From the NCBI GenBank assembly GCA_016872645.1, contig VGZH01000046.1, positions 1-46,209 of the forward strand: a stretch of 46,209 nucleotides of DNA. The letters run 5' to 3'. A model generated the notes under the pieces. The model ran no database searches. It worked only from the letters and a program-made list of their open reading frames with translations, and was not told the DNA's origin. The DNA is from Planctomycetota bacterium. GTDB taxonomy: Bacteria > Planctomycetota > Planctomycetia > Planctomycetales > Planctomycetaceae. The position numbers and the translations under genes were made by a program. This document shows, in pieces, positions 1-46,209 of this stretch (positions within the stretch are counted from its first letter, which is position 1; each line of letters starts with the position of its first letter).

Positions 1-1
1 C

Positions 2-52
2 CGCAAAGGAGAGCGGGTGACGTTGAAAGTGACGTTAGGGCAGTCGAAGTAG
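2..52 (+). CDS. C-terminal end of an upstream protein, possibly PDZ/HtrA-like (partial)
   Basis: An open frame enters from the left edge and ends at TAG 50-52, directly before the ATG of the kinase gene. The visible tail (RKGERVTLKVTLGQSK) reads like the last strand of a PDZ domain in HtrA-type proteases, where a charged residue-G-x-x-V-x-L-x-V-x-L pattern is usual. Only 16 residues are visible, so the family is a guess. The stop and the next start touch (TAG-ATG), which suggests co-transcription with the kinase. Confidence 0.4.
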   Translation, partial: RKGERVTLKVTLGQSK

Positions 53-1867
53 ATGTGGTCTTCACGACTCTTCTGACGCTTGTTTCTGACCTACGCCGTG
101 TTGACCGTCGTAGCGGCGGCATTCTTCATCGTGTTGTTTCAGAGTCGCCAGCGCGAGGCGATTGAGTCCGAAGTGCGGCAGCGATTACAGGACGAGGCCG
201 CCGTCCTGGGAGTGTTCACCGAAGCGGCTTGGCAATCGTCCGACACGCCCGTGGAAGAACTGCGAGCAACGTGGCAGCCAAAATTGCAACCACTGGGCCG
301 TGAGGTCGGGCCCCGGTTGACCTTGGTGCGTGCAGGTGGGACGGTGCTGTCGGACTCATGATCGGATGCGCGACAGATGGAGAATCATCGCGAGCGTCCG
401 GAGATTGAGCAGGCGGCGGAACACGGAGTTGGTTTCGTGGCGCGGCCGAGTCTGTCTGTCGGTGAGCCTTATGGATACTGCGCGGTGCGAGTCGACTCCC
501 GCGAAAAACTGCGCGGGTTTGTGCTCGTCGCTCTGCCGTGGACTCCGTTCGAAGCACGCCTGAAGGCGGCCTCGCGGTTGGTTGCGGGAACGGCCGTGGT
601 GGTCACGCTGGCGGCACTGCTGGCGAGCTACCTGCTGGGACGGCGCCTGGTCGGGCCGCTGGAACGATTGACTCTGGCAGCACAGTCAATCGCCGCCGGA
701 GATTTCGGGCAGGAAGTCGTGGTTCGCAATCATGACGAGATTGGAACACTGGCTCACGCGTTCAACACGATGGGTCGTGAGTTGGCGCAGCGGGTTGAGC
801 AGCTTCAAGCCAGTCGGCGACAATCCGAAGAGAACAGCGAACTAATGGAAACGGTGCTCGGCTCGATGGTGGAAGGGGTCGTTGTGATCCACTCTGGGAA
901 ACGCATCCTCTACGCGAATGCGGCGGCCGGGCCGTTGCTCGACTTGCCGACGGCTCAAGCCACGGGACGGTCAATCTTCGAGGCCGCTCGAAATCCGCGC
1001 GTGCAAAAAGTTGTCGAGGAAGTGCTGGTCGGACGTGTTCCGGAACGTGTCGAATACGAAGTGCCGCGCACGAACGCCATCGTCGCGTGAATTGCCTCGC
1101 TCTTGCCGAGCAATCCACCGCCGGGCGCCGTATTGGTCTTGCACGACGTGACTGAGTTGCGACGACTTGAGAATCTGCGGCGCGAATTTGTCTCGAACGT
1201 CTCCCACGAGTTGAAGACTCCGTTGACGACGATCCAGGCCTACACGGAGACGTTGCTCGACGGTGCAATCAACGACCCTGAAAACAACCGGAAGTTTCTC
1301 GAGCGAATCGACGAACAGGCCGAACGTCTGCACAAACTGATCCTCGATTTGCTGAGCCTCGCACGCATCGAAGCCGCTGAGGACGCCTACGAATTGTTGC
1401 CAGTCCCAGTCGCGAACACTGTGCAAGTTTGCGTGGATGAGTACTTGCCGGTTGCCGAGTCCAAAGGAGTCGAGTTGCAGGTGCAGCCGCCGTCTGAAGC
1501 CCTCGTCGTCTGGGCCGACGACGAGGGCTTGCTGACGGTGCTCAATAATCTGTTGGACAACGCGATCAAGTACACTCCATCAGGCGGCAGTGTGTCGATT
1601 CGCTGGCATGTCGAGGGCCGCCGCACGGTGCTCGAGGTCGAAGACACCGGTATTGGTATTCCGAAGCAACATCAATCTCGTGTCTTCGAGCGGTTCTTTC
1701 GTGTGGACAAAGCTCGTTCGCGTGAACTGGGCGGGACCGGCCTGGGATTGGCGATTGTGAAACATTGGGTGCAGGTCTTCGGCGGCACCGTGGAAGTCGC
1801 CAGTGAACTCGGACGCGGCAGTCTCTTTACAATTCGACTGCCGACAGTGAGCAAGTCATCGGCGTGA
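53..1867 (+). pseudogene. PhoR-like sensor histidine kinase interrupted by three in-frame TGA codons
   Basis: Reading one frame from ATG 53 to TGA 1865 gives a complete 604-codon PhoR-type kinase: TM1 near residues 8-28, an extracytoplasmic region with the conserved MENHRERPE motif, TM2 near 178-198, HAMP about 200-250, a PAS region about 270-345, HisKA with the phosphorylated His at about 385 (NVSHELKTPL), and a GHKL ATPase with NNLLDNAIKYT, DTGIGI and GGTGLGLAI. Three TGA codons break it at 74-76, 359-361 and 1088-1090 (codons 8, 103, 346). The first sits in MWSSRLF-TGA-RLFLTYA, where a Trp is expected. No frameshift is needed, and each stop is one transition from TGG or CGA. Short products starting at TTG 80, ATG 377 or TTG 1103 are possible. 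The last would be a soluble HisKA-ATPase fragment. The gene would sense phosphate for the downstream DUF47 and PiT genes. It is either a young pseudogene or an assembly error; recoding is unlikely because other genes here end in TGA. Confidence 0.75.
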
Positions 1868-1996
1868 CCGGGTTGCGAGTCGGTCCGTCGTCCGAGTAGA
1901 TTGCGGCCCGTAAAGATTGTGGGGAAACTTTGAACGTTCTGTACAAATGTGTTTTGTAATTCGCCATTTGCCCTCGTTGCATGCTCAAGGAGCACC

Positions 1997-2629
1997 ATGC
2001 GATTCTCTTTGATTCCGCGGGAACAGAAATTCTTCGACCAGTTCGACGCAGCGGCCACGCTTATCGTCACTGCGGCACAGACGTTTGCGGAACTCGTCGA
2101 CCAATTCGATCACCGCGAACGGCGCATGAATGAGCTGCGCGAACTGGAGCACAAGTGCGACATCGCCGTCGAGGGGATCTTGACGTCGCTTGGCCGTACG
2201 TTCATCACGCCATTCGATCGCGAAGATATTCACACGCTGGCGACAAGCCTCGATGATGTGCTCGATAACTTGGAAGAGGCCGCGTTCCGGCTGACCGCGT
2301 TTGGCATCGAAAAGCCGACGCCCGAAGCGGTCAAGATGGCGCTGATCATCCAAGAGTCATGCAACCATGTGCAGAAAGCCGTGAGCATGCTCCGCAAGAA
2401 CAAGCACATCAGCTCCGAGAAGATGGCCATTGAATTGCGTGAGATCAGCCGATTGGAAAACATGGCCGATGAGGTGTTCCGCAACGTCGAGGCCGATCTG
2501 TTCGCTGACCCTCCGGAAATCATGACGTTTATCAAACAGAGAGAAGTGTATGCGTGGTTGGAAAACACCGTCGATGCCTGTCGCGACGTGGCGCATGTGA
2601 TCAACGAGATTGTCGTGAAGGCAAGTTGA
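1997..2629 (+). CDS. DUF47/PhoU-like phosphate transport regulator
   Basis: A 210-residue, all-helical protein of the DUF47 (TIGR00153, PhoU-like) family. The start MRFSLIPREQKFFDQF is typical of the family, as is the later RELEHKCDIAVEGILTSL segment with its spaced acidic residues, thought to bind metal. The start at 1997 is preferred over upstream in-frame starts because AAGGAG lies at 1987-1992 and family members begin at this MRF. It lies 39 bp before a PiT-type phosphate transporter. In other bacteria this pairing regulates or couples Pi uptake by the transporter. The length matches the usual 205-225 residues. Confidence 0.9.
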   Translation: MRFSLIPREQKFFDQFDAAATLIVTAAQTFAELVDQFDHRERRMNELRELEHKCDIAVEGILTSLGRTFITPFDREDIHTLATSLDDVLDNLEEAAFRLTAFGIEKPTPEAVKMALIIQESCNHVQKAVSMLRKNKHISSEKMAIELREISRLENMADEVFRNVEADLFADPPEIMTFIKQREVYAWLENTVDACRDVAHVINEIVVKAS

Positions 2630-2668
2630 GCGTTTCAACCGCACCTTGCCAAAATGGAGCGACTCTGA

Positions 2669-3757
2669 ATGGAAGCGATCGATCAGGTCTTTGGAGAATT
2701 CGCGCGCGATATGGGGCAGATTGTGCAGCATCCCTATGTGCTGCTCATTCTGGTTGTGGCCCTGGCGTTCGATTTCATCAACGGATTTCATGATGCAGCG
2801 AACTCAATTGCGACGGTGGTCGGCACGCGCGTGCTGCGGCCTCTGCCTGCGGTGATCTGGGCCGCGTGGTGGAACTTTGCCGCTGCCTGGGTGTTTGGCG
2901 TCGCGATCGCCAACACCGTCGGAAAGATGGTCCACAAGGAGTTTGTCACGCCCGACGTGATCTTCGCCGGATTGATCGGGGCCATCGTGTGGGACTTGAT
3001 CACGTGGTATGTCGGCTTGCCCACCAGTTCCTCGCACGCCTTGCTGGGTGGATTCGGTGGAGCGGCGATGGCTCACGCCTGGAAGTTCTCCGGCGTGCTG
3101 CAATGGGAACGCTTCCTCAAGACGGTGCAGTACATCGTGATCTCGCCGTTCGTGGGACTCGTTCTGGCTTTAGTCTTGATCATTGGATTGTTGTGGACTT
3201 TTCGGAACGCGCTCCCCTCCAAAGTGGATCGGTGGTTCCGAATGGCGCAGCTCGGTTCCGCCGCGGCATTCAGCTTGGGGCATGGCACCAACGACGCCCA
3301 GAAGACGATGGGCATCGTCGCCGCGTTGATGTACGCGACTCTATGGAAAGAGCGGCAAGCCGGATTCGAGTCTGGCAAAGAGACCTTTCCCTTTTGGATC
3401 GTGCTGATCTGCCATCTGGCGATCGGACTCGGGACGTTGTGCGGCGGCTGGCGCATCGTAAAGACGATGGGGTTGAAAATCGCCAAGTTGAGGCCATACA
3501 GCGGAGCCTGTGCCGAAACAGCCGCGGCAGTGGCGCTGTTCGGCACGGCTCATTTAGGGATTCCCGTCAGCACCACGCACACGATCACCGGTGCGATCGT
3601 TGGTGTCGGAGCCGTTCAGCGATTTTCAGCCGTCCAATGGGGAGTCGCTCGCCGAGTCATCTGGGCGTGGGTCTTGACGATTCCAGCATCCGGTGTGGTC
3701 GCCGCTGTATCTTACGGCGTGATTGCCGGCATTCGTGGCTTGTTTGAAGGTCGTTGA
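2669..3757 (+). CDS. pit: PiT-family inorganic phosphate transporter
   Basis: A 362-residue integral membrane protein of the PiT family (low-affinity phosphate:cation symporter). Both halves of the duplicated PHO4 domain show their signature: GFHDAANSIATVVGTR near residues 38-53 and SLGHGTNDAQKTMG near 202-215. In both, the Asn/Asp pair is thought to bind phosphate or cation. About 9-10 hydrophobic segments are visible. TGGAGCG precedes the ATG by a few bases. It follows the DUF47 gene as a two-gene unit. Length fits the short bacterial PiT subclass that travels with DUF47. The substrate could be another oxyanion, but phosphate is by far the most common. Confidence 0.92.
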   Translation: MEAIDQVFGEFARDMGQIVQHPYVLLILVVALAFDFINGFHDAANSIATVVGTRVLRPLPAVIWAAWWNFAAAWVFGVAIANTVGKMVHKEFVTPDVIFAGLIGAIVWDLITWYVGLPTSSSHALLGGFGGAAMAHAWKFSGVLQWERFLKTVQYIVISPFVGLVLALVLIIGLLWTFRNALPSKVDRWFRMAQLGSAAAFSLGHGTNDAQKTMGIVAALMYATLWKERQAGFESGKETFPFWIVLICHLAIGLGTLCGGWRIVKTMGLKIAKLRPYSGACAETAAAVALFGTAHLGIPVSTTHTITGAIVGVGAVQRFSAVQWGVARRVIWAWVLTIPASGVVAAVSYGVIAGIRGLFEGR

Positions 3758-4221
3758 ATTCCAGCCTTCAGAAGCCAGTTCGAATTGGCACAAGTTCGCC
3801 GTTAGTGTTTTTTAACACCCCGTCACTCTGAAGCAATCTGAAGTAAGACTCCGTGGAGAGATCGCGATTGCTGGTTCGAGCACGGTTTTCCTGATCGCCG
3901 ACAAAGCCGAAAAAGCGTTCTCGGCATTGCATGCGGACGTGTAGATCGGCCGGGTTGAGGGTGGGATTGGGGGCGGATGTTCGAAGTCTGCTCGCGGCGA
4001 ACTCGACATCGCCAACGCCCCGCGACCGGGCGCACTTTCGGTGACGGCAGAAGGGCCTGAGATTGCAAATTGCAAATTGCAAATCTCAAATTGCGAATTG
4101 AGCGGCATGGTTGTGTCGCTGGCTGGTTTGTTGTCTGATGCCGGCTTGACTGAGTTCCTGCCTCGCCAATTTGCAGCTTGCCGTTTGCAATTTGCAATTT
4201 GCAATTCCCTCCTCGGTTTCG
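3758..4221. other. 464-bp intergenic region, no supported gene
   Basis: Between the PiT gene and ribF I see no gene I can support. Several open frames exist on the minus strand but start inside repeats and match nothing I recognise. The region holds a short perfect palindrome (GTGTTTTTTAACAC, about 3803-3816) soon after the PiT stop, and the two oppositely oriented TTGCAAAT-type repeat tracts at 4061-4101 and 4166-4207, described separately. Confidence 0.5.
4061..4207. repeat. Inverted tracts of TTGCAAAT-type repeat before ribF
   Basis: The left tract (4061-4101) iterates ATTGCAA three times and continues with related words. The right tract (4166-4207) iterates the complement TTTGCAATTTGCAATTTGCA. 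The two tracts face each other across about 65 bp. A third copy of the same word family lies at 25139-25215 after metK. The right tract ends 14 bp before the ribF start and is translated in the upstream extension of the ribF frame, which I therefore leave out of the gene. Confidence 0.8.
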
Positions 4222-5154
4222 ATGCACATCCAACGCGGCTTTCAACAAGCTGACCATTACCGCAACGGTTGGGTCACGATCGGCAACTTTGATGGCGTGC
4301 ATCGCGGCCATCAAAGTATGTTGGCCAGGCTCGTCCAGCAGGCTCATGCGGCGAAGACTCCCGCCGTCGTGATGACGTTTGATCCGCACCCAATTGCGTT
4401 GCTTCGCCCAAACCAGACACCACCAGCCCTGAGCTTGTTGGACCATAAGCTGGAGCTCTTTCAGCAACACGGCATCGATACCGTCGTGATCTACCCGACC
4501 GATCAGGCACTGCTGCAACTGACACCGGACGAGTTCTTTCAGAAGATCGTGCTGGGTGAGTTAAACGCGGTCGGCCTCGTCGAAGGTCCCAATTTCTTTT
4601 TTGGCCACCGTCGTGCAGGTAATGTCGCGACACTGAAATCGCTGTGCGAGTCCGCCGGCCGAACGTTGGAGGTGGTCCCAGCGGTGATCGTGAATGGCCG
4701 CATGATTTCTTCGAGCGAAGTTCGCTCGCGGATCGCAGCCGGTCAGATGGTCGAGGCGGTCGAAATGCTGGGCCATCCGTATCGTGTGAGAGGGATCGTC
4801 GGTTCCGGTGCGTCCCGTGGGAGGACGATTGGCTTTCCGACGGCCAACATGGAGGGAATCACGACCCTGCTGCCTCCTGATGGCGTTTATGCCGGGCGCT
4901 GTTCGATCAACGAGACCGTGTATTCCGTCGCGATCAACCTCGGTCCGAATCCGACTTTCGGGGAGGCCAGCCGAAAACTCGAGGCGCATCTGATCGGATT
5001 CACCGGGAACTTGTACGGGCTGACGCTCGATATCGACTTTCTCGCGCGGGTCCGGAATGTTGTGCGGTTTGAGTCGAGTGATGCCTTAAAGCAACAGCTC
5101 AATCAGGACTTGGAAACCGTACGTGCTCTGGCGAATGAGGCGAGCGGGCAGTAG
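4222..5154 (+). CDS. ribF: Bifunctional riboflavin kinase/FMN adenylyltransferase
   Basis: Makes FMN from riboflavin and then FAD from FMN. The 310-residue protein has the N-terminal FAD synthetase domain with the nucleotide-binding motif TIGNFDGVHRGHQSML near residues 15-30, followed by TFDPHP and the EGPNFFFGHRRAGN loop. The C-terminal riboflavin kinase domain has GRTIGFPTAN near residue 200, and the typical GVYAG and NLGPNPTFGE strands. Start choice: ATG 4222 gives the usual short N-terminus. The frame runs further upstream, but only through repeat sequence. Length is normal (about 305-330). It is alone or first of a loose pair with the DHH phosphoesterase 57 bp downstream. No FMN riboswitch was seen in front of it. 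Confidence 0.95.
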   Translation: MHIQRGFQQADHYRNGWVTIGNFDGVHRGHQSMLARLVQQAHAAKTPAVVMTFDPHPIALLRPNQTPPALSLLDHKLELFQQHGIDTVVIYPTDQALLQLTPDEFFQKIVLGELNAVGLVEGPNFFFGHRRAGNVATLKSLCESAGRTLEVVPAVIVNGRMISSSEVRSRIAAGQMVEAVEMLGHPYRVRGIVGSGASRGRTIGFPTANMEGITTLLPPDGVYAGRCSINETVYSVAINLGPNPTFGEASRKLEAHLIGFTGNLYGLTLDIDFLARVRNVVRFESSDALKQQLNQDLETVRALANEASGQ

Positions 5155-5211
5155 TTTTGTCATCGCTTCCGCTTCTGCCATTGGAATGAAACCCACCATA
5201 AAGCCTGCCGC

Positions 5212-6198
5212 ATGACCATCAACTGGGAACCGCTTCGCCCGATCATCGCCGAGCACCAACGCTTCGTGCTCTCCAGCCACGTTCGGCCAGATGCCGACGC
5301 ATTGGGCTCGGAGCTCGGCATGGCGGCGCTGCTGGAAGGGATGGGCAAGGAGGTGCGGATCGTCAACCCGTCGAGTTCGCCTGCCAATCTGCTGTTCCTG
5401 GACCCGACGCAGCGTGTCAAGAAGTTCGGCGAGGGGATGTCTTCGACCGAGGCACTCGACACCGAAGTTCACATGATTCTGGACACCAGCGCGTGGGGGC
5501 AGCTCACGGAATTGGGCAGCGTCATCAAGCACACCAAAGCGAAGAAAGTGCTGATCGACCACCATGTCAGCGCGGATGATCTCGGCGCGATCGAATTCAA
5601 AGACACATCGGCCGAGGCGACTGGAGCACTCATCTTTCAGTTGTTCCGCTTTTTCGACATTCCGCTGACAAAGGCCGCTGCCGACCCTCTATTCTGTGCG
5701 ATCGCGACCGATACCGGCTGGTTTCGATTCCCATCAACGACCTCAAACACACTTCGCATCGCTGGCGAACTGATTGACGCCGGAGCGCAACCGAATTTAC
5801 TGTTTCAGATGTTGTACGAGCAGACGACCCTTTCCAAAATCAAACTGGCGGGCCGAGTGCTCAGTACCGTGAAGCTCGACTTCGGTGGCCAACTGGCATA
5901 CATCACGGTGGCTCAGCAGGACTTCGCCGAAACCGGCGCGGTTTCGGCCGACACTGAAGACCTCGTCAACGAGTGCCTGAAGATTTCCGGGACCAAAGCC
6001 GCATTCATTGCCATCGAACAAGCCACAAAATCCGTGAAGATCAGTTTCCGTAGCCGAGTTGGTTTAAATGTTGCTGAAATCGCCGAACAATTTGGCGGCG
6101 GAGGCCACAAGCAAGCCGCCGGTGCCATCCTTCCTGGACCAGTACCCGCCGCCATTGCTCAAGTGCTGACCGCCATCAAAGCGGCTCTGCCAACCTGA
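5212..6198 (+). CDS. DHH/DHHA1 phosphoesterase, NrnA-like (nanoRNase / pAp phosphatase)
   Basis: A 328-residue cytoplasmic DHH-family hydrolase. The metal site is complete: SSHVRPDADALGSELG (residues about 21-36), ILDTSAWGQ (about 89-97), the DHH motif itself at 116-118, and ATDTGWFRFPST. The DHHA1 domain ends with the substrate-binding GGGGHKQAAGA loop. These features and the length match NrnA-type enzymes that degrade 2-5-nt RNA and dephosphorylate pAp. It starts at ATG 5212 without a clear Shine-Dalgarno sequence, as is common in this phylum. It lies between ribF and the Rieske gene on the same strand. Confidence 0.88.
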   Translation: MTINWEPLRPIIAEHQRFVLSSHVRPDADALGSELGMAALLEGMGKEVRIVNPSSSPANLLFLDPTQRVKKFGEGMSSTEALDTEVHMILDTSAWGQLTELGSVIKHTKAKKVLIDHHVSADDLGAIEFKDTSAEATGALIFQLFRFFDIPLTKAAADPLFCAIATDTGWFRFPSTTSNTLRIAGELIDAGAQPNLLFQMLYEQTTLSKIKLAGRVLSTVKLDFGGQLAYITVAQQDFAETGAVSADTEDLVNECLKISGTKAAFIAIEQATKSVKISFRSRVGLNVAEIAEQFGGGGHKQAAGAILPGPVPAAIAQVLTAIKAALPT

Positions 6199-6240
6199 GT
6201 CCCTTCAACCTTTCCTTCCTTTCGAAAAACGAGTCACGCG

Positions 6241-6810
6241 ATGCCTCAACCTGATCTCGAACTGCACGACCGCCCGCAGGGTGAGCCGCGCCGAAGTTTC
6301 ATCACCCATGTTCTTGCTGCGGGAATCGGCCTCTTGGTCGGAGCCGTCCCAGCCTTGTCGGGCCTGGCTTTTTTCCTCGATCCGATGATGCGAAAAAAGG
6401 CAGGAGCCACCGGCGACGGCTTTCTCAAAATGCCCGTTGCTTTGGATGCCTTGGAAGTCGACGGCGAGCCGCAGTTGGTCAAGATCATCATGGACAGGGT
6501 CGACGCCTGGAACACCTACCTTCAGCAGCCAGTCGGAGCCGTTTATCTGCGGCGAACTGAACAGGACAAAGTGGTTGCGTTCAACTCTCGTTGCCCGCAC
6601 TTGGGCTGTGCCGTCGACTACAAACCATCCGAAAAGATTTACTTCTGCCCCTGTCACACGAGCGAATTCAAGCTCGATGGCACCAAGCAAAATGAGATCC
6701 CGCCGCGACACCTTGATAGCCTCGAAGTTCAGATTCGTAACGGCGGCGAAGTCTGGCTGAAGTTCCAAAACTTCCGAGCGACGACACCGGAGAAGATTCC
6801 GGTCGCTTAG
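6241..6810 (+). CDS. Rieske [2Fe-2S] protein of a bc-type complex
   Basis: A 189-residue Rieske iron-sulfur subunit. A Tat-like N-terminus (RRSFIT at 17-22, followed by a hydrophobic stretch about 23-47) anchors it in the membrane. The cluster motif is complete: C118-P-H120-LGC and C136-PC-H139, with C123 and C138 placed to form the stabilising disulfide. It passes electrons from quinol to the cytochrome c part of the complex. The next gene is cytochrome b fused to cytochrome c, so the two encode the core of one quinol:cytochrome c oxidoreductase. Confidence 0.93.
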   Translation: MPQPDLELHDRPQGEPRRSFITHVLAAGIGLLVGAVPALSGLAFFLDPMMRKKAGATGDGFLKMPVALDALEVDGEPQLVKIIMDRVDAWNTYLQQPVGAVYLRRTEQDKVVAFNSRCPHLGCAVDYKPSEKIYFCPCHTSEFKLDGTKQNEIPPRHLDSLEVQIRNGGEVWLKFQNFRATTPEKIPVA

Positions 6811-6815
6811 TTTTC

Positions 6816-6905
6816 AACCACCAAGTCACCAAGGCAGGAAGGAACTTGTAAAGGCTGAGCGGCAGAGTCCATTTTTGCGACTTTGTGACTTTGTTCCTTC
6901 GTGGT
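6816..6905. repeat. Inverted-arm repeat of the ACCACCAAG family
   Basis: The left arm is at 6816-6845 (AACCACCAAGTCACCAAGGC and on). The right arm is at about 6877-6905 and is its imperfect reverse complement (about 20 of 30 positions). It fills the gap between the Rieske and cytochrome b genes and ends about 20 bp before ATG 6924. The upstream extension of the cytochrome b frame is encoded by this arm. A second member lies at 13125-13184. Confidence 0.75.
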
Positions 6906-6923
6906 TCCATCAATCGACTCACT

Positions 6924-8849
6924 ATGAACGCACTCATCAACTGGCTCGACGATCGCACTGGCCTCAGGAAACTGATGCACGAAGCTCTGTACGAGAATAT
7001 CCCCGGCGGGGCACGCTGGCGATACGTCTGGGGCAGCACGCTGGTCTTCACCTTCACGATCCAGGTCATCACCGGCCTCTTTCTCTGGACGGCCTACAGC
7101 CCCAGCACAACGACCGCTTGGGAGAGCGTGTACTACATCCAGCACCACATGCAGTACGGCTGGCTGGTGCGCGGACTGCATCACTTCTCCGCTCAGGCCA
7201 TGACGGTGCTGCTGGCATTGCACCTGATGCAAGTCGTGATCGACGGGGCGTACAAGGCTCCGCGAGAAATTAATTTCTGGCTCGGCTTGATCCTGATGCA
7301 GATCGTGCTGGGACTCGGACTGACCGGCTATCTGCTGCCGTGGGATCAGAAGGGCTACTACGCGACGCAGGTCTCTACCGAAATCATGGGAGCCACTCCG
7401 GTCGTTGGTCCACAATTGCAGAACCTCGCACAGGGAGGCTCGCAGTATGGTCATCATACGCTGACTCGATTCTTCGCGATGCACGCCGGTGTCCTGCCGG
7501 CAACGTTGATCGCGTTTCTGGCGTTGCACATCGCGGTCTTCCGCCGGCATGGAATCACGGTCACCAATCCCGATCGAGCTCCCGCGACTGCCTTTTGGCC
7601 CGACCAGGTTTTAAAGGATGGCATCGCGTGCCTGGCCGTTCTGGCGACGGTCCTCGCACTGACGATCTTCAAAGGTGCGGAACTCAGCGCGCCGGCCGAT
7701 CCCTCCGAGGCGTACTCCGCGGCCCGGCCAGAGTGGTATTTTTTGTTCCTGTTCCAATTCCTGCGGTTCGGATGGGTCGAGCATCAGGGACTTGCATTTG
7801 GTGCGATCTACGTCCCCGGTGCATTGATGGCCGTGCTGGTCGCGATGCCGATCCTCGGCCGCTGGCGTGCTGGCCACGCGTTCAACGTTGCGTTTCTGAT
7901 GCTGATGATGTTGGGAATCGTTGGCCTGACTGCGTTGGCGCTGAAAAATGACTCGGAAGATCCCGATTTCCTCGCGGCGGTCCATCAAGCACACGAAGAT
8001 TCAGTCCGAGTCGTGGAACTCGCTGCACGTCCCGAAGGGATTCCGTTGGAGGGAGCCGTGTCGTTGATGCGCTCCGATCCGAAGTCGCAAGGCCCCCGTT
8101 TGTTCGCACGCAACTGTGCTCCGTGCCATCGCTACGACGGCCATGACGGCACTGGGCGAAAAATTACTCGCAAGGATGCCATCGTCGAGGAAGTCATCGA
8201 GCGACAGAAAGATGGAACCGACAAGAAAGTCAAAAAGATCGTCGGCTACAAGCCGCCCGTCGAAGAACTGGCGACCGCGACTGACCTTGGCAACTTCGGT
8301 TCATCCGAATGGATCAAGGCGGTCATCACCAATTTCAAAGGAACATTCTCCGCGTTGGAAAACGTCAAAGACAAGGAGGGTAAGCTCGCCGAATCCTCGA
8401 AGCGTTTCCTGGAAGGGGATATGTCAGGTTGGTCCGCGTCCCATGCTCAACTTTGGCGAGTCAAAGAGAACGAGCAGGCGTTGAGCGACCTCGTCGCTTT
8501 CTTACACTCGCAGGGCCGACGCAAAGGGGCACCGGGCATCTCGGATGATGCGTCGAAACGGGGGCGGCAGATCTTCGAGACCGGCAAGATTCCGGTTGGT
8601 GCCTTTGAGACAAATTGCATCGACTGCCACTCGTTGCAGCCGATCGACGAAGACAAGCTGCTCGGCGAAGTCGGGAGCGGCCCGACGCTGACGAACTACG
8701 CCGGCAAGAATTGGCTCCGCGAGTTCCTCCAGAATCCTGGCCACGAAAAATTCTACGGCTCTAAAAACGCGATGCCGGCCTTCGGCGAGCGGCTGACCGA
8801 GAAAGAACTCGATCTGCTTGTTCGCTGGATGGTCGGGGATTACGAATAA
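6924..8849 (+). CDS. Cytochrome b fused to a dihaem cytochrome c domain
   Basis: A 641-residue fusion. Residues about 1-210 are a cytochrome b/b6 N-terminal domain with the two paired haem-b histidines, in RGLHHFSAQAMTVLLALHL and FFAMHAGVLPATLIAFLALH. Residues about 230-345 are the C-terminal cytochrome b part, with the SARPEWYFLFLFQFLR motif (a PEW-type quinol site). Residues about 385-641 are periplasmic and carry two CxxCH haem-c sites, C398-APCH and C565-IDCH, with a likely distal Met in the last ~30 residues (NAMPAFG). So one chain carries the haems that are usually split between two subunits. The start ATG 6924 is chosen because the longer frame runs through a repeat arm. It acts with the upstream Rieske protein in quinol oxidation. 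Confidence 0.92.
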   Translation: MNALINWLDDRTGLRKLMHEALYENIPGGARWRYVWGSTLVFTFTIQVITGLFLWTAYSPSTTTAWESVYYIQHHMQYGWLVRGLHHFSAQAMTVLLALHLMQVVIDGAYKAPREINFWLGLILMQIVLGLGLTGYLLPWDQKGYYATQVSTEIMGATPVVGPQLQNLAQGGSQYGHHTLTRFFAMHAGVLPATLIAFLALHIAVFRRHGITVTNPDRAPATAFWPDQVLKDGIACLAVLATVLALTIFKGAELSAPADPSEAYSAARPEWYFLFLFQFLRFGWVEHQGLAFGAIYVPGALMAVLVAMPILGRWRAGHAFNVAFLMLMMLGIVGLTALALKNDSEDPDFLAAVHQAHEDSVRVVELAARPEGIPLEGAVSLMRSDPKSQGPRLFARNCAPCHRYDGHDGTGRKITRKDAIVEEVIERQKDGTDKKVKKIVGYKPPVEELATATDLGNFGSSEWIKAVITNFKGTFSALENVKDKEGKLAESSKRFLEGDMSGWSASHAQLWRVKENEQALSDLVAFLHSQGRRKGAPGISDDASKRGRQIFETGKIPVGAFETNCIDCHSLQPIDEDKLLGEVGSGPTLTNYAGKNWLREFLQNPGHEKFYGSKNAMPAFGERLTEKELDLLVRWMVGDYE

Positions 8850-8850
8850 C

Positions 8851-8931
8851 GTAGGTCGGGCTTTTCAGTCTGACCCGAGCGGCCGCTCGATGTCGATTGC
8901 CAACTCGGTCAGCCTGGAAAGGCTGACCTAC
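8851..8931. repeat. Inverted-arm repeat (GTAGGTC type) between cytochrome b and RFAP synthase genes
   Basis: The left arm is 8851-8875 and the right arm 8907-8931. The right arm is the reverse complement of the left at 21 of 25 positions; its complement reads GTAGGTCAGCCTTTCCAGGC and on. The left arm starts one base after the cytochrome b stop codon. The right arm ends four bases before the ATG of the next gene, so the element makes up the whole intergenic space. Confidence 0.88.
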
Positions 8932-8935
8932 TTTT

Positions 8936-9928
8936 ATGCCCACGATCACTGTTCAAACCGGCGCGCGATTGCATTTCGGATTGCTCGCCGTGCAAGCGGC
9001 CAGCGGCCGCAACTTTGGCGGCGTGGGGCTGATGGTCGATTCGCCCGGTTGCGAACTTGCCATTGAGGCCAGTGATCGCGACGAATGCTTCGCCGAGCCA
9101 GAGATCGCCGCGCGGCTCACCGCCTGGCGAGACGAGTATCGCCGCCGATGTCCCGCCGAGTATCGACCGCGTGCCTGTCGGATTCGACTTGTGCAGGCGA
9201 TCCCGTCGCATGCAGGTTTGGGTTCCGGAACGCAAACGTCGTTGGCATTGGCCACGGCGCTCGCCCGATGGGCGGGAGAGGAACTCGTCTCGGCTTCTGA
9301 ATTGGCCCGCCGAGTTGGCCGCGGCGCACGCTCTGCGCTTGGCATTCATGGTTTTGAACGTGGTGGCCTGTTGGTCGAAGGGGGCAAACGACACACCGAA
9401 GAAATCAGTCCACTCGTCGCGCGGCTTGAGTTCTCTTCGGAGTGGCGCGTGTTGCTGATTACGCCCAATGACCGTCGCGGATTGTCGGGGAACGCCGAGC
9501 GTGCTGCGTTCACGCGACTGACTCCGATGCCCTCTTCGTTGACCGAAACGCTTTGTCGAATCGTGTTGATGGAGTTGTTGCCGGCGGTCGCGAGTAAGGA
9601 CTTTTCAACGGCGGCTGCTGCGCTCCAAGAATTCGGACAGCTGAACGGATCGCATTTCGCACCGGTCCAAGGGGGAGTGTTCGCCGATCCACAGATGGCC
9701 GAATTGGCCAAGTGGCTGGCAACTCAAGGTTGTATTGGCGTCGGCCAATCCTCGTGGGGCCCGACGCTGTGGATTCTCTGCCGCGACGAATCCGAAGCGG
9801 TCTGCTTCCGTGAACAAATCGGGTTGCATCCATCCGCCATTGCTTGCACGATTCACATCACGGCGGCACAAAACACGGGAGCAACGATCTCTGGAGTGCG
9901 GGGTGTCAGCCCCGCATTGGATCGCTGA
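8936..9928 (+). CDS. Beta-ribofuranosylaminobenzene 5'-phosphate synthase family protein
   Basis: A 330-residue GHMP-kinase-fold protein. The N-terminus (TVQTGARLHFGLL, then GRNFGGVGLMVDSP) and the glycine-rich AIPSHAGLGSGTQTSLALAT segment near residue 90 are typical of beta-RFAP synthase. That enzyme condenses PRPP with 4-hydroxybenzoate or pABA, the first committed step to tetrahydromethanopterin. Planctomycetes are known to carry this C1 pathway. The last 12 or so residues (SGVRGVSPALDR) are encoded by the left arm of a dispersed repeat and are unlikely to belong to the ancestral protein. No other methanopterin gene is in the window. Function is by family resemblance. Confidence 0.85.
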   Translation: MPTITVQTGARLHFGLLAVQAASGRNFGGVGLMVDSPGCELAIEASDRDECFAEPEIAARLTAWRDEYRRRCPAEYRPRACRIRLVQAIPSHAGLGSGTQTSLALATALARWAGEELVSASELARRVGRGARSALGIHGFERGGLLVEGGKRHTEEISPLVARLEFSSEWRVLLITPNDRRGLSGNAERAAFTRLTPMPSSLTETLCRIVLMELLPAVASKDFSTAAAALQEFGQLNGSHFAPVQGGVFADPQMAELAKWLATQGCIGVGQSSWGPTLWILCRDESEAVCFREQIGLHPSAIACTIHITAAQNTGATISGVRGVSPALDR

Positions 9929-9988
9929 AGTTGCTCGGAGAAATCACGAACTCCAAGAAGTCCAAAGTGGGGCTGACACCCCGCACTC
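9894..9988. repeat. Inverted-arm repeat (GGAGTGCGGGG type)
   Basis: The left arm 9894-9914 reads GAGTGCGGGGTGTCAGCCCC after a first G. The right arm 9969-9988 is its perfect reverse complement (20 of 20). The spacer is 54 nt. The left arm and the start of the spacer are translated as the C-terminus of the RFAP synthase gene, whose TGA (9926-9928) lies in the spacer. The right arm ends 13 bp before the ATG of the next gene. Confidence 0.92.
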
Positions 9989-10001
9989 TAAAGGTCGCCA
10001 C

Positions 10002-10574
10002 ATGACTTACGAACGCAGCCGTGAACTGATCGGGCGTGGCGAGAGCCGATTGCTGATCGTCGATGTGCAAGAGAAGCTGATGCCGGCGATTCCCGTGCGC
10101 GAGTCACTCATCGCGAATTGCCGCAAGCTGATCGAGGCCGCGAATCTGTTCGACGTGCCGGTCTCGGCGACCGAGCAGTACGCAAAGGGACTCGGCCCGA
10201 CGGTGCCGCAACTGCGCGAGCTGCTCGACGGCGTGCCGATCCCCGACAAGGTCTGCTTCAGCGCGGCAGAATGTCTCGGCTGGGGAACAGCGGCTGAGCA
10301 TCCCGATGGCCCCTTTCAAATCGTCGTGGCGGGTATCGAGGCTCACGTCTGCGTGCTGCAAACGGTGCTCGACCTGCTATCGAGCGGCTATCAAGTTTTC
10401 GTCCCCGCCGATGCTCTCGCCAGCCGATCCAAACTCGATTGGAAAATCGCTCTCCGCCGCATGGCCGCCAGCGGAGCAATCATCGCCACCACGGAATCCC
10501 TGATGTTCGAATGGTGCGCCACGGCCGGATCATCCGAGTTCAAGCAACTCAGCAGGCTCATCAAAGGCGACTAG
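10002..10574 (+). CDS. Isochorismatase-family cysteine hydrolase
   Basis: A 190-residue isochorismatase-like hydrolase (YcaC/nicotinamidase fold). The catalytic Asp is in LLIVDVQEKLMPAI (D21), and the nucleophilic Cys is in the VAGIEAHVCVLQTVLDLL motif near residue 117. The cis-peptide region just before it is also present. Family members hydrolyse varied small amides or ethers; the substrate cannot be told here. ATG 10002 is used because the frame upstream runs back into the repeat and the preceding gene. It is convergent with the D-aminoacylase gene. Confidence 0.88.
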   Translation: MTYERSRELIGRGESRLLIVDVQEKLMPAIPVRESLIANCRKLIEAANLFDVPVSATEQYAKGLGPTVPQLRELLDGVPIPDKVCFSAAECLGWGTAAEHPDGPFQIVVAGIEAHVCVLQTVLDLLSSGYQVFVPADALASRSKLDWKIALRRMAASGAIIATTESLMFEWCATAGSSEFKQLSRLIKGD

Positions 10575-10608
10575 GTTCGAATCGATCGGTTCACCTTGGT
10601 TGCGGATT

Positions 10609-10668
10609 GGCCGCCCTCGGGCGTCCTGAATTGCAACGTCACTCAAATGCGGACGGCCGAGGGGGACC
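10609..10668. repeat. Inverted-arm repeat between convergent genes
   Basis: The left arm 10609-10626 (GGCCGCCCTCGGGCGTCC) and right arm 10651-10668 (GGACGGCCGAGGGGGACC) are inverted copies at 15 of 18 positions. The element sits in the 114-bp gap between the convergent isochorismatase and deacylase genes, where a two-way transcription stop would be useful. No U-tract follows either arm. Confidence 0.75.
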
Positions 10669-10688
10669 ATCTTACGAAACGGATACTC

Positions 10689-12317
10689 TCATTTTCCGTT
10701 CGGTCGCTTCAACGCTCGTCCCGCCAACGCTCCAGTTGCTTCGCCCTCCTTCACGGCGAGTTCGCCGTTGACGAAGAGGTAACGAAGGCCGGTAGCGTAT
10801 TGGTGGGGATTGTCGAAGGTGGCTCGATCACGAAATGTTTTCGGGTCGAAGATGACGACGTCGGCGAAGTGATCGACGGCGAGCCGTCCGCGGTCGGGGA
10901 GGCCGAGGATGTCGGCGGGAAGCGACGTGCAGGAGCGGATCACGGCGGCGAGCGGCAGGATGTTTTCCTTCACGGAGTACTCGCCGATCTTGCGCGGGAA
11001 GGTCCCGTAGCTGCGCGGGTGTGGTTTGTCAGCAGAAGGAAGGTAGGCTCGGCCGTCAGAGGCGGTGGCCACCCACGGCAGCGTCATCGCGTAGCGGACG
11101 TCCTCTTCGCTCATGCCGAAGTTCACGATGCCGGCTCCGCCGTCGCGAGTGATTTTTAACGCCACCTCGAGCGGCGTTGATTTTTCGGAAGTCGCGATGT
11201 CGGCCAGGCTGCGGCCGACGTATTTCGGGTGCTTTGCGCAGGAGGTGATGCGAATGCGTTCGCCGTCATCCGCTTTCTCGATTCGGTCGCCGACGAACGT
11301 GATGATGCGGGCAGACTGTTCTTTGTCTTTCAGTCGTTCAAGCAGTTTCTCGCGGCCGCCGGCAAGCGACCATGTCGGCAACACGGTTGCGTCCAGTGAA
11401 GTGCTCGATGCGATATACGGGTATTGGTCGGCCGTGACTTTCAGACCCGATTTGCGAGCCTCTTCGATGAGCTTTGCCGCCGGGCGAATCAGTCCCCACG
11501 ACTCCTGACCACTGGCTTTGAAGTGCGAGACATGAATCGGGCAGCCGCCGTCACGACCAATTTGAATCGCCTCGCTCACTGAATCGAGCAGATTCTTCCC
11601 TTCGCCTCGAATATGGCTGGCGTAGATGCCGCCGTACTTACCGACGACCTTCGCGATCTCGATTAGCTCGGCGGTGTCGGCGTAGCTGCTGGGGACGTAA
11701 ATCAAGCCGGTGGACATTCCGAACGCACCGTCTCGCATCGCTTTGTCGGCGAGATCACGCATCTGCTTGATCTCATCCTCCGTCCCCTTTCGCTGCGCGC
11801 TGCCGAGCACTTTGCCTCGCAGCGATCCTTGCGGCAGCAGGTGAGCCACATTCGTCCCCGCCCCGGCCGAGTCAATCTTCGCGAGGTACTCAACACAATC
11901 GACTGGCCCTGACCCGCAGTTGCCAGTGACGATTGTGGTGCAACCCTGCATCACAAAGTTGACGTTGGCTCGCGTCTTCGGCGACACGATCTGCGAGTCG
12001 CTGTGATTGTGCAAATCAATGAAGCCGGGGCAGATGACGAGATTGGTACAGTCGATCTCCCATTTGGCGGATTTCACCTCGAACTTGCCGACGCCAACGA
12101 TGCGGTCTCCTTTGATGGCGACGTCTCCGATTTTGCCATCCGAACCAGCACCGTCGAAGAGAATTCCACCTTTGAGAAGAATGTCAGCCTCGATGGGATC
12201 GGCGGCGAATGCAGAGCAAAGAGCAAAGTGCAGCGTGAAAAGCGCAAAGGTCAGGGGCCATCGAACGGAGAAGTGAACTGTCGTTTTATTTTTTAATTGG
12301 CACTCTGCACGTTGCAT
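10689..12317 (-). CDS. N-acyl-D-amino-acid deacylase (D-aminoacylase family amidohydrolase)
   Basis: A 542-residue secreted amidohydrolase. The metal-binding FIDLHNHSD motif lies near residue 100, followed by TGNCGSG, FGMSTGLIYVPSSYADT, YASHIRGEG and HVSHFKASG, all in the order usual for D-aminoacylases. It would release D-amino acids from N-acyl precursors, perhaps from cell-wall material or peptides. The start at 12317 has GAGGAG just upstream. The N-terminal signal peptide (LTFALFTLHFALCSAFA) is written by a low-complexity repeat tract rather than by an ordinary codon mix. The gene follows the DUF374 acyltransferase by only 10 bp on the same strand. Confidence 0.9.
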   Translation of the reverse strand: MQRAECQLKNKTTVHFSVRWPLTFALFTLHFALCSAFAADPIEADILLKGGILFDGAGSDGKIGDVAIKGDRIVGVGKFEVKSAKWEIDCTNLVICPGFIDLHNHSDSQIVSPKTRANVNFVMQGCTTIVTGNCGSGPVDCVEYLAKIDSAGAGTNVAHLLPQGSLRGKVLGSAQRKGTEDEIKQMRDLADKAMRDGAFGMSTGLIYVPSSYADTAELIEIAKVVGKYGGIYASHIRGEGKNLLDSVSEAIQIGRDGGCPIHVSHFKASGQESWGLIRPAAKLIEEARKSGLKVTADQYPYIASSTSLDATVLPTWSLAGGREKLLERLKDKEQSARIITFVGDRIEKADDGERIRITSCAKHPKYVGRSLADIATSEKSTPLEVALKITRDGGAGIVNFGMSEEDVRYAMTLPWVATASDGRAYLPSADKPHPRSYGTFPRKIGEYSVKENILPLAAVIRSCTSLPADILGLPDRGRLAVDHFADVVIFDPKTFRDRATFDNPHQYATGLRYLFVNGELAVKEGEATGALAGRALKRPNGK

Positions 12318-12320
12318 TTT
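12213..12320. repeat. GCAAAG/GCAAAT low-complexity tract inside the deacylase signal sequence
   Basis: From 12213 to about 12246 the plus strand iterates words such as GAGCAAAGAGCAAAGTGCAG. Near 12299-12320 related words in the opposite sense (GCACTCTGCACGTTGCATTT) occur. The tract codes for the hydrophobic core of the deacylase signal peptide and for its first residues. It resembles the TTGCAAAT tracts near ribF and metK in style. The arms are only weakly complementary. Confidence 0.45.
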
Positions 12321-12327
12321 GCGCTCC

Positions 12328-13047
12328 TCACGCCGCGTCGCGAACGGGCATCACCTCGTCCAGATCGGCCCGCTTAATGCGGCCGGCGGCCCAGTCATCG
12401 ACGCGAGCATACAGTCGGTCCATTGCTTCTTGAACGCGCTGCTTATTGCGGTCGATCTCGTCGCGGGTCATATCGGCCGGGACGTGGATTGGTTCGCCGA
12501 GGATGCAGTAGGTCGTCGTGAAGGGCAGGGGGACTAGCATGTCAGTCCAGGTTCCCTTGATTCGCAATCCGCGACGACAACTGAACGCGGCCGGAACTAT
12601 CGGCAAGCCGGTGCGTGAGGCCAAAAAAACGAGGCCGTCTTTCATTTCGCGACGAGGGCCGCGCGGGCCATCGGGGGTGAGGGTGATGTGCAATTGGCTA
12701 GCCACGTTGAGAAGCTGCTTCACCGCCTGCGCACCGCCGCGAGTGGTCGAGCCACGGTACGGCTCGACGTTCAGCAGTCGCAGGATCTCAGCGACATACG
12801 CGCCGTCCTGATGCCGACTGGCCAACGCCGACATGTTGTGCGGCTTCGCGACGAGCAACGGAAAGAACAGCACGTCGTGCCAGACCGAGAACAGAAACCG
12901 ATCCGGCAAATCGGGGTTCCAGCCATTCGTACCGGGGAAAATGACCGACTCTTTACGACACGTTGCGAACAGCAGCTTCAACGCCGCGACAACAGATCTC
13001 GCCACAAGTCTTGTGAGCCACACGCTGCGAAGTTTCACGCCAATCAT
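12328..13047 (-). CDS. DUF374-type lysophospholipid acyltransferase family protein
   Basis: A 239-residue membrane-associated acyltransferase of the DUF374 type. Visible motifs are FSVWHDVLFFPLL (a variant of the HX4D site), ASRHQDGAYVAEIL, RGSTTRGGAQAV and LTPDGPRGPRREMKDGLVFLA near residue 145. These match proteins thought to acylate lipid A-like or phospholipid precursors. Start choice: M at 13047 (MIGVKLRSVW) fits the family. The longer frame, up to 13212, passes through the repeat at 13125-13184 and reads LTTKAQRHEE there. It is first in a two-gene minus-strand unit with the deacylase. Confidence 0.85.
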   Translation of the reverse strand: MIGVKLRSVWLTRLVARSVVAALKLLFATCRKESVIFPGTNGWNPDLPDRFLFSVWHDVLFFPLLVAKPHNMSALASRHQDGAYVAEILRLLNVEPYRGSTTRGGAQAVKQLLNVASQLHITLTPDGPRGPRREMKDGLVFLASRTGLPIVPAAFSCRRGLRIKGTWTDMLVPLPFTTTYCILGEPIHVPADMTRDEIDRNKQRVQEAMDRLYARVDDWAAGRIKRADLDEVMPVRDAA

Positions 13048-13124
13048 CCTTGAATTCTTGATGCCATCAACAGTGGGGTAATTTATAGCCCAGCTAAAAA
13101 TGACAACCAAGATCGTTTTGCGTT

Positions 13125-13184
13125 CTTCGTGTCTTTGTGCCTTGGTGGTCAAAAATCGAACCGCCAGGACACAAAGACTCAAAG
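13125..13184. repeat. Inverted-arm repeat, second member of the ACCACCAAG family
   Basis: The left arm 13125-13149 (CTTCGTGTCTTTGTGCCTTG and on) and right arm 13160-13184 match as inverted copies at about 20 of 25 positions, with a 10-nt spacer. It separates the divergent DUF374 and sugar-ABC genes. The words are the same as in the element at 6816-6905. Confidence 0.88.
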
Positions 13185-13250
13185 TGAGGTCAGTTGCGGC
13201 GGGCAGACGCACGGATAGAGTTCTCTGTCGAACCGGAGAGGGATCATCGA

Positions 13251-14759
13251 ATGTCTGTGGTTGCCGTTAAACAACAAGCTTTGCTGGAGTGCCGTGCGAT
13301 CGGCAAGAACTTTGGTGGAGTCGCTGCATTGGAGGGGGTCGACTTCGATCTGCGCCCAGGCGAGGTGCATGGCGTTGTTGGTTGCAACGGAGCGGGCAAA
13401 AGTACGTTGATGAAGATCCTGGCTGGTGCACATCCAGACCACGATGGTTCAGTGCTAATCGACGGCCGTGAAGTTTCCCTGTCGTCGCCGCGCGAAGCTC
13501 AGGCGTGCGGAATCGCGATGGTTTACCAGGAGCTGTCGGGGATTGGAGCATTATCGGTTGCCGAGAACCTGTTTCTCGGCCGGCAGCCGACGCGGATGGG
13601 ACGCATCGACTGGGGAACGATTCACCTTCAGGCTCAGGCTTACTTGAGCGAGATGCAGATCGACGTCGATGTGCGGCGGCGACTCGATCGCTTTCCGTTG
13701 GTGATTCGGCAGATGGTGGAGATCGCTCGCGGCCTGCATAGCGGGGCTCGAGTGCTGATCCTCGATGAGCCGACCAGCGCGCTCAGTCCGCCAGAGACGC
13801 GGCGACTGTTCGAGTTGATTCGGCAGCTCAAACGGAATGGCGTGGCGGTCATTTTCATCAGCCATTTTCTGGAAGATGTGCTGGAGATTTGCGATCGAGT
13901 GACGGTGCTAAAAGATGGTCGCAAAGTTTGGACCTCACGCGCGAGCGAGTTGACGAAGCCGGAGGTCATCTCGCGAATGCTTGGCCGTGAGGCGGGTGCG
14001 ACCGGAGCCGATTTGGAGGAATCGGTCACGCTGCCCGCTCGGTCAACGTTGGCTCCGATTCTTCGAGTCGCTGGTTTGTCGCGCGTCGGCGAGTTCCGCG
14101 ATGTGAGCTTTGACGTCGCACCCGGCGAGTGCGTCGGGCTATACGGCTTCGTCGGCGCGGGTCATCAGGAGTTGGCTCACGCGGTGGCAGGAGCGGCGTC
14201 GGTCGATGCCGGCTCGGTGCAGTCGGATCAATCCACGCTCCCTAACGGCGATGTTCCGGAGTCCGTGCGTCGCGGGGTCGTCATGGTGGCAGCCGATCGT
14301 GCGAAGACGTTGGTGCGGCGAAGTTCGATTGCTCGCAACACGACGCTGGCTCATCTGCAGCGCTCGATGGGGGAGTGGCTGCTGCGACGACGGGAACACG
14401 CTGTCGTGCGGCCGATTCTGGAACAAGTCGGTTGCCGGCCTGCTCGGCCGGAGTTGTTGGCTGGGAATCTGTCGGGCGGGAATCAGCAAAAGGTCGTGCT
14501 GGCAAAGTGGCTGCTGGGCCCAGTGCGCGTGCTGGTCTTGGAAGAGCCGACTCGCGGCATGGATGTCGGCGCGAAAGACGAAGTCATGCGCCTGGTCGCT
14601 GAGTTGAAGAACTCGGGAGCGGCAGTCGTGCTCGCCTCGACCGAGCCGGAGTTGGTGCTGGCTCACGCGGATCGAATTCTGGTCTTTCAGCGAGGCCGAA
14701 TTGCGCACGAATTCACGGGCGAGGATGTTTGCACCGCAGACTTGCTGCGCTGGGCGTGA
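13251..14759 (+). CDS. Sugar ABC transporter ATP-binding protein (RbsA/MglA type), orphan
   Basis: A 502-residue protein with two fused ABC cassettes, as in ribose/galactose/xylose importers. Cassette 1 has Walker A GCNGAGKST (about residues 45-53), FPLVIRQMVEIARGL in place of LSGGQ, and Walker B VLILDEPTSAL. Cassette 2 has a degenerate Walker A (GFVGAGHQELA) but an intact signature LSGGNQQKVVLAKWL and Walker B VLVLEEPTRGMD. This asymmetry is normal in the family. GAGAGGG lies upstream of ATG 13251. No permease or binding-protein gene is next to it: the upstream neighbour is divergent, and clpX converges one base after its stop. Its partners must be elsewhere. Confidence 0.9.
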   Translation: MSVVAVKQQALLECRAIGKNFGGVAALEGVDFDLRPGEVHGVVGCNGAGKSTLMKILAGAHPDHDGSVLIDGREVSLSSPREAQACGIAMVYQELSGIGALSVAENLFLGRQPTRMGRIDWGTIHLQAQAYLSEMQIDVDVRRRLDRFPLVIRQMVEIARGLHSGARVLILDEPTSALSPPETRRLFELIRQLKRNGVAVIFISHFLEDVLEICDRVTVLKDGRKVWTSRASELTKPEVISRMLGREAGATGADLEESVTLPARSTLAPILRVAGLSRVGEFRDVSFDVAPGECVGLYGFVGAGHQELAHAVAGAASVDAGSVQSDQSTLPNGDVPESVRRGVVMVAADRAKTLVRRSSIARNTTLAHLQRSMGEWLLRRREHAVVRPILEQVGCRPARPELLAGNLSGGNQQKVVLAKWLLGPVRVLVLEEPTRGMDVGAKDEVMRLVAELKNSGAAVVLASTEPELVLAHADRILVFQRGRIAHEFTGEDVCTADLLRWA

Positions 14760-14760
14760 G

Positions 14761-16047
14761 CTACGCTGCGGCTGACCCGTCTTGCGGGAACAGGTGCGAC
14801 TCGCCGCGGATGACCTCCGGAGTCAAGACGTACTTCTTGCCCGGCTCTTGGTCGGGCAACTCGTAGAGAATGTCGAACATCGCGTTTTCGATCACACTGC
14901 GGAGACCACGCGCGCCGGTGTCCTTCTGAATCGCGATTTTGGCGATCTCGCGAATTGCTTCCGGAGTGACTTCGAGGCTCGACTCTTCCATCTCGAAGAA
15001 CTTCTGGTACTGGCGAACGAGTGCGTTCTTCGGTTCGGTCAGCACGCGGACGAGGTCTGATTCGCCGAGCTTGCTGAGGGTCGTCAGGACCGGCAGGCGG
15101 CCGACGAGTTCCGGGATCAGACCAAATTCGAGAATGTCCTCGACGGTCGCCTCATGGATCATCTCGTAGCGGCGTTGCTTGTCCTCGTGCGAGGAGTTGT
15201 CCTGGCCGAAGCCGATCATCTTGCGACCCATGCGGCGGCCGACGATGTCTTCTAGGCCGACGAACGTGCCGCCGCAGATGAAGAGAATGTTGGTCGTGTC
15301 GAGCTGAATGTATTGCTGCTCGGGATGCTTGCGGCCCCCTTGTGGCGGGACGTTGGCGACGGTTCCTTCCAGCATCTTGAGCAACGCCTGCTGGACACCC
15401 TCGCCGCTGACATCGCGGGTGATGGAGACATTGTTCGAGGTCTTGCCGATCTTGTCGATCTCGTCGATGAAGACGATGCCCCGTTGAGCCGCTTCGACGT
15501 CGAAGTCGCAGGCGTGCAACAGTTTCAGCAGGAGGTTCTCGACGTCCTCGCCGACGTAGCCGGCTTCGGTCAGCGTGGTCGCGTCGCCGATCGCGAACGG
15601 AACTTGCAGGAATTTCGCCAGCGTTTTGGCGACCAGCGTCTTGCCGGAACCCGTCGGTCCGATCATCAGGACGTTTGATTTTTCAATCTCGACGTCGTTG
15701 TCGGCGTCGGTGTTGAGCATCAGTCGCTTGTAGTGATTATGGACGGCGACAGAGAGCATCTTCTTCGTCTGCGATTGCCCCACAACGTACTTGTCGAGGT
15801 GGGTCACGATGTCGCGCGGCGAGGGGACTTTCGTGAAGAGCTTGTGCGGGGTGCCTCGGCGGCGTCGCTCCTGGTCAAGGATCGACTGACACAGTTCAAC
15901 GCATTCGCCGCAGACGTAGACGTCGTCTGGTCCTTCGACCAGCGGTCCGACTTCTCGATAGCTCTTGCGGCAGAAACTACAGCTCGCGTTTTTTTTGCCG
16001 GTCGGAGTGCGTTTGCCGGACGTAAAATCTTTTCCAGACGAGGCCAT
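14761..16047 (-). CDS. clpX: ATP-dependent Clp protease ATP-binding subunit ClpX
   Basis: A 428-residue AAA+ unfoldase that feeds tagged substrates to ClpP. The N-terminal zinc-binding domain has four cysteines (C23, C26, C46, C49; CSFC and CGEC). The AAA+ domain has Walker [13 protein letters not shown] near residue 125, Walker [12 protein letters not shown], and sensor and arginine-finger regions ([13 protein letters not shown], then [11 protein letters not shown]). The start 16047 (MASSGKDF) is preceded by GAAGGAA, and the frame upstream of it is non-conserved. No clpP gene is in the window. It converges with the sugar-ABC gene with a one-base gap. Confidence 0.97.
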
Positions 16048-16243
16048 GTGGGTTCCTTCAACGCTGTCGGTCAACCTCAACACCTTGGGACGGCGAAACG
16101 ATCATTCGCCTGAAGAGGAGACAGCGTCCATGGTCTCCCGGATCAGTGTTCGCCTCACTGCGAAGTGTGGCGACGCTCTCTGACTCTGGTGGCTCGCTGG
16201 GCGGCGAGTCCCCACCGGTATCGGCACCCCTTGTTGGGGGTCA

Positions 16244-16597
16244 TCACTGTGGAATCTTGGATGAGGTTCCGGCTGAATCATCGGCAGAGAGCCCGCTTGA
16301 GGCATCCCCCGCACGACCCGACTCACCGGACTTTTTCGTCAACTGCTCACGGATACGTTGGTATTCGTCGGCGGACAAATCCCCTTGCCGATGAATGTCT
16401 CGAAACTGCAAAAGCATATCTTCGGATGAGTTTTCGGTCAGTCCCGATGGCCGCAACCATTCGCGGATTTTCACGAGAATCGCGACCAGCGTCACCAGCA
16501 CTGCCGTCGCGATGACGAAATAAATCCAGCCCCCATCTTTAGTGAATTTGTCCCAATTCGCCTGAGGATTCACTCGTTTCATCTGAGCCAGAAGCAC
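16244..16597 (-). CDS. Small membrane protein with a SHOCT-like tail
   Basis: A 117-residue protein with one membrane segment (about residues 25-44, WIYFVIATAVLVTLVAILVK). A soluble tail follows in which LLQFRDIHRQGDLSADEYQR resembles the SHOCT motif (a short helix, a G-x-L/I-[ST]-x-x-E turn, then a helix). The GTG start at 16597 has GAGGAA seven bases upstream; ATG 16582 is an alternative. It lies upstream of clpX on the same strand, about 196 bp away, and may be co-transcribed. The last ~20 residues are Ser/Gly/Asp-rich. Function unknown. Confidence 0.65.
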   Translation of the reverse strand: MLLAQMKRVNPQANWDKFTKDGGWIYFVIATAVLVTLVAILVKIREWLRPSGLTENSSEDMLLQFRDIHRQGDLSADEYQRIREQLTKKSGESGRAGDASSGLSADDSAGTSSKIPQ

Positions 16598-16799
16598 GCG
16601 ACGGTTCCTCGTGATGCGAATTCACCCGACTGATTCTTCCTGTGGCGGATTATTGGCATCGGCTGAAACTGCGACAAGACCGCGATTGAAGCTCCGAATT
16701 CCGAAACTCGAAATCCGCAGGAATGCCAAACCTCGAATCGCAAAGGTCGGATTTTTCCGACGACGTGGCTAACATTCCGGTTCCAAACCAGGAGTTACC

Positions 16800-17441
16800 A
16801 TGTCCGACCTGCAACGAGTCCTCGACGGCGGCATCGTCGCCATCATCCGCGCCACCTCCGGAGAGCAACTGGTGAACGTCGCTCGCGCCCTGCACGAAGG
16901 GGGCATCGACGTCATCGAAGTCACCTTTACCGTTCCGAACGTCTTGGAAATCCTCGCCGCCGTTCGCAAAGACCTCGGCAAAAAGATTCTGCTGGGAGCC
17001 GGCACGGTGCTCGATCCCGAGACCTGCCGTGCGGCACTTCTGGCCGGAGCCGAATTCATCGTCTCGCCGTCGTTGAACCTGGACGTCATCAAGCTCTGCA
17101 AACGCTACGGCAAACTGGTCATGCCCGGAGCATTCACGCCGACCGAAATCGTCACGGCCTGGGAAGCCGGGGCTGACATCGTCAAGCTCTTTCCAGCCGA
17201 TTGCGTCGGACCGAACTATTTGAAGGCTCTGCGCGGTCCGCTCCCGCAAGTCCGCATCCTGCCGACAGGGGGAGTTGATTTGAAAACGCTCCCCGACTTC
17301 TTGAAAGCCGGGGCCTGTGCCGTCGGACTCGGCGGTCAATTGGTCGAGAAGTCGGCCGTCGAGTCCGGTAACATGACTCGCATCCGCGAACTCGCTGCCC
17401 AGTACGTCGCCCTCGTCAAGCAGACGCGCAGCCAAGTCTAA
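16800..17441 (+). CDS. eda: KDPG/KHG aldolase (bifunctional 4-hydroxy-2-oxoglutarate/2-dehydro-3-deoxy-phosphogluconate aldolase)
   Basis: A 213-residue class I aldolase that splits 2-keto-3-deoxy-6-phosphogluconate into pyruvate and glyceraldehyde 3-phosphate. The catalytic Glu is in IEVTFTVPN (about residue 41), and the Schiff-base Lys is in ADIVKLFPAD (about residue 129). GAGTVL and PTGGVDL form the phosphate-binding parts of the TIM barrel. CAGGAG precedes ATG 16800. Length is typical. The downstream SUMF1-like gene follows by 16 bp, so both may share a transcript although their roles differ. Confidence 0.93.
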   Translation: MSDLQRVLDGGIVAIIRATSGEQLVNVARALHEGGIDVIEVTFTVPNVLEILAAVRKDLGKKILLGAGTVLDPETCRAALLAGAEFIVSPSLNLDVIKLCKRYGKLVMPGAFTPTEIVTAWEAGADIVKLFPADCVGPNYLKALRGPLPQVRILPTGGVDLKTLPDFLKAGACAVGLGGQLVEKSAVESGNMTRIRELAAQYVALVKQTRSQV

Positions 17442-17457
17442 AATTTGAAAGGACATC

Positions 17458-18333
17458 ATGCTTCGACTCGCTCTTTCCGGTCTCGGTTTGTTGCTGTGTT
17501 GTGCCATCGCCGTACGTTCGGAGGACAAAGCCGTGAAAACGACGACGAAGCCGACCAAGGTCGAACTCCTCAAACGTTTCAGCGACGAGTTCCTCGAGAT
17601 CGCTCCCGGCGAGAAATCTCGCGATGGCTCGATCACGTTTCCAAAATCGTTCCGCATGGGCAGCGACCAGACCGGCTCCGAAAAGCCGATCCACGAAGTC
17701 ACGCTGACGAAGAAATTCGCGATCGCCAAGTACGAAGTGCCGCAGAATCTGTGGGAGGCGGTGACAGGTGCCAATCCCAGCAAGTGGAAAGGCCCACGCA
17801 ACTCGGTCGAGATGTTCTCGTGGCAAGAGGCCCGCGACTTCTGCGCCAAGCTGACGGAGTTGCTGCGAGCTGAAAAACTGCTGGGCGACGACGAAGTCAT
17901 CCGTCTGCCAACCGAAGCCGAATGGGAATACTGCTGTCGCGCGGGCACGACGACCGTTTACAGCTTCGGCGACAAAGCTACGAAAGAAGGGGATGCTGGC
18001 AACAAGGCTTCCGTCCTCGACGAATACGGTTGGCACACTGGCAACGCCGCTGGCAATGACCCCCCCGTCGGAGCCAAGAAGCCCAACGCCTGGGGCCTGT
18101 ACGACGTTCACGGCTACCTCTGGGAATTCGTCGAAGACAGTTGGCACGACAGCTACGAAGGTGCTCCGACTGACGGCCGCGCGTGGTCCGAGGCGGCTCC
18201 CAAGAAGGTTGTCGTTCGCAGCGGTTCGTGGAAAGACAACCACTCGAAATTGACCAGTTCCGCTCGCCGCGCGGTCGCAGTTACCGATGCCGACGACGCG
18301 ATCGGCCTGCGCTGCGTGAAAGCGAAAAAGTAA
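17458..18333 (+). CDS. Secreted SUMF1/FGE-domain protein lacking the catalytic cysteines
   Basis: A 291-residue protein with a signal peptide (LALSGLGLLLCCAIAV, cut near residue 20) and one formylglycine-generating-enzyme fold domain from about residue 45: FRMGSD, KYEVPQNLWEAVTGANPS, RLPTEAEWEYCCRAGT, NAWGLYDVHGYLWEF and a closing IGLRCV. The region that carries the paired active-site cysteines in true FGE reads RSGSWKDNHSKLTSSARR here and has none. It is therefore probably a binding or structural protein and not a sulfatase-activating enzyme. The stop codon TAA is made by the first three bases of a repeat arm. GAAAGG precedes the start. Confidence 0.9.
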   Translation: MLRLALSGLGLLLCCAIAVRSEDKAVKTTTKPTKVELLKRFSDEFLEIAPGEKSRDGSITFPKSFRMGSDQTGSEKPIHEVTLTKKFAIAKYEVPQNLWEAVTGANPSKWKGPRNSVEMFSWQEARDFCAKLTELLRAEKLLGDDEVIRLPTEAEWEYCCRAGTTTVYSFGDKATKEGDAGNKASVLDEYGWHTGNAAGNDPPVGAKKPNAWGLYDVHGYLWEFVEDSWHDSYEGAPTDGRAWSEAAPKKVVVRSGSWKDNHSKLTSSARRAVAVTDADDAIGLRCVKAKK

Positions 18334-18418
18334 CCCGAAGCGTCAGCGAGGGCCAACGCTTCACACACCGTCCAACATCGTCGCTCGGAGCGCTCGCCCT
18401 CGCTGACGCTTCGGGTTA
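18331..18418. repeat. Inverted-arm repeat (TAACCCGAAGCG type), perfect 22-nt arms
   Basis: The left arm 18331-18352 begins TAACCCGAAGCGTCAGCGAG. The right arm 18397-18418 is its perfect reverse complement, and the spacer is 44 nt. The first TAA is the stop codon of the SUMF1-like gene. A diverged half copy lies at 23746-23767 in front of the amidase gene. Confidence 0.95.
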
Positions 18419-18488
18419 TTTCCGTCTATCATCCCGCCCCGCGCGGCACCGGGCCGCGAATCTCGAACGACGCCGAAGGAACATCCTC

Positions 18489-18875
18489 ATGGCCGATGCC
18501 ACTGCCGAAGTCTTGCAAGCCAACAAAAAACTGCTCGATTCGATCAACTCGCAAAACTGGAACGCCTACGCCGAGTTGTGCGACCCCAGTCTGACCTGCT
18601 TCGAGCCGGAAGCCCTGGGGCACGTCGTGCAAGGCATGGACTTCCACCATTTCTATTTCAAGCTGGAAGCCTCTGGCCGTCCGAAGCAGTCGATCATGGC
18701 CTCCCCCCACGTCCGCATCATCGGCGACACCGCCATCGTCTCGTACATCCGCCTGACGCAACGAGTCGAAGCCACCGGTGACCCAGCCACTTTCGCCAGC
18801 GAAGAGACTCGCGTCTGGCAAAAGCAGAACGGTGTCTGGAAACACGTCCATTTCCACCGCTCGATCCCGGCCTAG
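18489..18875 (+). CDS. CaMKII-association-domain-like / SnoaL-fold protein
   Basis: A 128-residue cytoplasmic protein of the NTF2-like (cystatin/SnoaL) fold. It is closest by eye to the stand-alone bacterial version of the calcium/calmodulin-dependent kinase II association domain: helix ANKKLLDSINSQNWNAYAEL, then FEPEALGHVVQGMDFHHFYF, then strands ending in WKHVHFHRS. Such proteins oligomerise, and their ligand is mostly unknown. The start at ATG 18489 begins the conserved helix; the longer frame upstream runs through the repeat. It ends nine bases before the receiver-like gene. Confidence 0.82.
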   Translation: MADATAEVLQANKKLLDSINSQNWNAYAELCDPSLTCFEPEALGHVVQGMDFHHFYFKLEASGRPKQSIMASPHVRIIGDTAIVSYIRLTQRVEATGDPATFASEETRVWQKQNGVWKHVHFHRSIPA

Positions 18876-18884
18876 ATCGCTGCC

Positions 18885-19259
18885 ATGACGACTGACAAAC
18901 CGGTATTACGCGTCGGCCTGCTGATCTGTTCCGACTTGTTCTTCACGAGCAAAGTCACCGGCACTGCTCAAGCTTTGGGTCTGCGAGTGGACGCGGTCGA
19001 TGACATCGTCAGCGCGAGATTACGACTGGAGGCGGGAGGCATCGGCTGCGTCCTGCTCGATCTCGCCGCTCCGCGAGTTTCGATCGTCGAGCTTGTCGCC
19101 GCGATGCCTGAATCGGCACGAGTACCGATCATCGCCTTTGGCTCGCATGTAAATGTCGAACTGCTGGAATCCGCTCGCGCGGCAGGTGCCGAGGTCATGC
19201 CGCGCAGTCAGTTCTCCGCGACGCTTCCGAACATCTTGACACAGCATTTACCTCGGTAA
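18885..19259 (+). CDS. Receiver-like (pseudo-response-regulator) single-domain protein
   Basis: A 124-residue alpha/beta protein whose hydrophobic strands are spaced as in CheY-type receivers. VLLDLA near residue 57 holds the candidate phospho-acceptor Asp, and PIIAFGSHV follows. The usual acidic pair after strand 1 is reduced to CSD, the Thr/Ser after strand 4 is a Gly-Ser (FGSH), and the Lys after strand 5 appears as PRSQ. It may be a degenerate receiver working without phosphorylation. It lies nine bases after the CaMKII-like gene, so the two are probably co-transcribed. Confidence 0.65.
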   Translation: MTTDKPVLRVGLLICSDLFFTSKVTGTAQALGLRVDAVDDIVSARLRLEAGGIGCVLLDLAAPRVSIVELVAAMPESARVPIIAFGSHVNVELLESARAAGAEVMPRSQFSATLPNILTQHLPR

Positions 19260-19272
19260 TCCGGGCGGCCGC

Positions 19273-20115
19273 TTACCCTTGCCAGCGTGTCTTCATGAAC
19301 TTCAGCGCGTTGGTTGCGAGCGTCAGTTCGTCGGTGAACATTCGCCGCCAAATTTTGGTGGCAGCGGCGAGAGCGGGGAGCGACAGGCCGAAGGCTTCGA
19401 CGACGAACCAGCCGTCGTAGTTGACCTCCTTCAAGGCCGCGAAGGTTTCGTCCCATTTGACGTCCCCTTCGCCTGGCGTTGAACGGTCGTTCTCGCTGAT
19501 GTGGACGTGGACGAACTGATCGGCGTAGCTCTGGATCGCGCCGCGAATCGACTTTTCTTCGATGTTGGCGTGGAACGTGTCGTACATCGTCTTGCAGTGC
19601 GAGTGATTGATCTCGCGGCAGAAGCGGCCGACGTCGGCGGCGCAGGTCAGGAAGTAGCACTCGAAGCGGTTGAGGTATTCGACGACCAGCGTGACGTTTG
19701 CCTGCTTCGCGTAGTCGGCGGCTTTGGTCAGAATCTCTTTGCCGCGGTTCCATTCGTCGGTCGTCGGGCCTTGGCCGGAGAAGCTGCCGATCGCCGAGTG
19801 GATCGGGCCGCACAAGTGAGTCGCTCCCACGGCTTGGCAACAGTCAATCGCCTTCTTGAGCCGGTCGAGTCCCGCCTGCCGAATCGCCGCATCCGGGGAG
19901 ATCGGGTTCTCGGTGTCGGTGCAGATCGTGACAGCCGTGCGTTGCAGGCCCGTGTCATTGAGCTTGCGGCCGAGTGTCGCGAAGTGGGCGGTGTTCATCT
20001 CGAAGATCGGCAGCTCGACGCCGTCATAGCCGATCTTTTTCAGCGAATCGAGAAGGCCGTAGTGCGACTCGTTCAAGTCGGTTGTCCACAGCAGCATGTT
20101 CATTCCGTACTTCAT
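19273..20115 (-). CDS. Sugar phosphate isomerase/epimerase (xylose-isomerase-like TIM barrel)
   Basis: A 280-residue AP-endonuclease-2/xylose-isomerase-like TIM barrel. MLLWTTDL at the N-terminus, GYDGVELPIFE, LVVEYLNRFEC (metal-binding Glu) and MYDTFHANIEEKS (Asp and His) match ketose 3-epimerases and related enzymes. WFVVEAFG near residue 245 gives the last Glu of the metal site. CAGGAG lies upstream of ATG 20115. It is last in a minus-strand run of four genes. The exact sugar cannot be told; D-psicose/tagatose 3-epimerase-like activity is the nearest guess. Confidence 0.88.
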   Translation of the reverse strand: MKYGMNMLLWTTDLNESHYGLLDSLKKIGYDGVELPIFEMNTAHFATLGRKLNDTGLQRTAVTICTDTENPISPDAAIRQAGLDRLKKAIDCCQAVGATHLCGPIHSAIGSFSGQGPTTDEWNRGKEILTKAADYAKQANVTLVVEYLNRFECYFLTCAADVGRFCREINHSHCKTMYDTFHANIEEKSIRGAIQSYADQFVHVHISENDRSTPGEGDVKWDETFAALKEVNYDGWFVVEAFGLSLPALAAATKIWRRMFTDELTLATNALKFMKTRWQG

Positions 20116-20142
20116 GGTGATGGCTCCTGGTTGAGGTTCGTC

Positions 20143-20194
20143 GTTCCGCCTTCAGGCGGCACATTTGAAAAAACAATCCGCCTGAAGGCGGAAC
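20143..20194. repeat. Inverted-arm repeat (GTTCCGCCTTCAGGCGG type)
   Basis: The left arm 20143-20159 and right arm 20178-20194 are perfect 17-nt inverted copies, with an 18-nt spacer. Each arm is also a near palindrome by itself (CCGCCTTCAGGCGG). The element lies between the unknown gene and the isomerase on the minus strand. Its outer edge (GTAG read on the minus strand) overlaps the TAG stop codon of the unknown gene. Confidence 0.92.
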
Positions 20195-20853
20195 TACAAG
20201 TGAAAATGTTCTTCGGGCAGCAGTTCACTCAGACGGTCACGGATGAGCGGACGAGCGAGGCAGAGGACCACTTCGGCCTCCACCGGCAGAGGCGGCAGTT
20301 TGACCCGGTGCATGACTTGGTTCAAGCGATGCAACAATCGCTCGTCGCTGAGATAGTCAGGAAGGAAGCGTTCGTCGAGGAATCGTGGAATCAGCTGGGC
20401 GAGACATTCCGTTGGCGTCTTCGCCATCAGGTTGACCGCCTGTTGTACCGCGAGTGGTTCGACCGATCCGAGCACGTCGTAGTACCGCTCGACCTGGCCA
20501 GGATGTCGTCCGATCAATTCGGCGTCGATCAGCAATTCGGTGACAATGTGGCCCAGAAAGCTCGTGCGAAGGCTGTCGTCTGGGCCGAGCACTTCCCGAA
20601 AGTTCACGGCCAATGTCGTGCTCACCTCGAAAAAGGCCCGTGTGGAATGGAACCAGCCATCGTCGTGCAGATGTTGCCAAGCTCCGGCTGCGACTTCGGA
20701 CTGCTGTGAGCCATCGTTCCGCAAATGTGGTTCGATCAATTTCGCTCGCACTCGCACTTGCCGATCGATGACCGACAACCAATCCGGCACCGCTGTTCCG
20801 GCGACGAAGTACGGCCGATCAAGGAATTGCAGGGCGTGAGCGAAGTAGTTCAT
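20194..20853 (-). CDS. Conserved-type protein of unknown function, weakly AcpH/DUF479-like
   Basis: A 219-residue, mainly helical protein without a signal peptide. MNYFAHALQFLDRPYFVAGTAVPDW at the N-terminus and several spaced His and Asp residues (HLHDDGWFH, GHIVTELLIDAELI) recall metal-dependent HD-like phosphodiesterases such as AcpH, but the match is weak. It sits 15 bp after the M20 peptidase stop on the same strand, so it is in the amidase-M20 operon. Its stop codon TAG lies at the border of a dispersed repeat arm. Function is not assigned. Confidence 0.7.
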   Translation of the reverse strand: MNYFAHALQFLDRPYFVAGTAVPDWLSVIDRQVRVRAKLIEPHLRNDGSQQSEVAAGAWQHLHDDGWFHSTRAFFEVSTTLAVNFREVLGPDDSLRTSFLGHIVTELLIDAELIGRHPGQVERYYDVLGSVEPLAVQQAVNLMAKTPTECLAQLIPRFLDERFLPDYLSDERLLHRLNQVMHRVKLPPLPVEAEVVLCLARPLIRDRLSELLPEEHFHL

Positions 20854-20868
20854 GGGGCGATGGTGACG

Positions 20869-22323
20869 TCATTCTGTGGGTGCCGCGGCGGAGTTGTCGC
20901 GGTAATTCAACGCCGGCTTTTGATCCTTCGGAAATCGAGTTTGATAGCTCTTGCCCGCGCGGCGCTTGTCAAAACTCTCGCGAGCGGCGGCGACTTGCTT
21001 GGGATCGTTGAACAGTTCGAGCGTGGCGAGCGTCAGCGTCTTGGTGGCGATCACCATCCCTTTGTGTCCGACCGTTGTCCCGCCGCAGGCGACCGCTTGC
21101 CACGAGTGCATCGGCACTCCGGGAAACACGCACGCAGTCGAAAAGCCGCCAGTCGGGACCGCCCAGCTCACGTCGCCGACGTCGGTCGAACCGTAGCGTT
21201 GGTCTTCGCTAATCGATTTCACTTTTGCAGCTTCGGTCAACGGCGGCAGTTCGGAACGCAACAAACTCGGACGCAGCGTTTCGGCGAAGGCGATCTCTTC
21301 TGCTGAGTACGTCACTCCGCCGATCGCTCGCAGGTGTCCGTCGAGCAACTTGGCGAGCGCATCATTCGGTAGCAGGTTCGCCGTATTGCCGACGAGTTCC
21401 AGTGAGCGTGTCGTCTCGGTCGCGATCGCAGCCCCCTCGGCACACTTTTCGATGCGAGCCCAAATGCCGTCGAGCGTTTTCGGGTCGGGATGCCGAGCGT
21501 ACATGTAAACCTCGGCAAAGTCCGGCACGATGTTTGGTGCATTGCCGCCATTGGTGATGACGTAGTGCAGCCGACTTTCCTGCGGCACATGCTCGCGCAG
21601 CAGATCGACCGCGTGAGCGAACAGCATCACGGCATCCAGTGCTGACCGTGCTTGATGCGGAGCCCCCGCTGCGTGTGCCGCCTTGCCTCGGAAACGAAAC
21701 TTGCCGCTGATATTCGCGAGGTTCGTTTCGAGGCCCGCTCGATTTTCCGATCCCGGATGCCAGTGCAGCACGACGTCGCAGTCCTTAAACAAGCCGGCCC
21801 GGACCATGAAGACTTTGCCGCTTCCTCCCTCTTCGGCCGGGCAGCCGTACAGCCGCAGCGTCCCCTGAAGCTTCTTGGAGACAAGTTCCTCTTTGACCGC
21901 GATGGCTGACCACGTCGAGGCAGTCCCGAACAAGTGATGCCCGCACGCGTGCCCCGCCTTATTCGACTTGAGCGGCTGCTTGCTCGGCGCGGCTTCTTGT
22001 TCCATGCCAGGAAGTGCGTCGTATTCCGCGAGGATGCCGATGACCGGCTTGCCGCTGCCGAACTCGGCCACGAACGCGGTCGGGATTTCGGCGACTCCCC
22101 GTTGGACGTCGAAGCCCGCGGCTTCGAGTTCGTCCGCCAACAACGACGAGCTTTGAACCTCTTTGTAGCCCACCTCGGCCCAGCGCCAGATCTTCGACGC
22201 AATCTCGACGTACTTCGGCCGTTGAGCGTCGATCCGGTCGAGCAGTTCATCCGCCGCCAGTCCCGTTGGCTGGAGGGTACCGATTAGTAGCATCGCGGTT
22301 GTGAGAATGTCTGATCGTCGCAT
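20869..22323 (-). CDS. Secreted M20-family amidohydrolase (AbgB-like)
   Basis: A 484-residue M20 peptidase/amidohydrolase with a signal peptide (about residues 1-24). GILAEYDALPGM carries the first metal-binding region, and KAGHACGHHLFGTAS the central His. The Glu pair is in CPAEEGGSGK, and the dimerisation domain follows (GKFRFRGKAAHAAGAPH). It resembles AbgB, which cleaves p-aminobenzoyl-glutamate and related amides. It follows the amidase gene by 19 bp, so the two may degrade amide compounds together. AAGGAT lies upstream of the ATG. Confidence 0.9.
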   Translation of the reverse strand: MRRSDILTTAMLLIGTLQPTGLAADELLDRIDAQRPKYVEIASKIWRWAEVGYKEVQSSSLLADELEAAGFDVQRGVAEIPTAFVAEFGSGKPVIGILAEYDALPGMEQEAAPSKQPLKSNKAGHACGHHLFGTASTWSAIAVKEELVSKKLQGTLRLYGCPAEEGGSGKVFMVRAGLFKDCDVVLHWHPGSENRAGLETNLANISGKFRFRGKAAHAAGAPHQARSALDAVMLFAHAVDLLREHVPQESRLHYVITNGGNAPNIVPDFAEVYMYARHPDPKTLDGIWARIEKCAEGAAIATETTRSLELVGNTANLLPNDALAKLLDGHLRAIGGVTYSAEEIAFAETLRPSLLRSELPPLTEAAKVKSISEDQRYGSTDVGDVSWAVPTGGFSTACVFPGVPMHSWQAVACGGTTVGHKGMVIATKTLTLATLELFNDPKQVAAARESFDKRRAGKSYQTRFPKDQKPALNYRDNSAAAPTE

Positions 22324-22342
22324 GAGAGACCATCCTTCGGCG

Positions 22343-23677
22343 TCACTTCTGAGCCAGCGCCGCTTCGCACCACCGAGCGGCTCGGAATAGTTCGAGATCC
22401 TGCCCCGGTCCAGCGATCAACTGTAATCCAAGCGGAAGCCCCTCCGACGAGAGCGACATCGGAATCGTGATCGTCGGAAAGCCCAGGAAGCTCCACGGCG
22501 AATTCATGCAGGGATCACCGGTTGTCTCCGGCGTCGGCGCAGCCCCGCGAGAGGCGGGCATCAGCCAGATTGAGTCGCCGATCGCGTTGGCTGCTCTTCG
22601 TCGCAGGGCTCGCTGAAACTGTAACGCGATTGCGTAATCGACGGATCGCGCGGACAAGCCTTCCTCGATCAAGCCTCGCACGGCGGGAGTGAACTTTTCT
22701 GGATGTTGTCGCAACTGATCGGCTTGAGACGCCGCGATCTCGACCGACATGACGCAGCGATGCCGAGTCCATAGCGTCGGCAGTTCCAGCTCCGCAGCCT
22801 CCGAGTCGGACATCATCGCACCGGCCAAGGTCAAGCGTTGGGTGGCAGCGTCGAAGGCGTCGCGCATGGCTGGTTCCGTCTTCTCGGTGAACTCGCCGCG
22901 CAATCTCTCGAACCACGGCAGCTCTTCGATGTTGAACAGCAATGGCTCGCTGAGCAGTTGCAGCAGGTCCAACCGTAGAGCCTTCGGTGCCATCGCGGTC
23001 GTCATCGCCAGCAGGTCGTCCACCGTTCGCGCCATCGGGCCGGGGTGATCGAGGCTTGGCGCGAACGGAAACATCCCGCGCCGGCTCAGCAAGCCGAACG
23101 ACGGCTTGTACCCCGCCACTCCGCAGAACGCAGCCGGACGTGTGATCGAGCCGCCCGTCTGCGAGCCAAGCGCTCCAAGACACATGCCACTGGCGACTGC
23201 AGCTGCCGAACCGCTCGATGATCCACCCGGCGTCCGATCGAGGTTCCACGGATTACGAGTCGGCGGTGGATCGAAAAAAGCATAAGGCGTCGTTACCGTC
23301 TTGCCAACGATCACTGCTCCCGCTTCGCGCAGTCGGTGAACCATCGTCGAGTCGGCATCGGCCGGAGCCGACGAACGATTCGGGATCCCGGCTATCGTCG
23401 GCCAACCGGCAACGTCGTAGATGTCCTTTACGCCGACCGGAATGCCATGCAGCGGCCCGCGCCAGACGCCTCGTCGGAGTTCAGCGTCGCGTTCCGCAAC
23501 GACTTGCTCGACGGAGTCTCCGCCAAAGTTGACCCAGGCTTTGATGGTCGGATCGAGTTCCGCAGTGACCGAGCGACAGCGTGCAAACACCTCGCGGCAA
23601 GTCGTTTGACGGTTTTGGATCGCCAGCGATTGGCCACGAAGGGTGTTCTCGAGTTTTGGCAGGAGTGACAGGGGCAT
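22343..23677 (-). CDS. Amidase (amidase-signature family)
   Basis: A 444-residue amidase-signature hydrolase. The Ser-cisSer-Lys triad is visible: Lys in GIPVGVKDIYDV (K84), cis-Ser in TPGGSSSGSAAA (about 153-155) and nucleophile Ser in GSQTGGSITRPA (S177). The start at 23677 (MPLSLLPKLE) has CGGAG eight bases upstream. The frame continues to 23758 through the half repeat at 23746-23767. GatA is an alternative name, but no GatB or GatC neighbour is seen, and the M20 gene next door suggests catabolic amide cleavage. It is the first gene of the minus-strand operon and divergent from metK. Confidence 0.88.
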   Translation of the reverse strand: MPLSLLPKLENTLRGQSLAIQNRQTTCREVFARCRSVTAELDPTIKAWVNFGGDSVEQVVAERDAELRRGVWRGPLHGIPVGVKDIYDVAGWPTIAGIPNRSSAPADADSTMVHRLREAGAVIVGKTVTTPYAFFDPPPTRNPWNLDRTPGGSSSGSAAAVASGMCLGALGSQTGGSITRPAAFCGVAGYKPSFGLLSRRGMFPFAPSLDHPGPMARTVDDLLAMTTAMAPKALRLDLLQLLSEPLLFNIEELPWFERLRGEFTEKTEPAMRDAFDAATQRLTLAGAMMSDSEAAELELPTLWTRHRCVMSVEIAASQADQLRQHPEKFTPAVRGLIEEGLSARSVDYAIALQFQRALRRRAANAIGDSIWLMPASRGAAPTPETTGDPCMNSPWSFLGFPTITIPMSLSSEGLPLGLQLIAGPGQDLELFRAARWCEAALAQK

Positions 23678-23745
23678 CGCGAAGACTCCGAATCGTTGCG
23701 AACGGATTTCGTGGACCATCTCAATTTCGCTCAGAGGCAACACAC

Positions 23746-23767
23746 TAACCCGAAGCACTAGCGAGGG
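23746..23767 (+). repeat. Single half copy of the TAACCCGAAGC repeat arm
   Basis: TAACCCGAAGCACTAGCGAG and two more bases match the arm at 18331-18352 at 19 of 22 positions. No inverted partner was found within 200 bp. It lies in the amidase-metK divergent region. Confidence 0.8.
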
Positions 23768-23869
23768 CGAGCGCTGCAGTAGACTTGGAATTTACGGCTC
23801 GTTGCAGCATCCGCCACGGATGGCGCATCAGTCGAGTGTGCCGTCTCCTGCCAGGCTTCTCGACCGGCG

Positions 23870-23898
23870 TTGAGGCATCGTGCTCAGCGACCTACAAT
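23870..23898 (+). promoter_or_regulatory. Predicted sigma-70-type promoter of metK
   Basis: TTGAGG at 23870-23875 and TACAAT at 23893-23898 are spaced by 17 bp. This gives four of six and five of six matches to the -35 and -10 consensus. A transcript would begin near 23905, just before the hairpin at 23911-23951, and leave a leader of about 80 nt before ATG 23986. Prediction from sequence only; planctomycete promoters may differ. Confidence 0.45.
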
Positions 23899-23910
23899 AC
23901 CTCCTGACTT

Positions 23911-23959
23911 TGGCCGGCCGAGCTTCGGAAGCCTCGCGTAATGACCGGCCAGTTTTTTT
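23911..23959 (+). terminator. Terminator-like branched hairpin in the metK leader
   Basis: The outer stem TGGCCGG (23911-23917) pairs with CCGGCCA (23945-23951). An inner hairpin CGAGCTT-CGG-AAG(C)CTCG lies between them, with a 3' bulge. One G and seven T follow directly (23953-23959). This has the form of an intrinsic terminator but lies 27 bp upstream of the metK start on the coding strand, so it could act as an attenuator. No known SAM riboswitch consensus was recognised. Confidence 0.6.
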
Positions 23960-23985
23960 CTGACAAACAGTGGAATCACAGCGAA

Positions 23986-25128
23986 ATGGCGAGTTTCATC
24001 TTCACCAGCGAATCGGTCAGCATGGGGCATCCCGACAAGGTCGCGGATCAAATTTCGGATGGAGTGCTCGACGCGCTGCTGGCTCAGGACGCTCGCTCAC
24101 GAGTCGCCTGCGAGACGCTCTGCACGACCGACACGGTGGTGCTCGCCGGCGAGATCACCTCAGAGGCTAAAATTGATTACGTCAAAGTGGCTCGTGATGT
24201 CGTGCGCGACATCGGTTACACCAACGTTGATGTCGGTTTCGATGCCGACACGTTTCGTTGTATCGTCGCGTTGCACTCGCAAAGCCCGGACATCGCGATG
24301 GGGGTCGATCGCGACGGCGCCGGCGACCAGGGCTTAATGTTCGGCTACGCCTGCAATCACACCCCCGAGTTCATGCCGGTCCCGATCGCGTTGGCTCACC
24401 GGATCATTAACAAGCTGACCGAAGTTCGCAAGAAGCGAATCGTCGATTGGCTCCGCCCGGACAGCAAGAGCCAGGTCAGCGTCGAATTTCGTGACGGCAA
24501 AGCGGTCGGAGTCACCGCCGTCGTTGTCTCGACACAGCACGCCGCGAATGTCTCGCAAGCTCAGATCGCCGACTTCGTGAAATCTCAGGTTATCGCACCC
24601 AGCGTGCCAGCCGAATGGCTGACCAGCGCGACAAAGTATCACATCAACCCGACCGGCAACTTCGTGGTCGGCGGACCTCACGGCGATACAGGTCTGACCG
24701 GTCGCAAGATCATCGTCGATACCTACGGCGGCTGGGGCCGACACGGTGGTGGAGCCTTCAGCGGCAAAGACCCGACAAAGGTCGATCGCTCGGCCGCCTA
24801 TATGGCTCGCTACGTCGCGAAGAATATCGTCGCTGCTGGTCTCGCCTCCGAATGCGAAGTGCAACTCGCCTACGCGATTGGAGTCGCTGAACCAGTCAGC
24901 GTCTTTGTTGATACGAACGGCACGAACAAGATTGCCGAGGAGAGGATTTCTGCGATCGTCCGTGAAAACTTCTCGATGACGCCGAAGTCGATCATCGAGA
25001 CTCTGCAACTCCGTCGCCCAATCTTCCGCAAGACCGCGCACGGCGGCCACTTCGGCAATACCGATGCGGACTTCACTTGGGAAAAGACCGATAAAGCTGA
25101 AATGTTGAAACGCGCCGCGGGCATTTAG
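23986..25128 (+). CDS. metK: S-adenosylmethionine synthetase
   Basis: A 380-residue enzyme that makes SAM from methionine and ATP. All signatures are present: [20 protein letters not shown] near the N-terminus, [32 protein letters not shown] and [23 protein letters not shown] 23986 ([10 protein letters not shown]) gives the standard N-terminus. ATG 23941, in frame, would add 15 residues that overlap the leader hairpin. The gene appears to be controlled by its own promoter and by the terminator-like leader. Length is normal for the family. Confidence 0.97.
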
Positions 25129-25138
25129 AAAAGGCAGA

Positions 25139-25215
25139 TTGCAAATTGCAAAATGACGGAGGCGATCAACGCATGCCGGCTGTGCCTGTGTTGCAAATTG
25201 AGATTTGCAATTTTC
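25139..25215. repeat. TTGCAAAT-type repeat after metK
   Basis: The tract opens with GATTGCAAATTGCAAAATGA and ends with TTGCAAATTGAGATTTGCAA followed by TTTTCATC. These are the same words as in the tracts at 4061-4207. It occupies most of the gap to the next gene. Confidence 0.7.
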
Positions 25216-25259
25216 ATCTTGTAACTTGATATCCCCTCTTCCAGCGAAGGATCGCTGTC

Positions 25260-26096
25260 ATGACGAGTGCCGAACGGAATCGCCAAGCCGCTATCGTGAT
25301 TTGGAGCAGCCTGATCGTCGTCACGGTTCTGCTGCTGTCGCGTCGCCTGGCCGGCGGAATCGAGGGCATCGTGTCGGCGCGGCCGTGTGTGCTCGTCAGT
25401 TCGCTGGCTGTGCTATTAAGCGGTTGCGGGTGGGTGTTGTTTCAGCAGCGAACTGCTGGTCGGCCGTTTCGCATCGAATACATCGCGGCGGTTGTCGCTT
25501 GGCTGCCAACTTGGTTGAGCGGCGTCGCACTGTTGCCGTCGGATTCTCCGCTCGCACGCGGCTGGCTGTTTGGGATCGCCGCATTGTCAGCCACGGGCTT
25601 GGCATTGAGTGTTTCGACCAGCCCGACGCGCCTGCGAGGGGGCGTGGCGGGTGACCACTCGATCGGGTTTCGGGCTAGTGAGGTTCGTCACGCTTCCGAT
25701 CTTCCCGAAGTAGGCATCCCGGCGATGCCGGTGGCACCTTCGGACTTGTCTGTATTCGAACCGGTTCCTGATGAACGCTCCGACGAATCGACCACACAAT
25801 GGATGACTCGGCAATCGCTTCCTGATGGAGTCGAGCAAATCGAGGGTTCGATTCGTGTCTCGTTCGCGGCGGGACAGCGGACGGCTGCGGTCCACGTCCC
25901 GTTCAGTCCGCCGTTCGTGGCCGTGCCGCAGGTGGAATGCGAAACAGTCGGCGAGGAACCGGCTCGCTGGAAGCTGTCGGTCGTTTACGCCTACGGAATG
26001 CGAGTCGATTTGAAGCGGGAAGCGACCGATGGACCAGCCGAAATCGAACTCGCGTACTCCGCAACCTGCGCATCAACGGCCTCGGAAGCGGCCTAA
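25260..26096 (+). CDS. Membrane protein of unknown function
   Basis: A 278-residue protein with about four membrane segments in the first 120 residues (11-27, 40-60, 73-92, 100-118). A Pro/Ser-rich linker (about 150-185) leads to a C-terminal soluble domain (about 190-278) with alternating strands: RVSFAAGQRTAAVHVPFSPP, PQVECETVGEEPARW and KLSVVYAYGMRVDLKR. I do not recognise the family. It lies 91 bp before a sigma-like gene on the same strand, and the pair might be a membrane sensor and a sigma factor, but nothing in the sequence proves this. Confidence 0.7.
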   Translation: MTSAERNRQAAIVIWSSLIVVTVLLLSRRLAGGIEGIVSARPCVLVSSLAVLLSGCGWVLFQQRTAGRPFRIEYIAAVVAWLPTWLSGVALLPSDSPLARGWLFGIAALSATGLALSVSTSPTRLRGGVAGDHSIGFRASEVRHASDLPEVGIPAMPVAPSDLSVFEPVPDERSDESTTQWMTRQSLPDGVEQIEGSIRVSFAAGQRTAAVHVPFSPPFVAVPQVECETVGEEPARWKLSVVYAYGMRVDLKREATDGPAEIELAYSATCASTASEAA

Positions 26097-26187
26097 TCCG
26101 CCTTCAAACCACTGCCGTGAGTCACAAATCGGAGGCCGTCGACTTTCTCAGTCGGAGCACTTTCGTCCGGCCAGTTGAGAGCGGAAC

Positions 26188-26880
26188 ATGACGGCGGTCT
26201 GCAGCACCGGTTTACAGCGGAATTTCCACGCGATTACGACCAACACGTCGATCCTGGCCGATCCGTCGCGGTTCGTGAAACGTTACGGTGCGGCGATTCG
26301 AGCCTACCTGCAGGCTCTGATTTCCGACGAGCATGACGCGGACGAGGTCGAGCAGGACCTGCTGCTGCAAGTGGTCGAACGTGGCTTTCCCGACGGCATG
26401 GGTCGACGTGGCAAGTTTCGGTACTACCTGATGACTGTCGTTCGCAACGCGGCGCTGGCGTACTTCCGCAAGCGAAGCCGCCGGCCGGTGACAGTTGCGG
26501 ACCTGTCGTCGATCCCAGCCGGGCAGATCGCCGACCGCGCTTGGGATCGATCGTGGCGCGAGTGTGTGATGAAGAATGCCTGGCTCGCATTGCGGAATCA
26601 CGAGCAACGCAACGCCGGCAACTTGTTTCACACCGTTCTGCGCACGTCGATCAAACACAGCGACGAGGACTCGACGATGCTCGCCGTGCGAGTTTCCAGC
26701 ATGGCGGGACATGAACTTTCGGCCGAGGCATTTCGTAAACAGCTCAGTCGTGCCCGATGGAAATTCGGCGAACTGCTGATCGACGAAGTCGCCCGCACGC
26801 TGCGAGCAGCGACACCGGAAGAATTGGAAGAAGAACTCGCCAGCCTGGACTTACTGAAGTACGTTCGCTGGCAGTCGTGA
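26188..26880 (+). CDS. ECF-like RNA polymerase sigma factor with atypical C-terminus
   Basis: A 230-residue protein. Residues about 28-100 match sigma-70 region 2 (FVKRYGAAIRAYLQAL, ADEVEQDLLLQVVERG, GRRGKFRYYLMTVVRNAALAYFRKRSR). In place of a normal region 4 the C-terminal half has helices that include LSAEAFRKQLSRARWKFGEL and LIDEVARTLRAATPEELEEE, a pattern I associate with planctomycete sigma-like proteins. GAGAGCGGA lies upstream of ATG 26188. Target promoters unknown. It is convergent with the DUF58 gene. Confidence 0.78.
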   Translation: MTAVCSTGLQRNFHAITTNTSILADPSRFVKRYGAAIRAYLQALISDEHDADEVEQDLLLQVVERGFPDGMGRRGKFRYYLMTVVRNAALAYFRKRSRRPVTVADLSSIPAGQIADRAWDRSWRECVMKNAWLALRNHEQRNAGNLFHTVLRTSIKHSDEDSTMLAVRVSSMAGHELSAEAFRKQLSRARWKFGELLIDEVARTLRAATPEELEEELASLDLLKYVRWQS

Positions 26881-26898
26881 CTCGCGGCCGTCCCAAAC

Positions 26899-27798
26899 TC
26901 ATCCCAGCCGATGTCGCTTGTCGAGGTACGCCGCGAGGTACTTCGAATAGCCTTCTTTCGTGTTGGCCAAGTTGTAGCTGATCTTCCGCTCGTGGCAGTC
27001 GTCTTCCAGTCGCTGCGTGAAGGCGTTGATCCGTTCGAGATATTTCTTCCGCAAAGTGTTGGGATTGACGACGACTCGGCCGGAACCTTCCATGTCCTGG
27101 AAACGCGTAATCCGCTCGAACGGGAAGTTCAACTCTGCGTCGTCGAGCGTGTGGAAGGCGATTACTTCGTGGTTGTTGTGCCGGAAGTGTTGCAGGCCGC
27201 TGACGACACTGTCTTCGTTGTCAATCAAGTCGCTGATGACGATTACCAGCCCGCGCCGTTTTAGACGTTCGGCCGCTTCGTGCAGGACGGAGCCGCAATC
27301 GGTCTCGCCGCCGCATTCGACGTTGTCGAGCGCATCAAGGATGCGGCGGTACTGCGTCGGGTGTGCCTTGGGCGGGATGTAGGTGCGGACCTTCGTGTCG
27401 AACAGCATCAGACCAACCGCGTCGTTCTGACGGATCAGCAAGTACGTCAGTGCGGCCGCCAGATAGCTGCCCCATTGCAGCTTGCTCAGAGCTTGATCGC
27501 TGGACTCGCCTCCCTTGCCGAAGTCCATCGACTTCGAGCAATCCAGCAGGATCGTCGCACGCAGATTCGTTTCGTCCTCGAACAACTTCACCGAGTACTT
27601 GTCGGAGCGTGCGACGACCTTCCAGTCGAGCATCCGCAGGTCGTCTCCGGGCGTGTAGGACCGGTGATCGAGGTACTCAACCGAGAATCCGTGATACGGA
27701 CTGCGATGCTTGCCAGTCAGAAACCCTTCGACGACCTGCTTGGCAATCAGTTCCAGATTGCCAATGCGAGCGAGGCCAGCGGGATCGAGGTACGACAT
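26899..27798 (-). CDS. DUF58-domain protein (VWA-like)
   Basis: A 299-residue DUF58 protein. The family's N-terminal block (HRSPYHGFSVEYLDHRSYTP, then GDDLRMLDWKVVARSDK) is present, and a von Willebrand A-like domain begins with the MIDAS motif LLDCSKSMDFG near residue 90. DUF58 proteins accompany MoxR ATPases and are thought to act with them as metal-chelation or protein-maturation chaperones. The gene follows moxR by six bases on the same strand, so the two are translated from one mRNA. No membrane segments, as is usual for this short form. Confidence 0.92.
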   Translation of the reverse strand: MSYLDPAGLARIGNLELIAKQVVEGFLTGKHRSPYHGFSVEYLDHRSYTPGDDLRMLDWKVVARSDKYSVKLFEDETNLRATILLDCSKSMDFGKGGESSDQALSKLQWGSYLAAALTYLLIRQNDAVGLMLFDTKVRTYIPPKAHPTQYRRILDALDNVECGGETDCGSVLHEAAERLKRRGLVIVISDLIDNEDSVVSGLQHFRHNNHEVIAFHTLDDAELNFPFERITRFQDMEGSGRVVVNPNTLRKKYLERINAFTQRLEDDCHERKISYNLANTKEGYSKYLAAYLDKRHRLG

Positions 27799-27804
27799 TG
27801 GAAA

Positions 27805-28827
<1,023 letters not shown>

Positions 28828-28996
28828 CGTTGTTCCTCGGTGTGAATTCAGGGAAACTAGAGAATCGGCAAACGTCGATGCGTAGGCTAGCCGTCGGCAA
28901 CGTGGAGTCAACGAACTCCAGAGAGCTGCTTTGCATGAAACTCTCAATTTGAATTGAATGGCCGAACAAGTGGGAATTGAGTTCCGGGAGCCACGG

Positions 28997-29725
28997 ATGA
29001 TTCGAGTTGAAAGCTACGAAAAAACTTATCGCGAGACGGTCGCGGTACGGGGACTGAGCTTTGAAGTTCCGGGCGGTTCGATCGTCGGTCTGGTCGGGCC
29101 GAATGGAGCCGGAAAAACGACGACTCTGCGAGCACTTGCGGGAATGATTCCGCCAACTCGTGGAAAATTAACGGTTGCCGGACACGACATCGTACTCGAC
29201 CCGATCGCCGCCAAAAGTCGGCTGGCGTTCATTCCGGATGAGCCGCAACTCTTCGACGTCCTGACAGTTTGGGAGCACCTGGAATTCACGGCGTCGGTTT
29301 ATCGCGTGCCGGCCTTTGAAGCCGAGGCCGAACGATTGCTCACGCAGTTTGAGCTGACCGAAAAACGCAATACGATCGCTCAAGAACTGTCGCGCGGAAT
29401 GCGACAGAAGGTGGCGATCTGTTGCGCGTATCTGCATCAGCCGGAGGCGATCTTGTTTGATGAGCCGCTCACGGGGCTCGACCCGCGCGGCATTCGGACC
29501 TTGAAAGAGTCGATCCGCGAACGGGCGGCGGCAGGCGCAGCCGTCATGATCAGCTCACACCTGCTCGATTTGATCGAAGACTTGTGCAGCCATCTGTTGC
29601 TGATGCACCGTGGCCAATGTCTGTTTCAAGGGACGATCACCGAAGCCAAAAATCGGTTGGCGGAACTTGGTGCGGATGTCTCACTGGAGCATTTCTTTTT
29701 TCAACTCACAGAACAGTCAAAGTAG
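28997..29725 (+). CDS. ABC transporter ATP-binding protein
   Basis: A 242-residue ATPase of an ABC-2-type exporter. Walker A GPNGAGKTTTLRALAG is near residues 37-52, a variant signature LSRGMRQKVAIC replaces LSGGQ, and Walker B is AILFDEPLTGLDP. The start at 28997 (MIRVESYEKTY) has GGGAG six bases upstream and matches the usual N-terminus. ATG 28958 is a weaker in-frame alternative. Its stop codon TAG is contained in a short repeat-like word, GTAGGTTGG. It pairs with the membrane protein 61 bp downstream. Confidence 0.92.
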   Translation: MIRVESYEKTYRETVAVRGLSFEVPGGSIVGLVGPNGAGKTTTLRALAGMIPPTRGKLTVAGHDIVLDPIAAKSRLAFIPDEPQLFDVLTVWEHLEFTASVYRVPAFEAEAERLLTQFELTEKRNTIAQELSRGMRQKVAICCAYLHQPEAILFDEPLTGLDPRGIRTLKESIRERAAAGAAVMISSHLLDLIEDLCSHLLLMHRGQCLFQGTITEAKNRLAELGADVSLEHFFFQLTEQSK

Positions 29726-29789
29726 GTTGGTCACTCTTGTCGGACCAAAGATGGGCCCAAGCGCCCGTCCTTCGCAAAGGCCAACTATG
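29722..29789. repeat. Short palindromic segment between ABC ATPase and permease genes
   Basis: GTAGGTTGGTC at 29722-29732 faces GGCCAACTA near 29779-29788, with two small hairpins between them: TTGGTCACTCTTGTCGGACCAA-like and GATGGGC/GCCCGTC. The left word holds the stop TAG of the ATPase gene; the right one ends in the start ATG of the permease gene. The complementarity is weaker than at other loci. Confidence 0.45.
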
Positions 29790-31430
29790 TTTCACTCCGC
29801 ACTGTGGAAATTGATTCGCCTGAAATGGCGTGGCGGGTTTCGTCAACTCTGGCGGAGCTTAAAGACGCCCCGCGGATGCGTGCAGGCCATTTTCATGTTT
29901 TTGATGGTGGCCTACGGCATCGGTTCGATATTTTTCGTCGGGAGGATGTCGTCCGCAGCTCCGGAGGCTGCCGCGATGATGACCGGCCGACTGCGCGATG
30001 TTGCGGCGTTCGGACTCTTCGCATTTACGACTTGGGCAATACTGTTTTCCACCGGCGAAGCGACCGTTTTTTTTACTTCCAGCGAAGTCGCGTTTTTGTT
30101 TCCCGCCCCATTTCTGCGGCGGCAATTGTTGACGTACAAATTGCTGCAGAGTCTTGGTGGATTAATCTTCGCCAGTTTGCTGTTGTCTCTGTTTTTCGCC
30201 CGCGGTGCGTGGTTGTGGCTGGGAGGATTTACCGGCACTGTCCTGACGCTTTCTTTCGTGCAACTCCTGACGATGAATGCCGCGTTCGTGCGGCAGATGC
30301 TGGAAGCTAAATCGAACGTGCTGCTGCGCCGAGTACTCGGTTACAGCGTCAGCGTCTGGGTTTTGATTGCAGTCACGCAGATGGTTCTGAATGCACCGAG
30401 CGGCGACTTCGCCGCGCTGGCTATCTCGTTTCGCAACTCGACGGCAGGACGTTGGTTACTCGCGCCGTTTGACGTGTTTGCACGAATGATCTTCGCCAAC
30501 GATTTGACCAGCTTCAGTATCTCGACCGGATGCGTGTTGCTGCTCGACACGATGCTGCTGGCGGCGGCGTATCGACTGGATGGTCTCTCGTTGGAGGCCG
30601 CCTTGGCGATCAGCGAGAAATTGACCGCACGAATTAAATTGGCTCAAACCAAGGGGGCGTGGCACGTTTTGGGGTCGCCAACGTCTCAAATGGCGAAACG
30701 TCGGGTGCCTCGATTGCCCTTCTGGAAAGGCATTGGCCCCATCGTCTGGCAACGAGTGACCACCAACATTCGCACTTCGGCCAAGCTGTTCGCATTGCTC
30801 GGCGGTGCGGCACTGCTGGCGGGAGGTCTCGCGTTCGGCGTGCACCACAAGACTCCGGAACAACCCTTCGCAGCCGCGGCGGCAGGCATCGGAGTGATGG
30901 TCTACGTCAGCTTCCTGATCTGCATGTCGCTGCAAAACGAAATCGAACGAGTCGGCTACTTGAAATCACTGCCGATCAGTTCGGTCGCCATCGTCATGGG
31001 GGAGCTACTGGGCTTCGTCGTACTGTTGTCGGTCGTTCAAGGCTCGTTCTTTCTGGCGCTGTGTGGCCTGTTGCCATCGGTCGCCGGCTGGCTGGTCTGC
31101 GCGGCGGTGCTATCGCTGCCACTGAACTTTCTGCTATTCGGAATCGACAAATTGATTTTCTACTGGTATCCGACACGCATGGCGAAGGGAACTCCCGGAG
31201 ACTTTCAGAACGCCGGCCGGCAAATGCTGTTTGTGTTGTTGAAGATGTTGCTGCTCGGAAGTGGCCTGGCGCTCGTGGGCGTCGCAGTCATTCCCGGAGT
31301 GATGCTGCAATCTCCGCTGCTGGCTGTGATTCCGGCTGCCTTAGTGCTGCTCGCCGAATGCGCTGGCCTCGTGCCTCTGCTGACTTACGCCTTTCACCGC
31401 TTCGATCCAAGCGTCGATACGCCTGCGTGA
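29787..31430 (+). CDS. ABC transporter membrane protein (multi-span)
   Basis: A 547-residue integral membrane protein with about twelve hydrophobic segments in two blocks (residues about 30-280 and 310-535), linked by a charged loop. The two-block layout suggests a fused double permease. It follows the ABC ATPase gene by 61 bp, so it is its transmembrane partner. AAAGG precedes the ATG at 29787. I do not recognise the substrate; the ATPase type suggests export or membrane remodelling rather than import. Confidence 0.82.
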   Translation: MFHSALWKLIRLKWRGGFRQLWRSLKTPRGCVQAIFMFLMVAYGIGSIFFVGRMSSAAPEAAAMMTGRLRDVAAFGLFAFTTWAILFSTGEATVFFTSSEVAFLFPAPFLRRQLLTYKLLQSLGGLIFASLLLSLFFARGAWLWLGGFTGTVLTLSFVQLLTMNAAFVRQMLEAKSNVLLRRVLGYSVSVWVLIAVTQMVLNAPSGDFAALAISFRNSTAGRWLLAPFDVFARMIFANDLTSFSISTGCVLLLDTMLLAAAYRLDGLSLEAALAISEKLTARIKLAQTKGAWHVLGSPTSQMAKRRVPRLPFWKGIGPIVWQRVTTNIRTSAKLFALLGGAALLAGGLAFGVHHKTPEQPFAAAAAGIGVMVYVSFLICMSLQNEIERVGYLKSLPISSVAIVMGELLGFVVLLSVVQGSFFLALCGLLPSVAGWLVCAAVLSLPLNFLLFGIDKLIFYWYPTRMAKGTPGDFQNAGRQMLFVLLKMLLLGSGLALVGVAVIPGVMLQSPLLAVIPAALVLLAECAGLVPLLTYAFHRFDPSVDTPA

Positions 31431-31922
31431 CACTTTGAAATTGCGTTATTTCATCGTCGGAAAACGACGTAGGCGTCCCTGAAACGGCCATTCGAACTAC
31501 TGATGGATTGGGGTCGATTGCGTCAAAGCGGATGTTTGAGTTTGCAAGGTGTTGAGTGAATTGTCTCCGAAACCTAGCGGACTTCGACACGATAAAGCCA
31601 TCTTTGCGCAGGGATGCTTGGCCATTTCTGCCGCTCTTCGAACTCCGCAATCCTTGGCCTGGGAGATGTAGATCACCTGACGACCTGTGTCGCCGGGGTT
31701 CCTCACGAACAGAGTGGCGTGCACTGCGAGTTCGTCGCGACCTCCGTCGCTCACCGCATGCGCGGAGACAACATCCAACGTCCTGAAAAAACAGCTCGGC
31801 CACTAAAAACCACCCCCACGCTTCCCGCCGATCGTGTCCCAAAGCCCTTGGCAAAACCAATGACAAATTTCTTCATTTAGCCGAATCCATCCCAGCCAAA
31901 ATTCGTTGCGAGGAATGCGGGC
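31431..31922. other. Intergenic region without a supported gene
   Basis: About 490 bp between the ABC permease and the gene remnant next to polA. Open frames occur on both strands (for example minus 31497-31778), but none has a family signature, a convincing ribosome site or a clear codon pattern. It may contain decayed coding sequence. A small hairpin CGTCG-GAAAA-CGACG lies just after the permease stop. Confidence 0.45.
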
Positions 31923-32116
31923 CTAGATGCCTCGCCGAATCTGATGAGCTTCAAGGCCCGCCCCCCACGGCTGGCCGGTGTCGGAAACGATCGATTTCAG
32001 CGGACGATCAGCCGATCGACTTCGAGTACTTTCGGGCGGTCGGGGCCGACTTGCATCACTCCCAATGCGATGGTGACCGACAAGATAACGGTGATGAGAT
32101 ATTCCTTTATGACGCA
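31923..32116 (-). pseudogene. Frameshifted remnant of a small secreted or membrane protein
   Basis: On the minus strand one frame reads KEYLITVILSVTIALGVMQV, then GPDRPKVLEVDRLIVR and a TGA at 31997-31999. This looks like a signal anchor followed by a strand. Continuing in another frame across that point gives SDTGQPWGAGLEAHQIRRGI and a stop at 31923. The two pieces together read like one protein N-terminus broken by a frameshift. There is no good start codon in the first frame. I do not assign a family. Confidence 0.4.
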
Positions 32117-32140
32117 CCTGTTCTGTTCAAGCTTGCGAAG

Positions 32141-34969
32141 TCAGAGACTCTCTATCGCTTGCCAATTGTCACCGACAGAGACATCCACCGCGAGCGGCAC
32201 ACGTAGCGACATAGCCGTGGTCATTTCTTCGCGAACCAGCGCGGCGAGCGATTCGACTTCGTCCGTTGGAGTTTCGAAGACCAACTCGTCGTGGATTTGC
32301 AGCAGCAGACGACCGGGATGCCGAGTCTTTCCGAGCTGATCGTGGACTCGGAGCATCGCTTGCTTGATGAGATCGGCAGCCGAGCCCTGAATCACAGTGT
32401 TGATAGCCGTCCGCTCAGAGAGATTGAGTTGCTGTTTGCGTTCCGGACGGATGCCGCTGATCGCTCGGCGTCGGCCGAGAATCGTCGTTGCGAAGCCTGT
32501 ACGAGCGACCTCGGCGAGCGTTTGCGTGATATATTGGTCGACGGCAGCGTACTTGGCAAAGTACTGATCGATGAACAGAGTCGCGTCGTTCTGGTCGATA
32601 TGCAGTGCCTCGGACAGTCCGAAGGCGCTCTGGCCGTAGAGCACTCCGAAGTTCACCGCTTTGGCGATGCGGCGTTGCTCGGAGCTGACGACTTCGGGCC
32701 TGACGTTGAAGATTTCGCAGGCGACCGCCGTGTGGATGTCGGTCCCCTTCGCGAACGCTTCACAGAGCACTGGATCGCCGCAGAAGTGCGCGAGAATGCG
32801 CAGCTCGATCTGCGAGTAGTCTGCGCAGACGAAGCGCCAACTCGGCTCGGAAGGGATGAAGGCTCGACGGACGCGATGTCCCTCGATCGTGCGGATCGGA
32901 ATGTTCTGGATGTTTGGATCGCTGCTGCTGAGTCGTCCGGTGGCGGCGACGACCTGGTTGAAGCGAGCATGAATCTTACCGGTCTGTGGATTCACCAACT
33001 CTGGCAGTGAATCAAGGTACGTTCCTTTCAGCTTGCTCAGTTGCCGATGTTCGATGATCTTTGCTGGCAACGGATGCTCTAACGCGAGCTTCTCCAGCAC
33101 ATCTTGATCGGTGCTGGGACCGGTCTTGGTCTTCTTCATGACCGGCAGCCTGAGTTCTTCAAACAGCACCTTCGCGAGTTGCTTGGGCGAGTCGATATTG
33201 AACTCGTGGCCGGCGATCAGATGGATCTCGGCGACGAGTTCGGTCAGTCGCAGAGCGATCTCTGTCGATTGCCGCCGCAACTCCGCAACATCGACGCGGA
33301 TGCCAGCCGTTTCCATTTCGGCCAGTACGCCGATCAACGGACGTTCGAGGTTCCAATATAAGTCCCACAATCCTTCGCGATGCAATTTGTCTGCAAGTTG
33401 ACGTGACAACTGCCAGGCCGCATCAGCTCGTTCCGCCGCCCATTCAGCGAGCCGTGGTTGATCCGCAAACAGCACGAGATCGAATGGCGGCAACTCCTTC
33501 TGCAGATATTTCTCGGCCAGCGCCCCGAGTTCATGGCCGCGTGCTCCGGCTTCGAGCAAATAGCTCGCAACCATCGGATCGACGCCGAGTCCGGTCACGT
33601 GGATTCCGGCACGATTCAGCAGCAACAGGTCGACTTTGAGTTCGTGGTTGGAGATTCGTACGTCGGCCGATTCGAGGATTGGTTTCAGCGTGAGCAGTAC
33701 ACGTGGAGTGGAAATTGGCGGAGCAGGGGATGGCGTGGATTCGATGGATGCCGTTGCCTCGTCTTCGAAAAGCGATTGCTGGCGTCGCGGCGCGCGTTGC
33801 TGCGACGAGCCCTCACCCGGCCTTTGGCCAGCCTCTTCCAAAGGGAGAGGAGTAGAATCAGCGACCGGGATGAACCATGACTTGTGGGATTCCCACGCGA
33901 ACGTGAGAGCGAAGATGTTGGCTTGAGTGGGGTTGGGCGATGACGCGATCACATCGAGACAAAACTCGCGCTGTGCTCGCAACTGCTCGATGAACACAGC
34001 GAGTTGTGTTTCGGTCTCGACGATCTCGCAGCAATGAGCCGGCTCGAAGAACAAGCGGGCCTGCTGGGACGTCGTCGCAGAATCGTCCGTGATGGCGAGC
34101 TTGAACTCGCTGGGCAGCGACCTGGCTTCGTCGATGAAGTGGCGGAATCCGTACTCCTGAAACAGAGTGACCAACTTTGCGACATCGACTCGGCCAACCT
34201 GAAGCGTGTCCCAATCAATGTTCAAATCAAGATGCTGATTGAGCGTAACCAACGTGCGGCTGAGGCGCGCGAGTTCAGCAAACTCTTTCAGATTGGATTT
34301 GAGTTTGTCGCCCGCGACTTTATCGGCATTCAACAGCACTTCGTCGAGCGAGCCAAACTGCTCGAGCAGCGCGGTCGCCTTTTTGGGACCGACCAGCGGA
34401 ACTCCCGGCACGTTGTCGGCACTGTCGCCGACGAGCGATTGGAAGTCGATCACTTGATCGGGACGCACGCCCCAGTCCGCCTTCAGATCCGCCTCATTGA
34501 GCCAGGTGTTTTTGCGGACGTTGAAAATCTGCACGTGCGGGCCGAGCAGTTGGCGAGCGTCTTTGTCGTTAGTGACGATACGGACGTCGAAGCCCCGCTC
34601 GACCGCCTGCCGCGTCAGCGTGGCGATCACGTCATCTGCTTCCCAACCGTCGCAACGCAACTTCGGGATGCCAAAGCCCTCCATCACCTGCTGCACCATT
34701 TCGATCTGCGGCCGCAGGTCTTCGGGCATCTCGGTACGATTGGCTTTGTACTTGGGGTACAGAACCTCGCGAGTCCCCGGCCCTGGCGAGTCCATCGCGC
34801 ACAGCCAGTGCGTTGGCCGCTGAGACTCTAAAATGTGGAAAAGGTCTCGTGTGAACCCAAAGACCGCGTTCGACGGCAGTCCCTTGGGACTGGTCATCGA
34901 AGGGATCGCGTGGAACACCTGAAACAGCAGCGAAAAGGTGTCGATCAGGAAAAGCGTGGGATTGGTCAT
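32141..34969 (-). CDS. polA: DNA polymerase I with degenerate proofreading site
   Basis: A 942-residue family A polymerase. The 5' nuclease domain (about 1-290) has TNDKDARQLL and GDSADNVPGVPLVGPKKA. The 3'-5' exonuclease-like domain (about 320-540) has lost key acids: D339-V-I341 where DxE is expected, E443-LKV-D447 for NxxxD, and W510-AAE-R514 for YxxxD. The polymerase domain is intact: motif A CADYSQIELRILAH, motif B RRIAKAVNFGVLYGQS, motif C LLLQIHDELVFE. The start ATG 34969 (MTNPTLFLIDTF) lies inside an inverted-repeat arm. Residues about 373-387, in the linker near the exonuclease domain, are encoded by another dispersed word. Function: Okazaki fragment maturation and repair synthesis. 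Confidence 0.95.
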   Translation of the reverse strand: MTNPTLFLIDTFSLLFQVFHAIPSMTSPKGLPSNAVFGFTRDLFHILESQRPTHWLCAMDSPGPGTREVLYPKYKANRTEMPEDLRPQIEMVQQVMEGFGIPKLRCDGWEADDVIATLTRQAVERGFDVRIVTNDKDARQLLGPHVQIFNVRKNTWLNEADLKADWGVRPDQVIDFQSLVGDSADNVPGVPLVGPKKATALLEQFGSLDEVLLNADKVAGDKLKSNLKEFAELARLSRTLVTLNQHLDLNIDWDTLQVGRVDVAKLVTLFQEYGFRHFIDEARSLPSEFKLAITDDSATTSQQARLFFEPAHCCEIVETETQLAVFIEQLRAQREFCLDVIASSPNPTQANIFALTFAWESHKSWFIPVADSTPLPLEEAGQRPGEGSSQQRAPRRQQSLFEDEATASIESTPSPAPPISTPRVLLTLKPILESADVRISNHELKVDLLLLNRAGIHVTGLGVDPMVASYLLEAGARGHELGALAEKYLQKELPPFDLVLFADQPRLAEWAAERADAAWQLSRQLADKLHREGLWDLYWNLERPLIGVLAEMETAGIRVDVAELRRQSTEIALRLTELVAEIHLIAGHEFNIDSPKQLAKVLFEELRLPVMKKTKTGPSTDQDVLEKLALEHPLPAKIIEHRQLSKLKGTYLDSLPELVNPQTGKIHARFNQVVAATGRLSSSDPNIQNIPIRTIEGHRVRRAFIPSEPSWRFVCADYSQIELRILAHFCGDPVLCEAFAKGTDIHTAVACEIFNVRPEVVSSEQRRIAKAVNFGVLYGQSAFGLSEALHIDQNDATLFIDQYFAKYAAVDQYITQTLAEVARTGFATTILGRRRAISGIRPERKQQLNLSERTAINTVIQGSAADLIKQAMLRVHDQLGKTRHPGRLLLQIHDELVFETPTDEVESLAALVREEMTTAMSLRVPLAVDVSVGDNWQAIESL
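33810..33852. repeat. Palindromic word inside the polA coding sequence
   Basis: The segment holds CCCTCACCCGGCCTTTGGCC followed by AGCCTCTTCCAAAGGGAGAG. It folds as two small hairpins (GGCC-TTT-GGCC and CCTCTTCC-AAAG-GGAGAGG). It looks like a short dispersed palindrome. It is read in frame by polA as PLPLEEAGQRPGEG, a Pro/Gly/Glu-rich insertion in a linker. Confidence 0.6.
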
Positions 34970-35069
34970 TGGTTGTTGGTGACTGGTCAGTGGCGATTTT
35001 AAGCCGGAATTTAGCCAGTGCGCTTCCCAAATCACCAATGACCGCTCACCTATTAACCAATAACCAATC
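34960..35069. repeat. Inverted-arm repeat carrying the polA start codon
   Basis: The left arm 34960-34999 (GATTGGTCATTGGTTGTTGG and on) and the right arm 35029-35069 are inverted copies of about 40 nt, roughly 80 percent identical with one gap. The spacer is 29 nt. Read on the minus strand, the left arm contains CCAATGACCAATC, whose ATG is the polA start codon. Confidence 0.88.
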
Positions 35070-35256
35070 TGACTTCACTCTCACTACAACCGCCATGCTC
35101 GGCACGTCCGTCCAGCCTTTCGGCTGAATCGACTGCTACGACCGCTCTTCTGACCGCGTCTTGACCCGGCTCAAAGGCCGGTTAGAGTTCCGCCGTCACG
35201 TCAAATCACGGCTTTTCCGATATTCCGAAGACTCCATTCTCCAATCGAGGTGTGTC

Positions 35257-36786
35257 ATGGCTGTGCCGCAAAACAAGCCGATCGGGTATCAGGTCGCTGT
35301 CATCGTGTTATCGCTGGGGATCGTGATTCTGGGCACGCTGGTCTACATGGACCAGAAAAACATCCGACAGGTGACGGCGGAGAATCTCAAATCCACCGCG
35401 GAGCGTCAAAAGATCGAGGCCCTCGAAAGAAAAGTGCGAGAAGAGTTTGAAGACCTCAAAAAGTTAACCGGCAATCCCGGTGATGATTATGGGCTCGGCG
35501 ACGACCAAAACGTCAGCAAAGTCCGTGGCAGCAACCTGGCGGACATCGCTAAAGCCGCTGTGGCTGAACCGACTCACAAAGCGGCGATCAATACTTTGGT
35601 GCAACGTGCGGCCGCTCGAGAACAAGAACGAGATGAAGCCCGCGCCAAGCTGGACGAAGCTCAGAAACTGATCGTCGACCTCCAGAGGCAGTATCAAGTG
35701 CGAGTCGACGCCCAAGATGCCGGCCGCGTGAAGGCCGAGGGTGATCTGAGCGTCGCCATCAAGAACAAAGATGAAGAGGTTCGCACCAAACAAAAGCGGA
35801 TTGACGAACTCACCCAAGCGGCCAACGAGGCGGCAACGGAACTCGAAAACGAAAAGGCCGCTCGCGTGGCCGAAGTCAAAGCTCTTGAAGCCCAGATTTC
35901 CAAGCTCGCCGCCATTAATGGCAAGCTTTCAGACGAGATCGACGAAATCAAGAAGACGAGCTTCGAGATCGCCGATGGCGAGATTCGCTGGGTCGATCAT
36001 CAAAATGGTCGCGTTTGGATCAATCTCGGCGAGGCGGACAATTTGCCCAAACGAACGACCTTCAGCATTTACACCAAGAATCACAATGGCGTGGCTCGGG
36101 GCAGCAATGACATCAAGGGTTCGATCGAAGTCACCCGTATTATTGACGCACACACCGCTGAGGCACGCATCATCAAGGACGATCTTTATCAACCGATTGT
36201 CAAGGGGGACCCAATCTTCACGCCAATTTGGAGCCCCGGTCGCAAAGAGAACTTTTCGTTTGTGGGCATCATCGACCTTGATGGCGACGGCAAGAGTGAC
36301 CGACAGAGGCTGCATGAGCTGGTTTCAGGAGCAGGGGCAACGATCGACAATGAAGTCGATGATGATGGCAAACGGATCCGGTACACGAAGTTTCCGAATG
36401 AGTCCATTGATTACGGCGAAGGCGTTCCAGGTATCGATGTCAACACGAAATTCCTGGTCGTCGGCGAGATTCCTGACATCGCTCTCGCGGTCAAAGATGA
36501 AGACAAGGCCCGCATCAGCCTGATCTTGAAGCACCGAAAAAATCTCGGTGACGAAGCTAAACAGCAGGGCGTACGAGTCGTGAACCTCAACGACTTTTTG
36601 TCGTGGATTGGATATCAGCCGCAACGCCGTTTGTTTGTGCCCGGCACGGGATACAAGCTCAAGGCTGGCGAACGGGAGGCACCAGTCGACAAGGTCTCCG
36701 GCCAAGTCTCGGGAGCGATCAGTGGCAACAAGCGAATCAAGCCAGCCACGTCATCCGGACAAACCAGTCCCTTATACGGCAAGTAG
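35257..36786 (+). CDS. Membrane-anchored coiled-coil protein of unknown function
   Basis: A 509-residue protein. One N-terminal membrane segment (about residues 10-30, VAVIVLSLGIVILGTLVYMD) is followed by a long coiled coil (about 35-245, rich in Glu, Lys, Ala and Gln with heptad spacing). A beta-rich region begins at about 250 (GEIRWVDHQNGRVWINLGEA). In it, EADNLPKRTTFSIY and SIEVTRIIDAHTAEARI resemble a repeated strand module seen in planctomycete envelope proteins. Near residue 370 DLDGDGKSDRQRL looks like a calcium-binding EF-type loop. AGG lies upstream of ATG 35257. Probably a periplasmic structural protein; family not recognised. Confidence 0.75.
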   Translation: MAVPQNKPIGYQVAVIVLSLGIVILGTLVYMDQKNIRQVTAENLKSTAERQKIEALERKVREEFEDLKKLTGNPGDDYGLGDDQNVSKVRGSNLADIAKAAVAEPTHKAAINTLVQRAAAREQERDEARAKLDEAQKLIVDLQRQYQVRVDAQDAGRVKAEGDLSVAIKNKDEEVRTKQKRIDELTQAANEAATELENEKAARVAEVKALEAQISKLAAINGKLSDEIDEIKKTSFEIADGEIRWVDHQNGRVWINLGEADNLPKRTTFSIYTKNHNGVARGSNDIKGSIEVTRIIDAHTAEARIIKDDLYQPIVKGDPIFTPIWSPGRKENFSFVGIIDLDGDGKSDRQRLHELVSGAGATIDNEVDDDGKRIRYTKFPNESIDYGEGVPGIDVNTKFLVVGEIPDIALAVKDEDKARISLILKHRKNLGDEAKQQGVRVVNLNDFLSWIGYQPQRRLFVPGTGYKLKAGEREAPVDKVSGQVSGAISGNKRIKPATSSGQTSPLYGK

Positions 36787-36806
36787 CCCCCGCCGCTGGT
36801 CGAGTC

Positions 36807-38612
36807 TCAACGGGCGGCACCGAATTGAGGTGGTCTTGCGATCCGTTCGCGGACGGATCTCGCTTTCTCGGCGAGCATGACGAGCGTTTCGCAGTCCGCA
36901 TGTATGCCCCGGCAGACTTCCTCACAGGCCGGGAACAAGCCTTCGCTGGTCCGTTGTCGAGCCAGCTCCGCCGCAAGTTGATCGCCTTTCCGCTGCAATC
37001 CCCCTCGCAGGCGACGAGTGAACATCATCACCAGCAGCGTTGTCCACAGCAGGAAGATCACTCCCGCGTTGATGTAAAACGCTCCCGATAAATACGGGTC
37101 GTGCCGCAAGTCATCAGCGAACATCGAATCGTAGAAAAAGCTCTTCAACACGCGGTACAGCACGAAGCCGACAAACGACAGTAACAGGGTTTCATACCAC
37201 ATACGGATCAGCTTGCCCGAACGTCGCTTCGCAACTTCTTCCACCATTCCGTCGATCCGTTGGCCGGCATCGCCGAGAAATTGGCCTTCGACACGCGCTG
37301 CTTCTTGGCGGAGTTCTTGGACCGTCTTTGAGTTGCTCGACAACGTGGTCAGCCTGGCATCGCGCAGAAAACCGCTCAGGACTAATTGCGACTCGCGCAG
37401 CAAGTCGTCTTCCAGTCCGAGCGAGCTGGCCGCACGTTGCAGGCTGGTTTCGGCTTCGCGTTCTTGTTGCTTACTCGAAAGCCAGCGACTGCCTTGTACG
37501 ACACCAATCAACGCCATTTGCACGGACGAGCGTGCTCGCCACAGCGTTGCCGACGCGATCAGATTTCCAAGACCGGAATACACTCGCAACATGGATGAAA
37601 AGAGGCTGACGCCCCAACGCTCGGTGACTGCAGTCAACAGTCGCCGCTCCCACAGTCCTTGACTGGCGACCAACTCATCACGCAGCCGTGCGGTCATCGC
37701 CTCGTGCAGTCGCTGCCGCTGTATCTCCAATTCGGCTTCCAGTTTCTCGATCGCGGGCAGGTTCGCGGCGACGTGCTCGCGACAGTGAGCAATCGCGACA
37801 TGAATCAAATCCAGCAGGTTCGCTCGCCGAACTTGAAGCCGTTGCGATGACGCGACGCGGCTGGTCAACAGGTCTTGCAACCGAGCGAAGTCACCGGACG
37901 GACGTCGTCCCGCTTGTTGATCCTGCAACGCTCGCACGGAATCCACGAAAAAGACCTCCGGCACGGCGTACGTCTCCGCGAGTTGTCGACGCCAGTCCTC
38001 GCGGATGTCGCTGTCGTGGTCGGCGTGCGTTTGCACAAACAATAGCCGGCAGCCTTCTGCGGCCTGTCGCAATTCATCTCTGACTCGGGCAGAGCGATAC
38101 TTTTGCTGCGTCGACACAAGCAGCAGCACGTCGCAATGTGGCAGAACTTTTCGCAATCGAGCCAAATTGGAATCTGCGGTCTCCGCTTCCGAAGTGTCCG
38201 GATCAGGACAGTCGACGACGACGATGTCTCGCAAGATTGGCGAGTCGATGCGGACCAGTTCGAATTCCGACAACGGTAGTCCGAGTGAGTCGAGATTCGT
38301 ATCCGGATGCGCGATCAAGACCGGAAGTGTTGTGGTCGGTCGCTCGCGGCCTGTGCGAGTGCATTCGCGACCGACCAGCGCGTTAACGAGCGAACTCTTA
38401 CCGACACCAGTGCCGCCAAATGTCACCACGACCAGTGGAGCTTCCAGCCGAATCCGCAAGGTCTCCACGCGGCCGAGCAGTCGACGCACGATCGCCTGGC
38501 AGTAGCCCAGCGGCTCCCAGGCCGATTCCGCGGCGACGAAGACTCGAAGCCGACGGACCAGTTCGTCGATCTCCGCAAATAGTCCGATTTGTGCCAGTTC
38601 AGAATCAGCCAT
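36807..38612 (-). CDS. Dynamin/Era-like GTPase with C-terminal membrane segments
   Basis: A 601-residue GTPase. G1 is FGGTGVGKSSLVNALVG near residues 66-82, the G3 region VVVDCPDPDTSE departs from DxxG, and the G4 position reads VQTHADHDS, with THAD in place of NKxD. A long helical region follows (about 240-460). Two hydrophobic segments lie near residues 480-500 and 515-535 (LLLSFVGFVLYRVLKSFFY and AGVIFLLWTTLLVMMF), and a cytosolic tail follows. The layout resembles bacterial dynamin-like proteins. It is the last gene of a minus-strand operon with a second GTPase and a sigma factor, 78 bp after the upstream GTPase. Confidence 0.82.
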   Translation of the reverse strand: MADSELAQIGLFAEIDELVRRLRVFVAAESAWEPLGYCQAIVRRLLGRVETLRIRLEAPLVVVTFGGTGVGKSSLVNALVGRECTRTGRERPTTTLPVLIAHPDTNLDSLGLPLSEFELVRIDSPILRDIVVVDCPDPDTSEAETADSNLARLRKVLPHCDVLLLVSTQQKYRSARVRDELRQAAEGCRLLFVQTHADHDSDIREDWRRQLAETYAVPEVFFVDSVRALQDQQAGRRPSGDFARLQDLLTSRVASSQRLQVRRANLLDLIHVAIAHCREHVAANLPAIEKLEAELEIQRQRLHEAMTARLRDELVASQGLWERRLLTAVTERWGVSLFSSMLRVYSGLGNLIASATLWRARSSVQMALIGVVQGSRWLSSKQQEREAETSLQRAASSLGLEDDLLRESQLVLSGFLRDARLTTLSSNSKTVQELRQEAARVEGQFLGDAGQRIDGMVEEVAKRRSGKLIRMWYETLLLSFVGFVLYRVLKSFFYDSMFADDLRHDPYLSGAFYINAGVIFLLWTTLLVMMFTRRLRGGLQRKGDQLAAELARQRTSEGLFPACEEVCRGIHADCETLVMLAEKARSVRERIARPPQFGAAR

Positions 38613-38690
38613 ATTCGAGTTCAGTCGTTGAAGTTCCTGCGAAGGCGAGTCGTTCGAATCACAGTCGTTGGCTCGCTTCGCGGCAAGAGC

Positions 38691-40592
38691 CTAAAGGCTA
38701 GATTCCAGCAAGCCCATCGTCTCACGCACCGTTTGAAACGTTTCTGACTGCGGAACCAAGGTCGCCGCCTGCAGTTCGTCCGGTAAATCGCCGAAGAGGT
38801 GTTCCTTGAGCATCCGCGCTAACCAACTGGCTCGTTTGGCCGCGAACCGCGCGTGCAGTCGGCGGAACCGAGCTTCGAAAACCCCGGCGCTGGTCGCCGC
38901 CGCTCCGCTGATTGCCGATTCTCCGGCGACGGCTGAAACCGTCCCGCCCGCAATGTCGACCGCAAATTGCAATGCGGTGCTCGCAGCAACTTGATGGACC
39001 GCGTGCCCGGCCGGACCGAATCCCGTGACGAACAAACAGACGCTCGTCACCGGGCGTACTGCCGCCGCGCCGTGGTCGATCCATTTCATGAATTGAAACG
39101 TTTGCGGGCTGTCCTTTCGAAACCCGTCCATCTCGAGGCCAACAAGATCGCGAATCTCATGTTCTAAATCGGTGAGGTCGTGTCTCGTCTTCAGCAGTTC
39201 GAGCAATTCGACACGCGACTTGCCTCCCAGCAGCTTTTCGAGGCGTGGTTGCAGCAGCGGATTACCCAGCTCAGCGAACCAACGCAATCGTTCGTAGACC
39301 GATTCGACGGTATCGAGAACCGTTTGCCACTCACGCTGCCGGTACTGTTCGAGTGGGAGCGTGCGCTTTCCCTGCAAACGATTGCGCAGCATCGAAAATG
39401 GCTTAAGCATCCCGCTGCCGATGGCGTTGTAAAAATCGTGAACTTTTTTCGTCCAACCCTCCCGCTGCTGCTGCCACCAAAGCCTGACCTCCTGAACGAC
39501 CACCGAATTCGGCATCAGGGGCCAATCTTTGCTCTCGGACAGTTGATGGGCAGAAAGTAGTTGAGACGCAGATTGGAACTCCGCACTGCGCCGCTCAATT
39601 TCCGCGAGATAGGCCGGCAGGCCCGACTCAGGATTGAGCACGCTTTGCAGCGATCCCCGCAGCGTCCGCAATTTGATCTCACGGAAGTGCAGGGCGGAGA
39701 TGTCGTCTTTGAGACTGCATGGCTCTGTTGTTTGGCGAGCGGAGGATGTCATTCCTCCGAGTCCAACGCCACTTGATCCGCCAGCCTCGGAGGGTTGCCA
39801 CCCTCCGCTCGCCTGGTTGTCGACATAGAACGGTAACCGATTTTCCTCTGCCGCACGCCGATCGGCAGGTGCGACATACACGAACTCGGGCTGCACCCCA
39901 GTCTCTTGGCAAAATGTTCGCAGCCAGATCGGCCAGAACGACTCGTCGTCTGGAATCAGCACCTGGTTGAAGATGATCAGCACCGCTTTGTCTTCTTCAG
40001 CCGCCTTGCGGAAGAATTGTTTGACGGCCGCGTCGTTGTATTTCTGTTGCGTGAGCACCGCGACCAGCACATCGGCGCAACGGCGAATGTTGTCAGCTCG
40101 TTCCCAATTCACGCGCACGTCGCCATCGATGTCGGGAGTGTCGAGGATCAGCAGATTCGACGGCGTGGCGTCGCTGGTCCGCCAGAACAGGCGATGTTCC
40201 GCGTGATCTTCGAGAGCCGCGTCGGCCTGCGACCACTCGTGCAATTCGAAGCCACGAAAGACAGACTTCAGATCATGTCGCGCGGCAAAGTCTGGCGGCA
40301 CGAGACAGACGGGATGCTTCGTGCCGGAAGCGAACGGCGACGTCGCACTGGCTCGGCAGCCAGCGAGGTGATTGAAGATCACGCTCTTGCCGATGTTCGT
40401 CCCGCCTACAACCGCGACAACAAGAAACGCATCGTCAGTCATCTGTGGCAGCAACTTGCGTTCGAGCAGTTCAAACCACTCGCGTCCAGCCAGCAGCGGC
40501 AATTGCAACAGTCGGCTCTGAGCTTCCAACTGCCGAATGGCCGAATGCAATCGTCGGACGTGTTCGGCACAGGCAGCGTAGGTCGAGCTCAT
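38691..40592 (-). CDS. Second dynamin/Era-like GTPase, with an in-frame repeat insertion
   Basis: A 633-residue GTPase related in layout to its downstream neighbour. G1 is VVGGTNIGKSVIFNHLAG (about 61-78), G3 LILDTPDIDGDV, and IIFNQVLIPDD stands at the G4 position. The effector part is helical. Residues about 520-570 contain a weakly hydrophobic Ala/Gly-rich stretch. Residues about 260-287 (SGGWQPSEAGGSSGVGLGG and on) are encoded by an inverted-arm repeat, which adds a Gly/Ser-rich insert after the G domain. The gene lies 36 bp after the ECF sigma gene and 78 bp before the other GTPase gene, all on the minus strand. Confidence 0.82.
   Translation of the reverse strand: MSSTYAACAEHVRRLHSAIRQLEAQSRLLQLPLLAGREWFELLERKLLPQMTDDAFLVVAVVGGTNIGKSVIFNHLAGCRASATSPFASGTKHPVCLVPPDFAARHDLKSVFRGFELHEWSQADAALEDHAEHRLFWRTSDATPSNLLILDTPDIDGDVRVNWERADNIRRCADVLVAVLTQQKYNDAAVKQFFRKAAEEDKAVLIIFNQVLIPDDESFWPIWLRTFCQETGVQPEFVYVAPADRRAAEENRLPFYVDNQASGGWQPSEAGGSSGVGLGGMTSSARQTTEPCSLKDDISALHFREIKLRTLRGSLQSVLNPESGLPAYLAEIERRSAEFQSASQLLSAHQLSESKDWPLMPNSVVVQEVRLWWQQQREGWTKKVHDFYNAIGSGMLKPFSMLRNRLQGKRTLPLEQYRQREWQTVLDTVESVYERLRWFAELGNPLLQPRLEKLLGGKSRVELLELLKTRHDLTDLEHEIRDLVGLEMDGFRKDSPQTFQFMKWIDHGAAAVRPVTSVCLFVTGFGPAGHAVHQVAASTALQFAVDIAGGTVSAVAGESAISGAAATSAGVFEARFRRLHARFAAKRASWLARMLKEHLFGDLPDELQAATLVPQSETFQTVRETMGLLESSL
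39734..39813. repeat. Inverted-arm repeat inserted inside a GTPase gene
   Basis: The left arm 39734-39761 (GGCGAGCGGAGGATGTCATT and on) and right arm 39786-39813 are inverted copies at 24 of 28 positions with a 24-nt spacer. The whole 80-bp element lies inside the GTPase coding frame (residues about 260-287) without breaking it. Confidence 0.92.
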
Positions 40593-40628
40593 CAGGCGGA
40601 GGCTTGCTTCAAGGATTCAGCGATGGAA

Positions 40629-41198
40629 TTACGTGCGTTGCCGCATCCGGTCGAGTGCGCGGCTCAAGGTCGGACCGATTGAGTTTTCGGGGATGCCCAG
40701 CGACGCGCTGATCTCACGATACGATTTGCCTTCGAGGTGAAACTGTCGGATCACATCCGCCTCGCGCGGGGGCAGGCCTCGCAGTAACCGAGTGACCTCT
40801 TCGCGATCTTCAATGCGTTGCGATTCCGTCGTTCCAACTCCGGCCGCATCCAGCGAAGAACCATGAGCTGGCACATGCCCGAGTGCCTCGGACATCCGTC
40901 GCTGCGTGATCTCTTTCACGACAATTCGCCGGGCAATCACGGTGAGGTACGTCGCCAGCGAGCTTTTGCCTCGAAACTGTCGCAGCGCTCCGTAGTTGTT
41001 CGACAGCAACGTGACAAAGACCTCGGCACACAAGTCCTCAACGTCATCGGCCGACAGCGGCACGCTGCGTGAATGAGCCGTGTGGTTGATGACATGCACG
41101 AACAGGCCAATGAATCGGTCGACGAAATCCTTCCACGCTCCCGGTTCTTCGGAGAGGCAGCGTTTCAGCAGAGTGCGGTCAATTTCCGTGAGTGCCAC
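40629..41198 (-). CDS. ECF-type RNA polymerase sigma factor
   Basis: A 189-residue sigma factor. Region 2 spans about residues 15-90 (FVDRFIGLFVHVINHTAHS, ADDVEDLCAEVFVTLLSNN, FRGKSSLATYLTVIARRIVV), and region 4 about 130-185 (LPPREADVIRQFHLEGKSYREI, then LGIPENSIGPTLSRALDRMR). It is the first gene of the minus-strand operon with two GTPases, 36 bp before the next start. No anti-sigma gene is adjacent, so control may come from the GTPases or elsewhere; this is a guess. Confidence 0.9.
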   Translation of the reverse strand: MALTEIDRTLLKRCLSEEPGAWKDFVDRFIGLFVHVINHTAHSRSVPLSADDVEDLCAEVFVTLLSNNYGALRQFRGKSSLATYLTVIARRIVVKEITQRRMSEALGHVPAHGSSLDAAGVGTTESQRIEDREEVTRLLRGLPPREADVIRQFHLEGKSYREISASLGIPENSIGPTLSRALDRMRQRT

Positions 41199-41322
41199 GA
41201 TTCAGTAACCGTCGTTGAAAGCAAGGAAAAGGCTTCAAAAGCCACGCTTTGCACTCTAGTTCGATCCCCGAAACGGGACAAGACGGCATTTTCGCGGATT
41301 CATGGTCTCAGAGAGCCAGCCA

Positions 41323-42966
41323 TCACGGCTGTACGAGGATCCGCTGATTCACGGCGACGTTTTTCTTTGTCAACTTTCCTTGGCCGTGCGGAAGTTCGAT
41401 CGCCAGATCGACACGTTCCGCCTTGCCGAGTCCAATGTGGGCGATCGCTTCCTGGCCGGAGCAATAGCCGTAGCCGATGCTGATCTCGCGCGAGGCAATA
41501 CGCGACGTGACATTCGACTGGCCTGCCGGGCTGACATGAATCTTGGTGCCAATGCCCATGCGATTGACTCCGGATGTTCCTTCGATGCTGACTTGCAGCC
41601 AATTGCCGCCGGGAGTCTCGTTGCGAAGCAGTAGCGAGGGCGACTCGATCCACCAGCTGGGCAGGAACATGTCGAGCTTGCCGTCTTGGTCGAAGTCGCT
41701 GGTCGCACACGGGGCCATGTAGATGATCTTTTTCTCTTCCAGAATCTTCGTGAACAGTTTTCCGGAACTGCGTTGCTTGCGATCTTCCTCGTCCGGGAAG
41801 TCATTGAGCGTCCAGACCTCTTCTTTGAAACGTGGAAGTCCCTCGCGAACGCCGAGATTCTTGTAGATCAAAGGATGTGGTTGGCCATCTTTGAACTTCA
41901 CGATGCTCACCAGGATGTCCGGCCAGCCGTCGTTGTCAAAGTCTTGAATCTCAACATGCGGAGCCTTCAGCAACAGCGGTTCGAGGCCGGCCGCTTCGGT
42001 GATGTCCTCGAAGATTGGCTCGTTGTTTTTGACGCCGCGATTCAGGTACAGCCGAATTGGGATCGGAGTAATCCACGGTGTCTTGAAGTGATGCCCGATA
42101 ACGATGTCCGGCAATCCGTCTCGATTCACGTCCGCAACGCACGCTCCGGCCGGAGTGTCCTCACCCTTCGCGTTCGACCAACGCAGGACTTCATTCACGC
42201 CGGTCGCTTCACGGAACTTGCCCTTCTGATCGTTCAGGTACAGCCGATGCTCGCCGGCTCCGCTGGTCAGAAAGATGTCGGGCCATGTGTCACTGTTCAT
42301 GTCGGCTGCCAGGCAACACAAGCCGCCGTAACCGAGCGGCAGGCCGACCTTCGCCGAAACATTCTCGAACCGATGACCGCCGAGATTGCGATACAGCACC
42401 GGCCCGACCTTCACCTTCGGCGAGTAGTATTGCTCGCACGTCAGCAGATCGAGCAATCCATCGCCGTCGTAATCGAGTGCCGCCACGCCACGACCTTCGT
42501 AAAGCGACGGACACGCCCCGCTCTCCTTCGAGACATCGGTGAACTTGCCACCTCCATCGTTCCGGAAAAAGTAATTCGGAACCTCGAACAGCGGGTCGCC
42601 CTTCTTCGATCCGTGAGAACAAACCGAGACGTACAAATCCAACCGTCCGCTGTTCGTAAAGTCGGCGAATAACGCGCCGCTTCCCATGCCCGTCGTCCGC
42701 AGATGCTCCTGCGAATCGAGCCGGAACTTTCCTTTTTCATTTCTCAGGAACACTGCCGGCTTCGAACCGGCATTGTGAAACGTCGCGACAAACAAATCCG
42801 GCCAGCCGTCTCCATCAACATCCCCCCACGCCGAGCCATGTCCGCGAAGCCCCGCGGCATGGGGAAAGATGCCGGCCTGCTCGCCGACATCGCGAAATAC
42901 AAACGGATCAGCAGCAAACGCTGTCACGGACACGCAAACGATCAACGTCGTCCAAATCGCTCGCAT
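41323..42966 (-). CDS. Secreted FG-GAP/VCBS repeat protein with ASPIC/UnbV domain
   Basis: A 547-residue secreted protein with a signal peptide (MRAIWTTLIVCVSVTAFA, cut before DP). The body holds several FG-GAP/VCBS repeats with calcium-binding DxDxDGxxD loops (WGDVDGDGWPDLFVAT, LDYDGDGLLDLLTCEQ, DFDNDGWPDILVSI, DFDQDGKLDMFLPSW), giving a beta-propeller. The C-terminus is an ASPIC/UnbV-type domain (GIGTKIHVSPAGQSN and EISIGYGYCSGQEAIAHIGLG). The start at 42966 follows GGAGG by five bases; ATG 42978 and 42969 are alternatives. Such proteins are abundant in planctomycetes; substrate unknown. Confidence 0.9.
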   Translation of the reverse strand: MRAIWTTLIVCVSVTAFAADPFVFRDVGEQAGIFPHAAGLRGHGSAWGDVDGDGWPDLFVATFHNAGSKPAVFLRNEKGKFRLDSQEHLRTTGMGSGALFADFTNSGRLDLYVSVCSHGSKKGDPLFEVPNYFFRNDGGGKFTDVSKESGACPSLYEGRGVAALDYDGDGLLDLLTCEQYYSPKVKVGPVLYRNLGGHRFENVSAKVGLPLGYGGLCCLAADMNSDTWPDIFLTSGAGEHRLYLNDQKGKFREATGVNEVLRWSNAKGEDTPAGACVADVNRDGLPDIVIGHHFKTPWITPIPIRLYLNRGVKNNEPIFEDITEAAGLEPLLLKAPHVEIQDFDNDGWPDILVSIVKFKDGQPHPLIYKNLGVREGLPRFKEEVWTLNDFPDEEDRKQRSSGKLFTKILEEKKIIYMAPCATSDFDQDGKLDMFLPSWWIESPSLLLRNETPGGNWLQVSIEGTSGVNRMGIGTKIHVSPAGQSNVTSRIASREISIGYGYCSGQEAIAHIGLGKAERVDLAIELPHGQGKLTKKNVAVNQRILVQP

Positions 42967-43098
42967 CATCGCCTCCATTAGATTGCCTCTTGTCCGGCCG
43001 ATGGCCGTGAACCGCAAGCCGATGACCGATTTCAGTTTCTCAAAACTCAGGAAAGGATCACGGCCGACGGCTTTCGGCTTGCCGCTGAACAAACGTCG

Positions 43099-44511
43099 TC
43101 ATGGCTGCCGTTCCGACTCCGGAATGTGAATCACGGTCAGAGCACAACAATCCCAAACCTTGCCGCCGCGGTTGGCGTTCCAGTTGATGTAGAGCTTGCT
43201 GCCATCGGGATCGACCGCCGAACTGAACGTGCCGGCGAGCGTGACTCCGTATTTCTCTTGATAGAGCGGATGCAGGAACGCGATCACCTTGCGCGTCTTG
43301 GTCTGCACGTCGTACTGCACGACCGCGCTGCCGTCCTTCTCGCTGCCACCATGAGCACCAGGGATGTAGTACAGGTATCGGCCGGTCGGATCGGCATCGA
43401 TCGTCGTGATGTAGTTCTGCGATCCGACCTGAGCGGGGCCGAGTTCCGTAGCTTTCTCGGTCTTCGTATCGAACGCGAACAGCAGCGACTCACCAGATTT
43501 GCCACCCTTGGAGACCGTGTACACGATCCCTTGCGGCGTCTCCTGCGTTGCTGATCGCAGGCCGAGTTCCGCGTTGATCGGCGTCGGCGGGCCGGGCTGG
43601 TCGGGATCGAAGCGGACCAATCGGCCGATCATGTCTTCCTTGCCGGGCGTGTAATAAATCTTGCCGGTGGACTTCGCGAAGATCATGTACCGGGCCGGCC
43701 CATCCGGCCCGTCGAAGATCGTCTTCTTTTTATGGACGTCATACGCGAAGAACCGCACGGCACTGCCGTCCGATTTCTCGCCGGCCGCGGTTCCGCCGTA
43801 AAAAATCTTTCGCTTCGGGTCGAGCACGCTGTTCGGGATGCAGTGCTTCGGCACCGGGCCGTGAGCGACCACCTCCGCTTTGCCGTCGCTCGGCCGCACG
43901 CGGATGATCCAGTCCCCTTCGTAGTGGTACTTGTCCACGGTGACGGTGGTCGAACCGCGATGCGTCGAGAAATACAGCCAGCCCTCGTCATCCATGTCGA
44001 GCCGCCCGTGAATCTTCGCCGGGACGTAATGCCCCTCCGGCATGTTGAGCAGCTTGCGAACCTCAACCAGCTCGCGAAATGTTTTCGTCGCCGGGTCATA
44101 CTCAAACACGAACGCATTGCCGACGAGATGCGGATCCCCCTTCGACGACAGCAGCGAGTAATGATCGCCGATCGACGCGTAGTACTTGCCGTTGATCGCC
44201 AAGCTGTCCCCCCAATTCGACCACGGCTTCCCCTCGTAGTCCTGCCGAGGGAAGTAGAGGAAATCGACCGTCGGCGGCGTCTTGGCAATCGCGATGTCCT
44301 TGCCGATCGTCTCCGTCGGCCTGAGAAACGCTTCGCTCTTGTCAGTGACTACTCGCTCGCCGTTGTGCAACGTCGGCGGGAACTTGAGCGGCGGGGGAGC
44401 TTCCTTCTTCGCCACCGGTTTCTTCGTCGTCCCCTTTTGAGCATGCGAGGTAGATGTCTCCACGCAGAAAATCGTCAACGCACACCCCAGAACCCACCAT
44501 CGCTGAACCAT
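43099..44511 (-). CDS. Secreted beta-propeller-like protein of unknown function
   Basis: A 470-residue protein with a signal peptide (MVQRWWVLGCALTIFC and on, cut near TSTSHAQ). A Lys/Pro-rich linker is followed by repeated strands with YD and DP turns: FEYDPATKTFREL, FAYDVHKKKTIF, FAFDTKTEKATEL and VQYDVQTKTRKVI. This spacing suggests a seven-bladed propeller of the SMP-30/strictosidine-synthase or quinoprotein type. GGGAG lies upstream of ATG 44511. It precedes the FG-GAP gene on the same strand with a 132-bp gap. No catalytic motif recognised. Confidence 0.8.
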   Translation of the reverse strand: MVQRWWVLGCALTIFCVETSTSHAQKGTTKKPVAKKEAPPPLKFPPTLHNGERVVTDKSEAFLRPTETIGKDIAIAKTPPTVDFLYFPRQDYEGKPWSNWGDSLAINGKYYASIGDHYSLLSSKGDPHLVGNAFVFEYDPATKTFRELVEVRKLLNMPEGHYVPAKIHGRLDMDDEGWLYFSTHRGSTTVTVDKYHYEGDWIIRVRPSDGKAEVVAHGPVPKHCIPNSVLDPKRKIFYGGTAAGEKSDGSAVRFFAYDVHKKKTIFDGPDGPARYMIFAKSTGKIYYTPGKEDMIGRLVRFDPDQPGPPTPINAELGLRSATQETPQGIVYTVSKGGKSGESLLFAFDTKTEKATELGPAQVGSQNYITTIDADPTGRYLYYIPGAHGGSEKDGSAVVQYDVQTKTRKVIAFLHPLYQEKYGVTLAGTFSSAVDPDGSKLYINWNANRGGKVWDCCALTVIHIPESERQP

Positions 44512-44757
44512 GACGAGTGCTCCCAGTGTTTGACGGAAAAACGGACACCGGAACGATAGCCTCTCCCGCTCAATTATTCTTGTCGGCGTCGGTTCGCACG
44601 ACCGCGACTGTGGTCGTACTTCCGGCCCAGCGTAGACTCGCGCGACAACAACCGTAACAGTCACGCGAGCCAATTGGCGTCGGCTCTTGCCGACCAATGG
44701 ATCACGAATCATTCAATTCGTTGCCGGGAACGCGCACTACTTCTTGGAGTGAACACA

Positions 44758-45267
44758 ATGGTCGCCAGAACATCCAAGAAATCGGTGAAGGTTCCAAAGA
44801 AGTCCGTCGCCAAGCCGGTCGCTGCGAAGACAGCGTCAAAGCCGCCGCCGGGAAATGGCGTGAAGCGGGTCAAGCTTCTTTCGGGCGGCAATCCTCAGAT
44901 CGCGAAGGGGTACGGCGACGCTCCGGTGCAGGCTTACATCGAGGCCATGCCGGGTTGGAAACGGGACGTCGGACATCGCCTCGACGAGTTGATCGGCCGC
45001 GCCGTTCCCAGCGTGTGCAAGGCGGTCAAATGGAACTCGCCGTTCTATGGTGTTGAGGAAGGAGTTTGGTTCCTCGGCCTGCATTGCATGACGAAGTACA
45101 TCAAAGTGGCGTTCTTCCGCGGCGCGTCGCTGCGCCCCATCCCCCCCGGCGAGTCCAAACAAGAGGAAGTCCGCTACCTCAACATCTTCGAGCACGAGTC
45201 GCTCGACGAAGTCCAATTTGTTGCTTGGGTGAAGCAAGCCAGCCAACTACCCGGCGTAAAGATGTGA
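44758..45267 (+). CDS. DUF1801 (YdhG-like) protein
   Basis: A 169-residue protein. A Lys-rich N-terminal tail of about 40 residues (KKSVKVPKKSVAKPVAAKTA) precedes a DUF1801 fold: VQAYIEAMPGWKRDVGHRLD, then AVKWNSPFYGVEEGVWFLGL, KYIKVAFFRGASLRP and a C-terminal helix. The tail resembles histone-H1-like linkers and could bind DNA or RNA. TTGGAG precedes ATG 44758. The next gene encodes a second DUF1801 protein. Function of the family is poorly known. Confidence 0.88.
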   Translation: MVARTSKKSVKVPKKSVAKPVAAKTASKPPPGNGVKRVKLLSGGNPQIAKGYGDAPVQAYIEAMPGWKRDVGHRLDELIGRAVPSVCKAVKWNSPFYGVEEGVWFLGLHCMTKYIKVAFFRGASLRPIPPGESKQEEVRYLNIFEHESLDEVQFVAWVKQASQLPGVKM

Positions 45268-45268
45268 C

Positions 45269-45354
45269 CCGTAGCCGCGTTCGCCAAGAACGCGGAGGCT
45301 GAAATGTTCTATGGTCGCCCTCTCTCCCCGCGTTCTTGGCGAGCGCGGCTACGG
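45269..45354. repeat. Inverted-arm repeat between the two DUF1801 genes
   Basis: The left arm 45269-45295 (CCGTAGCCGCGTTCGCCAAG and on) and right arm 45328-45354 are inverted copies at 26 of 27 positions with a 32-nt spacer. The element fills the gap: it starts two bases after the first stop codon and ends nine bases before the next ATG. Confidence 0.95.
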
Positions 45355-45363
45355 AATGATCCC

Positions 45364-45831
45364 ATGCCGATTCCCAAGGACATCCTCGCTTGCGACAAAT
45401 CGCAGGCGGCTGGCGACAAGCGGATTTGCGATGCGCTCGCCAAAGCTCTCGACCAGCACCTGCCGGGCACCGAGTGCAAAATCTGGCATGCGCATCCGGT
45501 GTGGTTCTTGGAGGGCAATCCGATCGTCGGCTACCACAAGCTCAAGGATTGCGTCCGTCTCATGTTTTGGAGCGGTCGATCCTTCGAAGAGCCTTGTCTT
45601 AAACCCGTGGGCGGGTTCAAAACCGCTGCCGCGCGATACACCTCGGACGATCAGATCGCAGCCAAGGAACTGAAGCGGTCGCTGAAGAAGTCCATAGAGA
45701 TCCAGTGGGACTACAAGAACATTGTGAAACGCAAGGGCAAACTTGAACGAGTGAAAACTGAGGAAGCCATCGCGCCGAAGACGCACGGTCTCCGAGGTGC
45801 GTCGTCGTTTGGGGCCCGAGCGAGTTTCTGA
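45364..45831 (+). CDS. Second DUF1801 protein, C-terminus replaced by transposon sequence
   Basis: A 155-residue protein. The core has the DUF1801 pattern (CKIWHAHPVWFLEGNPIVGY, CVRLMFWSGRSF, IEIQWDYKNIVKRKGKL). The natural end is probably near residue 131. The following ~24 residues (KTEEAIAPKTHGLRGASSFG and on) are read from an IS3-family transposase remnant in the wrong frame, up to TGA 45829-45831. The insertion thus seems to have removed the native stop. ATG 45364 is nine bases after a repeat arm, and its Shine-Dalgarno sequence would fall within that arm. Confidence 0.8.
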   Translation: MPIPKDILACDKSQAAGDKRICDALAKALDQHLPGTECKIWHAHPVWFLEGNPIVGYHKLKDCVRLMFWSGRSFEEPCLKPVGGFKTAAARYTSDDQIAAKELKRSLKKSIEIQWDYKNIVKRKGKLERVKTEEAIAPKTHGLRGASSFGARASF

Positions 45832-46209
45832 GCGTCGTGCCTGCCGGATCCTTGGTCAGCCCCGCGGAACGCAACGGCACGTTCGACGTCGTGGTGCGGA
45901 CGAAGCGAAGCTTTTGGAAGAGATGCGGCGGATCGCTCGCCGGCGGCCCCGCTTTGGGAGTCCGCGAATCCACGACGCGCTCTTGAAGCGTGGCTGGGAA
46001 GGCAATCACAAGCGGGTCGAGCGACTGTGGCGAGAGGAAGGGATGCAAGTGCCCAGAAAGCAGCGGAAACGTCGGCGATTGTGCAGCGATAACGGCCCGG
46101 AGTTCGTGGCCCAGGAAGTGACTCGGTGGCTTGACCGAGCTATGGTGAAGACGCTGTTCATCGCCAAGGGGAGCCCTTGGGAGAACGGCTATGCGGAGAG
46201 TTTCAACAG
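45755..46209 (+). mobile_element. IS3-family transposase (orfB) remnant with in-frame core deletion, cut by window end
   Basis: Frame 2 from about 45755 reads KLRKPSRRRRTVSEVRRRLG, SERRACRILGQPRGTQRH, RFGSPRIHDALLKRGW, KRVERLWREEGMQVPRKQRK and then SDNGPEFVAQEVTRWLDRA and GSPWENGYAESFN. This is the classical IS3 OrfB order. Between the RKRRRL and SDNGPEF blocks the core with the first catalytic Asp and the VVDEFTRE-like segment, about 80 residues in the family, is absent, yet the frame is kept. The element cannot be active by itself. No start codon or left terminal repeat is visible, and it runs off the window at the right. Confidence 0.85.

Follow-up and report, generated by a model that had tools for sequence, protein, structure and literature searches.

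The window analysed here is a stretch of 46,209 bases that makes up one entire contig (C46) of a 5.76 Mb draft genome in 213 contigs. It opens on the plus strand with the 3' end (1-52) of a gene for an M28 peptidase with a PDZ domain, identical to positions 84228-84279 of another contig, C10, which carries the full gene. The TAG stop of the peptidase gene (50-52) is directly abutted by the ATG of a phoR gene for a sensor histidine kinase (53-1867, plus strand), whose HAMP, PAS, HisKA and HATPase_c domains all lie in one frame of 605 codons. This domain order, together with the adjacent phosphate genes, is that of a PhoR-type histidine kinase, with a putative role in phosphate sensing. The preliminary description had reported three in-frame UGA codons and no frameshift in this gene, and translation confirmed three internal stops and no more, each a TGA, at codons 8 (74-76), 103 (359-361) and 346 (1088-1090). 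The last open piece (1103-1867), starting with TTG, could encode a putative product of 254 amino acids with HisKA and HATPase_c domains.

Downstream on the same strand are intact genes for a DUF47 (PhoU_div) protein (1997-2629; the ATG at 1997 was chosen from the sequence, while the listed ORF starts from a GTG at 1949) and a PiT phosphate transporter of the PHO4 family (2669-3757). Beyond these, six PstS queries against the window detected by tblastn (E values of 3e-8 to 2e-7) a degenerate pstS-like fragment with a TAG inside (3846-4028, plus strand), 34-41% identical over 61-95 residues. Between the PiT gene and a riboflavin kinase gene the window also harbours, at 4062-4205, repeats of the ATTGCAAATTGCAAATT type, partly inverted; similar repeats occur downstream of phoU in a relative of the same genus, G006.

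We searched for homologues of phoR in 59 genomes, comprising the own genome and 58 relatives, and obtained matches in all of them. In the other 11 genus genomes the best matches were 71-86% identical to the window gene and none had an internal stop, which argues that the stops of the window gene are not due to chance. A disrupted frame set against intact orthologues in close relatives, here in 11 of 11 genomes with one orthologue cut by a contig end, is the picture expected of a recent pseudogene. The cut gene, that of G009, ends at a contig end after codon 589 with the remainder on another contig; an exact 149-base overlap joins the two pieces into one gene, so that a second phoR in G009 was rejected. 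In G008 a TAA appears where the match ends, and it is the stop codon that terminates that gene. TGA codons also occur in several matches outside the genus; at the one locus examined (L027) the stops lie before the start or at and after the end of the gene. In a named collection the phoR query matched mostly planctomycete metagenome-assembled genomes, some titled Candidatus Kuenenia. A plasmid collection gave no match of at least 60% identity among the best 5000 records.

The 11 genus homologues and a stop-free second copy in the own genome, on contig C53, gave 12 stop-free sequences for comparison at the three sites. Codon 8, where a Trp had been expected, is indeed Trp in 12 of 12. All 12 begin with (M/V)WSSRLFWRLFL, and since the window gene has the same N-terminus and its start abuts the peptidase stop, codon 8 very probably belongs to the coding sequence. 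Codon 103 is Ser in four and Ala in eight of the homologues, and codon 346 is Leu in all 12. The origin of these two stops from CGA by one transition, as proposed in the preliminary description, does not agree with these residues; relative to the second allele described below, the change at codon 103 is a transversion, and the TGA at codon 346 differs by at least two bases from every homologue. With Trp, Ser or Ala, and Leu at the three sites, no single meaning of UGA fits. The statement that the gene carried no other damage was correct for frameshifts, but, the stops aside, the window gene has a replaced residue at 14 columns that do not vary among 11 homologues (G009 was omitted from this count as a near copy of G011).

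Positions 1-635 of the window align without gaps to the last 635 bases of C10 (84228-84862), with 24 mismatches and identity at both ends of the alignment. This second allele has the TGA at codon 8 but not the one at codon 103; codon 346 lies outside the overlap, and no other near version of it was found in the genome. The 24 differences are scattered, consist of 15 transitions and 9 transversions, and include no indels, so that a single signature of error or damage was ruled out. When polarised by the relatives, 18 differences were derived in the window and six in C10, several of these being uncertain, which makes the two allele branches uneven, a point against recent inactivation. Protein-changing differences accounted for 16 of the 24, and raw pN/pS between the alleles was 0.73, as compared to 0.10-0.14 in four pairs of relatives over the same 194 codons (the fifth pair, G009 and G011, was identical there). 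Against G005, pN/pS was 0.12 for the C10 allele and 0.17 for the window allele. The two versions are best read as two coexisting strains meeting at a contig junction, though the C10 version could conceivably be a diverged duplicate. No second version was found at the other end of the window. Four other pairs of contig ends (L081/L082, L087/L088, L093/L094 and L111/L112) have exact overlaps of 126-127 bases at tRNA genes, which probably reflect the word size of the assembler.

Selection on phoR was estimated with a purpose-written branch codon model (GY94 type, F3x4, stops masked, 8 sequences). Omega was 0.098 in the background, 0.066 on the stem before the allele split and 0.576 on the two allele branches. 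For the allele branches, equality with the background was rejected (2dlnL 19.0, 9.5 log units) and an omega of 1 was not (2dlnL 1.6, a loss of 0.8 log units). Codons 1-194 alone behaved similarly (lnL -2645.45 with all free, -2656.48 with both at background and -2646.00 with both at 1). Constraint on the allele branches is relaxed, as in a recent pseudogene; a polymorphism bubble in a live gene was sought as a control among 18 contig-end stretches of the own genome and some others, and none was found. Within-species omega is described in PMC7918605 as typically nearer to 1 even in genes under selection. The whole-gene test is weak: with the second allele left out, the window lineage had an omega of 0.126 against 0.098 (2dlnL 1.61) and was not clearly relaxed, and in a five-taxon tree it had 0.133 against 0.082 (2dlnL 5.23), where G005 phoR likewise reached 0.131 (2dlnL 2.11). 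That whole-gene omega changed so little suggests that inactivation was recent relative to the split from G005.

Erosion at invariant columns was pronounced in the sensor part but slight in the kinase core. Over codons 1-194 the window gene alone departed from the rest at 8 of the 88 columns that were otherwise invariant, a stop among them, as compared to 0-5 of 80-85 for the 11 others. It deviated at 5 of 86 over codons 195-346 (the stop at 346 counted), where the highest other value was 7 of 88 in the C53 copy, and at 3 of 156 over codons 347-604, where the others deviated at 0-5 of 153-158, the highest again being the C53 copy (5 of 158). Since this intact copy has the highest counts over codons 195-604, the number of deviant columns alone is no mark of a dead gene. 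The weak erosion of the core suggests that the core may still be constrained; either a remaining core product or a collapse of strains in the assembly could lie behind it. The proposal of a dead sensor with a soluble histidine-kinase core still made from the piece that begins at about 1103 draws on the 254-residue open frame with both domains, on the three replacements among 156 invariant core columns and on a core omega of 0.106 against 0.083 (2dlnL 0.66). No ribosome-binding site was seen by eye before 1103, however, nor did a simple sigma-70 scan give a promoter-like match on the plus strand near it, and recent death alone would yield the same picture. We consider such a soluble core unlikely, though it fares better than the other alternatives to recent inactivation of the whole gene.

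The phoR on C53 is intact, 71% identical to the window gene, and stands in the order MR/MLE-family enzyme gene, phoR, pstS, pstC, pstA, pstB, phoU, phoB. Among the matches listed for the 12 genus genomes, two strong phoR matches were found in this genome only; each of the 11 others had one match above 900 bits and, among the matches listed, none else above 170 bits. In the genus phoR lies mostly at one of two sites, after the M28 peptidase gene or beside the MR/MLE gene, and this genome alone has both. It follows the peptidase gene in G004, G005, G006, G009 and G011, where phoB follows MR/MLE with no phoR or pst genes between; close homologues of the DUF47-PiT pair come next in G004, G005, G006 and G011. 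In G009, phoR is instead followed by a distant DUF47-PiT pair (30% and 38-50%) and pstS. In G002, G003, G007 and G010, phoR-pstSCAB-phoU stands beside MR/MLE and is followed by phoB. In G001 and G008, phoR is in a pst cluster on a contig different from that of MR/MLE, with a contig end upstream of the G008 phoR. The pst, phoU and phoB genes of C53 group with those of G007 (support 0.95-1.00; G006 was absent from the PstB tree and G005 from all pst and phoU trees), whereas the MR/MLE gene beside them groups with G004 (0.83), a pattern that suggests acquisition of the block; the C53 phoR itself was not placed as sister to that of G007. C53 is unlikely to be a contaminant contig, as MR/MLE and PstB have one match each in the genome under strict limits, both on C53. 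This contig carries at 22216-22542 a further histidine-kinase ATPase domain with one TAG inside. In G002, the MR/MLE and phoB genes on contig C43 (L128) are at zero distance from those of G009 while another copy of each is present, and this contig is probably foreign to the G002 bin.

The neighbouring phosphate genes remain under constraint. In the window lineage omega was 0.026 for DUF47 against a background of 0.079 (2dlnL 5.33) and 0.053 for PiT against 0.099 (2dlnL 4.41), both below background, while the M28 gene was unchanged (0.073 against 0.062, 2dlnL 0.46). The pst genes at this site fared differently: G006 has pstSCAB-phoU between the PiT and riboflavin kinase genes, and the window has only the pstS-like fragment there. 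G005 has no pst genes at its PiT-side site and no detectable fragment, and PstB was not found in its genome, which is 90% complete. Divergence in the fragment is much greater than in phoR, and a different pstS could be its source. The earlier conclusion that death of the gene would leave phosphate control of the DUF47-PiT pair lost or rewired is not needed, given the intact PhoR-PstSCAB-PhoU-PhoB set on C53; that set might serve the DUF47-PiT pair as well.

Of the three options raised in the preliminary description, a very recent pseudogene is the one supported, sequence error and readthrough of UGA in this gene only being unlikely. On sequence evidence the window phoR is very probably a recently inactivated gene that would no longer yield a functional product, and the intact second copy within a complete phosphate-uptake operon is the most likely reason for its death. 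In an ancestor, transfer, probably from a G007-like lineage, would have placed a phoR-pstSCAB-phoU-phoB block at the MR/MLE-phoB site, whereby the phoR next to M28 would have become redundant. Loss of the pst-phoU genes beside PiT would have left the pstS-like relic, and the M28-linked phoR would have gained the stop at codon 8, lost its amino-acid constraint and then collected further stops, with the DUF47-PiT pair remaining functional throughout. The case would then be the ordinary decay of a gene whose function had been duplicated, and its history is unusually clear. A reading in which phoR was instead turned down, successive leaky UGAs or a separate soluble core keeping trace activity beside the new PhoR-Pst operon, appears unlikely.

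Readthrough proper, by near-cognate Trp insertion, a suppressor tRNA or selenocysteine, would give full-length PhoR, possibly in small amounts. Of the stop codons UGA is the leakiest, and here the frame is kept and all three stops are TGA. Only 14-27% of the nonsense changes that single-base changes produce in such sequence are TGA, and the chance of three out of three is about 0.01 (0.00 to 0.02 over eight settings); for three stops of one kind, whichever it be, arithmetic from the same figures gives about 0.15. Mildly odd and noticed post hoc, the coincidence nevertheless remains the strongest point for a leaky UGA. In-frame stops with dN/dS below 1, reported in PMC7918605 as widespread in bacteria, also count in its favour. 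The genome has a tRNA-Sec gene (G000:C16:33079-33171) above the Rfam cut-off, so that the organism probably makes selenoproteins; selenocysteine at the phoR stops was nonetheless rejected, as Cys occurs at none of the sites in the 12 homologues. In one of the two tRNA-Trp genes the anticodon stem closes at its loop end with a T-G pair, a further point for readthrough. This gene belongs to an array of 16 same-strand tRNA genes (G000:C12:12271-16309; L076), most anticodons of which (Cys, Trp, Ser, Pro and others) occur elsewhere too, and which may be part of a mobile element.

A hairpin 3' of codon 103 (z -2.29, 5 of 200 shuffles being as good) is stronger than in the C10 allele (-18.2 against -14.7 kcal/mol), a strength that only 82 of 2000 randomly mutated versions of the C10 allele attain. 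It was dropped as a readthrough signal: six of the 12 stop-free homologues are within 1.5 kcal/mol or better (-16.8 to -19.6), and the hairpin ranks 68th among 588 windows of phoR. The RNA after the TGAs at codons 8 and 346 is not unusual. Readthrough confined to this gene is improbable because the homologue residues differ among the three sites, with no one consistent residue for UGA, because change between the alleles is near neutral, and because none of the 64 tRNAs (RF00005 matches; 150 of 155 candidates scored) has a UCA anticodon. The release factor RF2 (prfB) is present above its cut-off, and phoR, DUF47 and PiT themselves terminate in TGA. Elsewhere in the genome TGA seems to be a normal stop. 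Genome-wide reassignment was rejected on RF2, the tRNAs and a survey of stops in the window; translation table 4 would fuse neighbouring genes, for example over 53-3805. The survey compared the window up to 37,667 with stretches of G006 and G005 (32 best-scoring reference frames, 34,667 bases). Stops did occur in other frames, but phoR was the sole sense-strand frame with stops between equally conserved flanks: of six frames with stops, one was phoR, four had them upstream of the start codon of the listed ORF (2666, 13185, 23905, and 23830 with 23794) and one was antisense. The gene at 23830/23794, where identity on either side is 0.42-0.57, possibly has a shortened 5' end.

Sequencing or assembly errors in the draft contig, with the real gene intact, are just as improbable: although the gene lies where two assembled versions overlap at the end of a contig, a weak place for assemblies, and the second TGA is absent from the C10 version, both versions share the first TGA, their 24 differences are scattered, of mixed type and free of indels, and the third TGA lies beyond the overlap, with no other near version in the genome.

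An apparent case of in-frame UGA could here be resolved from sequence alone, the relatives giving the residues, the second allele the age and rate, and the rest of the genome the likely reason; within one planctomycete genus, a phosphate-sensing locus seems to have been caught while a different arrangement of these genes was replacing it. The window gene shares with PhoR/PnpS-type kinases the order HAMP-PAS-HisKA-HATPase_c, adjacent phosphate genes and genus relatives 71-86% identical, but three in-frame TGAs disrupt it, in this genome alone. With recent nonsense pseudogenes it shares stops at conserved coding sites, relaxed constraint between alleles and an intact second copy, but it has no frameshift yet, all its stops are TGA and its kinase core is little eroded. 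The prokaryotic genes with in-frame stops described in PMC7918605 likewise have stops inside an otherwise homologous frame, and the raw pN/pS of 0.73 resembles the dN/dS of 0.73 given there for an example family. In that study, however, attention centres on stops shared by at least two species, whereas the phoR stops occur in one species and the residues of the homologues at these sites differ.
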